From contig PXAT01000106.1 in the NCBI GenBank assembly GCA_003565775.1, positions 1 through 44,675 on the forward strand: DNA of 44,675 nucleotides. Reading direction: 5' to 3'. The DNA comes from Ectothiorhodospiraceae bacterium. Lineage in GTDB: Bacteria > Pseudomonadota > Gammaproteobacteria > Nitrococcales > Aquisalimonadaceae. How positions within the stretch are numbered: position 1 is the stretch's first letter; the number at the start of each line of letters is the position of its first letter. Under the pieces are notes generated by a model. The model saw only the letters and a program-made list of their open reading frames with translations, was not told the DNA's origin and searched no databases. This document shows, one piece after another, positions 1-44,675 of this stretch. The translations under genes were made by a program, and so were the position numbers.

Positions 1-114
1 AGAGGAAAGCGTGGGAGGGGTTCGAACCCTCGGAAATTAACCAGCAGGGTTCGATTCCCGAGCGCAGCGAGGGAAGACGCAGGAGCGCAGCGACTGCGGC
101 AATCCCTCCCCAAC
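1..114. repeat. tRNA-trailing repeat, copy A
   Basis: First of three copies of a ~110-bp repeat (others at 216-329 and about 44563-44675). It holds two T-arm-like stretches, GGTTCGAACCC and GGTTCGATTCCCG, followed by a purine-rich block GAGCGCAGCGAGGGAAGACG and a tail GCAGCGACTGCGGCAATCCC. Copies A and B are nearly identical and lie 215 bp apart in the same orientation. The T-arm-like pieces do not form a tRNA because no acceptor, D or anticodon arm can be found. Function unknown. The window begins inside or at the edge of this copy. Confidence 0.75.
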
Positions 115-215
115 CAGCCGCCTTACCGACCTGGGCGAAGCCATTCACAGCAGATTTCGCAGCCCGACTAGCCGCTCACGCCACCCAGCATGGGTAGCCC
201 CTTTTCATTTGTACC

Positions 216-329
216 AGAGGAAAGCGTGGGAGGGGTTCGAACCCGCAGAAATTAACCAGCAGGGTTCGATTCCCGAGCGCAGCGAGGGAAGACGCAGAAG
301 CGCAGCGACTGCGGCAATCCCTCCCCAAC
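216..329. repeat. tRNA-trailing repeat, copy B
   Basis: Second copy, differing from copy A at only a few positions (for example CCCGCAG instead of CCCTCGG near its start). The bases just upstream (190-215, ATGGGTAGCCCCTTTT) resemble the 3' half of the terminator that follows tRNA-Ser at 44541-44560. The repeat and a terminator-like piece may therefore move or duplicate together. Short ORFs can be read through it on both strands, but these are by-products of the repeat. Confidence 0.75.
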
Positions 330-455
330 GGGGAGGAAACGTTATGCTGTTACATGGTGTCTGCATGACCGGTAAGCTTTGCTCTATTTCCGCGTCTGCG
401 CCTGATCCGGTGTTTTCTTCTGCGACAGGAAGTGCTGACCGTAACGGAAGCAACA

Positions 456-1076
456 ATGAACGAACATGGTTTGACGGGGCTGGCCTTCGGGGATCTGCGG
501 CATCGCTTCGCGATATCGGAAGCGGTATCACCCCGCTCGCCTTTTCGGCTGAACTGGCAAGTGGCACGGGAGGCGGCAGTGCTGCTTGCGATCATGCGGC
601 GGGGGGACGGGCTGCAGGTGCTGCTGACGCGTCGCAGTGAGCATTTGTTGCACCATCCGGGTCAAATCAGCTTCCCCGGTGGGCGTATCGAGAAGGACGA
701 TACGGATGCGGTCGCGGCCGCCCTCCGGGAAGCCGAAGAGGAGGTCGGGTTGCCGGCGGGCCGGGTCGAAATGCTTGGCCGCATGGGCCCGTTCCAGACC
801 GGCACCGGCTTCATCGTCCACACCGTTTTGGGTCTGGTCGAGGTACCGCCGGTTCTCCGTCCGGATCCGCGCGAAGTCGCGGGTCTGGTGGAGGTGCCGC
901 TGGACATGGTGCTGGACATGAGCTGCTATCGACCGCACCGCCTGGAGCGGAACGGGCAGGTCTACGAAGGCGTTGCGCTTGATTATCGGGGTGACCGGAT
1001 CTGGGGCGCGACGGCCTGCATTCTTCATTGTCTGGCGGAATGGACGAACGGGGCTCCGGTCCGTATGTCCAAATAA
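456..1076 (+). CDS. nudL: NudL-type Nudix hydrolase (CoA pyrophosphatase family)
   Basis: A 206-residue Nudix protein. The family hydrolyses the pyrophosphate of coenzyme A and its derivatives in the cytosol. The NudL signature is visible: VLLTRRSEHLLHHPGQISFPGG, here read as LLTRRS followed by HPGQISFPGG, then the Nudix box ending LREAEEEVGL. As in E. coli NudL, the acidic DD-T-D stretch replaces the first glutamate of the generic Nudix box. The reading frame is open from a GTG at 432, but the ATG at 456 has GGAAG at 445-449 and better spacing. It stands alone between the repeats and an L,D-transpeptidase gene. Family assignment is firm; the exact substrate is inferred. Confidence 0.85.
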   Translation: MNEHGLTGLAFGDLRHRFAISEAVSPRSPFRLNWQVAREAAVLLAIMRRGDGLQVLLTRRSEHLLHHPGQISFPGGRIEKDDTDAVAAALREAEEEVGLPAGRVEMLGRMGPFQTGTGFIVHTVLGLVEVPPVLRPDPREVAGLVEVPLDMVLDMSCYRPHRLERNGQVYEGVALDYRGDRIWGATACILHCLAEWTNGAPVRMSK

Positions 1077-1120
1077 CGAATGCCGGGAACGGTTTCCATG
1101 TCGGGTGAATGGGGCCATTA

Positions 1121-1151
1121 TTAAAGAGGCGCTGACCTATTCCCGCGGACG
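1121..1151 (+). repeat. solo end of the GGAAACGCTGA inverted-repeat family (degenerate)
   Basis: TTAA followed by a diverged copy of the family's terminal repeat (GCGCTGACCTATTCCCGCG). It matches the left end of the complete element at 25550-25809 but has no partner end nearby. It lies just upstream of the L,D-transpeptidase start at 1174, so it would be in that gene's leader. Confidence 0.45.
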
Positions 1152-1173
1152 ATTCATTACCAGGAACCACGCG

Positions 1174-2283
1174 ATGAATTCTGATTCAACACTCTCCGGA
1201 ACCCGGCTGATCACGGTCGGCATGGTGCTCTGCTTCATGCTCTCGGGTGTGCCTCTGGCGCACGCCATGGATGATGAAGTCGAGGGCACACAGGTTGATG
1301 TTTCCGAAGAGCAGGAAGCCTCCGAAGCGGGCGCAGAGGCAGAGGACGCCGCGGAACGCGAGGCGCGTCAGCAACGCAACGTTTTCCTGCTGCCACCCGA
1401 TGATGTCGATGTGGTCGGGGAGATCCAGATTGTCGAGGTTGGTCCGGATGACACCCTGCTGAGTATCGGGCGTCGCTACGGGATCGGTTTCGAGGCCATG
1501 CGTATGGCCAATCCAGGTGTTGATTTGTGGGTGCCTGGCGAAGGAACCGAGGTGGTCATTCCGAGCCGTTACGTGTTGCCGCCGGGGCCACGCAGGGGCC
1601 TGGTCGTCAATCTGCCGGAAATGCGAATCTACTATTATCCGGAGCCCAAGGCTGGCGAGCAGCCGACGGTGGAGACTTACGCGGTCAGTGTCGGCCGCCA
1701 GGACTGGAGCACGCCGATCGGAACCACGAAGGTTACCGGTCACGTCAAGGACCCGGCCTGGTACCCGCCTGCATCGGTGCGGCAGCGCTATGAAAACGAG
1801 GGTCGCAGTCTGCCACGCCGTGTCGACCCGGGCCCCGACAATCCTCTCGGTGGCTACGCTATCGGCCTGGATATTCCCAGCTATTTCATTCATGGCACCA
1901 ACCGCCCGGCGGGTGTTGGCATGCGGGTGACCCATGGCTGCATCCGGATGTACCCGGAGGATATCGCGCACATCTTCAACCGGCTGCCACGGGGAACCGA
2001 GGTCCGTATCATGAACGAACCCTACAAGGCCGGCTGGGCTTCCGGGCAACTGTTCATCCAGGCCTTCCCGACGCTGGAGGAAGATGGAATGGATGAGCGG
2101 GAGGCCTACAACAAAGCGGTGCAGACCGTTGTCGGGATGCTCGAAAAACACCCTTCGGGCACCGTTGATCGCGAGCAGCTTCGGGCGGCAGTGGCCAACC
2201 GCAACGGTTTGCCGGTCGCCATCCTCCAGGAGGCCACCGACGAATTCCGGGATGTGGCAACGGCGCCGGAATCCATCTGGTAA
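1174..2283 (+). CDS. L,D-transpeptidase (YkuD domain) with LysM-like region, ErfK/YbiS type
   Basis: A 369-residue exported enzyme that would act on periplasmic peptidoglycan, either forming 3-3 crosslinks or attaching Lpp-type lipoproteins. An N-terminal signal peptide ends near ALAHA. An acidic, low-complexity stretch follows, then a LysM-like segment at about residues 84-130 (DDTLLSIGRRYGI, then VIPSRYVLP), and a YkuD domain with His240 and the HGCIRM motif (catalytic Cys256). The frame is open from 973, but the ATG at 1174 has AGGA at a good distance and starts the signal peptide. It converges on a lipoprotein gene ending in lysine, with a shared terminator between them. This layout suggests, but does not prove, that the two proteins are enzyme and substrate. 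Confidence 0.9.
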   Translation: MNSDSTLSGTRLITVGMVLCFMLSGVPLAHAMDDEVEGTQVDVSEEQEASEAGAEAEDAAEREARQQRNVFLLPPDDVDVVGEIQIVEVGPDDTLLSIGRRYGIGFEAMRMANPGVDLWVPGEGTEVVIPSRYVLPPGPRRGLVVNLPEMRIYYYPEPKAGEQPTVETYAVSVGRQDWSTPIGTTKVTGHVKDPAWYPPASVRQRYENEGRSLPRRVDPGPDNPLGGYAIGLDIPSYFIHGTNRPAGVGMRVTHGCIRMYPEDIAHIFNRLPRGTEVRIMNEPYKAGWASGQLFIQAFPTLEEDGMDEREAYNKAVQTVVGMLEKHPSGTVDREQLRAAVANRNGLPVAILQEATDEFRDVATAPESIW

Positions 2284-2340
2284 TTCATTACGCTCGGCGC
2301 GGACTTGTGCTCCGCCCTGACGCCTGAAAAATTCCGGAGC

Positions 2341-2373
2341 AAAAAAAAGCCCCGCCGTTGGCGGGGCTTTTTT
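2341..2373. terminator. bidirectional intrinsic terminator
   Basis: An 8-bp perfect GC stem, GCCCCGCC (2349-2356) with GGCGGGGC (2360-2367) and loop GTT, is flanked by eight A on the left and six T on the right. It can therefore end transcription of both the L,D-transpeptidase (+) and the lipoprotein gene (-). Confidence 0.93.
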
Positions 2374-2387
2374 GTTGCATGTCGAGC

Positions 2388-2669
2388 TTACTTCATCATG
2401 GAATCTTCAAACATGCGATCGATCTTCTGGTTCAGCTCATCAATCCTTTCGCTGTTCCGGTTGGCACGGTTCTGGGCGGAGGTGGCAGTGCGATTTGCCT
2501 CAGCCGCATCGGTCCGAGCCTGGTTGGCGGTGGAAAGAGCTTCGTCAGCCTTGGCGTTGACGTCTTCGAGGGTCAGTCCGTCATCGGCGGTGGACGCACA
2601 ACCGACAATTGCGGCCATGGCGACGGCCAGAGCAGAGACCTTCAGCAGCTTCTTCAAGCTATCGGACAT
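2388..2669 (-). CDS. Lpp/OprI-like outer-membrane lipoprotein
   Basis: A 93-residue lipoprotein. The signal peptide ends in a lipobox (IVGC, acylated Cys24). After it comes an alanine-rich heptad coiled coil (ANRTATSAQNRANRNSERID) like the trimeric helix of Lpp and OprI. The last residue is lysine (DSMMK), the position through which Lpp is covalently joined to peptidoglycan by L,D-transpeptidases. A strong ribosome binding site, AAGGAG, precedes the ATG by eight bases. A sigma70-like promoter and a strong terminator frame it as a single-gene, probably highly expressed unit. Family known; covalent attachment is inferred from the terminal lysine. Confidence 0.88.
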   Translation of the reverse strand: MSDSLKKLLKVSALAVAMAAIVGCASTADDGLTLEDVNAKADEALSTANQARTDAAEANRTATSAQNRANRNSERIDELNQKIDRMFEDSMMK

Positions 2670-2734
2670 TTCACTGTCTCCTTCAATTACACGTTGTTGT
2701 CGTGCCAGTCTCCCATGACCAGCAACTCGCCTTC

Positions 2735-2762
2735 ATTCTAGGACCATTGACACGCATTGCAA
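2735..2762 (-). promoter_or_regulatory. predicted sigma70 promoter of the lipoprotein gene
   Basis: Reading the minus strand: TTGCAA (-35), 16 bases, TAGAAT (-10). It lies about 65 bases upstream of the lipoprotein start codon, facing it. No experimental support. Confidence 0.55.
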
Positions 2763-2902
2763 AGGTGTTCCGGTGCGTCTGCACAAAATAAATTTGCCTT
2801 TTAAGGTCAAAAGGCAAAAGTGTTACTGAACAAAGACACTATTCCGCAAGTTTATCGGTTTCGCTGATTGAAACCCGTGATGGTCCGGGGTTGCCATCCG
2901 GG

Positions 2903-3463
2903 CTATTGCACAACAACGCGTGTACCTATACCCACAAGTTCGGCAAACTCTTCGATCTGCTCATTGGTCAGGGCAATGCAACCCTGCGTCCAGTCAGAGA
3001 CCGCATGCACATCCGCATCGCCGTTCCCCAGCCCGTGAATGCCGATGTGTCCGCCCAGCGCCGTGGTCTGCGGCGGTACCTGATTACGGCGCAGTGAGTC
3101 GGTTACGAGCAGAAACTGGTCGATATTCAGGTTTCCCTTTGCGTAAGCCCGTCGTGTGTGCTCGAAATCAGGGAAATCCAGGCCCAGGAATATGTGGAAT
3201 TTGCTTTCGTTATTGATCCAGTGAATGCGGAATTCCCCGAGCGGTGTCGTATTGTCGCCACGGCTGCGGACTGTCGATGTGCCACCGCGGCCGAGCGCGG
3301 CACCGTCGAATCGTCGCACTTCCCGGTCGCCATCGAAGACCTGGACGATTTTCCTCTCGGTGTCGACCATGACCCACCGTTCGGCCGCAAGGGCGGGCAG
3401 GGCGGGCATCAGGATCAGCAGCAACAGCAGGGAGAACGGGTGAAACGTGGCTCGGGAGCGCAT
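2903..3463 (-). CDS. L,D-transpeptidase family protein (YkuD domain), exported
   Basis: A 186-residue protein with a hydrophobic signal peptide ending ALPALAA and a compact YkuD domain. The active-site region reads GGHIGIHGLG, then TQGCIAL, with catalytic Cys162. It would act on peptidoglycan in the periplasm. A TTG at 3466 is possible, but the ATG at 3463 shares a base with the upstream gene's stop (TGATG), which implies translational coupling to the glutaredoxin-like gene. It lacks the LysM-like part of the other transpeptidase at 1174. Whether it crosslinks, attaches lipoprotein or cleaves cannot be told from the sequence. Confidence 0.87.
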   Translation of the reverse strand: MRSRATFHPFSLLLLLILMPALPALAAERWVMVDTERKIVQVFDGDREVRRFDGAALGRGGTSTVRSRGDNTTPLGEFRIHWINNESKFHIFLGLDFPDFEHTRRAYAKGNLNIDQFLLVTDSLRRNQVPPQTTALGGHIGIHGLGNGDADVHAVSDWTQGCIALTNEQIEEFAELVGIGTRVVVQ

Positions 3464-3726
3464 CAATTCGAATCTCGACCGGTAGTGGTGAGGAAACGGT
3501 TCAGCGAGGTCTCGTCGAACGGCCAGTCCAGTTCACGCTGTCCCCAGCGGAGGACGGGGACGCGGGTTCCGTAAGTGGCAAACAGGTCGTCATCGAGACT
3601 TATGTCGACCAGCGTGTAATCCATGTGCGGCGCCGACAGGCTGATGACGGCCGCTGCCTGTTCACAGAGATGGCAGTGCTCGGTACCCAGGAGTACCGGG
3701 ACGGATGTGTGATTGTGGCTTGTCAT
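3463..3726 (-). CDS. glutaredoxin-like family protein (DUF836 type)
   Basis: An 87-residue small thioredoxin-fold protein with a CHLC redox motif (Cys18 and Cys21) in the typical TEHCHLCEQA setting, and a VPVL segment matching the cis-proline loop of glutaredoxins (TRVPVLRWG). It probably acts in cytosolic thiol-disulfide exchange; the partner is unknown. The frame is open to 3768, but the ATG at 3726 has GGAAA upstream and starts at the usual place for the family. It is translationally coupled to the following L,D-transpeptidase. An inverted-repeat element lies 35 bp upstream of its start. Confidence 0.82.
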   Translation of the reverse strand: MTSHNHTSVPVLLGTEHCHLCEQAAAVISLSAPHMDYTLVDISLDDDLFATYGTRVPVLRWGQRELDWPFDETSLNRFLTTTGRDSN

Positions 3727-3760
3727 GCGATGTTTCCGGTCGTCCTCGGCCCAACCTGAG

Positions 3761-3949
3761 GGAAGCATGCGTCGTTGCGCGCCGTCGCGTTAAACGGTAC
3801 CTGCTTCCCTGGAGGCCCGGCCGTTTTTGGCCCCTGGCGGCGTTACGCCACCGGCCCGGTAGAATCACTACCGAGCCGGCACCGCGCCTTGCCAGATGCC
3901 CAAAACCTGCCTCGGGCGCAGACGCGGGAATAATTTAGCGTTTCCTTAA
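3761..3949 (-). repeat. MITE-like inverted-repeat element R1 (rearranged copy)
   Basis: On the minus strand this matches the left half of the complete element at 25550-25809: terminal repeat (TTAA then GGAAACGCTAAATTATTC), the CGAGGCAGGTTTTGGGCATC block, and the hairpin CGGTAG-TGATT-CTACCG (3857-3873). The other end does not continue like the complete copy. Instead a piece resembling the middle (AGGGAAGCATGCGTCGTTGC) is present in the opposite orientation, so this copy is rearranged. It carries no gene. Confidence 0.8.
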
Positions 3950-4010
3950 CGCCTTTTATCATCGCTCCGGAGCTTTGACCAGCACCGGCCGACACCTCCT
4001 TTGTCGTGGT

Positions 4011-4472
4011 TCAGCAATCGCCGATCCGCTTACCCCGGATATCGGTCAGGATCTTCATGCCGCCCCCCTCATCGGCGCCGGGCTGCACATCGGCGCCGGC
4101 GGGTGCCAGCATATCCAGTTGCATTTCACCGGTGATGGTATCGCCATTGAATGTGTAACTCCCGCGGACATCACCGCTCTGCCCATTCAGGTCGCAGGCC
4201 ATGTGAAATTCCATGCCGTCGCGGCCGACGGTGCTATCTGCGACCCGGCAATCGCCGACACTGCTGAGCAGGGTGTCTTCGGCCGATTCGATGTCCGATT
4301 CGGTCAGGCACTGGCGGTCGGTATGGCTCTGTTCAGGCATCGCTTGACCACCTTCCATGTTGATGGTGGTGGTAAATTCCCACTCGCCCGGCGTCACGTT
4401 GGGCGTCTCCGCGAGCACCCCGAGCGGCAGGCCTAGCGCCAGCAGGGTGGCGATACGGGTCATTGTCTGCAT
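4011..4472 (-). CDS. DUF3617 family protein, exported
   Basis: A 153-residue protein with an N-terminal signal peptide (LLALGLPLGVLAE). The DUF3617 hallmark is present: a PGEWEFTTTI start after the signal, conserved cysteines (RQCLTESD, GDCRV, MACDL) and a C-terminal cysteine. Its role is unknown in the family. A strong ribosome binding site, GGAGGAG, sits seven bases before the ATG. It is probably a single-gene unit. Confidence 0.82.
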   Translation of the reverse strand: MQTMTRIATLLALGLPLGVLAETPNVTPGEWEFTTTINMEGGQAMPEQSHTDRQCLTESDIESAEDTLLSSVGDCRVADSTVGRDGMEFHMACDLNGQSGDVRGSYTFNGDTITGEMQLDMLAPAGADVQPGADEGGGMKILTDIRGKRIGDC

Positions 4473-5096
4473 GATGATCTCCTCCGTTGGTTATCGGCTC
4501 ATCGGCCGGGCAGGGATTCGCGCTGCCCTGGCGTACTGGGCTTGTGACCGGATAACGCCTCCAGGGGTTCAGCGTCCGCCTGCCTGCTCCGTTCCGGGTT
4601 TTCAGGTCAATGCCGGATTCGTCGCCACGTCACCGTGTGCAGTATCTGTGTTGTCTGAACTTGCGTGAGTTTTCCAGCGAGGGCAAATCCTTCATCAGCC
4701 GATATCTCTCGCCTCGTCCCGGCGTTGTGCCGACGATGGAGCGGAGAGACCGTTAAGGAAACGCTAAATTATTCGCGCGGCTGCGCCCGAGACCGGTTCT
4801 GGTCAGCGGGCGCTGCTCGACCGCAGAACACCTGCGCCGCTGCAAAGCGCGCCTCGCCTCGGAAAAACTGCGGACGCCAGGGCAGGCGTGCGAATACCTC
4901 AGCGTTTTCCTGGAACGAAGGACGGAAGGGAAACCAAGCGAATGCTCCCGAAAACCGGCATGGGAGCGGGTTTGAATACCCTTTCCGGGGGTTGGCGACA
5001 GGCGGGAGGTGGTTGATCGGTCAAGCCCCGGGTACCAGGCGCCTGCCCCGTTGGAGCCGCACCGCAACGGACCACCCGGGGTTCGAGGTTACGGTC
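4473..5096. other. intergenic stretch with one repeat element
   Basis: About 620 bp without a credible gene. It contains the inverted-repeat element R2 (4753-4914). The ORFs crossing it have no ribosome binding site and no recognisable domain. I see nothing else definable. Confidence 0.6.
4753..4914 (+). repeat. MITE-like inverted-repeat element R2 (short form)
   Basis: A 154-bp core (4757-4910) with both ends present: left GGAAACGCTAAATTATTCGC, right AATACCTCAGCGTTTTCC, which is its inverted partner. Compared with the complete element at 25550-25809, the first hairpin module is deleted and the second (CGCAG-AACAC-CTGCG) is kept. Left flank is TTAA and right flank TGGA, so a target duplication is not preserved or was never made. 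It encodes nothing. Confidence 0.85.
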
Positions 5097-5267
5097 TTAC
5101 CCATGCCTTGCCCATTTCCTCAGGGGCATGCGGTAGTCACGGTAGTCGAGGACGACACCGGAACGGCACTCAAGCCCGGTTGAAGCTGGTGCCGTGACCG
5201 GGGTTTCTGTCGCCTCCGGTGCAAGGGCAGACCAATAAGCGAGCCAGAAATCGAATGGTGTGGACAT
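5097..5267 (-). CDS. small hypothetical protein (56 residues)
   Basis: A short ORF whose ATG at 5267 is preceded by an unusually good ribosome binding site, AAGGAGAT, five bases away. The N-terminus, MSTPFDFWLAYWSALAP, is aromatic and hydrophobic; the C-terminus is basic. No known domain is recognised. The nearby phasin gene raises the idea of a granule-associated peptide, but that is speculation. It could also be a remnant of a longer gene, or not be translated. Confidence 0.4.
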   Translation of the reverse strand: MSTPFDFWLAYWSALAPEATETPVTAPASTGLECRSGVVLDYRDYRMPLRKWARHG

Positions 5268-5849
5268 CGGGGATCTCCTTTCCGTCTTCGTCAATCCGGT
5301 CTCTGACGACTTGCTGGGACGTGTCTGAACAGAGAATGGCCATACGGTCAGAGCGATAAGCTGCCGAGACCATGCCTAAGCATTAGCAGGGGTTGATGGC
5401 CAGCTCTGTTCGATGATGCACATATATAGTGTCTGCGGCCCACGGTCGATACGCGGGGCGACCGACTCCACGGCTCCCTGGGGAGCCGGATTCGCTCCAT
5501 GGGAGGCCTGCGCCGGGCATGCTGCGCGGGCAGTTGTCAGGGGAATACGTGGCGGGTTTGTTCCTGACTCGATTCTTTCAACGGTTGCGGTCCCCGCAAG
5601 ACACGGTGGTTGACTGTTACGCCACCCACAGGTCCCGTCGCGAAGGGATTGCTCGCGACCAATGCGACCTGCGTCCGGTTACACTGATGGTCAGTCATCG
5701 AACGCTATCCGGGCAGGGTTGAGCACGGAGGATCCGAGCATGGTTTTACTGCGCGGCAGAACCGGAAGGGATGCGGAGGGAGTGACGTGGGCGGCCCGGT
5801 CCGGGGCAGCCCTCCGTCCGCGCCGTCATGCTGCTGAAGGAAGCCCTGG
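5268..5849. other. intergenic stretch, no gene recognised
   Basis: About 580 bp with only short ORFs lacking ribosome binding sites. The one structure noticed is an inverted repeat, CGGAGGG (5774-5780) and CCCTCCG (5810-5816), which could fold into a hairpin in the leader of the DUF1622 gene. Upstream control signals of both flanking genes probably lie here, but none can be named with confidence. Confidence 0.5.
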
Positions 5850-6224
5850 TTGAGCGCGCTTCTGTTCAGTATTGTCGACGCGCTGATCCTCATGCTGGAG
5901 GCTATCGGCGTTGCTGTCATGGTCGGCGGTTTCATCACGGCCACCATCGTCTACCTGGTGCGCACCCGGCACTGGGCGACCCATCGGGCCTATATCGATT
6001 ACCGGCGGCGCAGCGTGCGTGGCCTGATTCTCGGGCTGGAATTTCTGGTCGCGGCCGACATCATCAAGACGGTTGCAGTCGACTACACCATGCAGAGCCT
6101 GCTGATGCTCGGCATCATCATTCTGATTCGCACCTTTCTGGTATTCGCCCTGCATCTGGAGATAGAGGGCCGTTTTCCATGGAGCGAAGCCGCCGAAACC
6201 GACGACGAGGCCCGGCCACGATAA
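5850..6224 (+). CDS. DUF1622 family integral membrane protein
   Basis: A 124-residue inner-membrane protein with about three hydrophobic segments (roughly residues 5-33, 58-80 and 85-105) and the family's typical GLEFLVAADIIKTV segment. The N-terminal helix is followed by a basic loop (RRRSVRG). The role of the family is unknown. The start is a TTG at 5850 with AAGGA at 5837-5841; the first in-frame ATG (5892) would cut into the first helix. The C-terminus is charged and cytosolic-looking. Confidence 0.85.
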   Translation: MSALLFSIVDALILMLEAIGVAVMVGGFITATIVYLVRTRHWATHRAYIDYRRRSVRGLILGLEFLVAADIIKTVAVDYTMQSLLMLGIIILIRTFLVFALHLEIEGRFPWSEAAETDDEARPR

Positions 6225-6278
6225 GCCCCCGCCTGACGGGCCTTTTGCCGGTGGAGCCCGACGAAAGGCGATTGCAGC

Positions 6279-6313
6279 GCGACAGACGCGGGAATAAATC
6301 AGTCTCTCCTTAA
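6279..6313 (-). repeat. solo end of the GGAAACGCTGA inverted-repeat family (R3)
   Basis: On the minus strand: TTAA, then GGAGAGACTGATTTATTCCC and GCGTCTG. This matches one terminal repeat of the element family; no partner end lies within 300 bp. It is located between the DUF1622 and phasin genes, just upstream of the predicted phasin promoter. Confidence 0.6.
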
Positions 6314-6332
6314 TAATTTTCCTCAAGAGTGC

Positions 6333-6360
6333 TTGAATTGTCGGCAACAACGTCTAACTT
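6333..6360 (+). promoter_or_regulatory. candidate sigma70 promoter of the phasin gene
   Basis: TTGAAT (6333-6338), 16 bases, TAACTT (6355-6360). It faces the phasin gene, whose ATG is at 6444, giving a leader of about 75 bases. Moderate match only. Confidence 0.4.
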
Positions 6361-6443
6361 TTCGACCGAGATGGAATGATGCAGATGCGCAGCACAAGGG
6401 GGCGTTCCCCGGCGCATGAGTCCCGTAGTAGGAGGTGACTACG

Positions 6444-6824
6444 ATGAACGAAGACATCCTCAACAAGACCATCGGCCAGCTCGAATCCTATATGGGCCCT
6501 GCTCGCAAGGTGAGCAGCCTGGTGATCGAACACTTTTCCAGGGTCTCCGAGTTCCAGTTGGAAGCTTTCAAGGCGTACTCCGACCTCAGCGTCGAGCAGC
6601 TGCGCGCCGTGTCCAGAGTGACCGACGCCGAGAGCCTGCAGGACTTTCTGAACGACCAGACCAGGATCGCCAGGACGGTCAGCGAAAAGTTGAACAGCGA
6701 CGCGTCGACCCTCGCCGGTTTCGGCAAGGATCTGACCGACGAGTTGCAGAAGCTGACCCAGGAAAACGTGGCCGCGGCGAGCAGGGCCGCGAGCAAGGCC
6801 GCCAGGGCCGCCAAGGCTGCCTGA
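6444..6824 (+). CDS. phasin family protein
   Basis: A 126-residue, almost wholly helical protein. Phasins coat polyhydroxyalkanoate granules and control their size. The family pattern is visible: an N-terminal amphipathic region, a central FQLEAFKAYSDLSVEQLRAV stretch, and an alanine-lysine-rich tail (RAASKAARAAKAA) like that of granule-binding phasins. The frame starts with a GTG at 6435, but that codon lies inside the ribosome binding site AGGAGG (6430-6435), so the ATG at 6444 is chosen. No PHA synthase gene is in this window, so granule association is inferred from the family. Confidence 0.87.
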   Translation: MNEDILNKTIGQLESYMGPARKVSSLVIEHFSRVSEFQLEAFKAYSDLSVEQLRAVSRVTDAESLQDFLNDQTRIARTVSEKLNSDASTLAGFGKDLTDELQKLTQENVAAASRAASKAARAAKAA

Positions 6825-6847
6825 GACCGGCGCCAGATGCTTTTCTG

Positions 6848-6885
6848 AGCCGCTGCGCCCTCTCTTGAGCAGCGGCTTTCCTTTG
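6848..6885 (+). terminator. intrinsic terminator after the phasin gene
   Basis: Inverted repeat AGCCGCTGC (6848-6856) and GCAGCGGCT (6869-6877), 12-base loop, followed by TTCCTTTG. The stem is strong and the T-run interrupted. It lies 24 bases after the phasin stop. Confidence 0.6.
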
Positions 6886-7073
6886 CCTGCAATGACTGCG
6901 GCGGCCGCGCTGCCCTTGCGGCACTTGCGCCCGCGGCGCTGCCGCAGCGCCAATCGACGGCAACCGCGGCAGGCAGCCTCGCATTTGACCGCATTGTGGC
7001 CAACGGATTTCGCGATCTATGGGCCTATGGGCGCGGGGTGGAAATCGACCTCCCACGCCGGAACATCGGCGGA

Positions 7074-7406
7074 TTAAGCATCAGTCGCGAGATGCCTGAC
7101 GGGCAGGCGACTCACTTCAAGGTCAGCAGTCATTGGCGTCGCATGCTCCCTGGTTCTGCCGAGGACATCTCCGGTCGCATCCAGATAATCCTGGATCAGT
7201 CTCCCGAGTGAGGTGTTACCGTGCTGGATCTTCGGGGTAGTCTCTTGATCCAGTAACTCTGCCTCTCGTTGATCAGCCCAACGCTTCGCCATGGGGTTTG
7301 TCGGAAAGGATTCTGACTCTTCGTACGCAACGCGGTTGACCCGCATGTGAACCCGCACACGACAGGCAACACTCTTCTTTCGTTGGAGTCTGATGTTGGT
7401 CGTCAT
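7074..7406 (-). pseudogene. truncated phage-type tyrosine integrase (N-terminal fragment)
   Basis: About 110 codons resembling only the N-terminus of a phage or island integrase. There is a basic arm-type DNA-binding part (IRLQRKKSVACRVRVHMRV, then ESFPTNPMAKRWADQREAEL) and the start of the core-binding domain (TSLGRLIQDYLDATGD). It then stops at a TAA, and no catalytic domain (R-H-R-Y) follows in any frame. The segment looks lower in GC than its neighbours. It lies directly upstream of the 5' end of dusA, a known target of island integrases, so it is probably the scar of a lost integrated element. A GTG at 7415 is an alternative start. Confidence 0.72.
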
Positions 7407-7531
7407 CAGTTGCACGTATAAACGGGTCTGGGTGCAGAACAGGAACAGTCGGGTGTCGCCAGTGCTCCTGAAACACTGTCGGTCCGCATGAACAGCAGGA
7501 AAGCGTTGGCCGGCGGAATAGTTGCGAACCC

Positions 7532-8536
7532 ATGAAACATGCCAGGAAAATGCTCCAGAACAGCAAGTTACCCAGGCATCACCGATTGTCCGTTGCCCCG
7601 ATGATGGACTGTACGGATCGCTTCGCGCGTTATTTGCTGCGCTTGATCTCGCGCCACGCTCTGCTCTACACGGAAATGGTGCCGGCGCCGGCGATCGCCC
7701 ATGGTAAGCATCTCCAGTTCCTGCGTTTTGACGAGAGCGAGCATCCGGTCGCCGTTCAGTTCGGGGGCAGTGACGAGGTCGAGCTGGCGCAATGCGCGCG
7801 CTGGGCCGAGCGCTACGGCTACGACGAGATCAACCTGAATATCGGATGCCCGAGCGACCGGGTCCGTTCGGGGCATTTCGGCGCCTGCCTGATGGCGGAG
7901 CCGGTCCGGGTCGCGAATCTGGTAACGGCCATGCAGAAGGCCAGCGACCTGCCGGTGACGGTGAAGACACGTATCGGTATTGATGACATGGATGACTATG
8001 CCGATCTGTACGGCTTCGTCGAACAGGTTGCCGAGGCAGGCTGTCACCACTTCATCATTCATGCGCGCAAGGCCTGGTTGCAGGGCCTGAGCCCGAAACA
8101 GAATCGGGATGTGCCACCGTTACGCTACGACAGCGTTTATCGCCTGAAGCAGGATTTCCCTCACCTGGAAGTAGTGATCAACGGGGGCATCCAGACCGTC
8201 GACGAGGCGCTTGAGCACCTGCGGTTTGTCGACGGCGTGATGCTCGGGCGGGTCGCCTATCACACACCCTGGGTTCTGGCCGACGTGGACCGCCGCATCT
8301 TCGGTGCGTCGACACCATTACCGGATCGGCTGACGGTTTACCGGCGATATCTTGCCTACGTGCAGCAGGAGTTGGGGGAAGGCACCGCACTTGCGGCCAT
8401 GAGCCGGCACGTCCTTGGTCTGTTTCAGGGTGTCCCGGGGGCGCGGCAGTTCCGCCGGCATATCAGCGAAAACGCCCATCGTCGCGGTGCCGGGGTGGCG
8501 GTGCTGGAGGATGCCGCTGCGGGCTTGCGCTGCTGA
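7532..8536 (+). CDS. dusA: tRNA-dihydrouridine synthase DusA
   Basis: A 334-residue FMN-dependent enzyme that reduces uridines 20 and 20a in the tRNA D-loop, using NADPH. Hallmarks: the N-terminal SVAPMMDCTDR segment, NLNIGCPSDRV with catalytic Cys106, GHFGACLM, and the C-terminal HISENAHR region. Length is normal for DusA. The ATG at 7532 has no clear ribosome binding site, and an ATG at 7550 is an alternative. The first 15 codons may have been altered by an integration event, because an integrase remnant lies just upstream. Confidence 0.93.
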   Translation: MKHARKMLQNSKLPRHHRLSVAPMMDCTDRFARYLLRLISRHALLYTEMVPAPAIAHGKHLQFLRFDESEHPVAVQFGGSDEVELAQCARWAERYGYDEINLNIGCPSDRVRSGHFGACLMAEPVRVANLVTAMQKASDLPVTVKTRIGIDDMDDYADLYGFVEQVAEAGCHHFIIHARKAWLQGLSPKQNRDVPPLRYDSVYRLKQDFPHLEVVINGGIQTVDEALEHLRFVDGVMLGRVAYHTPWVLADVDRRIFGASTPLPDRLTVYRRYLAYVQQELGEGTALAAMSRHVLGLFQGVPGARQFRRHISENAHRRGAGVAVLEDAAAGLRC

Positions 8537-8589
8537 CAGGCAAGGCGTGTTCCGTCCGGGGTGCAGCAACAGGTGCCGGCAGAATCGGG

Positions 8590-9438
8590 CTATTCGTGTC
8601 GCAGCCCGGGGCCGAGGTCGACATCGGCGCTGTCGGATATTCGCAGGCTCCGCCCGAGCCGGAAAAACCGCCTCGCGTTGGCCGCGGTGATCCCGCCGAG
8701 CAGATCCAGATCCTGGTCGCGATGCTCCGCAAGCGTCTCGAGCACGTAACCCAGATAGGCGGGCTCGTTGCGACCATTGCTGGGTCGTGGCTTCAGCGTC
8801 CGGGGCAACAGATAGGGTGCGTCGGTTTCGATCAGAAGACGGTTGTCAGGTATGTCCCTGGCAATGCGACGCAGTTCTTCACCTCGGCGCTCGTCGCAGA
8901 TCCAGCCGGTGATACCGATGTACAGGCCGAGATCGAGATAGTCGTGCAGAGCCTTTTGCGTGTCGGTGAAGCAGTGCACCACCGCGTCCACCAGCGAGTC
9001 GCGATGTTCCCGCAGGATCGGATAGAGCCGGTCATGGGCATCGCGCTGGTGGATGAAGACGGGCATCTGCAACCGTGCGGCCAGCAGGAGTTGTGCCTCG
9101 AATGCCTTTTCCTGAGCTGCGCGCGGGGAAAAATCGCGATTGAAGTCGAGGCCGGTTTCGCCAATGGCCACGACTTCTGGCTTGCCGGCCAGTGTTTCCA
9201 GCTCCTGCAGACCATCGGCGTCCAGAGTGTCGGCATGATGCGGATGCACGCCCGCGGTGCTCACGACCTGTCGCGGAAAGCGCGCGGCGATAGCGGCGGA
9301 CTGGCGACTTTCCTCGACCGTTGTTCCGGTAGCCACCAGGACATGCACGCTGGCGGCGGCAGCCTTTTCCAGCACCGCCTCCAGGTCCCTGGCAAACGCC
9401 CGGTTGCTGAGATTGACGCCGACGTCGATCAATTCCAC
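8590..9438 (-). CDS. tatD: TatD family DNase/hydrolase
   Basis: A 282-residue metal-dependent TIM-barrel hydrolase. E. coli TatD is a 3'-5' exonuclease. Features: IDVGVNLSN at the N-terminus as in E. coli TatD (rather than the DSHCHL of YcfH), STAGVHPH, AIGETGLDF, PVFIHQRDAH, VVHCFTD and IETDAPYL, together giving the metal ligands. The frame is open to 9609, but the homologous region begins at the GTG at 9438, with GAGG about nine bases upstream. It converges with dusA. Confidence 0.88.
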   Translation of the reverse strand: MELIDVGVNLSNRAFARDLEAVLEKAAAASVHVLVATGTTVEESRQSAAIAARFPRQVVSTAGVHPHHADTLDADGLQELETLAGKPEVVAIGETGLDFNRDFSPRAAQEKAFEAQLLLAARLQMPVFIHQRDAHDRLYPILREHRDSLVDAVVHCFTDTQKALHDYLDLGLYIGITGWICDERRGEELRRIARDIPDNRLLIETDAPYLLPRTLKPRPSNGRNEPAYLGYVLETLAEHRDQDLDLLGGITAANARRFFRLGRSLRISDSADVDLGPGLRHE

Positions 9439-9574
9439 GGTTGCAGCCTCAAAGGGTTCGGGGAACCGTGCATGATTCCCGGTAATGATGATGACCGGCA
9501 GGAGTATGCCCGCCCACGGGCTTGACGCACAATGTAGGGACGGAACTGGAGCAAACCGGAACAGGGAGCTTGTC

Positions 9575-11143
9575 ATGATTACGGTACCTGCCATGGACGC
9601 AGTGCCCATGGGCTGGGTCGGTAACTGGGTGGGGCGCTGGGCTCGCGTCGCCCCGGAGCGCCACGCGGTGTACGACGATGGCCGCGGTACCCGGTTTACC
9701 TATGCCGAACTTGATGCGCGGGCCAATGCCCTTGCGCACTGGCTGACCGGCGAGCGTGGCTTGCGGAAGGGTGATTGCATCGCGCTGATGCTGCACAACC
9801 GGATCGAGGCGCTGGATTTCTACCTCGCCTGCGGCAAGACCGGGATCATTCTCGCGCCGCTCAGTTATCGTCTGAAACCACGCGAGCTGAACGAGCTGCT
9901 GCACCGCATCCGCCCGCGTCTGCTGGTGAGTGAGGATGCCTTCGCCAATCTGGTGCAGGCGCTGGAACAACCGGCCTCGCTGGATTTCCATCTGACCATC
10001 GAGAATCATGGCGACGCCTACGACGCCGAATTCCTGCAGGTCGGCCGCGAACGGGAGGCCAACCAGCCGTTGGCGATGACCGACGTGTTTCTCTACATCC
10101 ATACCGGCGGGACGACGTCGACGCCGAAAGTCTGTGTTGTACCGTATCGGCAGATGATCTGGAATGCGCTCGACCTGATGGTGGCGGGCGGCGGAACGAT
10201 GAATGCCCGCGAACTGATCACGTTTCCGCTGTTCCACGTCGGCGGCTGGAACTCCGTTACTCCGATCCTGCACGGCGGGGGGCTGGCAGTCCTGATGCCG
10301 CAGTTCGACCCGGAGCGCCTGCTGGAACTGGTCGCACAGGAGCGGATTCGTCATTTCGGTGCCGTGGAGGCGATGCTCGGCGTGATTGCCGCGCACGCTT
10401 CCTTTGCCGGGGCGGAACTCGGCAGTCTCGAGGCCATCACCACCGCCGGAGCCCCCTGCGCGGCATCGGTCATGGCGCCGTTTGCGGAACGTGGTATCGC
10501 GGTAAGGCAGGCCTATGGCCTGACCGAGGCCGGCCCATCGAATTTCATTCATGCACCGCCGGAGGCGAGTGCGGACAGATTGCGACATCACAGTGACAGC
10601 ATCGGGACCGTCATGCCGCACGGGGATTACTGCATTGTCGATGCGGAAAGCCTCGCGCCCGTGCCGGTCGGACAGCCGGGCGTGCTTTGCATGCGCAGCC
10701 CCCATAATTTCGCCGGCTATCTCGGTGAACCCGAGCGAACCCGGGTCGCTCTGCTGGCCGATGGCTGGGTCTACAGCGGCGATCTCGCCGTCGAGGGTGA
10801 TGACGGTCTGGTGCGCATCCTCGGCCGCGTTGACAACATGTTCATCAGTGGCGGCGAGAACGTCTCCCCCGAGGAGATAGAACAGGTCATCGAGGCACTG
10901 CCGATCGTGCAGCAAGTGGCTGTGGTGGCGGCGCCGGACCAACGCTGGGGCCGGGTTCCGGCGGTCGCGGTCGTGCTGCAGGATGACGCGGATCCGGCTG
11001 CAGCCGAGGAGACCATCCTGGCGCATTGTCGCGAGCACCTCGCCGGATTCAAGATTCCGAAACGGATCCGGTTCATGCGGCAGTTACCGGTTACCGGGGC
11101 CGGCAAACTGGACCGGCGGACCCTGCAGGCGGAAATGGCATGA
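9575..11143 (+). CDS. AMP-binding acyl-CoA ligase (long-chain fatty acyl-CoA synthetase-like)
   Basis: A 522-residue adenylate-forming enzyme that would activate a carboxylic acid as acyl-AMP and load it on CoA. Motifs: a nucleotide-binding loop TGGTTSTPKV near residue 178, which departs from the usual TSGTTGxPKG at several positions; QAYGLTEAGP; GWVYSGDLA; GRVDNMFISGGENVSPEEIE; and a C-terminal lysine in TGAGKLDRR. The ATG at 9575 is preceded by AGGGAG; the upstream open frame is not needed. Its stop overlaps the thiD start (ATGA). Substrate unknown. The altered loop keeps the lysine, so activity is still likely. Confidence 0.87.
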   Translation: MITVPAMDAVPMGWVGNWVGRWARVAPERHAVYDDGRGTRFTYAELDARANALAHWLTGERGLRKGDCIALMLHNRIEALDFYLACGKTGIILAPLSYRLKPRELNELLHRIRPRLLVSEDAFANLVQALEQPASLDFHLTIENHGDAYDAEFLQVGREREANQPLAMTDVFLYIHTGGTTSTPKVCVVPYRQMIWNALDLMVAGGGTMNARELITFPLFHVGGWNSVTPILHGGGLAVLMPQFDPERLLELVAQERIRHFGAVEAMLGVIAAHASFAGAELGSLEAITTAGAPCAASVMAPFAERGIAVRQAYGLTEAGPSNFIHAPPEASADRLRHHSDSIGTVMPHGDYCIVDAESLAPVPVGQPGVLCMRSPHNFAGYLGEPERTRVALLADGWVYSGDLAVEGDDGLVRILGRVDNMFISGGENVSPEEIEQVIEALPIVQQVAVVAAPDQRWGRVPAVAVVLQDDADPAAAEETILAHCREHLAGFKIPKRIRFMRQLPVTGAGKLDRRTLQAEMA

Positions 11144-11967
11144 CGGATCGGATTCGACGCGGCCGAGTCCTGGTCATCGCCGGCTCGGATTCCGGGGGCG
11201 GCGCCGGCATTCAGGCGGACACCAAGGCCATCACCTGCATGGGCGGTTATGCCGCAACGGCCATTACGGCACTGACCGCACAAAACACGCTGGGCGTGCA
11301 TGGCGTGCATCCGGTGCCGGTCGACTTTCTCCGTCTCCAGATCAGGACCGTGCTCGAGGACATCGGCGCCGACAGCCTGAAGACCGGCATGTTGCATGAT
11401 GCGCCGACGGTGGAGGGGGTTGCCGATGAACTGCAGGCCTGGACTGTGGACCGGCCACTGGTCGTTGACCCGGTTATGGTGGCGCAAAGCGGCGCGCGGC
11501 TCCTGGACAGTGGTGCGGTCGATGCACTCTGGCACTCGCTGATTCCCCAGGCCAGGCTGCTGACGCCCAATCTGCCCGAGGCGTCGACGCTACTCGGGAC
11601 GCCGGTGACAACTGCGGACGAGATGCCGGCTGCAGCGCAGCGCCTGGCGGAACGGGCCGGCGCAGCCGTCCTGCTCAAGGGCGGCCATCTTCCGGGGAAC
11701 GCCCTGGTCGATGTGCTGGTTCATGCAGGACGGATGCGGATGTTCGAGCATACCCGTTTGCCGACCCGGCATACCCATGGGTCGGGCTGCACGCTGGCCT
11801 CGGCGATTGCCGCCGGTCTGGCACGTGGCGAGGACATGGAGACTGCCGTGATCCTGGGCCGGGAATACCTGCTCGAGGCGATCCGGACCAGTTGGCCGCT
11901 GGGGCAGGGAGAAGGCCCCGTCAATCATGGATGGACCGTGACCTCGCCGGCTGACTCCAGCGTATGA
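11140..11967 (+). CDS. thiD: hydroxymethylpyrimidine/phosphomethylpyrimidine kinase ThiD
   Basis: A 275-residue ribokinase-fold enzyme that phosphorylates HMP and HMP-phosphate in thiamine synthesis. GSDSGGGAGIQADTKAI at the N-terminus is the ThiD signature, VVDPVMV and LTPNLPEA follow, and HTHGSGCTLASAI is the C-terminal anion-hole/catalytic motif. The start overlaps the acyl-CoA ligase stop in ATGA, so the two genes are cotranscribed and probably coupled. There is no TPP riboswitch and no other thi gene nearby. Pairing with an acyl-CoA ligase is unusual. Confidence 0.92.
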   Translation: MTDRIRRGRVLVIAGSDSGGGAGIQADTKAITCMGGYAATAITALTAQNTLGVHGVHPVPVDFLRLQIRTVLEDIGADSLKTGMLHDAPTVEGVADELQAWTVDRPLVVDPVMVAQSGARLLDSGAVDALWHSLIPQARLLTPNLPEASTLLGTPVTTADEMPAAAQRLAERAGAAVLLKGGHLPGNALVDVLVHAGRMRMFEHTRLPTRHTHGSGCTLASAIAAGLARGEDMETAVILGREYLLEAIRTSWPLGQGEGPVNHGWTVTSPADSSV

Positions 11968-11985
11968 CCGGCTGATACGGCCGGC

Positions 11986-13248
11986 TCAGCCTTCTGACGA
12001 AGTGGTTTCGGGGGCGGCAGACAGGCGCGGATAGCGCCGCTCGACGTATTTTTCGATGACGATCTTGAAATCCCCGGCGAGATTGTCGCCCTTCAGGGTT
12101 ACGGTCTTTTCCCCGTCCTCGTACACCGGCGCCACCGGATGCTCGCCGGTCCCGGGCAGACTGATACCGATATTGGCATGCTTGCTTTCGCCGGGTCCGT
12201 TGACCACGCAGCCCATTACCGCAAGGCTCATGTCCTCGACGCCATGATAGGTCTGCCGCCAGACCGGCATGCGGTCGCGGACAAATTGCTGGATGTCACC
12301 GGCCAGCTCCTGAAACAGGGTGCTGGTGGTGCGGCCGCAGCCCGGACAGGCGGCAACCAGGGGCGTGAAGGCGCGCAGGCCCATGGTCTGAAGGAGTTCC
12401 TGCGCCACTACGACCTCCTGCGTCCGGGGGGCTCCGGGTTCGGGGGTCAGGCTGATACGAATCGTGTCACCGATGCCCTGTTGCAACAGGATGCCAACGG
12501 CAGCGGAGGAGGCGACGATGCCCTTCGAGCCCATGCCCGCCTCGGTCAGTCCCAGATGCAAGGGGTAATCGCAGCGGGCGGCCAGGTCGGCGTAGATGCG
12601 GATCAGATCCTGGACCCCGCTCATCTTGCAGGACAGCACGATCCGGTCATGCCCCAGACCCAGCTCCTCGGCGCGCGCGGCACTGTCCAGCGCCGAGGTG
12701 ATCAGCGCCTCCATCATCACGTCGCGCGCCTCGAGCGGCTGCGCCAGACCGGCGTTGGCGTCCATCATGCGCGCCAGCAGATCCTGGTCGAGGCTGCCCC
12801 AGTTGACGCCGATGCGCACTGGCTTGTCGCAGTCGATGGCGGTCCGGATCATGTCCGCGAACTGCTCGTCGCGCCGCGATCCGCGGCCCACATTGCCGGG
12901 GTTGATACGGAACTTGTCCAGGGCGGCCGCGCACCCCGGATATTTCGCCAGCAGCTTGTGTCCGTTGAAGTGGAAATCACCCACCAGCGGGACGCGCAAA
13001 CCCATGTCGTCGAGCCGTTGCCTGATGGCCGGGACAGCGGCGGCGGCTTCCTCGCGATCAACGGTGATGCGGACGATTTCGGAGCCGGCGCGCGCCAGTT
13101 CGGCCACCTGAATCGCGGTACCGACCTCGTCGGCGGTGTCGGTATTGGTCATGGACTGGACGACGATCGGGTGCTCGCTGCCCACCAGCACACCGCCGAC
13201 ATTCACGGCGACACTGCGGCGGCGCGGTGCTGAACCTGTCTGCATCAT
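11986..13248 (-). CDS. ispG: 4-hydroxy-3-methylbut-2-enyl diphosphate synthase IspG
   Basis: A 420-residue iron-sulfur enzyme of the MEP isoprenoid pathway; it converts MEcPP to HMBPP. Typical features: [36 protein letters not shown], and the C-terminal [4Fe-4S] ligands in ACPGCGRT and [11 protein letters not shown]. Length is that of the bacterial two-domain form. Two ATG codons are adjacent; AGGA lies about seven bases upstream. It converges with thiD and diverges from a TPR lipoprotein gene. In many gammaproteobacteria ispG lies next to pilF-type TPR genes, and this order may be a variant of that. Confidence 0.95.
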
Positions 13249-13358
13249 GCTGAATCCTGTGAAATCCTGCGATCAGATCGTGCACGGCATGGATGCCGTG
13301 GACCCGTATGATACAGAGGCCTCGATACCGACACCATGAGCCACGATGGAGCCAGGAG

Positions 13359-13841
13359 ATGCGTGTTACCGCTTTGATCATGATGCTGTTTTTCCTGGGC
13401 GGGTGTGCCGGCCTCCCGGCCATGCAGTCGGATTCCCGCAACCAGCTGCTGCGTCTCGAGGCCCAGGCCATGCATGCCTATCATGGCGACGAGCCGGAGC
13501 AGGCCGAACAGCTCTACCGGCAGATGGTGGAGCTGGATCCGGCGCGGACGCAGGCCTGGTTCCGACTCGGCAATCTGGCGGCGCAACGGGGTGATCTGGA
13601 TGCGGCGCTCGACGCCTTCGACAGGACGCTGGCGCTGGAACCGGAGCATCATCGGGCACAGCACAACCGGGCGTTGGCACAAATGCGTCAGGGGGCCGAA
13701 TCGCTGGTTAGGGCACGGCAGAAACTTGAGGCCGAGGGGGCTGACAACGTCTATCAGGCAGATCGTTTTCTCGCCGGCCTGCTGGTCGGTCTCGTGGAGA
13801 CAGTGGAGCTCGCCATCGACTGCGAGGATCCGCTCGACTGA
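13359..13841 (+). CDS. TPR-containing lipoprotein
   Basis: A 160-residue protein with a short lipoprotein signal peptide (MMLFFLGGCAG, acylated Cys16) and two to three TPR-like helical pairs (AEQLYRQMVELDPARTQAWF, then GDLDAALDAFDRTLALEP). TPR lipoproteins usually act as scaffolds in envelope complexes. PilF/PilW, which assembles the type IV pilus secretin, is a larger relative found near ispG elsewhere; this one is shorter, so I do not assign it. The start at 13359 gives the signal peptide and has GGAG seven bases upstream. Confidence 0.78.
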   Translation: MRVTALIMMLFFLGGCAGLPAMQSDSRNQLLRLEAQAMHAYHGDEPEQAEQLYRQMVELDPARTQAWFRLGNLAAQRGDLDAALDAFDRTLALEPEHHRAQHNRALAQMRQGAESLVRARQKLEAEGADNVYQADRFLAGLLVGLVETVELAIDCEDPLD

Positions 13842-13845
13842 CGCG

Positions 13846-14442
13846 CTAATCCGGCGAGAGCCCGCCCCGGATGAAGGCCAGTGCCGTTTCGATCACATCG
13901 TCCGGCGGCAGGCGGCCCTCCCAGACCGAGTACCGCAGACCGAGGAAGTTGGCGATGCCCATCAGGGCCCAGGCCTGGGCAGCACTGGAGCCGGCACGGA
14001 TCTCTCCTGCCTGCTGAGCCTGCTGCAGCTTCGCGGTGTAGGCCTGGGCAAGGCGCAGGTAGTAATCGCGATAGATGGCCTCGTCGATGAACTGCGATTC
14101 CAGCACCACGCGGTAGAGATTCTTGTTGCGGACGGCAAACTCGAGGAAGGCCAGCAGACCCTGGCGTTCAATCTCGATTCTGTCGGTCAATCCGTCGATC
14201 GCATCGTTCAGGGAAGCTCGCAGCGTCCGGCCGATGTTCTCCACCAGCTCACGCAGGATTTCCTCCTTCGAGCTGTAGTAGATGTAAAACGTGCCCTGGG
14301 CCACGCCGGCTCGCCGGGTGATGCTGCTGACCGAGGCGGTATGGAAACCCGATTCGCCGATCTCGCGTTCGGCGGCGTCGAGGAGTTTGCAACGGGTGCG
14401 TTCGCCGCGAGCGGTCACGGGCTTGCGCGGCTGATGGTTCAA
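13846..14442 (-). CDS. TetR/AcrR family transcriptional regulator
   Basis: A 198-residue repressor-type protein. The N-terminal helix-turn-helix is clear at about residues 17-62 (LLDAAEREIGESGFHTASVS, then GVAQGTFYIYYSSKEEIL). The rest is the helical ligand and dimer domain. The start is a TTG at 14442 with no obvious ribosome binding site; a GTG at codon 9 is an alternative. It faces mazG across a 224-bp gap and converges with the TPR gene. The target and ligand are unknown. Confidence 0.85.
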   Translation of the reverse strand: MNHQPRKPVTARGERTRCKLLDAAEREIGESGFHTASVSSITRRAGVAQGTFYIYYSSKEEILRELVENIGRTLRASLNDAIDGLTDRIEIERQGLLAFLEFAVRNKNLYRVVLESQFIDEAIYRDYYLRLAQAYTAKLQQAQQAGEIRAGSSAAQAWALMGIANFLGLRYSVWEGRLPPDDVIETALAFIRGGLSPD

Positions 14443-14666
14443 GCGGGGGTGCCTGAGTCGCCCGGAAACGCGGTGCCCGGGTCGTTAATCTGAGCATGTT
14501 TCATGTCTTCGACGTTAGGGAAGGCGCCCGGGGCTGTCAACAGTCACCCAGACGGAAAATGCTGCACTTCGGAAAGCCTGCCCGGGGTTTCCAATCCCCG
14601 GCCCGCGGTGCAATGATTCAGCGCGACAGATGAAACTGGTTCTGGCGATTCACGGAGGCCGGGTCA

Positions 14667-15464
14667 TTGCGGAGTATCGAGGAATTGCTCGCCATCATGC
14701 GTCGGCTACGGGATCCGCAAAGCGGCTGTCCCTGGGACGTGCAACAGACCTTCCGCAGCATTGCGCCCTATACGCTGGAAGAGGCCTATGAGGTGGTGGA
14801 CGCCATCGAACGGGACGATCTGCCCGGACTCCGTGATGAACTGGGAGATCTGCTGTTGCAGGTCGTTTTCCACGCACGGATCGCGGAGGAGGCCGGTCAC
14901 TTCGACTTTGACGACGTGGCCTCCGGCATCAGTGACAAGATGCGTCGCCGACACCCGCATGTTTTCGGTGACGAGGCGGTGACCGATGCTGCCGAGCAAA
15001 CGCGCCGCTGGGAGGCGATCAAGGCCGAGGAACGACGGCAGCAGGGGCGGGCCGGCGATACCTCGGCTCTGGCCGGGGTCAGTCCGGCCTTGCCGGGACT
15101 GCAGCGTGCGGTCAAGCTGACCCGCCGGGCGTCCCGGGTGGCTTTCGACTGGCCCGATGCCGAGGGCGTGTTTGCCAAGATCGCCGAAGAGCTGGATGAA
15201 GTGCGGGTGGAATATCGCGAGCAGGGTGGTCGCGAGCGACTCGAGGATGAACTGGGTGATCTCCTGTTCGCAACGGCGAATCTGGCGCGTCACCTGGACC
15301 TGGATCCGGAGGCGGCTCTACGTCGCGCCAATCGGAAATTCGAGACGCGTTTCCGTTCAATGGAGCAGGCGCTGGCCGCAGAGGGCGAGCGACTGGATAG
15401 CGTGAATTTCGAGCAGAGGGAGCAGGCATGGGAACGCGCGAAGGACAGGGAAAAATCGCAGTGA
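14667..15464 (+). CDS. mazG: nucleoside triphosphate pyrophosphohydrolase MazG
   Basis: A 265-residue enzyme that hydrolyses all canonical NTPs and dNTPs to NMP and PPi, sanitising the nucleotide pool and tuning the stringent response. It has two tandem MazG domains, each with the metal-binding helices EEAYEV...DELGDLL in the first and EELDEVRVE...DELGDLLFA in the second, plus the conserved CPWDVQQT segment. The start is a TTG with GGAGG eight bases upstream. It overlaps the next gene by one base (TGATG). Confidence 0.94.
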   Translation: MRSIEELLAIMRRLRDPQSGCPWDVQQTFRSIAPYTLEEAYEVVDAIERDDLPGLRDELGDLLLQVVFHARIAEEAGHFDFDDVASGISDKMRRRHPHVFGDEAVTDAAEQTRRWEAIKAEERRQQGRAGDTSALAGVSPALPGLQRAVKLTRRASRVAFDWPDAEGVFAKIAEELDEVRVEYREQGGRERLEDELGDLLFATANLARHLDLDPEAALRRANRKFETRFRSMEQALAAEGERLDSVNFEQREQAWERAKDREKSQ

Positions 15465-16054
15465 TGCGACGGGCACTGGCGATCTGTTGTGGCCTGCTGC
15501 TGGCGACGTCGGTTGCGGCGATGGACGATTTTGACGACCTCGAAGAGATGGAGGCCGGGCAAGCCGATGTCGATTCCGATGGCAGCGCGCGGGGCTATTA
15601 CCTGTTCGCAGGCGCCGGCGCCCAGTCCTTCGAAGGGTGGGGCAGCGGGACCCTGGGCACCCTGATACTCGGCCGAAAATTCAATTACACGCCGGTGGAC
15701 AGTCCGCGTTCCAGTATCGCGCTGGAACTGGAACTGTCGCAAAGCATCGATTCGGTGACCCGTCGACGCCAGGGAGAGACCCGGGAACGAGACGTGACCA
15801 CGGTCGGTGGCTGGCTGGCGCTGAATACCTATGTTACGGATCACCTGTTCCATCGGGTCCGGTTCGGCGCCCTGTACCGCTACATGGATCGTGACCCGGG
15901 CAGCAGCGAACACCAGGCACGGATCGGCTTCTCGGTCGGTCTCGGTGTGGCGCTGGGTGCGACCGTGGAAGCGGTCGCGGATGCGACACTGCATTACATG
16001 GGTACCGAGGATCTGCTCTACGGAGCCGTCGGTGGTCTGCGCGTCAATTTCTGA
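15464..16054 (+). CDS. outer-membrane beta-barrel protein, probable
   Basis: A 196-residue exported protein. It has a signal peptide (ALAICCGLLLATSVAAM), a short acidic linker, and then alternating hydrophobic/polar strands (GYYLFAGAGAQ, SIALELELSQS, HRVRFGALYRYM) ending in a C-terminal phenylalanine, the outer-membrane insertion signal. This is the pattern of small eight-stranded barrels. It is coupled to mazG by a TGATG overlap and followed after eight bases by a lipoprotein hydrolase. Function unknown. Confidence 0.75.
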   Translation: MRRALAICCGLLLATSVAAMDDFDDLEEMEAGQADVDSDGSARGYYLFAGAGAQSFEGWGSGTLGTLILGRKFNYTPVDSPRSSIALELELSQSIDSVTRRRQGETRERDVTTVGGWLALNTYVTDHLFHRVRFGALYRYMDRDPGSSEHQARIGFSVGLGVALGATVEAVADATLHYMGTEDLLYGAVGGLRVNF

Positions 16055-16062
16055 CGACTGCG

Positions 16063-17046
16063 GTGAACGGATCTTCTCGTTTGCCCGGCCTGCTGTCCTC
16101 ACTGCTGCTACCTCTGGCGCTGTCCGCCTGTGTGCCTGCCATGCAACCGCTTGCTGAGCGTCAGGTGGCACCGGCTCTTCAGGAACGCTACGTCGTCATG
16201 CAGGACAGGGTCCGTTTGCCCCTGACTTACTGGACCGCCAGCGGCGACCCTGATGCCGTGATCCTCTGGCTGCACAGTTTCGGCGATTTCCGCGCGGCCG
16301 GCGATCTCGCAGGTCCCGAACTGGCACGGCGGGGCTTTTCGGTTTATGCCTATGATCAGCGAGGCTTCGGCGAAACGCCGGATGCAGGGCTCTGGCCCGG
16401 ACGGGATGCGCTGGTCGATGATCTCGTGACGGTCAGTCGTCTGCTGCAGGAACGTTACCCGGACAGGCCGCTTTACCTGCTGGGCGAGAGCATGGGCGGC
16501 TCAATCGCTCTGGTTGCCGATGCGCGCGGTCGTTTGCCGCACATCCGGGGGCTGATCCTTGCGGGTCCGGGTGTGCGGGAGGATATCCGCTGGCGGCGCA
16601 GTTGGGATGCGCTGTTATGGACCGGCTCCCGGATCGTTCCCGGGCTGAGCTATCCCATCGACCGCACTGATGCCGGACACCTGAATGCCGACGCGGCCCG
16701 GCGCCTGCGGTCCGATGCCCGCGTTTTTCAGCGCGTGCGAGTTGACACCTATGCCGGCCTGATTCGGCTGACCGACGAGGCGTCGGATCACGCCGACCGC
16801 CTGACACGGCCGAGCCTGATTCTCTATGGTCGGGATGACGGCATGGTTGCCGAGGCGTCGATTCGCGCGCTGGCCCGGCGTCATCCCGGCGACCGCACCG
16901 TCCTGATGCAGCAGGACGGTCCGCATCTCCTGATGCAGGCCAGGGAACAGACCAGGGCTGTGGCGCTGATCGATCACTGGATTCGTCATGGTGACGCGCC
17001 GAACGCCCCGCTCGGCGGCGGCTGGAAGCGAGCGGACGGGGGCTGA
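16063..17046 (+). CDS. alpha/beta hydrolase lipoprotein (monoacylglycerol-lipase-like)
   Basis: A 327-residue serine hydrolase with a lipoprotein signal peptide (lipobox LSAC, Cys23). The catalytic Ser143 lies in GESMGG. The acid probably lies in LYGRDDGMV and the histidine in DGPHLLM. The fold resembles the Hydrolase_4/serine aminopeptidase (monoacylglycerol lipase) family, so an ester of an envelope lipid is a possible substrate. The start is a GTG eight bases after the beta-barrel gene's stop, so mazG, the barrel and the hydrolase probably form one operon. Confidence 0.82.
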   Translation: MNGSSRLPGLLSSLLLPLALSACVPAMQPLAERQVAPALQERYVVMQDRVRLPLTYWTASGDPDAVILWLHSFGDFRAAGDLAGPELARRGFSVYAYDQRGFGETPDAGLWPGRDALVDDLVTVSRLLQERYPDRPLYLLGESMGGSIALVADARGRLPHIRGLILAGPGVREDIRWRRSWDALLWTGSRIVPGLSYPIDRTDAGHLNADAARRLRSDARVFQRVRVDTYAGLIRLTDEASDHADRLTRPSLILYGRDDGMVAEASIRALARRHPGDRTVLMQQDGPHLLMQAREQTRAVALIDHWIRHGDAPNAPLGGGWKRADGG

Positions 17047-17071
17047 TCCCTGCGCGTGTCGCAGAGTCTCC

Positions 17072-17479
17072 CTAAAGCTGCCCGACCCAGCGCTCGTTCT
17101 CCCGGGTGAAGCGGATACCCACGGGCATTTCCTTGCCGTCGGCGAAAATCAGTCGGCCATCCACCATGACTTCGGTTTCGCCCCATTCGTCTTCCCGGTC
17201 GATCTGGACCTCTTCCAGCCTGCCGTGACTCTCTATGTGGTCCGAAACGTTACGCGCCATCATGTAATAGGCGCCGCCGCGAAAGGTGTCACCGAGGGCG
17301 CCGTCGGGCGCCAGAGCTTCCAGAGCACGGTCGGTATTGCCGCGACCGAGCTCGGTGAAGAATTCTTGGTAACTCTCAGCCGGACTGAGGTCGCGCCGCG
17401 AGTCGCTGTCGCCGCAACCTGCGAGCAGGGCAGCCAGCAGTAGAAGCAGGGCGCAACGGAGAGGGGGGATCAAGCGCAT
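17072..17479 (-). CDS. small lipoprotein of unknown function (NTF2-like)
   Basis: A 135-residue lipoprotein: hydrophobic signal with lipobox LLAGC (Cys22), then a domain whose pattern (SYQEFFTELGRGNTDRALEA, then VDGRLIFADGKEMPVGIRFT) resembles DUF4878/NTF2-like lumazine-binding folds. Such domains are often accessory or ligand-binding; no function is claimed. AGGGAG lies six bases before the ATG. Located just downstream of acpH on the same strand. Confidence 0.75.
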   Translation of the reverse strand: MRLIPPLRCALLLLLAALLAGCGDSDSRRDLSPAESYQEFFTELGRGNTDRALEALAPDGALGDTFRGGAYYMMARNVSDHIESHGRLEEVQIDREDEWGETEVMVDGRLIFADGKEMPVGIRFTRENERWVGQL

Positions 17480-17520
17480 GAGAGACTCCCTTTTGCCAAG
17501 GCAACCGTCTGTGGTCGAGT

Positions 17521-18114
17521 CTAGCCCAAGTGGGCAGGATTCCGGGCAGGCAGGGCGTCACGAAGGTCGCGCATGACCGCGTGGTGCAGCGGACGTAACG
17601 CCGGCAGAGCGGCCCGCAGTTCGGTTTCGGTGCCACGCAGGCCGATATCGCGGCTGAGTCGGTTGGCGATGCGATCCAGGGCAGCCGCTACATGGGCGGG
17701 ATCCCGGTAGCGGAGCAACCAGCGTCGGCGCACCATCGAATCGAGCGTCGGTTGCGCAGCCCGGGGCCAGTATTCCTGGGTGCTCGCCAGGTCGGCATAG
17801 CAGTCGTCGAGAAATCCTGTCAGCGATTGCGAGGCGAAATCCGGCCAGTGACGTATCAGCAGATGGTCGAACGCCATGTCGAGGATGATCGGCACGGCGC
17901 GTCGGCGGGCGGGATGGAACAGGCGGTGGCAGTGACGCAGCGCGGGGTGCTGATCGGTTCGGCTGTCCACCCAGCGATGCCGCCGAATGCCATCGATCAT
18001 GTCGCATGGCAGGTCAAGATTCTCGATCCGGCCCTTGATCCAGTCACCGGCCAGGTTGCCCAGCCGGTGCAGCGGTGCATCATCGGCAAAATAGAGATGC
18101 GCCAGATAGTTCAA
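17521..18114 (-). CDS. acpH: acyl carrier protein phosphodiesterase AcpH
   Basis: A 197-residue HD-like hydrolase that removes the 4'-phosphopantetheine arm from holo-ACP, giving apo-ACP. The N-terminus MNYLAHLYFADDA followed by GNLAGDWIKGR is diagnostic, as are the HRWVDS and MAFDHLL segments. The start is a TTG, eight bases downstream of the rhlB stop, so it is probably cotranscribed with rhlB. Confidence 0.9.
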   Translation of the reverse strand: MNYLAHLYFADDAPLHRLGNLAGDWIKGRIENLDLPCDMIDGIRRHRWVDSRTDQHPALRHCHRLFHPARRRAVPIILDMAFDHLLIRHWPDFASQSLTGFLDDCYADLASTQEYWPRAAQPTLDSMVRRRWLLRYRDPAHVAAALDRIANRLSRDIGLRGTETELRAALPALRPLHHAVMRDLRDALPARNPAHLG

Positions 18115-18122
18115 GCCCGCAC

Positions 18123-19391
18123 TCAGTCGGCGTTGGCGACCGGACGTCGTCCACCCCGCCGACCGTTGCCGCCCCGACCGCGAGGCGACGGGTTGCGGCG
18201 CGCGATGCGTTTCGGCGCATCCGGCGTCACCATCCAGGCCGGATCCGCGACTTCCGTGGGGATTTTCTGGTCGATGTAGGCCTCGATGTCAGGCAACGAG
18301 TAGACGTACTCGTCGCAGGCCAGGCTGATGGCATCGCCGCTGGCGCCGGCGCGTGCGGTCCGGCCGATACGGTGGACGTAGTCCTCGGCCTCCTGGGGCA
18401 GGTCGAAGTTGACCACATGACTCACTTCCGGGATGTGCAGCCCGCGCGCAGCCACATCGGTCGCCACCAGGATCGGCAGATCGCCATCCTGGAAACGCTT
18501 GAGCAGTGCCTCTCGCTTGGTCTGGGGGATATCCCCGGAGATCACCTCGGCATCGAATCCGTTACCCAGCAGGTAGCCGGTGACGTGGTCGGCACCGCGT
18601 TTGGTGTTGACGAAGACGATGGTGCGGTTCATCTCGTGTGCCCGGAACAGGCCGATGAGCAACGGTATCTTGTCTTCCTTGGCAACATGGAAGAGACGCT
18701 GATTGACGTTGTCGGCGGTGACCTGTTCGGTCTCGATGCGCACGATCTCCGGCTCGTTCATGTGCTCGTAGGCGAGTTCCATCACCCGATGCGACAAGGT
18801 CGCCGAATACAGCATGTTGATGCGCTTCTCGGGTGGCGGCATGCGTCGCAGCAGATAGCGGATGTCGTTGATGAAACCGAGATCGAACATCCGGTCCGCC
18901 TCGTCCAGCACCACGACTTCGATCGCGTCGAGCCGGAATACGCCCTGCTTGTAGAAGTCGATGATCCGGCCCGGGGTGCCGATGATGATGTCGGCGCCAT
19001 CTTCCAGTTGCTTGCGCTGCGATTCGTAGCCGGTGCCACCGTAGACCGCGACCCGGTTAAGCCCGGTGAAACGTCCCAGGAGTTCCGCATCCTTGTGGAT
19101 CTGCAGCGCCAGTTCGCGCGTTGGCGCCAGGATCAGCGCCCAGGGTCCGACCTTGCCTTCCTCGACCGGGGTTTCCATCAGGTGATGCATGGTCGCCAGC
19201 AGAAAGGCGGCGGACTTGCCGGTGCCGGTCTGGGCCTGACCCGCGACGTCCTTGCCCTGCAATGCCAGCGGCAGGGTTTCGGCCTGGATCGGGGTGCAGT
19301 GGGTGTAGCCGGCCTCGTCCAGGCTGTCGAGCAGCGACGGTGTCAGTGCCAGCGAACGAAAGTCGATTGTGGTCATGTGATCGTTTTCCAT
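18123..19391 (-). CDS. rhlB: ATP-dependent RNA helicase RhlB
   Basis: A 422-residue DEAD-box helicase. RhlB unwinds RNA for PNPase in the RNA degradosome. Motifs in order: Q motif in [15 protein letters not shown] (Walker A), [15 protein letters not shown] (DEAD), [17 protein letters not shown] and [10 protein letters not shown]. The [20 protein letters not shown] and [10 protein letters not shown] segments and the arginine/glycine-rich tail agree with RhlB rather than other DEAD proteins. The start may be the ATG at 19391 or the one at 19376; the latter has GGAAA upstream. Divergent from hpt. Confidence 0.93.
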
Positions 19392-19519
19392 GGCGCGAGA
19401 GATTACAGGATTTCGGCTGCCGCTGCCTCCGCGGGTGCGGGTGCAGACCGGCGGGCAGCTTTGTCATGCCGCGGGGATTGTGGTTCCATGCCGGCGGTAT
19501 CCCACGTCGAGTCGATCGT

Positions 19520-20086
19520 ATGAACCCCGAACATCTTGCCGCTGTTCTGAACCGATCCGAGGTGATCCATGAACCGGCAACCGTGACCGCCGCGATTGAG
19601 CGACTCGCCGACACCGTTTCCGCGGATTACCGCAGCCGCAACCCGCTGGTGCTCAGCATCATGATCGGTGGTCTGGTGTTCTCCGGGCGCCTGCTATCGC
19701 GGATCGATATCCCGCTGACCGTCGATTACCTGCATGCCAGTCGCTATCGGGGTGAAACCAGCGGTGGCGAAGCCTTGCACTGGCTCGCGCGCCCCAGCAG
19801 CCCACTGGCCGGTCGATCGGTGCTGATTCTTGATGACATCCTGGATGAGGGTCATACCCTGCGTGGCATTGTCGATTTCTGCCGCGCACAGGGTGCCGCG
19901 GATGTGGCGACCGCGGTCCTCGTGAAAAAGCGGCATGACCGCTGTGTTGAGGGGGTTCACGCCGATTACGTCGGTCTCGAGGTGCCCGACCGGTACGTGT
20001 TCGGTGCCGGCATGGACTACAAGGACTATCTGCGGAATCTGCCGGGGATCCACGCCCTGGCGGCCGCAGACGAGGAGCGAGCATGA
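19520..20086 (+). CDS. hpt: hypoxanthine-guanine phosphoribosyltransferase
   Basis: A 188-residue purine salvage enzyme that makes IMP or GMP from hypoxanthine or guanine and PRPP. The PRPP loop LILDDILDEGHTL is at residues 102-114, and GGLVFSGRL and DYLHASRYRGET match the hypoxanthine PRTase fold. The ATG at 19520 is the only start consistent with the family; the longer frame runs back into rhlB. It overlaps the next gene in ATGA. Together they salvage purine from methylthioadenosine: the phosphorylase releases hypoxanthine, which this enzyme reuses. Confidence 0.92.
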   Translation: MNPEHLAAVLNRSEVIHEPATVTAAIERLADTVSADYRSRNPLVLSIMIGGLVFSGRLLSRIDIPLTVDYLHASRYRGETSGGEALHWLARPSSPLAGRSVLILDDILDEGHTLRGIVDFCRAQGAADVATAVLVKKRHDRCVEGVHADYVGLEVPDRYVFGAGMDYKDYLRNLPGIHALAAADEERA

Positions 20087-20820
20087 GCGTTGCGATTATC
20101 GGCGGCACCGGGCTGACCAGTCTGCGAAATCTGGAAATTACCCACCGCGAGGTGGTCAACACACCCTATGGTGAGCCATCGGGACCGGTTACCCACGGCC
20201 TGCTTGAAGGCCACCAGGTGATGTTCCTGGCGCGACACGGCTACGGCCACACGATTCCGCCGCATCGGGTCAATTACCGCGCCAACCTCTGGGCGCTGCG
20301 CAATCTCGGGGTCGATCGCCTGATTGCGGTGGCCGCCGTCGGCGGTATCGCCGAGGAGATGCCGCCCGGGGCTCTGGCGATCCCCGATCAGATCATCGAT
20401 TACACCTGGGGCCGCCATCACACGCTGTTCGAAGACGATCTGACCCACGTCACGCATATCGATTTCAGCCATCCTTACGAGCCTGCGCTGCGCCGGGAGC
20501 TGCTGCAGGGCGCCGAACGGGGAAGTATCCCGGTCATGCCCGCCGGAACCTATGGCGCGACCCAGGGCCCGCGGCTCGAGACCGCCGCAGAAATCCGCCG
20601 CCTGCGCCGGGACGGCTGTGACATGGTCGGGATGACCGGAATGCCGGAAGCGGCGCTGGCGCGCGAACTGGATATCCGATATGCCGCCGTCGCGGTTTGC
20701 GCCAACTGGGCCGCCGGGCTCGGCGGCGACAGCATTTCGATGGACGACATCGACCAGACGCTGAAAGCCGCCATGGAACAGGTCCGGCACTTGCTGGCTG
20801 AGGTCATCCCGGCGCTCTAG
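20083..20820 (+). CDS. S-methyl-5'-thioinosine phosphorylase (MTA phosphorylase family)
   Basis: A 245-residue purine nucleoside phosphorylase-fold enzyme. It begins AIIGGTGLT and carries FLARHGYGHTIPPHRVNYRAN, the phosphate and substrate region, plus GMTGMPEAALAREL. The match to Pseudomonas PA3004-type enzymes, which cleave methylthioinosine (made by deamination of MTA) to hypoxanthine, is good. An MTA phosphorylase activity cannot be excluded from sequence alone. Cotranscribed with hpt, which would use the hypoxanthine. Its TAG stop is the first part of a repeat-like sequence. Confidence 0.87.
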   Translation: MSVAIIGGTGLTSLRNLEITHREVVNTPYGEPSGPVTHGLLEGHQVMFLARHGYGHTIPPHRVNYRANLWALRNLGVDRLIAVAAVGGIAEEMPPGALAIPDQIIDYTWGRHHTLFEDDLTHVTHIDFSHPYEPALRRELLQGAERGSIPVMPAGTYGATQGPRLETAAEIRRLRRDGCDMVGMTGMPEAALARELDIRYAAVAVCANWAAGLGGDSISMDDIDQTLKAAMEQVRHLLAEVIPAL

Positions 20821-20843
20821 GGAAGCTCCGATCTATTCGCGCT
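20818..20843 (+). repeat. possible solo end of the inverted-repeat family (R4), weak
   Basis: TAGGGAAGC then GATCTATTCGCGC resembles the left end of the element family at 25550, with mismatches. The TAG is the stop codon of the phosphorylase gene. Partner end not found. Confidence 0.35.
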
Positions 20844-20884
20844 TTTCCCTCCGGGCTCGGTTTGTTGTCTCCCTGCACCGTCCC

Positions 20885-23800
20885 TCAGGCGGCCTCGCGA
20901 AGCCGCAGGGACTGGATCAGTTCTCGGGCCAGGCTGAAGCGGCTGTCGGCGTCGGGTAGTGTCTGCAGCACTTTCAGTTTTTCCTGACCCTCGAGGCGGA
21001 AGCTTGCCGGTGAGCCCTGCACCAGTTGCACCAGGGCGCCGGGATCGACCCTCGCTTCCGCACCGAACACGATCTGGCCACCGGATTCGCCCAGCTCGAT
21101 CCGCTTCAGACCCAGTGGTTCCGCCTGCAGCTTGAGCTCGGTGACGCGGAACAGGTTCTTCGCCGCGTCCGGCAACAGCCCGAAGCGGTCGATCATCTCC
21201 ACCTGAAGATCCCGCAGGGCATCCCGGTCCTCGGCATTGGCGATGCGCTTGTACAGCACCAGCCGTGTGTGAACATCGGGCAGATAATCCTCGGGCAGCA
21301 GCGCCGGGATGCGCAGTTCCACTTCGGTGCCCTGGTGGAGGGGCCGATCCAGAGCCGGTTCGCGGCCGTCTTTCAGGTCCTTCACCGCCCGCTCCAGCAG
21401 ATCGTTGTACAGCGTGAAGCCGACCTCGCTGATCTGCCCGCTCTGTTCCGCACCCAGCAGCTCACCGGCACCGCGGATTTCCAGATCATGACTGGCAAGG
21501 GTAAAGCCCACGCCGAGGTCCTCGTGGGCCGCCAGGGCGTCCAGCCGCTTGGCGGCATCGGCAGTGATGGAACGTCGTGGCGGCGAGACCAGATAGGCAT
21601 AGGCGCGGTGATGCGAGCGCCCGACACGGCCGCGCATCTGGTGCAGCTGAGCCAGCCCGAAACGGTCGGCCCGGTTGATGATGATGGTGTTGGCCGTGGG
21701 CACGTCGATGCCGGACTCGATGATCGTGCTGCACACCAGGACGTTGTGGCGCTGGTGATAGAAATCCAGCATGGCCTGTTCGAGCTCGCGTTCCGGCAAC
21801 TGGCCGTGGGCGATGCCGATCCGCGCCTGGGGAACCAGCGCCTGTAACTCTTCTGCTGCGCGATCAATGCTTTTCACGTCATTATGCAGAAAATACACCT
21901 GACCGCCGCGCTTGAGTTCGCGCAGACAGGCTTCCTGGATCAGCGCGTCGTTCCACTCCGAGACGAAGGTTTTCACGGCCAACCGGCGGGCGGGCGGCGT
22001 GGTGATAACCGACAGGTCGCGCATGCCGGACAGCGCCATGTTCAGCGTGCGCGGGATCGGCGTTGCGGTGAGTGTCAGCAGATCGACCTCGGCGCGCAAT
22101 TGCTTGAGTCGTTCCTTGTGCTGAACGCCGAAGCGGTGCTCCTCGTCGATGATCACCAGGCCGAGGTTGCTGGACTTGAGATCGCTCTGCAGCAGTTTGT
22201 GGGTGCCGATGACGATATCCAGCGTGCCGGACTCGAATTCGCGGATCGAGGTCTGCTGGGCCTTGGCACCGCCGAAGCGCGAGAGCAGGCCGATTCGCAC
22301 CGGCCAGTCGGCGAAGCGGTCCCGGAAATTCTGATAGTGCTGCTGGGCGAGGAGGGTGGTCGGCACCAGGATCGCGACCTGATAGCCACCCTGCACGGCA
22401 ACGAAGGCGGCGCGCATGGCGACCTCGGTCTTGCCGAAGCCGACATCGCCGCAGACCACCCGATCCATCGGCTGGCCGGATGCGAGGTCACGGATCACGG
22501 CATCGATGGCGTCCTGCTGGTCCGGGGTCTCCTCGAACGGGAAGGCCGCGGCAAAAGCGGCGTATTCCTCGACGCCGGCCGTGATTGCGGTGCCCTCGCG
22601 GGCCGCCCGGCGGGCATACAGGTCGAGCAGTTCCGCCGCCACGTCGCGCACCTTCTCGGCGGCCCGGCGCTTGGCCTTTTCCCAGCGGTCACTGCCCAGG
22701 CGATGCAGCGGTGCATGATCCTCATCGGCGCCGCTGTAGCGGCTGATCAGTTGCAACGCCGCCACCGGCACGTAGAGCTTGTCGCCGCCGGCGTATTCCA
22801 GGGTCAGGAACTCGGTGGGGTATTCGCCGACGTCCAGCGTCTGCAGGCCGCGATACCGGCCGACGCCATGATCCTCGTGCACCACCGGAGCACCGATGCG
22901 CAGGTCATTGAGATCGCGAAGGATCAGCGCCGGATCCCGATCCTGACGACGGCGCCGGCGGCGTTGCTGGGCACGATTGCCCGACAGGGCGGCTTCGGTA
23001 ACCAGCGCCAGATCGCTCTGCGGCAGAACCCCGCCGCGCTCCATCGGCGAGATGGTGATGCCGACCGGCTCACCGGATTCTAGGAAGGTCTGCCAGCCGG
23101 GGTACTCACGTGGGCGGACATCCTGACGGTCCAGGCTTTCCAGTAACGCCTCTCGATGTCCGGCGGTCTCGGCGACGAACAGCACGCGCCGCTGCTGAGC
23201 CTTGAGCCAGGGCCCGACCGGTTGCCGCTCGTCGCCGTCGCGCACGATGAGCCCGAGCGCCGGCAACGGTTCGGTGACGAAACGCACCTGGTCCGGATCC
23301 GGTCCGCGTGCCAGCGCCTCCGCGGTCTCGCTGTTGCTCCGGATGGAGCGATTGGCGGTGATCCGGGCCTGGATTTCGCCCGGCTCCACGAACAACTGTT
23401 CCGGCGCCAGCAGCGGGCGTTCCTGATCATGCCGGCGCTGTTCGTAGCGTTCCGCGATCTCCAGCCACAGGGCGTCCGCGGCCGGTATTACGCCTTCATC
23501 CACATGTACCAGGATGTCGGACGGGAGATAGTCGAAGAGGGTCGCGGTTCCCTCGAAGAACAGCGGCAGATAGTACTCGATGCCGCTGGGCATGATGCCG
23601 TCGCTGACCTCGCGATAGATCAGGCTGCGGGTGGGATCGCCCTCGAAGGTGGCCCGAAAGGCCTGGCGGAAACGAGCAATGGCGGCTTCGTCCACCGGGA
23701 ACTCCCGGCCCGGCAGCAGCTCGATGCGATCGACACGGGTGTCACTGATCTGGGTTTCCGGGTCGAACAGGCGGATGGTCTCGATTTCGTCGTCGAACAG

Positions 23801-24373
23801 ATCGATCCGGTAGGGCTTGTCGCTGCCCATCGGAAACAGGTCGAGCAGGGCGCCGCGCACCGCGAACTCGCCGTGCTCGCCGACCTCCGGGACGCAGCGG
23901 TAACCGGCTTCCTCGAGACGCCGCCGGGTAAGATCGACATCGAGGCGGTCGCCGATTGTCAGATGCAGGGCGTGACCATCGAGGAAGCTGCGTGGTGCCA
24001 GCCGTTGCAGCAGGGTGCCCACCGGTACGATCAGAACGCCGTCGCGGCGCTCGGGGAGCCGGGCCAGGGTCGCCAGGCGCTGGGACACGATATCCTGGTG
24101 TGGCGAAAATACGTCGTAGGGCAGCGTTTCCCAGTCCGGAAACACCAGAATGCGGTCGCCGTGTTCACCACTGAAAAACCGTAATTCGGTCTCCAGCCGC
24201 TGGGCATCCTGGGAACTGGCCGTCAGCGCCAGCACCAGACCCGATTGCGGATCGCTGACCGTCTGCCATAGCGCCAGCGCCCCGAGACTGCCTTCCAGGC
24301 CGGACCAGTGCAGCGCGCGGCCCGGCTTGCGCGGAAAAACCGGCGTTAACGGGTCACACCGCTCCCGGCTCAT
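20885..24373 (-). CDS. mfd: transcription-repair coupling factor Mfd
   Basis: A 1162-residue protein. Mfd removes RNA polymerase stalled at DNA lesions and recruits UvrA for excision repair. The order is complete: UvrB-like N-terminal region, RNA-polymerase-interacting region (VVHEDHGVGRYRGL), helicase motifs GDVGFGKT near residue 640 and DEEHRFGVQ near 743, the TRG motif region (QMRGRVGRS) and a C-terminal TRCF domain. The frame is open to 24415, but the ATG at 24373 overlaps the upstream stop in ATGA and gives a length close to the E. coli protein (1148). Translationally coupled to the DAHP synthase gene. Confidence 0.96.
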   Translation of the reverse strand: MSRERCDPLTPVFPRKPGRALHWSGLEGSLGALALWQTVSDPQSGLVLALTASSQDAQRLETELRFFSGEHGDRILVFPDWETLPYDVFSPHQDIVSQRLATLARLPERRDGVLIVPVGTLLQRLAPRSFLDGHALHLTIGDRLDVDLTRRRLEEAGYRCVPEVGEHGEFAVRGALLDLFPMGSDKPYRIDLFDDEIETIRLFDPETQISDTRVDRIELLPGREFPVDEAAIARFRQAFRATFEGDPTRSLIYREVSDGIMPSGIEYYLPLFFEGTATLFDYLPSDILVHVDEGVIPAADALWLEIAERYEQRRHDQERPLLAPEQLFVEPGEIQARITANRSIRSNSETAEALARGPDPDQVRFVTEPLPALGLIVRDGDERQPVGPWLKAQQRRVLFVAETAGHREALLESLDRQDVRPREYPGWQTFLESGEPVGITISPMERGGVLPQSDLALVTEAALSGNRAQQRRRRRRQDRDPALILRDLNDLRIGAPVVHEDHGVGRYRGLQTLDVGEYPTEFLTLEYAGGDKLYVPVAALQLISRYSGADEDHAPLHRLGSDRWEKAKRRAAEKVRDVAAELLDLYARRAAREGTAITAGVEEYAAFAAAFPFEETPDQQDAIDAVIRDLASGQPMDRVVCGDVGFGKTEVAMRAAFVAVQGGYQVAILVPTTLLAQQHYQNFRDRFADWPVRIGLLSRFGGAKAQQTSIREFESGTLDIVIGTHKLLQSDLKSSNLGLVIIDEEHRFGVQHKERLKQLRAEVDLLTLTATPIPRTLNMALSGMRDLSVITTPPARRLAVKTFVSEWNDALIQEACLRELKRGGQVYFLHNDVKSIDRAAEELQALVPQARIGIAHGQLPERELEQAMLDFYHQRHNVLVCSTIIESGIDVPTANTIIINRADRFGLAQLHQMRGRVGRSHHRAYAYLVSPPRRSITADAAKRLDALAAHEDLGVGFTLASHDLEIRGAGELLGAEQSGQISEVGFTLYNDLLERAVKDLKDGREPALDRPLHQGTEVELRIPALLPEDYLPDVHTRLVLYKRIANAEDRDALRDLQVEMIDRFGLLPDAAKNLFRVTELKLQAEPLGLKRIELGESGGQIVFGAEARVDPGALVQLVQGSPASFRLEGQEKLKVLQTLPDADSRFSLARELIQSLRLREAA

Positions 24374-25500
24374 TGTGCCTGCTCTGCCTGCAGCTGCCGG
24401 GCCGCGGCGCGGCAACGCTTCTGGTAGGCCTCTCGGGCGTAACCCACGTCCTCGAGGAACCAGGGCAACTCTTCCAGCGTCAGGGCCTGGGCGCCGTCCA
24501 CCAGTGCCTTCTCCGGTTCCGGGTGAAAATCCACCAGCACCATGTTGGCGCCGGCGACCACACCCTGGGCGGTAGCATGTACCAGATCGGGGATACCATC
24601 CGGCGCCCGGGTGCGAATCCCCACGGAATGCGACGGATCGATGCAGACCGGCATTCGCGTCATGCGCTTGACCGTTGGCACATGGGCGAAATCGACGAAA
24701 TTGCGATGCGGGTCGCCGAGACTGGACTTCATGCCACGCAGGCCGAAGACCACCTGACTGTTGCCTTCGCTGGCAAGGTATTCGGCAGCATTCAGCGATT
24801 CTTCCAGGGTAATGCCGAAGCCGCGCTTGAGCAGGACCGGAAACCGCGTCTGCCGGCCGACATGCTTGAGCAGTTCGAAGTTCTGGGTGTTGCGGGTGCC
24901 GATCTGCAACATCACCCCGGTGGGGTTTCCGGTCTGCTCCAGGGCCTGTGCCACTTCGTCGATATGCCGGTCATGAGTGATTTCCATGGCCACGACCCGA
25001 ATGCCGTATTTCCCTGCCAGTTCGAAGACCCAGGGCAAACAGTCTGCGCCATGACCCTGAAAGGAATAAGGATTCGTGCGCGGCTTGTAGGCCCCCATGC
25101 GAGCGCACTGTTGTCCGTTCTGCTGCAGAGCGGCGAACATCCGCTCCACGTTGGTCGGATTGTCGACGGCGCACAGCCCGGCAAACACGTGAAAGCTGTC
25201 CTGGCTGAAATTGATGCCGTTGTACTGAAAGCCGCTGGTGCGGGCATCGTCCTTGTGACGACCGAGCACCCGGTAGGCGTCGGACACGCGAATTACCCGC
25301 TGTACGCAGGGCAGTTCGCTCATCTCCGTCTCCGACAGAGCACGGGTGTCGCCGATAAGGTAGATCTCGGTCAGGGTCCGCTCCTCGCCGAAGACCTGAT
25401 GGACGCGGTGACTGACGCCCTCCAGGCCGCTCAGGTGGGTCAGCAGGCTCTGGAACTCGCTGGAGTCGGTCTCGGTGTCCGGTTGCAGAATCAGGATCAT
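24370..25500 (-). CDS. 3-deoxy-7-phosphoheptulonate (DAHP) synthase, type I-beta
   Basis: A 376-residue enzyme that makes DAHP from phosphoenolpyruvate and erythrose-4-phosphate, the first step of aromatic amino acid synthesis. The catalytic barrel has RTNPYSFQGHG, TGVMLQIGTRN, LLKRGFG and CIDPSHSVG. Residues 1-90 (MILILQPDTE, then GEERTLTEIYLIGD) look like the regulatory FeDAHP-type N-terminal domain. The ATG at 25500 has AGGAG eight bases upstream; a GTG at 25509 lies within that site. The stop overlaps mfd. A shikimate-pathway enzyme next to mfd is uncommon. Confidence 0.85.
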   Translation of the reverse strand: MILILQPDTETDSSEFQSLLTHLSGLEGVSHRVHQVFGEERTLTEIYLIGDTRALSETEMSELPCVQRVIRVSDAYRVLGRHKDDARTSGFQYNGINFSQDSFHVFAGLCAVDNPTNVERMFAALQQNGQQCARMGAYKPRTNPYSFQGHGADCLPWVFELAGKYGIRVVAMEITHDRHIDEVAQALEQTGNPTGVMLQIGTRNTQNFELLKHVGRQTRFPVLLKRGFGITLEESLNAAEYLASEGNSQVVFGLRGMKSSLGDPHRNFVDFAHVPTVKRMTRMPVCIDPSHSVGIRTRAPDGIPDLVHATAQGVVAGANMVLVDFHPEPEKALVDGAQALTLEELPWFLEDVGYAREAYQKRCRAAARQLQAEQAQ

Positions 25501-25549
25501 GGTTAACACTCCTTGTGGTCGTGCGGCACAGCGCAGGCACCGGATGAGC

Positions 25550-25809
25550 TTAGGGAAACGCTGAAGTATTCCCGCGTCTGCGCCCGAGACCGGTTTTGGT
25601 CATCTGGCAAGGCGCGTTGCCGGTTCGGTAGTGATTCTACCGGGCCGGTGGCGCAACGCCGACAGAGGCCAAAACCGGCTTGGCCTCCAGGGAAGCATGC
25701 GGCGTTGCGCTGCTTGACCGCAGAATGACTGCGGCACTGCGCAGCGCGCCTTGCCTCGGAAAAATGCAGACTCCAACGCAGGCGTGTGAATACTTCAGCG
25801 TTTCCTTAG
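25550..25809 (+). repeat. MITE-like inverted-repeat element R5 (complete, type copy)
   Basis: The most complete copy: a 252-bp core (25554-25805) with terminal inverted repeats GGAAACGCTGAAGTATTC (left) and GAATACTTCAGCGTTTCC (right), extended imperfectly by GTCTGCG/CGCAGGC. TTAG flanks both sides, as an apparent 4-bp target duplication. Inside are two hairpins: CGGTAG-TGATT-CTACCG (25626-25642), within a longer arm bounded by CCGGTTTTGG and CCAAAACCGG, and CCGCAG-AATGA-CTGCGG (25718-25734). No ORF of transposase type. Its right TTAG supplies the TAA stop of aguB. Confidence 0.9.
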
Positions 25810-26699
25810 TCGCGATAGAGACGAACGAGTTCGCCGTAATGGTCCACGCGCCGGTCGCGCAGATAGGGCCAGACGCGGCGGATCATCTCGCTGCGTCCCA
25901 GATCCACCTCGCAAAGCAGTACCTCGGCGTTGTCGCTCGATGCCTGAGCGAGTATTTCACCCTGCGGACCGGCAACGAAGCTGCTGCCCCAGAAGCGGGC
26001 GCCCGAATCCGGATCGGCGGGGTCGGGTTCGAAGCCGATGCGGTTGCAACTCAGCACCGGTAGGCCATTGGCGATGGCATGGCTGCGCTGGATCGTGATC
26101 CAGGCTTCCCGCTGACGTGCCTGTTCCTCGGCATCGTCGGTATCGCTCCAGCCGATCGCGGTCGGGTACAGCAGCAGATCGGCTCCAGCCGTCGCCATCA
26201 GGCGGGCGGCTTCCGGAAACCACTGATCCCAGCACACCAGCACGCCGAGCCGGCCGAGCCGCGTGTCGATCGGGGTGAACCCGAGATCGCCGGGCGTGAA
26301 ATAGAATTTCTCGTAATAGCCGGGATCGTCCGGGATATGCATCTTGCGGTAGCGACCCACCAGGCCGCGATCACCGTCCAGCACGATGGCCGTGTTGTGA
26401 TACAGGCCGGGAGCACGTTTCTCGAACAGCGATCCGACCACGACGATATCCAGTTCGGCAGCAATGGCCGCCAGGCGCCCGCTGCTCGGGCCGGGAATGG
26501 ACTCCGCCAGATCGAACACCGCCGGATCCTCCTGCTGGCAGAAGTAGCGGCTCCGGTGGAGTTCCTGCAGCAGCACGAGTTCGGCGCCGTCGGCCGCCGC
26601 TTCGCGGATACCGCGCAGACTGGCATCCAGATTGGCGTCCGTATCGTCCCCGCAGGCGTGTTGTATCAGGGCGACGCGAAGGGTGTCGGGCCTGCGCAT
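25806..26699 (-). CDS. aguB: N-carbamoylputrescine amidase
   Basis: A 297-residue nitrilase-family enzyme that converts N-carbamoylputrescine to putrescine, CO2 and ammonia. The catalytic triad is visible: Glu46 in LQELHRS, Lys119 in YRKMHIP and Cys156 in VCWDQWFPE. The pattern GYYEKFYFTPGD is typical of the plant-type AguB. The next gene upstream is agmatine deiminase, which makes its substrate. Together they form the arginine-decarboxylase route to putrescine. The stop codon overlaps the end of repeat element R5, which may have supplied it. The C-terminus nevertheless looks full length. Confidence 0.94.
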   Translation of the reverse strand: MRRPDTLRVALIQHACGDDTDANLDASLRGIREAAADGAELVLLQELHRSRYFCQQEDPAVFDLAESIPGPSSGRLAAIAAELDIVVVGSLFEKRAPGLYHNTAIVLDGDRGLVGRYRKMHIPDDPGYYEKFYFTPGDLGFTPIDTRLGRLGVLVCWDQWFPEAARLMATAGADLLLYPTAIGWSDTDDAEEQARQREAWITIQRSHAIANGLPVLSCNRIGFEPDPADPDSGARFWGSSFVAGPQGEILAQASSDNAEVLLCEVDLGRSEMIRRVWPYLRDRRVDHYGELVRLYRD

Positions 26700-26824
26700 G
26701 GCGGTGGTCTCCAGGCATTTTCCAGGCGCGCAGTGTAGCGAAAGGCCGCCCGGATTTCGTCATTGAATGACCTGGCCGATGGCGCAACGGGGTATTCGGG
26801 GGGCTGCAAACTCCGAGCGCCGTT

Positions 26825-27847
26825 CTACGTGAGCGGAATCTGCATGCTGGCGCAGTGCACGCTGCCGTGCTGGCGCACCAGTGGTAATGCGGGAATCGAA
26901 ATGATCTCGCGGTCGGGGAAGGCCTGCGCGATGCAGTCAAGCGCCTGCTGGTCGGTGGCCTCCTGGGCATAGGTCGGGACAAGCACCGCGCCGTTGATCA
27001 CCAGGAAGTTGGCGTAGCTCAGAGGCAGTCGTGCGCCGTCGTCGTTGTAGCGCGCTTTCGGCCAGGGGAGCGGGATCAGCGTGTAAGGCTTGCCGCTGCG
27101 AGTACGCAGCGCGGTCAGTTCCGCGGCCATCGCACCGAGGTCTGCCGCATGGCTGTCGGACGGGTCTTCGCAGGCGGTATACAGAATCCGGTTGCCGGGC
27201 GCGAAGCGGGCCAGCATGTCGATATGGCCGTCGGTATCGTCGCCCTCCAGATGCCCATGTTCGAGCCAGAGCACGCGATCACAGGCAAACCATTCGCCGA
27301 GTTTCTGCTCGACGTCCTCGCGAGAGATCGGTCCGTTACGTGACGGATCGAGCAGGCAACGGCTGGTGGTCAGCAGCGATCCTTCCCCGTCGCATTCCAG
27401 ACTGCCGCCTTCCAGCACGAATGGCACGGCCACCCGCTCGGCCCAGGGAAAACAATTCTGGGCCATGAGTCGTTCGGTGATGGCGTCGTCCAGCAATGCG
27501 GGATACTTGTTGCCCCAGCCATTGAATCGGAAATCCAGCAACGTGGCCGTGCCGTCATCAATCACGGTGATGGGTCCGTGGTCACGGACCCAGATGTCAT
27601 TGGATGGCGCGATCGCAAGTTCGCAGGCGGGGACGTCGGCCAGCAATTCCGCCACATGAGCGCGATGGTCGTCATCCCGACAGGTGATCAGTACCCGCTG
27701 GAAGCGGGCAATGGCGCAGGCCATGGCGAGGAACGTTCGCTCCACCGCCGCCAGTCCGTCACTCCAGTCGCCCTGATCATGCGGCCAGGTCAGCAGGATG
27801 CAGCGCTGCGCAGCCCATTCAGGTGGTAACCAGAGGGTTCGATCCAT
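26825..27847 (-). CDS. aguA: agmatine deiminase
   Basis: A 340-residue guanidino-modifying enzyme that converts agmatine to N-carbamoylputrescine. It has the NDIWVRDHGPI segment, VLEGGSLE, HGHLEGDDTDGHIDM and the C-terminal catalytic Cys332 in GSVHCASMQIP. The family is normally about 340-370 residues. It precedes aguB on the same strand with a 125-bp gap. Three bases separate it from the small secreted-protein gene upstream. It may share an operon with both. Confidence 0.94.
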   Translation of the reverse strand: MDRTLWLPPEWAAQRCILLTWPHDQGDWSDGLAAVERTFLAMACAIARFQRVLITCRDDDHRAHVAELLADVPACELAIAPSNDIWVRDHGPITVIDDGTATLLDFRFNGWGNKYPALLDDAITERLMAQNCFPWAERVAVPFVLEGGSLECDGEGSLLTTSRCLLDPSRNGPISREDVEQKLGEWFACDRVLWLEHGHLEGDDTDGHIDMLARFAPGNRILYTACEDPSDSHAADLGAMAAELTALRTRSGKPYTLIPLPWPKARYNDDGARLPLSYANFLVINGAVLVPTYAQEATDQQALDCIAQAFPDREIISIPALPLVRQHGSVHCASMQIPLT

Positions 27848-27850
27848 CGG

Positions 27851-28135
27851 TTACTCGCGCCTCCGGACCGCATGCAGGACTCGCTCATGCTCGAAATAGA
27901 CCGTGAATTCGCCGTAGATCCAGCGGCTGATCGGAGGATCTCCCACCGCCGGGATGCGATCCTCGGGGCTGCCGAAACGGCGTTCCACCTGCTGCATGGT
28001 CTCGCCGTTGCGCGGCATGTTGCCGTCGCGGTAGTCCGACCTGAGATCATCCATGAGCAGGCGATCCGCCAGGGCCGGCGTGCCGACACCGGCCAGACTC
28101 ATGATCAGCAGTGCAATCAGATGCCAGCGAAGCAT
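27851..28135 (-). CDS. small exported protein of unknown function
   Basis: A 94-residue protein with a signal peptide (LIALLIMSLAGVGTPALA) and a compact domain: MPRNGETMQQVERRFGSPED, then ISRWIYGEFTVYFEHERVLHAV. The GxTMxxVxxxFGxP pattern recalls BamE/SmpA-type small lipoproteins, but there is no lipobox. The frame is open to 28378; the ATG at 28135 has GGGAG seven bases upstream and gives the signal peptide. Three bases from aguA, so cotranscribed. Related small proteins are probably common, but I cannot name a function. Confidence 0.75.
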   Translation of the reverse strand: MLRWHLIALLIMSLAGVGTPALADRLLMDDLRSDYRDGNMPRNGETMQQVERRFGSPEDRIPAVGDPPISRWIYGEFTVYFEHERVLHAVRRRE

Positions 28136-28355
28136 GCGGTTTCTCCCGTTCGAGCCCATCCGGCGCACCTTGGCATCGGTGCGGCGTTCGTCGGGCTTGT
28201 TTTGCAATTGTCGTCTGCAATCAGCGACGAGCATACCACCGGCGACCGGGGGCGAGTCTGTCGACTGTGTCATTCGCAGAGGAATGTGGCGGGCATCGCC
28301 CGACGTTGCTGCAACCGCTATCCTGCGCGTCCCGCAAACGCCAGATGAGAAGCGC

Positions 28356-29834
28356 ATGTCCCGTGCAACCGCCCCCACCGTGATCGAGCGCGCAGCCCAG
28401 GCCGATGCGCTGATCGCGCGTTATGCCGATCTGATCGCGGATCCTTCGCAACTGCGGGAAACGTTGTTGCAGCCCTTGCCGGTCGTGCTCTGGGCGAATC
28501 CGCTACGGCTCGACCGGCAGTCCTTGCGCATGCTCCTGCTGGAGGATGGGTTTGCCGCCGAGCCCTTGCCCTGGCATCCGCTGGCACTGCGTCTGCCGCC
28601 GGGGAGCCGTCCCGGTCGGCACTGGACGTTTCTCGCGGGCCTGAACCGGATTCAGGAAGAGGTGTCGATGGTGCCGGTGAGCCTGCTCGATCCGCAGCCG
28701 GGTGAACGCATTCTCGACCTGTGTGCGGCGCCCGGCAGCAAGACCGCCCAGATTGCCGTCGCCATGGATGACACCGGCACTCTGGTCGCCAACGACAGCA
28801 AGCGCGGCCGGGTGGCGGGCCTGCGGCAGATGATCAAGCGGCTGGGTCTGGTCAACTGCAGCGTCACAGTGCGGGACGGACAGGGCATGGACAGCCGTGC
28901 CGGCACATTTGATCGCATTCTGGTGGACGCGCCATGCAGCTGTGAGGGCACGTTCCGGAAGATTACGCGCCCGGAGATGGTGACCGACGAGGTACGACGG
29001 CGGGCGGCGCTGGTGCAACGTCGCCTGTTGCGACGTGCCGTGGCACTGACACGGCCCGGCGGTCGCATCGTCTATTCGACCTGCACATTCGCGCCGGAGG
29101 AGAATGAAGCGGTGGTGGATGCCATCCTGCGTGAACACGGGGATAACCTGCACCTGCGGCCGGCCGCGCTGCCCGGGCTGGTCGCGTCGCCGGGGATTAG
29201 GCACTGGCTGGGACGGCGTTTCCCCCCGGAGATGCACCACTGCGCTCGCATCTGGCCGCATCAACAGGACACCGGGGGCTTTTTCGTTGCCGTTCTGGAA
29301 AAGGCAGCTGGTCCGCGCAGCGAGGACGGTGCCTGCTTCAATCACGCAGAGGAGCCCCGTGACTGGTTACGGCCGTTGACCGACCGTTTCGCGATTCCGG
29401 TTTCGGCGTTCGACGGCGTGCGTCTGATTCGCCGCGGCAACCGTCATGTGCATGCGCTGACCCCGGACCATCAGGCACCGTCGGCGCCGGCTCCGGAGAT
29501 GCTCGGCCTGCCCTTGATCCGTCGCAAGAGTCTGCCGCTGAAGCCGACGTCCTCGGCGGTGCTGCGGTGGGGCATGCAGGCACAGCAGAACTGGCTGGAA
29601 CTGGATGCCGATCAGCGCGACAGTTTTCTGCGTCGACAGACGGTTGTGGTCCGGACCGGACAACTGGCGCGCTGCACCGGTCCCGGTTACGCCGTGGCAC
29701 GTCACCGGGACCATGTCCTCGGGCTGGGGCAACTGGTCTACGATCGCGAGAGTCCGACGGTCCGGCTGCTGAGCCTTGTACCCAAGGCCTGGGCCCGGGA
29801 CGCCGGCGAGAGCGCGGAGAACCTGGCGGACTGA
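28356..29834 (+). CDS. RsmF/RsmB-like rRNA (cytosine-C5)-methyltransferase
   Basis: A 492-residue Sun/NOL1 family methyltransferase. The two active-site cysteines are in VDAPCSCEGTF and STCTFAPEENE, and the SAM site is LDLCAAPGSKT. The long C-terminal extension (about residues 310-492) resembles the PUA-type RNA-binding part of RsmF (YebU), so 16S rRNA C1407 methylation is likely. RsmB is less likely because there is no NusB-like N-terminal domain. The start at 28356 is upstream of the conserved domain; no strong ribosome binding site is visible. Divergent from the small exported protein. Confidence 0.87.
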   Translation: MSRATAPTVIERAAQADALIARYADLIADPSQLRETLLQPLPVVLWANPLRLDRQSLRMLLLEDGFAAEPLPWHPLALRLPPGSRPGRHWTFLAGLNRIQEEVSMVPVSLLDPQPGERILDLCAAPGSKTAQIAVAMDDTGTLVANDSKRGRVAGLRQMIKRLGLVNCSVTVRDGQGMDSRAGTFDRILVDAPCSCEGTFRKITRPEMVTDEVRRRAALVQRRLLRRAVALTRPGGRIVYSTCTFAPEENEAVVDAILREHGDNLHLRPAALPGLVASPGIRHWLGRRFPPEMHHCARIWPHQQDTGGFFVAVLEKAAGPRSEDGACFNHAEEPRDWLRPLTDRFAIPVSAFDGVRLIRRGNRHVHALTPDHQAPSAPAPEMLGLPLIRRKSLPLKPTSSAVLRWGMQAQQNWLELDADQRDSFLRRQTVVVRTGQLARCTGPGYAVARHRDHVLGLGQLVYDRESPTVRLLSLVPKAWARDAGESAENLAD

Positions 29835-29890
29835 TGCCTGCCTCCGTGTCAGGACGGTTTCGTGTGCTGCTGCGGCGCATCCTGCCCACG

Positions 29891-29935
29891 GACGTCAACG
29901 CAGGCCAGGCGCGCGAATACTTCAGCGTTTCCCAA
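29891..29935 (+). repeat. solo right end of the inverted-repeat family (R6)
   Basis: GACGTCAACGCAGG, then GCGAATACTTCAGCGTTTCC, identical in the last 17 bases to the right end of R5. The rest of the element is absent or degraded. It lies between two convergent genes, rsmF-like and VOC. Confidence 0.7.
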
Positions 29936-29994
29936 GGCGGATGAAAGCGGCGACGTCGCGAGCGGGTCCCTGACACTCCGGTGCAATCAGTAGC

Positions 29995-30318
29995 TCAGTC
30001 AGATGGGTCGTAATCCGTTTCCGGCCAGTTGGCGCGGATTTCGCGGGCCTGGTCCCGTGCCGAAAACCGCTCCCAGATCAGCCCGTTGACGTCGTGTTCC
30101 ACGGACAGGGTTTCTGCGTTGGAGTCCTCCCAGCCGAGATGCCGGACGACACCGCCCTCGCCATACATGTGACGGATCGACAGGTTCAGTGTCGGCGTAC
30201 GCCACAGGGCATAGCGGCCGGGAACGACCACGGTAGGCGCGGCGCCGAGCCGTTTGTTGTAATCGGGAATGGTGGCTTCCACATCGGTGACGGCGAGTGC
30301 CAGATGAAACCGCTTCAT
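29995..30318 (-). CDS. VOC (glyoxalase-like) family protein, short
   Basis: A 107-residue protein beginning KRFHLALAVTDVEATIPDY, the first strand-helix unit of vicinal-oxygen-chelate folds, with the metal-binding-type HLGWEDSN segment. It is shorter than most (120-135 residues), so the second half may be reduced. AGGGA precedes the ATG by seven bases. Function unknown. It sits between the rlmM and rsmF-like genes. Confidence 0.72.
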   Translation of the reverse strand: MKRFHLALAVTDVEATIPDYNKRLGAAPTVVVPGRYALWRTPTLNLSIRHMYGEGGVVRHLGWEDSNAETLSVEHDVNGLIWERFSARDQAREIRANWPETDYDPSD

Positions 30319-30357
30319 GATCGGTCCCTGCGGGTGTCTCGGAGGCTTGTTTTCAGT

Positions 30358-31440
30358 CTAGGCAGTTTCCGCCGGTAGCACACACACCGTGACTTCGTCG
30401 CGGTCATGATAGAGGTGGCGGCAGCGCACCTGCCAGCGGCCTGCGGGACCGGTATCGGGCAGGCGGGCCAGACACTCCGTCACCTGTCGATAGCGCGTGC
30501 GCATCGGCAGTTTCAGGTTGAAAATGGCGGCGCGGCACCATCCCTGGTCCAGCCACTGCGCCATCAGTGCCGCGACGCGGGCGGGTTTTTCCACCATGTC
30601 GCAGACGACCAGATCCACGGGTTTCGCCGGCCGGAATCTGAAGCCGTCGGCGCGCTGGTGCTCGACCAGCCCCGAATCCATCAGGTCTGCCTGCATCGGT
30701 CCGTTGTCCACGGCGGTGACATGCATGTGCCGCCGTACCAGTTGCCAGGTCCAGCCGCCGGGGGCGGCGCCCAGGTCCGCGGCGGTGCCGCCGGGGGCGA
30801 GCAGAATGTCCCGTTGTGCAGCCGACATCAGCAGTTGTATGGCCTCATCGAGCTTCAGACCGGACCGGCTTGGCGCGTGCCGCGATTGGCGCAGCCGGGG
30901 TATTCCGTTGACGAACGGCGTGCTGTGGGCGACCACTGTCTCGGCGATCAGCGCATGCTCGAAATCCGGGAAAAAGAGATGCAGCCGTCGGCTGGCACCG
31001 GCATCGTCCATGCGGATGCCGGCACCCGCCAGCGTCCGCACCAGCGCCGGCCGCAACCGCCGTGCCAGCCCCGAGATCTGCTTGCCCTCGTTGGTGTCCG
31101 GGTATTCCAGCCAGAGATCGGCGTAGGACCCGGTCAGTCCGGTGTCGCGCAGTGCCTGCAGGATCGGCGTGACCCGATCGGCGGGTGGCAATTGGATCGC
31201 ATCGCTTCTGGCGAGCAGCCACTGCCGGGGGAAGACCAGATCCTGCCAGTGCAGTTCGTGGCCCAGGTGCTCGAGACCGCCGGGCTCGGTGACATGCAGC
31301 ATGAGGTACCCGTAGTCGTCTCGGGCGCGAACGTAGCCGGTCACGCCCAGCGCGGCGGCCCGCGCCATGATCTCGGCGGCACAGTCCGCCTCGAATCCGG
31401 CCCGGCAATAAAGCAGGATTGCGGAGCTTGCAGTCGTCAT
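30358..31440 (-). CDS. rlmM: 23S rRNA (cytidine-2498-2'-O)-methyltransferase RlmM
   Basis: A 360-residue enzyme that methylates C2498 of 23S rRNA. The N-terminal THUMP-like part starts ILLYCRAGFEADCAAEI. The Rossmann SAM-binding motif is DLGAAPGGWTWQL, followed by VCDMVEKP. The C-terminal LYHDRDEVTVC is typical. The ATG at 31440 is the first start in frame and fits the family length (about 360). Confidence 0.93.
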   Translation of the reverse strand: MTTASSAILLYCRAGFEADCAAEIMARAAALGVTGYVRARDDYGYLMLHVTEPGGLEHLGHELHWQDLVFPRQWLLARSDAIQLPPADRVTPILQALRDTGLTGSYADLWLEYPDTNEGKQISGLARRLRPALVRTLAGAGIRMDDAGASRRLHLFFPDFEHALIAETVVAHSTPFVNGIPRLRQSRHAPSRSGLKLDEAIQLLMSAAQRDILLAPGGTAADLGAAPGGWTWQLVRRHMHVTAVDNGPMQADLMDSGLVEHQRADGFRFRPAKPVDLVVCDMVEKPARVAALMAQWLDQGWCRAAIFNLKLPMRTRYRQVTECLARLPDTGPAGRWQVRCRHLYHDRDEVTVCVLPAETA

Positions 31441-31619
31441 GGTGGCGGAGCCTACTGTACCGTGCTTCCGTGAAACACTAGCGGGTCAAACCGGCCTGTG
31501 CCGGCAACGTTGGCAGTTCGGACAAGGCGACTGCCGACATCACTATAGTCTGCGTCGGAACACGCTCCTGGTCTTGGGGTCGGTACCGAGGTACGCATCG
31601 ATTTGCAGGGAGACAAGGA

Positions 31620-32405
31620 ATGGAAACGATTCTTCTGGTCGTCGCCGCACTGATCGTCGCCATCCTGGCGTCCGCGATCCGCGTGTTGCGCGAGTACGAA
31701 CGTGGCGTGATCTTTCAGCTCGGTCGCTTCTGGGCGGTCAAGGGGCCGGGGCTGATCATCGTAATCCCGGTGATCCAGCAGATGGTGCGCAGTGATCTGC
31801 GGACCGTGGTCATGGATGTGCCCAGCCAGGACGTGATCTCCAAGGACAACGTCTCTGTGAGTGTCAACGCGGTGCTGTATTTCCGGGTTGTCGATCCCGA
31901 ACGCTCGGTGATCAACGTCGAGGACTTCTTTGCCGCAACCAGTCAGCTGGCGCAGACCACCTTGCGCTCGGTACTGGGCCAGCATGATCTGGATGAAATG
32001 CTCGCTGAGCGTGACAAGTTGAACGAGGACATTCAGAACATCCTCGACGAGCACACCGATGCCTGGGGTATCAAGGTCGCCAACGTCGAGATCAAGCATG
32101 TCGATATCGACGAGAGCATGATCCGGGCGATCGCGCAGCAGGCCGAGGCGGAACGCAGCCGGCGCGCGAAAATCATCCATGCCGAAGGCGAGATGCAGGC
32201 GGCGCAGAAGCTGCAGGACGCGGCGAATATCCTGTCGCAGAACCCGCAGGCACTGCAGCTGCGGTATCTGCAGACCCTGCAGGGTATTGCCGGTGAGCAG
32301 AACTCGACCATCGTTTTCCCGCTGCCCATGGATCTGATGGGAGCCTTCAAGCATCTGATTCAGAAAGCCAGTGGTTCCGACAGCGACAAACCGAAGCAGG
32401 ACTGA
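31620..32405 (+). CDS. slipin/stomatin family SPFH protein
   Basis: A 261-residue membrane-anchored protein: one N-terminal transmembrane helix ([16 protein letters not shown]), then the SPFH/band 7 domain ([42 protein letters not shown]) and a C-terminal coiled coil ([20 protein letters not shown]). Slipins organise membrane microdomains. The usual NfeD partner gene is not adjacent. AGGGAG is upstream of the ATG. It is 11 bases ahead of xerD. Confidence 0.88.
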
Positions 32406-32415
32406 CCGGGCGCAG

Positions 32416-33306
32416 GTGCCCGGCGTGGACGCCATCGAGCGGTTTCTCGATGGCGTCTGGGCCGAGAGCGGCCTCAGTCGCCAGACCCTGGCCGCCTATC
32501 GCGCCGATCTGGTTGCGTTCGCACGCTGGCTCGATCAGCGGCACCAGGCGCTGGTTGACGCAGGCCGTGAGGATATCCTGGCTTACCTCGCCGCGCGGGT
32601 CGGTGACGGCCTGAAGCCCCGGAGCACGGCGCGGCTGGTGTCGACGCTGCGCCGGTTCTACCGCTGGCAGCTGCGGGAGGGGGCGATCGCGACAGATCCC
32701 ACTCACGAAGTCGAAGCACCTCGCTTGGGGCGTCCGCTCCCCGGGGCAGTGTCCGAGCAGGACATCGAAGCACTGCTGGCGGCCCCGGACGTGTCGGATC
32801 CCCTCGGCCTGCGTGACCGCAGCATGCTGGAGCTGCTCTACGCCACAGGCCTGCGGGTGTCGGAACTGGTCGGTCTGACCCTGGCACAACTGAATCCGCG
32901 TCAGGGTGTGTTACGCATCGTTGGCAAGGGGGCGCGAGAGCGCCTGGTTCCGGTGGGTGAGCAGGCGTTGGACTGGGTCGCGCGCTGGCTCGACGAGGGG
33001 CGTCCGCGGTTGCTGGGCCTGCGACGCAGTGAGGCCTTGTTCGTCACTGCCCGCGGCGCAGCCCTCAGTCGCCAGGCGTTCTGGTACCGAATCCGGGCTC
33101 ATGCACAGGCTGCGGGCATCCACCGCAAGCTGTCGCCCCACACGCTGCGACACTCCTTCGCGACTCATTTGCTCAACCATGGCGCGGATTTGCGCGTGGT
33201 ACAGTTGCTGCTCGGTCATCAGGATCTGTCGACGACGCAGATCTATACCCATATCGCCCGGCAGCGACTGCAGGATCTGCATGCCTGGCATCACCCGCGA
33301 GGCTGA
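32416..33306 (+). CDS. xerD: site-specific tyrosine recombinase XerD
   Basis: A 296-residue recombinase that resolves chromosome dimers at dif with XerC. The SAM-like N-terminal domain ([17 protein letters not shown]) and the catalytic residues are present: Arg in [41 protein letters not shown] with the nucleophilic Tyr. Length matches E. coli XerD (298). The start is most likely the GTG at 32416 (or 32425); the frame runs back into the slipin gene. The dsbC gene follows, as in other gammaproteobacteria. Confidence 0.93.
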
Positions 33307-33343
33307 CTCGTTCAGGCCCGCTGAACCCTTGAACGGAGAACGC

Positions 33344-34087
33344 ATGATTCCTCGACTGCTTGTTCCGCTGATGTTGTTTCTGATGGCGCTGCCGCTGATG
33401 GCGGACGACGAAATGGCTGAGATCACCGATCGCATCAGTGAGCGTCTCCAGTCGATCAATCCGGAGCTGCGGCCGGATCGGGTTGAGCGGTCACCGGTGC
33501 CGGATCTCTATCAGGTGGTGATCGGCGGCCAGGTGCTTTATATCACCGGTGACGGCCGTTATCTGGTGCAGGGCGACATGATGGATCTGGAACTGCGGCG
33601 CTCGGTGTCGGACGGCTTGCGCGGTCAGGTGCGACTGGAGCAGCTGGACGCCCACGGCACCGAGAACATGATCATCTACCCGGCCGACGGCGAGACCGCG
33701 CACGTGATCACGGTCTTTACCGACATCGACTGCTCGTACTGTCGCCAGATGCATAACAATCTTGCGGATTACACAAGCCGCGGTATCGAGGTCCGCTATC
33801 TGCAGATGCCGCGGGCGGGGGTTGGCACCGAATCCCATCGCAAGGCCGTGGCGGTCTGGTGTGCGGATGACCGGAATGCGGCAATGGATGAGGCGAAACT
33901 CACCGGGAGCTTTCGTGGCGATACCGGCTGCGACAACCCGGTAGAAGAACAACTGGCCCTGGCGCAGGCCCTCGGCGTCAATACCACCCCCAGCATCATC
34001 TCCGATCAGGGCGTCATGCATCGCGGCATGGTGCCCGCCGACGACCTGCGCGAGATGCTGGACGAGGAAAAGTCGGCGGCCCGGTAA
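33344..34087 (+). CDS. dsbC: thiol:disulfide interchange protein DsbC
   Basis: A 247-residue periplasmic disulfide isomerase. Signal peptide MIPRLLVPLMLFLMALPLMA; N-terminal dimerisation domain; then the thioredoxin-like domain with active site C130-SY-C133 (FTDIDCSYCRQM, where E. coli has CGYC). A second cysteine pair follows (AVWCADDRN, GDTGCDNP), and the cis-Pro loop is NTTPSII. GGAG lies six bases before the ATG. Directly after xerD. Confidence 0.92.
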   Translation: MIPRLLVPLMLFLMALPLMADDEMAEITDRISERLQSINPELRPDRVERSPVPDLYQVVIGGQVLYITGDGRYLVQGDMMDLELRRSVSDGLRGQVRLEQLDAHGTENMIIYPADGETAHVITVFTDIDCSYCRQMHNNLADYTSRGIEVRYLQMPRAGVGTESHRKAVAVWCADDRNAAMDEAKLTGSFRGDTGCDNPVEEQLALAQALGVNTTPSIISDQGVMHRGMVPADDLREMLDEEKSAAR

Positions 34088-34137
34088 CAGGCAGGCACGG
34101 GTCGCAGGCCTGTCAAAGCTTCGCTAGCGGTAACGAA

Positions 34138-34163
34138 AAACGGCGGCCAGACGGCCGCCGTTT
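34138..34163. terminator. bidirectional terminator between dsbC and fdxA
   Basis: Stem CGGCGGCC (34141-34148) and GGCCGCCG (34153-34160) with a 4-base loop, flanked by A-run left and TTT right. It lies between the convergent dsbC and fdxA genes. Confidence 0.8.
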
Positions 34164-34189
34164 CAATATCCGGAACCCGTGCCTGTGTC

Positions 34190-34513
34190 TCAGCGTTCCA
34201 GCAGTTCCAGCTTGTTGGGCTTGCCATCCCAGTCTTCCGCATCCGCTGGCGGTTCCTTGTGCTCGGTGATCACCGGCCACTCGCGCGACAGTTCGGCATT
34301 GAGCTCGAGGAAGTGCATCTGGTCCTCCGGCAAATCGTCCTCGGACAGGATCGCCTCGGCCGGGCATTCCGGCTCGCAAAGGGTGCAGTCGATACACTCG
34401 TCGGGATCAATGACCAGGTAATTCGGGCCTTCGTGGAAGCAGTCCACCGGGCAGACTTCCACGCAATCCGTGTACTTACACTTGATGCAGTTTTCCACTA
34501 CTACAAAGGTCAT
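34190..34513 (-). CDS. fdxA: seven-iron ferredoxin FdxA
   Basis: A 107-residue ferredoxin holding one [3Fe-4S] and one [4Fe-4S] cluster. The cysteines are in [17 protein letters not shown] and [14 protein letters not shown]. An acidic C-terminal extension is typical of the azotobacter-type protein. GGAG precedes the ATG by six bases. In Pseudomonas the order is mutS-fdxA-rpoS; here rpoS is absent and xerD-dsbC take its place. Same strand as mutS but separated by a repeat element. Confidence 0.95.
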
Positions 34514-34587
34514 CGTCGACTCCAGTCTTTGAATCCGGCCTGTCCGGTCCCGTCAGCCGGCCATGGTACCGGCAACGCGGCCCAATT

Positions 34588-34697
34588 TTAAGGAAGCGGT
34601 GATTTATTCGCACGCCTGCGTTGCCGTCCGCATTTTTTCCGAGACAAGGCGCGCGGCGTAGCGCCGCAGTCATTCTGCGCAAGCAGCGCTTCCTGGA
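34588..34697 (+). repeat. MITE-like inverted-repeat element R7 (right-half copy)
   Basis: TTAA, then GGAAGCGGTGATTTATTCGC and the block CCGAGACAAGGCGCGCGGCG with hairpin CCGCAG-TCATT-CTGCGC. This matches the reverse complement of the right half of R5, with a short join to CAGCGCTTCC at the other end, so the ends still mirror each other. It ends four bases before the mutS stop codon (34698-34700). Confidence 0.85.
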
Positions 34698-37268
34698 CTA
34701 TTCGCCGGTCGCTGCCCGCAACTCGCGCAGGCGATAGAGAAGTTCCAGCGCCTGTCTCGGTGTCAGCGCATCGGGGTCGGTCTCGTCCAGCAAGGTGTGT
34801 ATCGGGTCCACCGCCGTCGGCTCTCGAAACAGCGGCAACTGTCCGTCGTTGACGTCTTCGCGCCACGCCGTCCGTTCCAGTTCCGCCAGTTTGTCACGTG
34901 CGGCGCGGATCACGGCCGCCGGCACGCCGGCCAGAGAGGCCACCTGCAGGCCATAGCTCTGGTTCGCCGGGCCGTCCTTGAGTCGATGGAGGAACACGAT
35001 CCGCTCGCCATGCTCGACCGCATCCAGGTGCACATTGCGCACGGCCGGATACTGGTCGGCCAGTGCCGTCATCTCGAAGTAGTGGGTCGCAAACAGGGTG
35101 TGGGCGTGCAGCCGACCAGCAAGCCAGGCGCCACTCGCCCAGGCCAGTGACAGGCCGTCGAACGTGCTGGTGCCGCGGCCGATCTCGTCGAGCAGGACGA
35201 GGCTGTTGCGCGTGGCATTGTTCAGGATATTGGCGGTTTCGGTCATCTCCACCATGAAGGTCGAGCGCCCGCCGGCCAGATCGTCACTGGCCCCGATACG
35301 GGTAAAAATGCGATCGATCGGCCCGATCTCCGCGCTGCTGGCAGGCACGAAACTGCCGACACAGGCCATCAGTGCCACCAGTGCCACCTGCCGCATGTAG
35401 GTGGATTTGCCGCCCATGTTCGGCCCGGTGATCACCAGCATGCGACGTTTGCCGTCAAGCCTGGTGTCATTGGGCACGAACGGGTCGGCCAGTACCTGTT
35501 CGACCACCGGGTGCCGTCCGTCCCGGATGCGAATCCCGTCGCGCTCGCCGAGTTGCGGGCGGCAGTAGTCCAGTTGTCGGGCACGCTCGGCGAGAGCCGC
35601 AAGGACGTCGATGGTCGCCAGCGCTCTTGCCGACTCCTGCAGGGCAGCGAGATCCAGATTCAGGTGTTCCAGCAACTCGCCGTACAAGGCCTTTTCCCGG
35701 GCAAGCGCCCGTTCGCGGGCACTCAGTACCTTGTCCTCGAAGGCCTTGAGTTCCGGCGTGATATAGCGTTCCGCGCCTTTCAGGGTCTGCCGCCGCTGAT
35801 AGTCCTCCGGCACCCGCTCGGTCTGGCCGCGGCTGACTTCGATGTAATAGCCGTGAACCCGGTTGTAGCGCACCTTGAGCGTGCTGATACCGGTGCGTTC
35901 GCGCTCCCGGCTCTCCAGGTCCAGCAGAAACTGGTCGGCATCACGACTCAGATGGCGTAACTCATCCAGTTGTGCGTCGTATCCCTCGGCGATCATGCCG
36001 CCGTCGCGAATCAGCACCGGCGGGTTGTCGACGATGGCGCGGTCGATCAGGGCCGCGGTTTCAGGGTGTTCGCCGAGGGCTTCCCGGAGTTCGATCAGCA
36101 GCGGCGCATCAAGGCCGGTGCAGAGTCCGTGCAGCGCCGGCAGTCGGTTCAGACAGACGCCCAGTGCCTCGAGATCCCGCGGACGAGCCGAGCGCAGGGC
36201 GATGCGCGCGAGGATGCGCTCGGCATCGCCGAGACCGCTCAGGGTCTCGCGTAGAGGAACCTCGGCACCGGCCTTCAGAATCATGTCGATGGCATCATGC
36301 CGGGCGCGGATCTGCCGCTGATTGCGCAGGGGACGCTGCAACCAGCGACGCAGCAGACGGCTGCCCATGGCAGTGCAGCTCGTATCCAGCACGGCCGCCA
36401 GCGTGTGCTCCGTGCCACCGGAAAGATTCCGTTCGATTTCAAGGTTGCGACGACTGGCGGCGTCGATGATTACCGCATCGTCATGCTGTTCGAGTTGCAG
36501 CCCACGGACATGGGGCAGGGCCGTGCGCTGCGTGTCGGTGACGTACTGCAGCAGACTGCCGGCAGCCTGCACCAGCGCGACCATGTGCTCGCAACCGAAG
36601 CCCGACAGATCACGGGTACCGAACTGCCGGTTCAGCAGTCGACGGCAGCTGTCTTCCTCGTAATGCCAGGGTGGCCGCGTGCTGACGCCGGGACGGCCGG
36701 CCAGCCAGTCGGGCGGCCGGTCACCCTCGCGCAGCAGCACCTCGGCCGGGTTCAGTCGTTCCACCTCGGCCTGGAGGTTGTCCGCACCCGCCAGCTGTTG
36801 GACCAGGAAATCGCCACTCGAGACCTCCAGCGTGGCGATGCCGACGGCGTCCTCGTTGAACACCACGGACAGGACCCGGTTGCTGGCCCGCTCGGCAAGC
36901 AGGCTGTCCTCGGTCAGCGTTCCGGGCGTGACAATGCGCGTGACCTGACGCTCCACCGGCCCCTTGGAGGTGGCCGGATCGCCGATCTGTTCGCAGATCG
37001 CCACCGATTCGCCGAGGCGGATCAGTCGTGCCAGGTAACCATCCGCCGAGTGGCAGGGCACCCCGGCCATCGGGATCGGTTCGCCGGCAGAGCTGCCCCG
37101 GGCGGTCAGTGTGATGTCCAGCAGATGCGCCGCGCGGCGCGCATCGTCGAAGAACAGCTCGTAGAAATCGCCCATGCGGTAGAACACCAGTGTCTCCGGG
37201 TGCTCTGCCTTGATCCGCAGATATTGCTGCATCATGGGCGTGTGCTGGGCGCTGGCGGACGCTGTCAT
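34698..37268 (-). CDS. mutS: DNA mismatch repair protein MutS
   Basis: An 856-residue protein that recognises mismatches. Mismatch-binding F35-Y-E37 (GDFYELF), core and clamp domains, Walker [10 protein letters not shown] near residue 616, [12 protein letters not shown] and [10 protein letters not shown] are all present. Full length (E. coli 853). The ATG at 37268 is fixed by homology. It diverges from pncC and is followed by a repeat element and fdxA. Confidence 0.97.
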
Positions 37269-37394
37269 GGAGATTCCGAGTCGATCAGAGGTTTCGCGAC
37301 ACCGCGACGGTCCGTCATGCTAGCTGATCTGTTCGCCCGTTTGTTTACCGCAAGGACCGGGTAACAGCGATCGCATCGTCATGGGGGCTGCATT

Positions 37395-37889
37395 GTGAGT
37401 AGCGAACGTCTGCAGCGGGCCAGCGAGCAACTGGGCCGTTTGCTGGAGCAGAGGAGCCTGCGCGTGATTACCGCGGAATCCTGTACCGGTGGCTGGATCA
37501 GCAAGGTGCTGACTGATATTGCCGGCAGTTCGGCCTGGGTCGAGGGTGGTTTCGTCAGTTATTCCAATCGCTGCAAGGAGCGCATGCTTGGTGTCGCACC
37601 GGCCCTGATCGCTTCTCACGGGGCGGTCAGCGAACCGGTGGTCCGGGCCATGGCCGAAGGTGCCCTGGCGCACAGCGATGCCGACCTGAGCGTCGCGGTG
37701 ACCGGCGTGGCCGGTCCCGATGGCGGCACACGGGACAAGCCGGTCGGTCTTGTCTGGTTTGGCTGGGCCGGCAAGGGCTACGCGACACACACCGCCTCCA
37801 GCCGGTTTTCCGGTGACCGGGATGCCGTTCGCCTGGCCACGGTGCTGTACGCCATTCGCGGTCTGCGTGACCTGATTGAAAATGACTGA
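37395..37889 (+). CDS. pncC: nicotinamide-nucleotide amidohydrolase PncC
   Basis: A 164-residue enzyme (the CinA C-terminal domain alone) that deamidates NMN to nicotinate mononucleotide in NAD recycling. AESCTGGWISKVLTDIAGSS, GGFVSYSN and VTGVAGPDGGT are the family motifs. The start is a GTG with a G-rich stretch upstream. It precedes thpR and recA, matching the Pseudomonas pncC-recA-recX order with thpR inserted. Divergent from mutS. Confidence 0.93.
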   Translation: MSSERLQRASEQLGRLLEQRSLRVITAESCTGGWISKVLTDIAGSSAWVEGGFVSYSNRCKERMLGVAPALIASHGAVSEPVVRAMAEGALAHSDADLSVAVTGVAGPDGGTRDKPVGLVWFGWAGKGYATHTASSRFSGDRDAVRLATVLYAIRGLRDLIEND

Positions 37890-38412
37890 GGGCCGACGCC
37901 TGTTCTTTGCCCTGTATCCGGATGTTGCGCACCGCCGCAGGCTGCATGCTTTCGCACGATCTTTGGGGCCCGGGCGGCCAACGCCGATCGATAACGTGCA
38001 TCTGACCCTGTTTTTCCTCGGGCATTGCGACCCGGAGGCCGAGCAGCGGGCCCAAGCCTGCGCCGGGGCACTGACGGCAGGCCCGTTGCGAGTCCGGACC
38101 GGGCGGCTGGAGCACTGGCCCGGCGCGCGCGCCGTTGTGGTGCTGGTGGACGATATCGATGGGCGCCTCGCGAGCTTGCATCAGACTCTGTCGCGGAAAC
38201 TGGTGGACGCCGGCTTTCCGAGCGACCCGCGTCCGTGGCGCCCGCATCTGACTCTGTTGCGGAACGTCACGGCAGTCGGTTTGCCGCCGGCACCGGATTC
38301 CATGTTGCTGTCTTTCGACCGGCTGTTTCTGTTCCGGTCGGAGCCGGCCGGGAGGGGCTCCGTCTACCGGCCGCTGCGCGATTGGCCATTGCACGAGGCG
38401 GCGAACGACTGA
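37882..38412 (+). CDS. thpR: RNA 2',3'-cyclic phosphodiesterase ThpR (LigT-like)
   Basis: A 176-residue 2H phosphodiesterase/2'-5' RNA ligase-family protein acting on RNA ends. The two HxTx motifs are HLTLFFLG and HLTLLRNV. The ATG at 37882 lies inside the last codons of pncC (8-base overlap), implying translational coupling; a TTG two codons earlier is an alternative. It sits between pncC and recA. Confidence 0.9.
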   Translation: MTEGRRLFFALYPDVAHRRRLHAFARSLGPGRPTPIDNVHLTLFFLGHCDPEAEQRAQACAGALTAGPLRVRTGRLEHWPGARAVVVLVDDIDGRLASLHQTLSRKLVDAGFPSDPRPWRPHLTLLRNVTAVGLPPAPDSMLLSFDRLFLFRSEPAGRGSVYRPLRDWPLHEAAND

Positions 38413-38528
38413 ATCGGGGGTGTGGGGCGGGCCGCCGGTATGGGATACTGCGCGCTCGTGGCGGTCGCCGCCCAGGGACGGGTGAGTGACCGCTGCTGCA
38501 TGCCAGTCACAGCAGAAGAGGCACGAGA

Positions 38529-39563
38529 ATGGATGACAATCGCAAGAAGGCTCTTGGCGCCGCCCTCAGCCAGATCGAGAAACAGTTCGGCAAGGGTGCC
38601 GTCATGCGGATGGGCGATGCGCGCGCGGTCAGGGATGCAGACGCGGTCTCCACCGGCTCGCTGAGTCTCGATCTCGCCCTGGGGATCGGCGGTCTGCCGC
38701 GGGGCCGGGTGATAGAGATCTACGGGCCGGAATCGTCCGGCAAGACCACATTGACGCTACAGGTGATTGCCGAGGCGCAGAAAAAGGGCGGCACAGCCGC
38801 GTTCGTCGATGCCGAGCACGCGCTGGATCCCGACTATGCGGAGAAGCTGGGTGTCAATGTCGATGAACTCCTGGTTTCGCAACCCGATACCGGTGAGCAG
38901 GCACTGGAAATCGCCGACATGCTGGTGCGTTCGGGTGCCGTCGATGTGGTTGTTGTCGACTCGGTGGCGGCGCTGACACCGAAGGCCGAGATCGAGGGCG
39001 AGATGGGTGATTCCCATGTCGGTCTGCAGGCGCGGCTGATGTCGCAGGCGCTGCGAAAACTCACCGGCAACATCAAGCGCTCCAATACGATGGTCGTGTT
39101 CATCAACCAGATCCGGATGAAGATCGGTGTGATGTTCGGTAGCCCGGAGACCACCACCGGCGGCAACGCCCTCAAGTTCTATGCCTCGGTACGGCTTGAT
39201 ATCCGGCGGATCGGTGCCATCAAGAAGGGTGACGAGGTGGTCGGCAACGAGACTCGGGTCAAGGTGGTGAAGAACAAGATGGCACCGCCGTTCAAGCAGG
39301 CCGAGTTCGAAATTCTCTACGGCGAGGGGATTTCCCGGGAAGGCGAACTGATCGACCTGGGCGTGAAGAACGGCCTCGTCGACAAGGCCGGTGCCTGGTA
39401 CAGCTACAACGGGGACCGGATCGGTCAGGGTAAGGACAACGTGCGCCAGTTCCTCAAGGAAAACCCCGATATTACAGAGGCATTGAACACGAAACTGCGG
39501 GAGATTCTGATGCCGCCCAAGGCGCCGCGGAATGAGCCGAACGAGTCCTCCGAAACGGCCTGA
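38529..39563 (+). CDS. recA: recombinase RecA
   Basis: A 344-residue strand-exchange and SOS coprotease protein. Walker A GPESSGKT is at residues 66-73, [10 protein letters not shown] is the Walker B region, and the C-terminus is acidic. AGAGG lies seven bases before the ATG. I could not find a good LexA box in the 116 bp upstream, although recA is normally SOS-controlled. recX follows in TGATG overlap. Confidence 0.97.
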
Positions 39564-40045
39564 TGGTCTCTCCGGAAGAGTCCGATGGCGAGCCGGATCT
39601 GCACGAGGTCGAGGATCGCGCGGTCCGGCTGCTGGCGCGACGGGAACATTCCCGCCGCGAACTGGCGACCAAGCTGCGGCAGCGGGATTATCCGGTCGAA
39701 CTGATCGACGAGGCGCTGACTGCGCTTGAGCAGCGCGGTTATCTCAGTAACCAGCGTTTCGCCGAGTCTTTCGTCCGCGAGCGAATCAATCGCGGACAGG
39801 GGCCGGCACGAATCACCGCAGATCTGCGTCAGCGTGGCATTGACGACGCCACCATCCAGTTACAGCTGGAAAAGGCCGAAGTGGACTGGCTGGCGCAGGC
39901 GGCAGAGGTCCGGGCACGGCGTTTCGGTGACGAAGCGCCGGCGGATCACCGGGAATGGGGTCGGCAGGGACGCTTCCTTGCCGGCCGGGGTTTTTCTGCC
40001 GAGCAGATTTCGCGTGTGCTCGGCGACAGATGGCGCGGCGACTGA
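39563..40045 (+). CDS. recX: regulatory protein RecX
   Basis: A 160-residue helical protein that binds and limits RecA filaments. Three RecX-type helical repeats are visible ([41 protein letters not shown], and the last ending RVLGDRW). Its ATG shares a base with the recA stop, giving translational coupling and a lower level than RecA. alaS follows. Confidence 0.92.
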
Positions 40046-40076
40046 CCGCTGCCGCCACACGGATTCTGGATATCTT

Positions 40077-42680
40077 ATGACCAGCAGTGCCGAACTTCGC
40101 CGGGCTTTTCTCCATTATTTCCGTGACCACGGACACCGCATTGTGCCCAGCAGCCCGCTGGTGCCGGGCAACGATCCGACGCTGCTTTTTACCAATGCCG
40201 GCATGGTCCAGTTCAAGGATGTCTTTCTCGGACGTGACAAGCGCGACTACACCCGGGCCTGTTCCTCGCAGCGCTGCGTTCGCGCCGGTGGCAAGCACAA
40301 TGATCTGGAGAACGTCGGCTACACGGCACGGCACCACACCTTCTTCGAGATGCTGGGCAATTTCAGCTTTGGCGACTATTTCAAGCGCGACGCCATTCGT
40401 TATGCCTGGAGCTTTCTGACCGAAACCATTGCCCTGCCGCCGGAAAAGCTGTGGGTGACGGTCTTCGAGGAAGATGACGAGGCAGCGGCAATCTGGATCG
40501 ACGAGATCGGTGTGTCGCCCGACCGTGTCAGCCGGATCGGTGCCAGGGACAACTTCTGGGCCATGGGTGATACCGGTCCCTGCGGTCCGTGTTCGGAGAT
40601 CTTCTACGACCATGGCCCCGATGTTGCCGGCGGTCCTCCCGGGACGCCGGAAGAAGACGGCGACCGTTACATCGAGATCTGGAATCTGGTGTTCATGCAG
40701 TACGACCGGGCCGCCGACGGCACGCTGAATCCCTTGCCCAGCCCCTGTGTCGACACCGGCATGGGGCTTGAGCGCCTGGCGGCGGTGCTGCAGGGCGTGC
40801 ACAGCAATTTCGAGATCGATGTGTTTCGTCATCTGATCCAAGCGGCCGGCGAGGCCACCGGCTGTGAGGACCTCGAGAACAACTCGCTCAAGGTGATCGC
40901 CGATCACATCCGCGCCTGTGCGTTCCTGATTGTCGACGGCGTTGCCCCGTCGAACGAGGGTCGCGGCTATGTCCTGCGCCGGATTATTCGGCGGGCCGTT
41001 CGGCACGGTTACAAGCTGGGTCAGGAAAACGCCTTTTTCTACAGCCTGGTAGCGGCATTAGTTAAGGAGATGGGTGAAGCCTATCCGGAGCTCGCTGCAC
41101 AGCAGGGGCATGTCGAAACCACTCTGCGTCAGGAAGAGGAACGCTTCAGTGAAACGCTGGAGCAGGGTCTGCGCCTGCTGGAAAACGATCTCGGCGACCT
41201 CACCGGCACGGTCATCCCCGGCGAGACGGTATTCCGTTTGTATGACACCTACGGCTTCCCGGTTGACCTGACCAACGACATCGCCCGGGAGCGGGGGCTG
41301 GAGCTGGACATGGCGGGTTTCGAGACCTGCATGGAGGCGCAGCGCGAGCGTGCCCGCTCGGCCAGCCAGTTCAAGGCCGACCATACTGGCGGGGCGGTGA
41401 TTGACGCCCGCTCGCGTTTCATCGGCTATGAGCATCTCGAGGATCGTGGCAAGGTCGTGGCCCTGTTCACCGACGGCGACGAGGTCGATGCCCTGCAGCC
41501 GGGCCAGGCCGGCCTTGTCGTGCTGGATCAGACACCGTTCTATGCGGAATCGGGTGGACAGGTGGGCGACAGCGGCCATTTGCTGGCAAACGGCGTTGCC
41601 TTCCGCGTCGATGACACGCGCAAGCAGGGCGATGCGCATGGACATTTCGGCGTGCTCACGGAGGGCAGCCTGAGGCGCGGTGACACCGTGCATGCGCAGG
41701 TGGATCAGGCGCGACGCCAGGCGACGGTGCTGAACCACTCGGCGACCCATCTCCTGCACCTGGCCCTGCGTGACCTGCTCGGTCCGCATGTCGCGCAGAA
41801 AGGCTCGCTGGTGGCGCCGGATCGACTGCGCTTCGATTTCTCGCACAATAGTCCGGTGACTGCCGAGCAGATTCGTGAGCTGGATCGACGGGTGAATGCG
41901 GAAATCCGCGCCAATCATCCGACCGTGATTCGCGAAATGGCCTACGACGAAGCGATTGCCGCCGGTGCCATGGCGCTGTTCGGCGAGAAGTACGGGAACG
42001 TCGTCCGGGTCGTGACCATGGGCGAATCCACCGAGCTCTGCGGCGGCACGCACGTGAACCAGACCGGCGAAATCGGGCTCTGCAAGATCGTCGCGGAAAC
42101 CGGCGTCGCGGCAGGCGTACGGCGGATCGAGGCGTTCACCGGGGACGGTGCACTCGCGTGGATGGAGCAGCAGTCTCAGGCGCTGCTGACGGCTGCGGGT
42201 CTGCTCAAAACCACACCGGACAAATTGAACGAACGACTGGCGCAAGTGCTCGAGCGCAGTCGTGCCAGCGACCGGGAGCTGGACCGGCTTCAGCAGAAGC
42301 TGGCGGCCCAGGCTGGTGGCGATCTGGCGGATTCGGCTGTCGACGTCGACGGCGTCAAGGTCGTGGCGTCGGTGATCGACGGTGGCGATGCTCGCGGGCT
42401 GCGTGACATGGTCGACCAGCTCAAGACCCGGCTTGGCAGGGCGGCGGTGGTTCTGGCCGCGGTGGACGGTGACAAGGTGCGTCTGGTGGCCGGCGTCACC
42501 GACAACCTGACGGATCGTCTGCGCGCTGGGGATCTGGTGAATGCCGTAGCGTCGCAGATCGGCGGCAAGGGCGGTGGCCGGGCCGATATGGCGCAGGCCG
42601 GCGGCAGTCAGCCGGAAGCCCTGCCCGGCGCCATCGCGGGCGTCGCGGACTGGGTCCGTGAGCAGCTCGCCGGTCAATGA
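40077..42680 (+). CDS. alaS: alanyl-tRNA synthetase
   Basis: An 867-residue class II synthetase. The catalytic domain starts [22 protein letters not shown]. The editing domain has the zinc-type HSATHLLH and CGGTHV motifs, and the C-Ala/DHHA1 part follows ([14 protein letters not shown]). The ATG at 40077 is fixed by homology; the long upstream open frame overlaps recX and is not coding. Near E. coli length (876). Followed by lysC. Confidence 0.96.
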
Positions 42681-42742
42681 ATGTTTCCGGTAACAGACGG
42701 GTCGGCTGAACGACCGGCCTCCAACACGATGAATGGAATCAC

Positions 42743-43993
42743 ATGGCACTGATTGTTCAGAAGTACGGCGGCACGTCCGTCGGAACACCCGAGCGGATCG
42801 AGAAGGTGGCAGAGAAGGTCATCGCCACCCGTGATGCCGGTAATGACGTTGTGGTCGTGGTCTCCGCGATGAGCGGCGAGACCAATCGGCTGCTGGAACT
42901 GGCCGGTTCGTTGCACCCGTCGCCGCCGGCACGATTGTCCGATCTGCTGGTCTCCACCGGCGAGCAGGTGACAATTTCCCTGCTCGGTATGGCACTCGAG
43001 AATCGCGGCTGCCCGACCCGGTGTTATACCGGTGCTCAGGTGCGGATCCTGACCGACAGCGCCCACAGCAAGGCGCGTATCCAGGAAATTGATGCCAAGG
43101 TGCTGACCGAGGACATGAAGGCAGGTCGTGTTGCCGTGGTTGCCGGTTTCCAGGGCGTCGATCCGAGTGGTGCGATCACGACCCTGGGTCGAGGCGGCTC
43201 CGATACCACTGCAGTGGCTCTGGCAGCCGCACTGAAAGCCGACGAGTGCCAGATCTACACTGATGTGGACGGGGTTTACACCACCGACCCGCGGGTGGTG
43301 TCGAAGGCGCGGCGCCTGGAACGCATCACGTTCGAGGAAATGCTGGAAATGGCCAGCCTCGGCTCCAAGATCCTGCAGATTCGTGCCGTCGAGTTTGCCG
43401 GCAAGTACCACGTGCCTCTGCGCGTCCTGTCCAGTTTCGAGGACGGACCCGGCACCCTGATTACCTTCGAGGATGACACCATGGAAGAACCGCTCATCTC
43501 GGGCATTGCCTTTCACCGCGACGAAGCCAAGCTGACGGTGATCGGTGTGCCGGACAGACCCGGTATCGCCGGCGCGATTCTCGGTCCGATTTCGGATGCG
43601 AATATCGAAGTCGACATGATCGTGCAGAACATCAGCCAGTCCGGCGCCACCGACTTCACCTTCACCATTCACCGCAACGATTACGAGCAGGCGTTGAAGA
43701 TTCTCGAGAAGACCTGCAACGAACTGGGCGCTCGTGAGGTCTATGGTGATACCAAGATCGTGAAACTGTCACTGGTCGGTGTGGGCATGCGGTCGCACGC
43801 CGGCGTGGCAAGCACGATGTTCCGTTCACTGGCCGACGAAGGCATCAATATCCAGATGATTTCGACCTCCGAGATCAAGATTTCCGTGGTTATTGAAGAG
43901 AAGTACCTGGAACTGGGCGTGCGCGCATTGCACACCGCCTTCGGTCTCGATGACGACAGTTCGCAGGTGCAGGTCGAGGGCAAGGGCGCCTGA
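42743..43993 (+). CDS. lysC: aspartate kinase (class with regulatory ACT domains)
   Basis: A 416-residue aspartokinase that starts lysine, threonine and methionine synthesis. KYGGTSVG is the kinase signature, [13 protein letters not shown] follows, and two ACT domains (ALISG.. region from about residue 247, and [15 protein letters not shown]) give feedback inhibition. The ATG at 42743 is normal. An internal ATG at 43481 with GAGGA upstream probably makes a separate ~170-residue beta subunit, as in Corynebacterium and Bacillus. No lysine riboswitch is visible in the 62-bp gap to alaS. Confidence 0.95.
43469..43483 (+). promoter_or_regulatory. internal ribosome binding site and start for the LysC beta subunit
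   Basis: GAGGA (43469-43473), seven bases, ATG (43481) inside lysC. The encoded piece starts [20 protein letters not shown], closely like the beta subunit start of the corynebacterial aspartokinase, and would be 170 residues long. Known in related alpha2-beta2 enzymes; not proven here. Confidence 0.6.
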
Positions 43994-44110
43994 CAAGGCG
44001 TCGAATGAGCGGAGTGCGAGAGTTGTCGTGCTCCGCTCGTGGTCTTGTTGAGATCACGCGTTGGTTACAGGAAGCCGCGACCACTGAACTCAAAAAGTCT
44101 CCGTGGTCTG

Positions 44111-44136
44111 ACAAGGACACCTCAGGATGTGAGGAG
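44111..44136 (+). promoter_or_regulatory. predicted CsrA-binding hairpin over the csrA ribosome binding site
   Basis: A perfect 5-bp stem CCTCA (44120-44124) and TGAGG (44130-44134) exposes the loop GGATG. The 3' arm is part of the csrA Shine-Dalgarno GAGGAG (44131-44136). A second CsrA-like motif, ACAAGGACA, starts at 44111, with its GGA ten bases before the first. CsrA binds GGA in hairpin loops and blocks translation, so this is a likely autorepression site. Confidence 0.65.
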
Positions 44137-44145
44137 CAGGCAACG

Positions 44146-44343
44146 ATGCTGATTTTGACCAGGCGCGTAGGCGAGACACTGATGATCGGCGACGAAATTA
44201 CCGTTACCGTGCTTGGTGTGAAAGGTAACCAGGTTCGGATCGGGGTGAATGCGCCACGGGATGTGTCCGTGCACCGCGAAGAAATCTACGACCGGATCCG
44301 CCAGGAAGGGGATACCGACGCCGAGGGCAGCGGCCAGAGCTGA
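44146..44343 (+). CDS. csrA: carbon storage regulator CsrA
   Basis: A 65-residue RNA-binding protein that represses or activates translation of many mRNAs. The N-terminus [16 protein letters not shown] and the [19 protein letters not shown] core are diagnostic. GAGGAG precedes the ATG by nine bases and lies within the predicted CsrA-binding hairpin. The order lysC-csrA-tRNA-Ser is common in gammaproteobacteria. Confidence 0.96.
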
Positions 44344-44353
44344 ACACCACTCC

Positions 44354-44371
44354 GGCAGGGTTTACCCTGCC
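44354..44371 (+). terminator. candidate csrA terminator hairpin
   Basis: GGCAGGG (44354-44360), loop TTTA, CCCTGCC (44365-44371), followed by a pyrimidine-rich stretch with weak T-run. A good stem, but the tail is only moderate. Confidence 0.5.
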
Positions 44372-44388
44372 GCCCCTTTCCCTTATCC
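44361..44388 (+). promoter_or_regulatory. possible promoter of tRNA-Ser, weak
   Basis: TTTACC (44361-44366), 16 bases, TTATCC (44383-44388), followed by a GC-rich stretch like stable-RNA promoters. It overlaps the hairpin after csrA. Low confidence. Confidence 0.3.
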
Positions 44389-44423
44389 TTTCGGCCCTCG
44401 GCTGGGGACAAACCCGCCGGGAT

Positions 44424-44514
44424 GGAGAGGTGGCCGAGCGGCTGAAGGCGCTCCCCTGCTAAGGGAGTATGGGTCAAAAGCCCATCGAGGGTTCGAATCC
44501 CTCCCTCTCCGCCA
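44424..44514 (+). tRNA. tRNA-Ser (anticodon GCU)
   Basis: A 91-base tRNA gene with encoded CCA. Acceptor stem GGAGAGG pairs with CCTCTCC, anticodon loop CTGCTAA with anticodon GCT at 44458-44460, long class II variable arm TGGG-TCAAAA-GCCCA, and T-loop GGTTCGAATCC. It decodes AGC/AGU. Located after csrA as in other gammaproteobacteria. Confidence 0.97.
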
Positions 44515-44517
44515 TAC

Positions 44518-44560
44518 AGACAAAAAAGGGGTGCCCAGAATGGGTACCCCTTTTTTGTCT
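44518..44560 (+). terminator. long terminator after tRNA-Ser
   Basis: Inverted repeat of 20 bases each (44518-44537 and 44541-44560; one mismatch), with loop GAA, AAAAAAGGGGT in the left arm and ACCCCTTTTTT in the right. It works in both directions. Confidence 0.92.
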
Positions 44561-44562
44561 GT

Positions 44563-44675
44563 AAAGGGAATAGCGGGGAGGGCTTCGAACCCTCGATCAA
44601 TGAATAAGCCGGGTTCGATTCCCGAGCGAAGCGAGGGAAGACGCAGGCGCAAAGCGACTGCGGCAATCCCGACCC
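44563..44675. repeat. tRNA-trailing repeat, copy C
   Basis: Third copy of the repeat seen at 1-114 and 216-329, here directly after the tRNA-Ser terminator and running to the window edge. The GGTTCGATTCCCGAGCG and GCGAGGGAAGACGCAGG blocks are conserved; the stretch between the two T-arm-like parts differs. The order terminator, short spacer, repeat is the same as at copy B. Confidence 0.75.

Follow-up and report, generated by a model that had tools for sequence, protein, structure and literature searches.

A putative IS5-type MITE whose two-armed core may have changed ends across Gammaproteobacteria

The 44,675-nt stretch of DNA analysed here (hereafter “the window”) carries at 25554-25805 a short palindromic element closed by perfect inverted repeats. 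What moves such an element, and which part of it lasts, its ends or its inside? The usual view classes MITEs by their ends and sees them as dead derivatives of one transposon, whereas in the present case it is the interior that is conserved, and the ends differ between lineages. The explanation that we favor, with a probability of roughly 0.7, is that of an IS5-type MITE with a lasting two-armed core, which would have been re-ended several times.

The element and its copies

Two hairpin arms, perfect ends of 18 bp and a TTAG on either side characterise the element at 25554-25805, just as the first-pass annotation of this DNA had claimed. It had also been called a complete copy; compared with the usual full 269-bp copy of its own genome, it is a 252-bp deletion variant, in which the right arm has lost about 17 bp from its left side. 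Its parts are as follows:

25554..25805, plus strand: whole MITE with two arms, reduced by deletion from the 269-bp form to 252 bp
25550..25553, no strand: left TTAG target duplication (one TTAG at the empty site of the relative G001)
25806..25809, no strand: right TTAG target duplication, whose minus-strand reading gives the TAA stop of the ORF 25806-26699
25554..25571, plus strand: left terminal inverted repeat, GGAAACGCTGAAGTATTC
25788..25805, minus strand: right terminal inverted repeat, perfect
25604..25663, plus strand: left-arm module (CAAGGCGC...GCAACGC), 27.0 bits and E=8.1e-5 with the covariance model R1 (see below), weak when taken alone as R1 E-values are optimistic
25698..25757, minus strand: right-arm module in the opposite orientation, 55.2 bits and E=3.4e-13 with R1

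Each arm thus holds a module of about 51 nt, located about 54 bp from the end of the element. The predicted fold of the 269-bp form is made of a terminal stem, two arms and a mini-hairpin. With 18-bp ends and a length insufficient for a transposase, this form is a MITE in the ordinary sense of a short element with terminal inverted repeats and no transposase.

The window was scanned with a position-weight end matrix trained on 32 ends from outside it. Ten ends were found, at 25554, 25805, 3945, 4757, 34592, 29932, 4909, 6309, 20821, and 1125, with scores from 51.8 (top) to 23.7 (lowest); one further site, 372, scored 16.0, and no score exceeded 10 in the reversed window. None of the eight places initially named as carrying copies is therefore without an end, and the scores lie far above the control. 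Besides the main element, these are:

3761..3949, minus strand: shortened copy with one recognisable end (model positions 1-141 at 3805-3945; module at 3836-3895, R1 E=0.0036)
4753..4914, plus strand: one-armed copy with ends at 4757 and 4909 (model positions 1-54 plus 170-268)
34588..34697, minus strand: half copy with one recognisable end at 34592 (positions 170-269 of the 269-position model)
29889..29932, plus strand: solo right end (nhmmer and position-weight scan)
6282..6309, minus strand: solo end with TTAA (position-weight score 36.1)
20821..20848, plus strand: solo end with CTAG (position-weight score 27.6)
1125..1152, plus strand: decayed solo end, the least certain (position-weight score 23.7, weakest of the ten)

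The three related copies are all real, but the first and third are one-ended and that at 4757-4909 is one-armed. The four solo ends were all recovered, those at 6309, 20821, and 1125 by the position-weight scan alone, as nhmmer left them unmatched at E<=0.01. Compared with G001, which has about 0.4 kb at the corresponding place, the window has about 3.1 kb at 4486-7591, a stretch that includes one element copy and one solo end and amounts to an insertion or a loss.

A search of the whole genome with the 18-bp end, as had been advised, yielded 249 ends at up to three mismatches, vs. 0 in the reversed control. At up to two mismatches, ends are present in 13 of the 14 genomes of the host's family (own genome included). 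A sample of the own genome was examined more closely (21 stretches, 431,847 bp, window included), in which nhmmer gave 103 raw matches, with none in the reversed control. Counting tandem pairs once, these merge into 57 elements: 13 are two-armed with both ends, 7 are shortened with both ends, 32 have one end and 5 have no end. Together they make up 2.0% of the sample sequence, a density that may be overstated, since most stretches were picked from contigs already known to bear copies. According to a crude gene call made for this analysis, 49 of the 50 elements lying away from stretch edges are intergenic. The sample also contains 173 unoccupied extragenic YTAR sites, so a sizeable share of the targets is already filled by the family. 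A preference for stop codons was considered and rejected, as overlap with a stop codon was seen for 11 of the 62 true ends vs. 26.6% of the free extragenic YTAR sites (p=0.15). Draft contigs break in or beside elements (L249 1-148, L253 2-259, L255 1-84, L259 19128-19245, L260 1-120, and L263 7-277), and the true copy number is thus probably above the count. The window copy had no match in the phages and plasmids searched, nor did the exact 18-bp end in viral contigs.

Target site and candidate transposase

An empty-site comparison had been proposed as a check of insertion, and G001 indeed has an element-free site with a single TTAG. The element is missing from six relatives whose sequence aligns to the left and to the right of the site (G001, G005, G008, G012, G004, and G007); three others (G006, G010, and G009) align downstream only, with no element in the 90-110 bp inspected, and G003 aligns over part of the upstream side only. 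In a 40-kb stretch of G001 collinear with the window there is just one partial element, at a different place, which points to a high turnover. The flanking 4-mers are identical in 8 of 18 end pairs of the own-genome sample and in 12 of 19 complete copies of relatives, the latter being hand-picked, making 20 of 37 pairs overall; they are unequal in 10/18 and 7/19, respectively.

The search for a transposase flanked by the same ends leads to G004, a genome in a single contig from the host's family, which carries an IS5-family transposon. There, four copies of a 1202-bp IS encode a transposase of 327 aa with the domains PF01609 and PF05598, matching NF033581 (transpos_IS5_4) at 339.5 bits for a cut-off of 140. 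The ends of this IS are GGAAACGCTGATTTATTC / GGAAGCGCTGATCTAATG, the left one differing from the MITE end by 2 bases out of 18, and its flanks are equal YTAR in three of the four copies and CTAA/CTAG in the fourth. YTAR is given as the IS5 target motif in an account of the family (PMC10359306). A G011 copy, located in JAFIFV010000065.1 (an Ectothiorhodospiraceae MAG), has unequal flanks (CTAG/CTAA). Among 23 other named loci with relatives of the G004 IS, 10 have equal 4-bp flanks according to a script that favors equal flanks; eight of these are YTAR, and most of the ten have GGA-ACGCTGA-like ends. The likeness between the MITE and the NF033581 group of IS5 lies in the ends (16/18 bases) and in the 4-bp YTAR target, while the MITE lacks a transposase. 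No convincing similarity was found between the two beyond the 18-20-bp ends, and so the MITE is not a simple internal deletion of this IS.

In the own draft genome no autonomous copy with MITE ends was found. Its transposases with PF01609 or PF05598 genes lie on two contigs, C198 and C214, and were rejected as movers as neither has these ends. The three genomes of the same genus show no PF01609 or PF05598 gene at all, although drafts lose repeats. The first-pass idea of a MITE family moved by an unseen transposase is nevertheless upheld by the hundreds of ends, the empty TTAG site, and the relative's IS5 transposon, and from these sequence comparisons we classify the window element as an IS5-type MITE with high confidence. 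The ends of about 18 bp would be recognised by a DDE transposase belonging to the NF033581/IS5_4 group, which relatives have and which was not found in the own draft, and this enzyme would insert the element at YTAR, duplicating four bases, as matching ends, duplications and the empty site suggest. G045, from another family of the same order, also contains an element of 161 bp (L062 1501-1661), which has IS5-like ends and is flanked by CTAG at left and right.

A core common to differently ended elements

Genus g2 has another, second element family, which differs in its ends (TAGTGTCCTGTAACCC) but has the same two arms with a homologous tip. At up to two mismatches, these second ends number 57 in G010, 134 in G007, 27 in G013, and 19 in G004, vs. 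0-2 in each of the other 10 genomes of the family (1 in G012, of the same genus) and 0-2 in the reversed control. An IS630-type reading of these ends (TAGTGTCC) was abandoned, since similar ends enclose a PF01609+DUF4372 transposase in the own genome, which we take to be of IS4 type. The transposon in question (L040 849-2178, contig C198) has the ends TAGTGTCCGGTTAA, close to those of the second MITE of genus g2, and a separate DDE_3 (PF13358) gene lies beside it. Two stretches of G007 inspected by eye contained no obvious transposase with second ends.

The arms were then sought across the class. A first arm pattern matched 5 of 143 genomes, own included, and two of the four others contain repeated two-armed elements whose ends are different again. 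A second pattern represents another tip type, absent from the own genome, whose arms both carry the first; it matched 24 of 369 genomes, with a reversed control at 14 genomes and 16 places. Of its 30 loci, 21 lie within an enclosing palindrome, which measures 241-287 bp in 20 cases. Eight of the 24 genomes gave only loci devoid of an enclosing stem and were treated as chance, and G215 was left out, having a 191-bp form only. Fifteen genomes from 11 other families of the class, one of which (that of G014) belongs to the same order as the host, hold two-armed elements of similar size and layout with homologous modules. Their ends are of at least five unrelated-looking kinds:

IS5-like GGGAAACTCTGCACG, with CTAG
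CTAGTACTCTTTCAAGG
TATTAACCCGGCAAGG
CTAGTGGGCCAAGTGG
GTGTACTGCGCCGC

As in the window's family, about 54 bp lie between each end and the start of its module, and module length is 50-56 nt within the limits of the script.

To build the covariance model R1, 32 modules were taken from 14 of these 15 genomes, none of them from the window's family; G249, with a changed first arm, gave no module pair and is absent from it. The C-AG-CG and CAAC columns are invariant in all 32 modules. R1 recognises both modules of the window, and in the own-genome sample it gave 46 matches, 44 inside whole or partial elements and two weak ones outside. On 80 named loci it gave four matches: L116, an element that, as judged by eye, has a TTAA at each end; L126, at 4e-7, a coding-looking stretch (again by eye) with no enclosing stem, probably false; and two at threshold. 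The score of L126 and the two weak matches outside elements mean that R1 E-values are optimistic. In 668 kb of viral loci, R1 found nothing at E<=0.1. The tip-B pattern matched at least 120 stretches of viral contigs, and none of the 80 examined had an enclosing stem or an R1 match at E<=0.1. Plasmids searched with three elements of other families gave no match.

How deep does the likeness go? Over 250 between-genome pairs from 23 elements, identity is 0.765 in the modules (shuffled, 0.544), 0.525 in the ends (shuffled, 0.513) and 0.573 in the outer stems (not shuffled), some pairs being close relatives, which raises all three means. A core common to differently ended elements across the class is well supported. 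The window element, with its R1 match and identical geometry, belongs to the proposed superfamily of two-armed cores. The accessible parts of a largely open-access literature yielded no description of this element or of a shared two-armed core. Adjoining elements with one common CTAG were observed at L262 13959-14500 and L281 300-520; the pair in L281, abutting at one CTAG, consists of elements whose ends are unrelated.

Stems, rival readings and the role of the core

The stems co-vary. In alignment A1 (26 copies, five genomes), 28 of 88 pairs have changed on both sides, 96.4% of cells pair, and none of 500 shuffles reaches this count. Alignment A2 consists of six copies of G010 and G004, strongly different in sequence from those of the window, L279 being excluded owing to an inverted arm tip. 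There, 20 of 108 pairs have changed on both sides and five vary on one side only; 0/500 shuffles reach 20, and the count of further pair types is unexceptional (reached by 69/500). These counts are of sequences rather than of events, and the tested structures derive from the same alignments. In L279, the 53-nt tip of the right arm is inverted relative to L278, with 96% identity. Such a flip is the outcome that would be expected of replication template switching, of which arm homogenisation and spacer inversion are described as the marks (PMC8604942; PMC8794818).

Could the element then be just an ordinary MITE derived from IS5, with hairpins that serve as passive filler, comparable fillers elsewhere having spread horizontally and being kept palindromic by template switching alone? 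This is a doubtful reading, although it has real arguments: the process is reported to homogenise arms and invert spacers (PMC8604942), as seen in A2 and L279, and the adjacency in L281 offers a possible exchange route. Template switching, however, keeps no likeness across families, and the modules stand at 0.765 when the ends are at chance and the outer stems near it; nor would it be expected to leave the C-AG-CG and CAAC columns invariant in 32 modules from 14 genomes. It is more improbable still that hosts keep the core in various mobile carriers for its use as a structured RNA or a regulator, such as a terminator, an sRNA or a site of RNA processing. Predicted folding is strong, all 26 copies of A1 fold better on the plus than on the minus strand, and the MITEs of C. 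burnetii are reported to be transcribed (PMC5896051). In A2, however, the plus strand folds better in just one of six copies, and the 20 doubly changed pairs against five one-sided ones, like the high turnover vs. G001, also argue against RNA. Rfam gave the core no match, returning only a tRNA from the window at gathering score and only cspA, outside the element, from five loci at E<=1.

Correia elements, ERIC, and REP/BIME are dispersed intergenic palindromes like the window element, from which their descriptions set them apart in ends, size and mover. A REP/BIME-like nature, with a RAYT tyrosine transposase moving the extragenic palindromes, would account for the many intergenic palindromes and for a GTAG in one arm tip, this being given as a REP tag (PMC3733652), but is very improbable in view of the IS5-like ends, the 4-bp YTAR flanks, the empty site and the scarcity of free single palindromes, as 44 of 46 module matches in the sample lie inside elements. 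Also similar by description are QMITE1 and QMITE2 of Coxiella (PMC5896051; review PMC10969869), which are also short and non-coding, with terminal repeats, stable folds and tens of copies or more. Their direct repeats are of 2-4 or 7-11 bp and of variable sequence (PMC5896051), and the available portions of the two accounts do not mention a fixed two-armed core with swapped ends (PMC5896051; PMC10969869). The MITEs of Ca. Thiomargarita nelsonii similarly have many copies, a gammaproteobacterial host and large hairpins, but are described as having either TATA flanks or an association with a YhgA-like gene (PMC4853749).

We therefore return to the IS5-type MITE with a lasting core. The lasting part would be the two long hairpin arms, each with its module of about 51 nt, the mini-hairpin between them and the terminal stem. 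As the same core is found with unrelated ends across the class, it would have changed ends, and probably also transposases, several times. Elements may land side by side at common CTAG sites and neighbors may recombine, after which replication template switching could copy the new end to the other side and make the hybrid symmetric; the same process would keep both arms palindromic. At the DNA level, the core may, whatever the transposase in charge, help the element to spread or, being a long palindrome, to survive. That it has a function at all is likely on indirect grounds, at about even odds. Somewhat short of that, we envisage a class-wide mobile parasite of Gammaproteobacteria defined by its folded core, which would repeatedly re-end itself for the available DDE transposase, with template switching copying ends and maintaining palindromes. 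If so, the core would be a selectable unit, and these genomes, each with up to hundreds of ends, would hold a natural record of palindrome upkeep and transposon end swapping.

Orientation relative to flanking genes is unbiased (14 vs. 9 of 23 tandem cases, p=0.40), which does not strongly favor either a DNA or an RNA role for the core. Finally, L372 contains at 1739-2047 a sub-threshold match to the cspA thermoregulator (35.5 bits for a cut-off of 78), near a two-armed element of G174.
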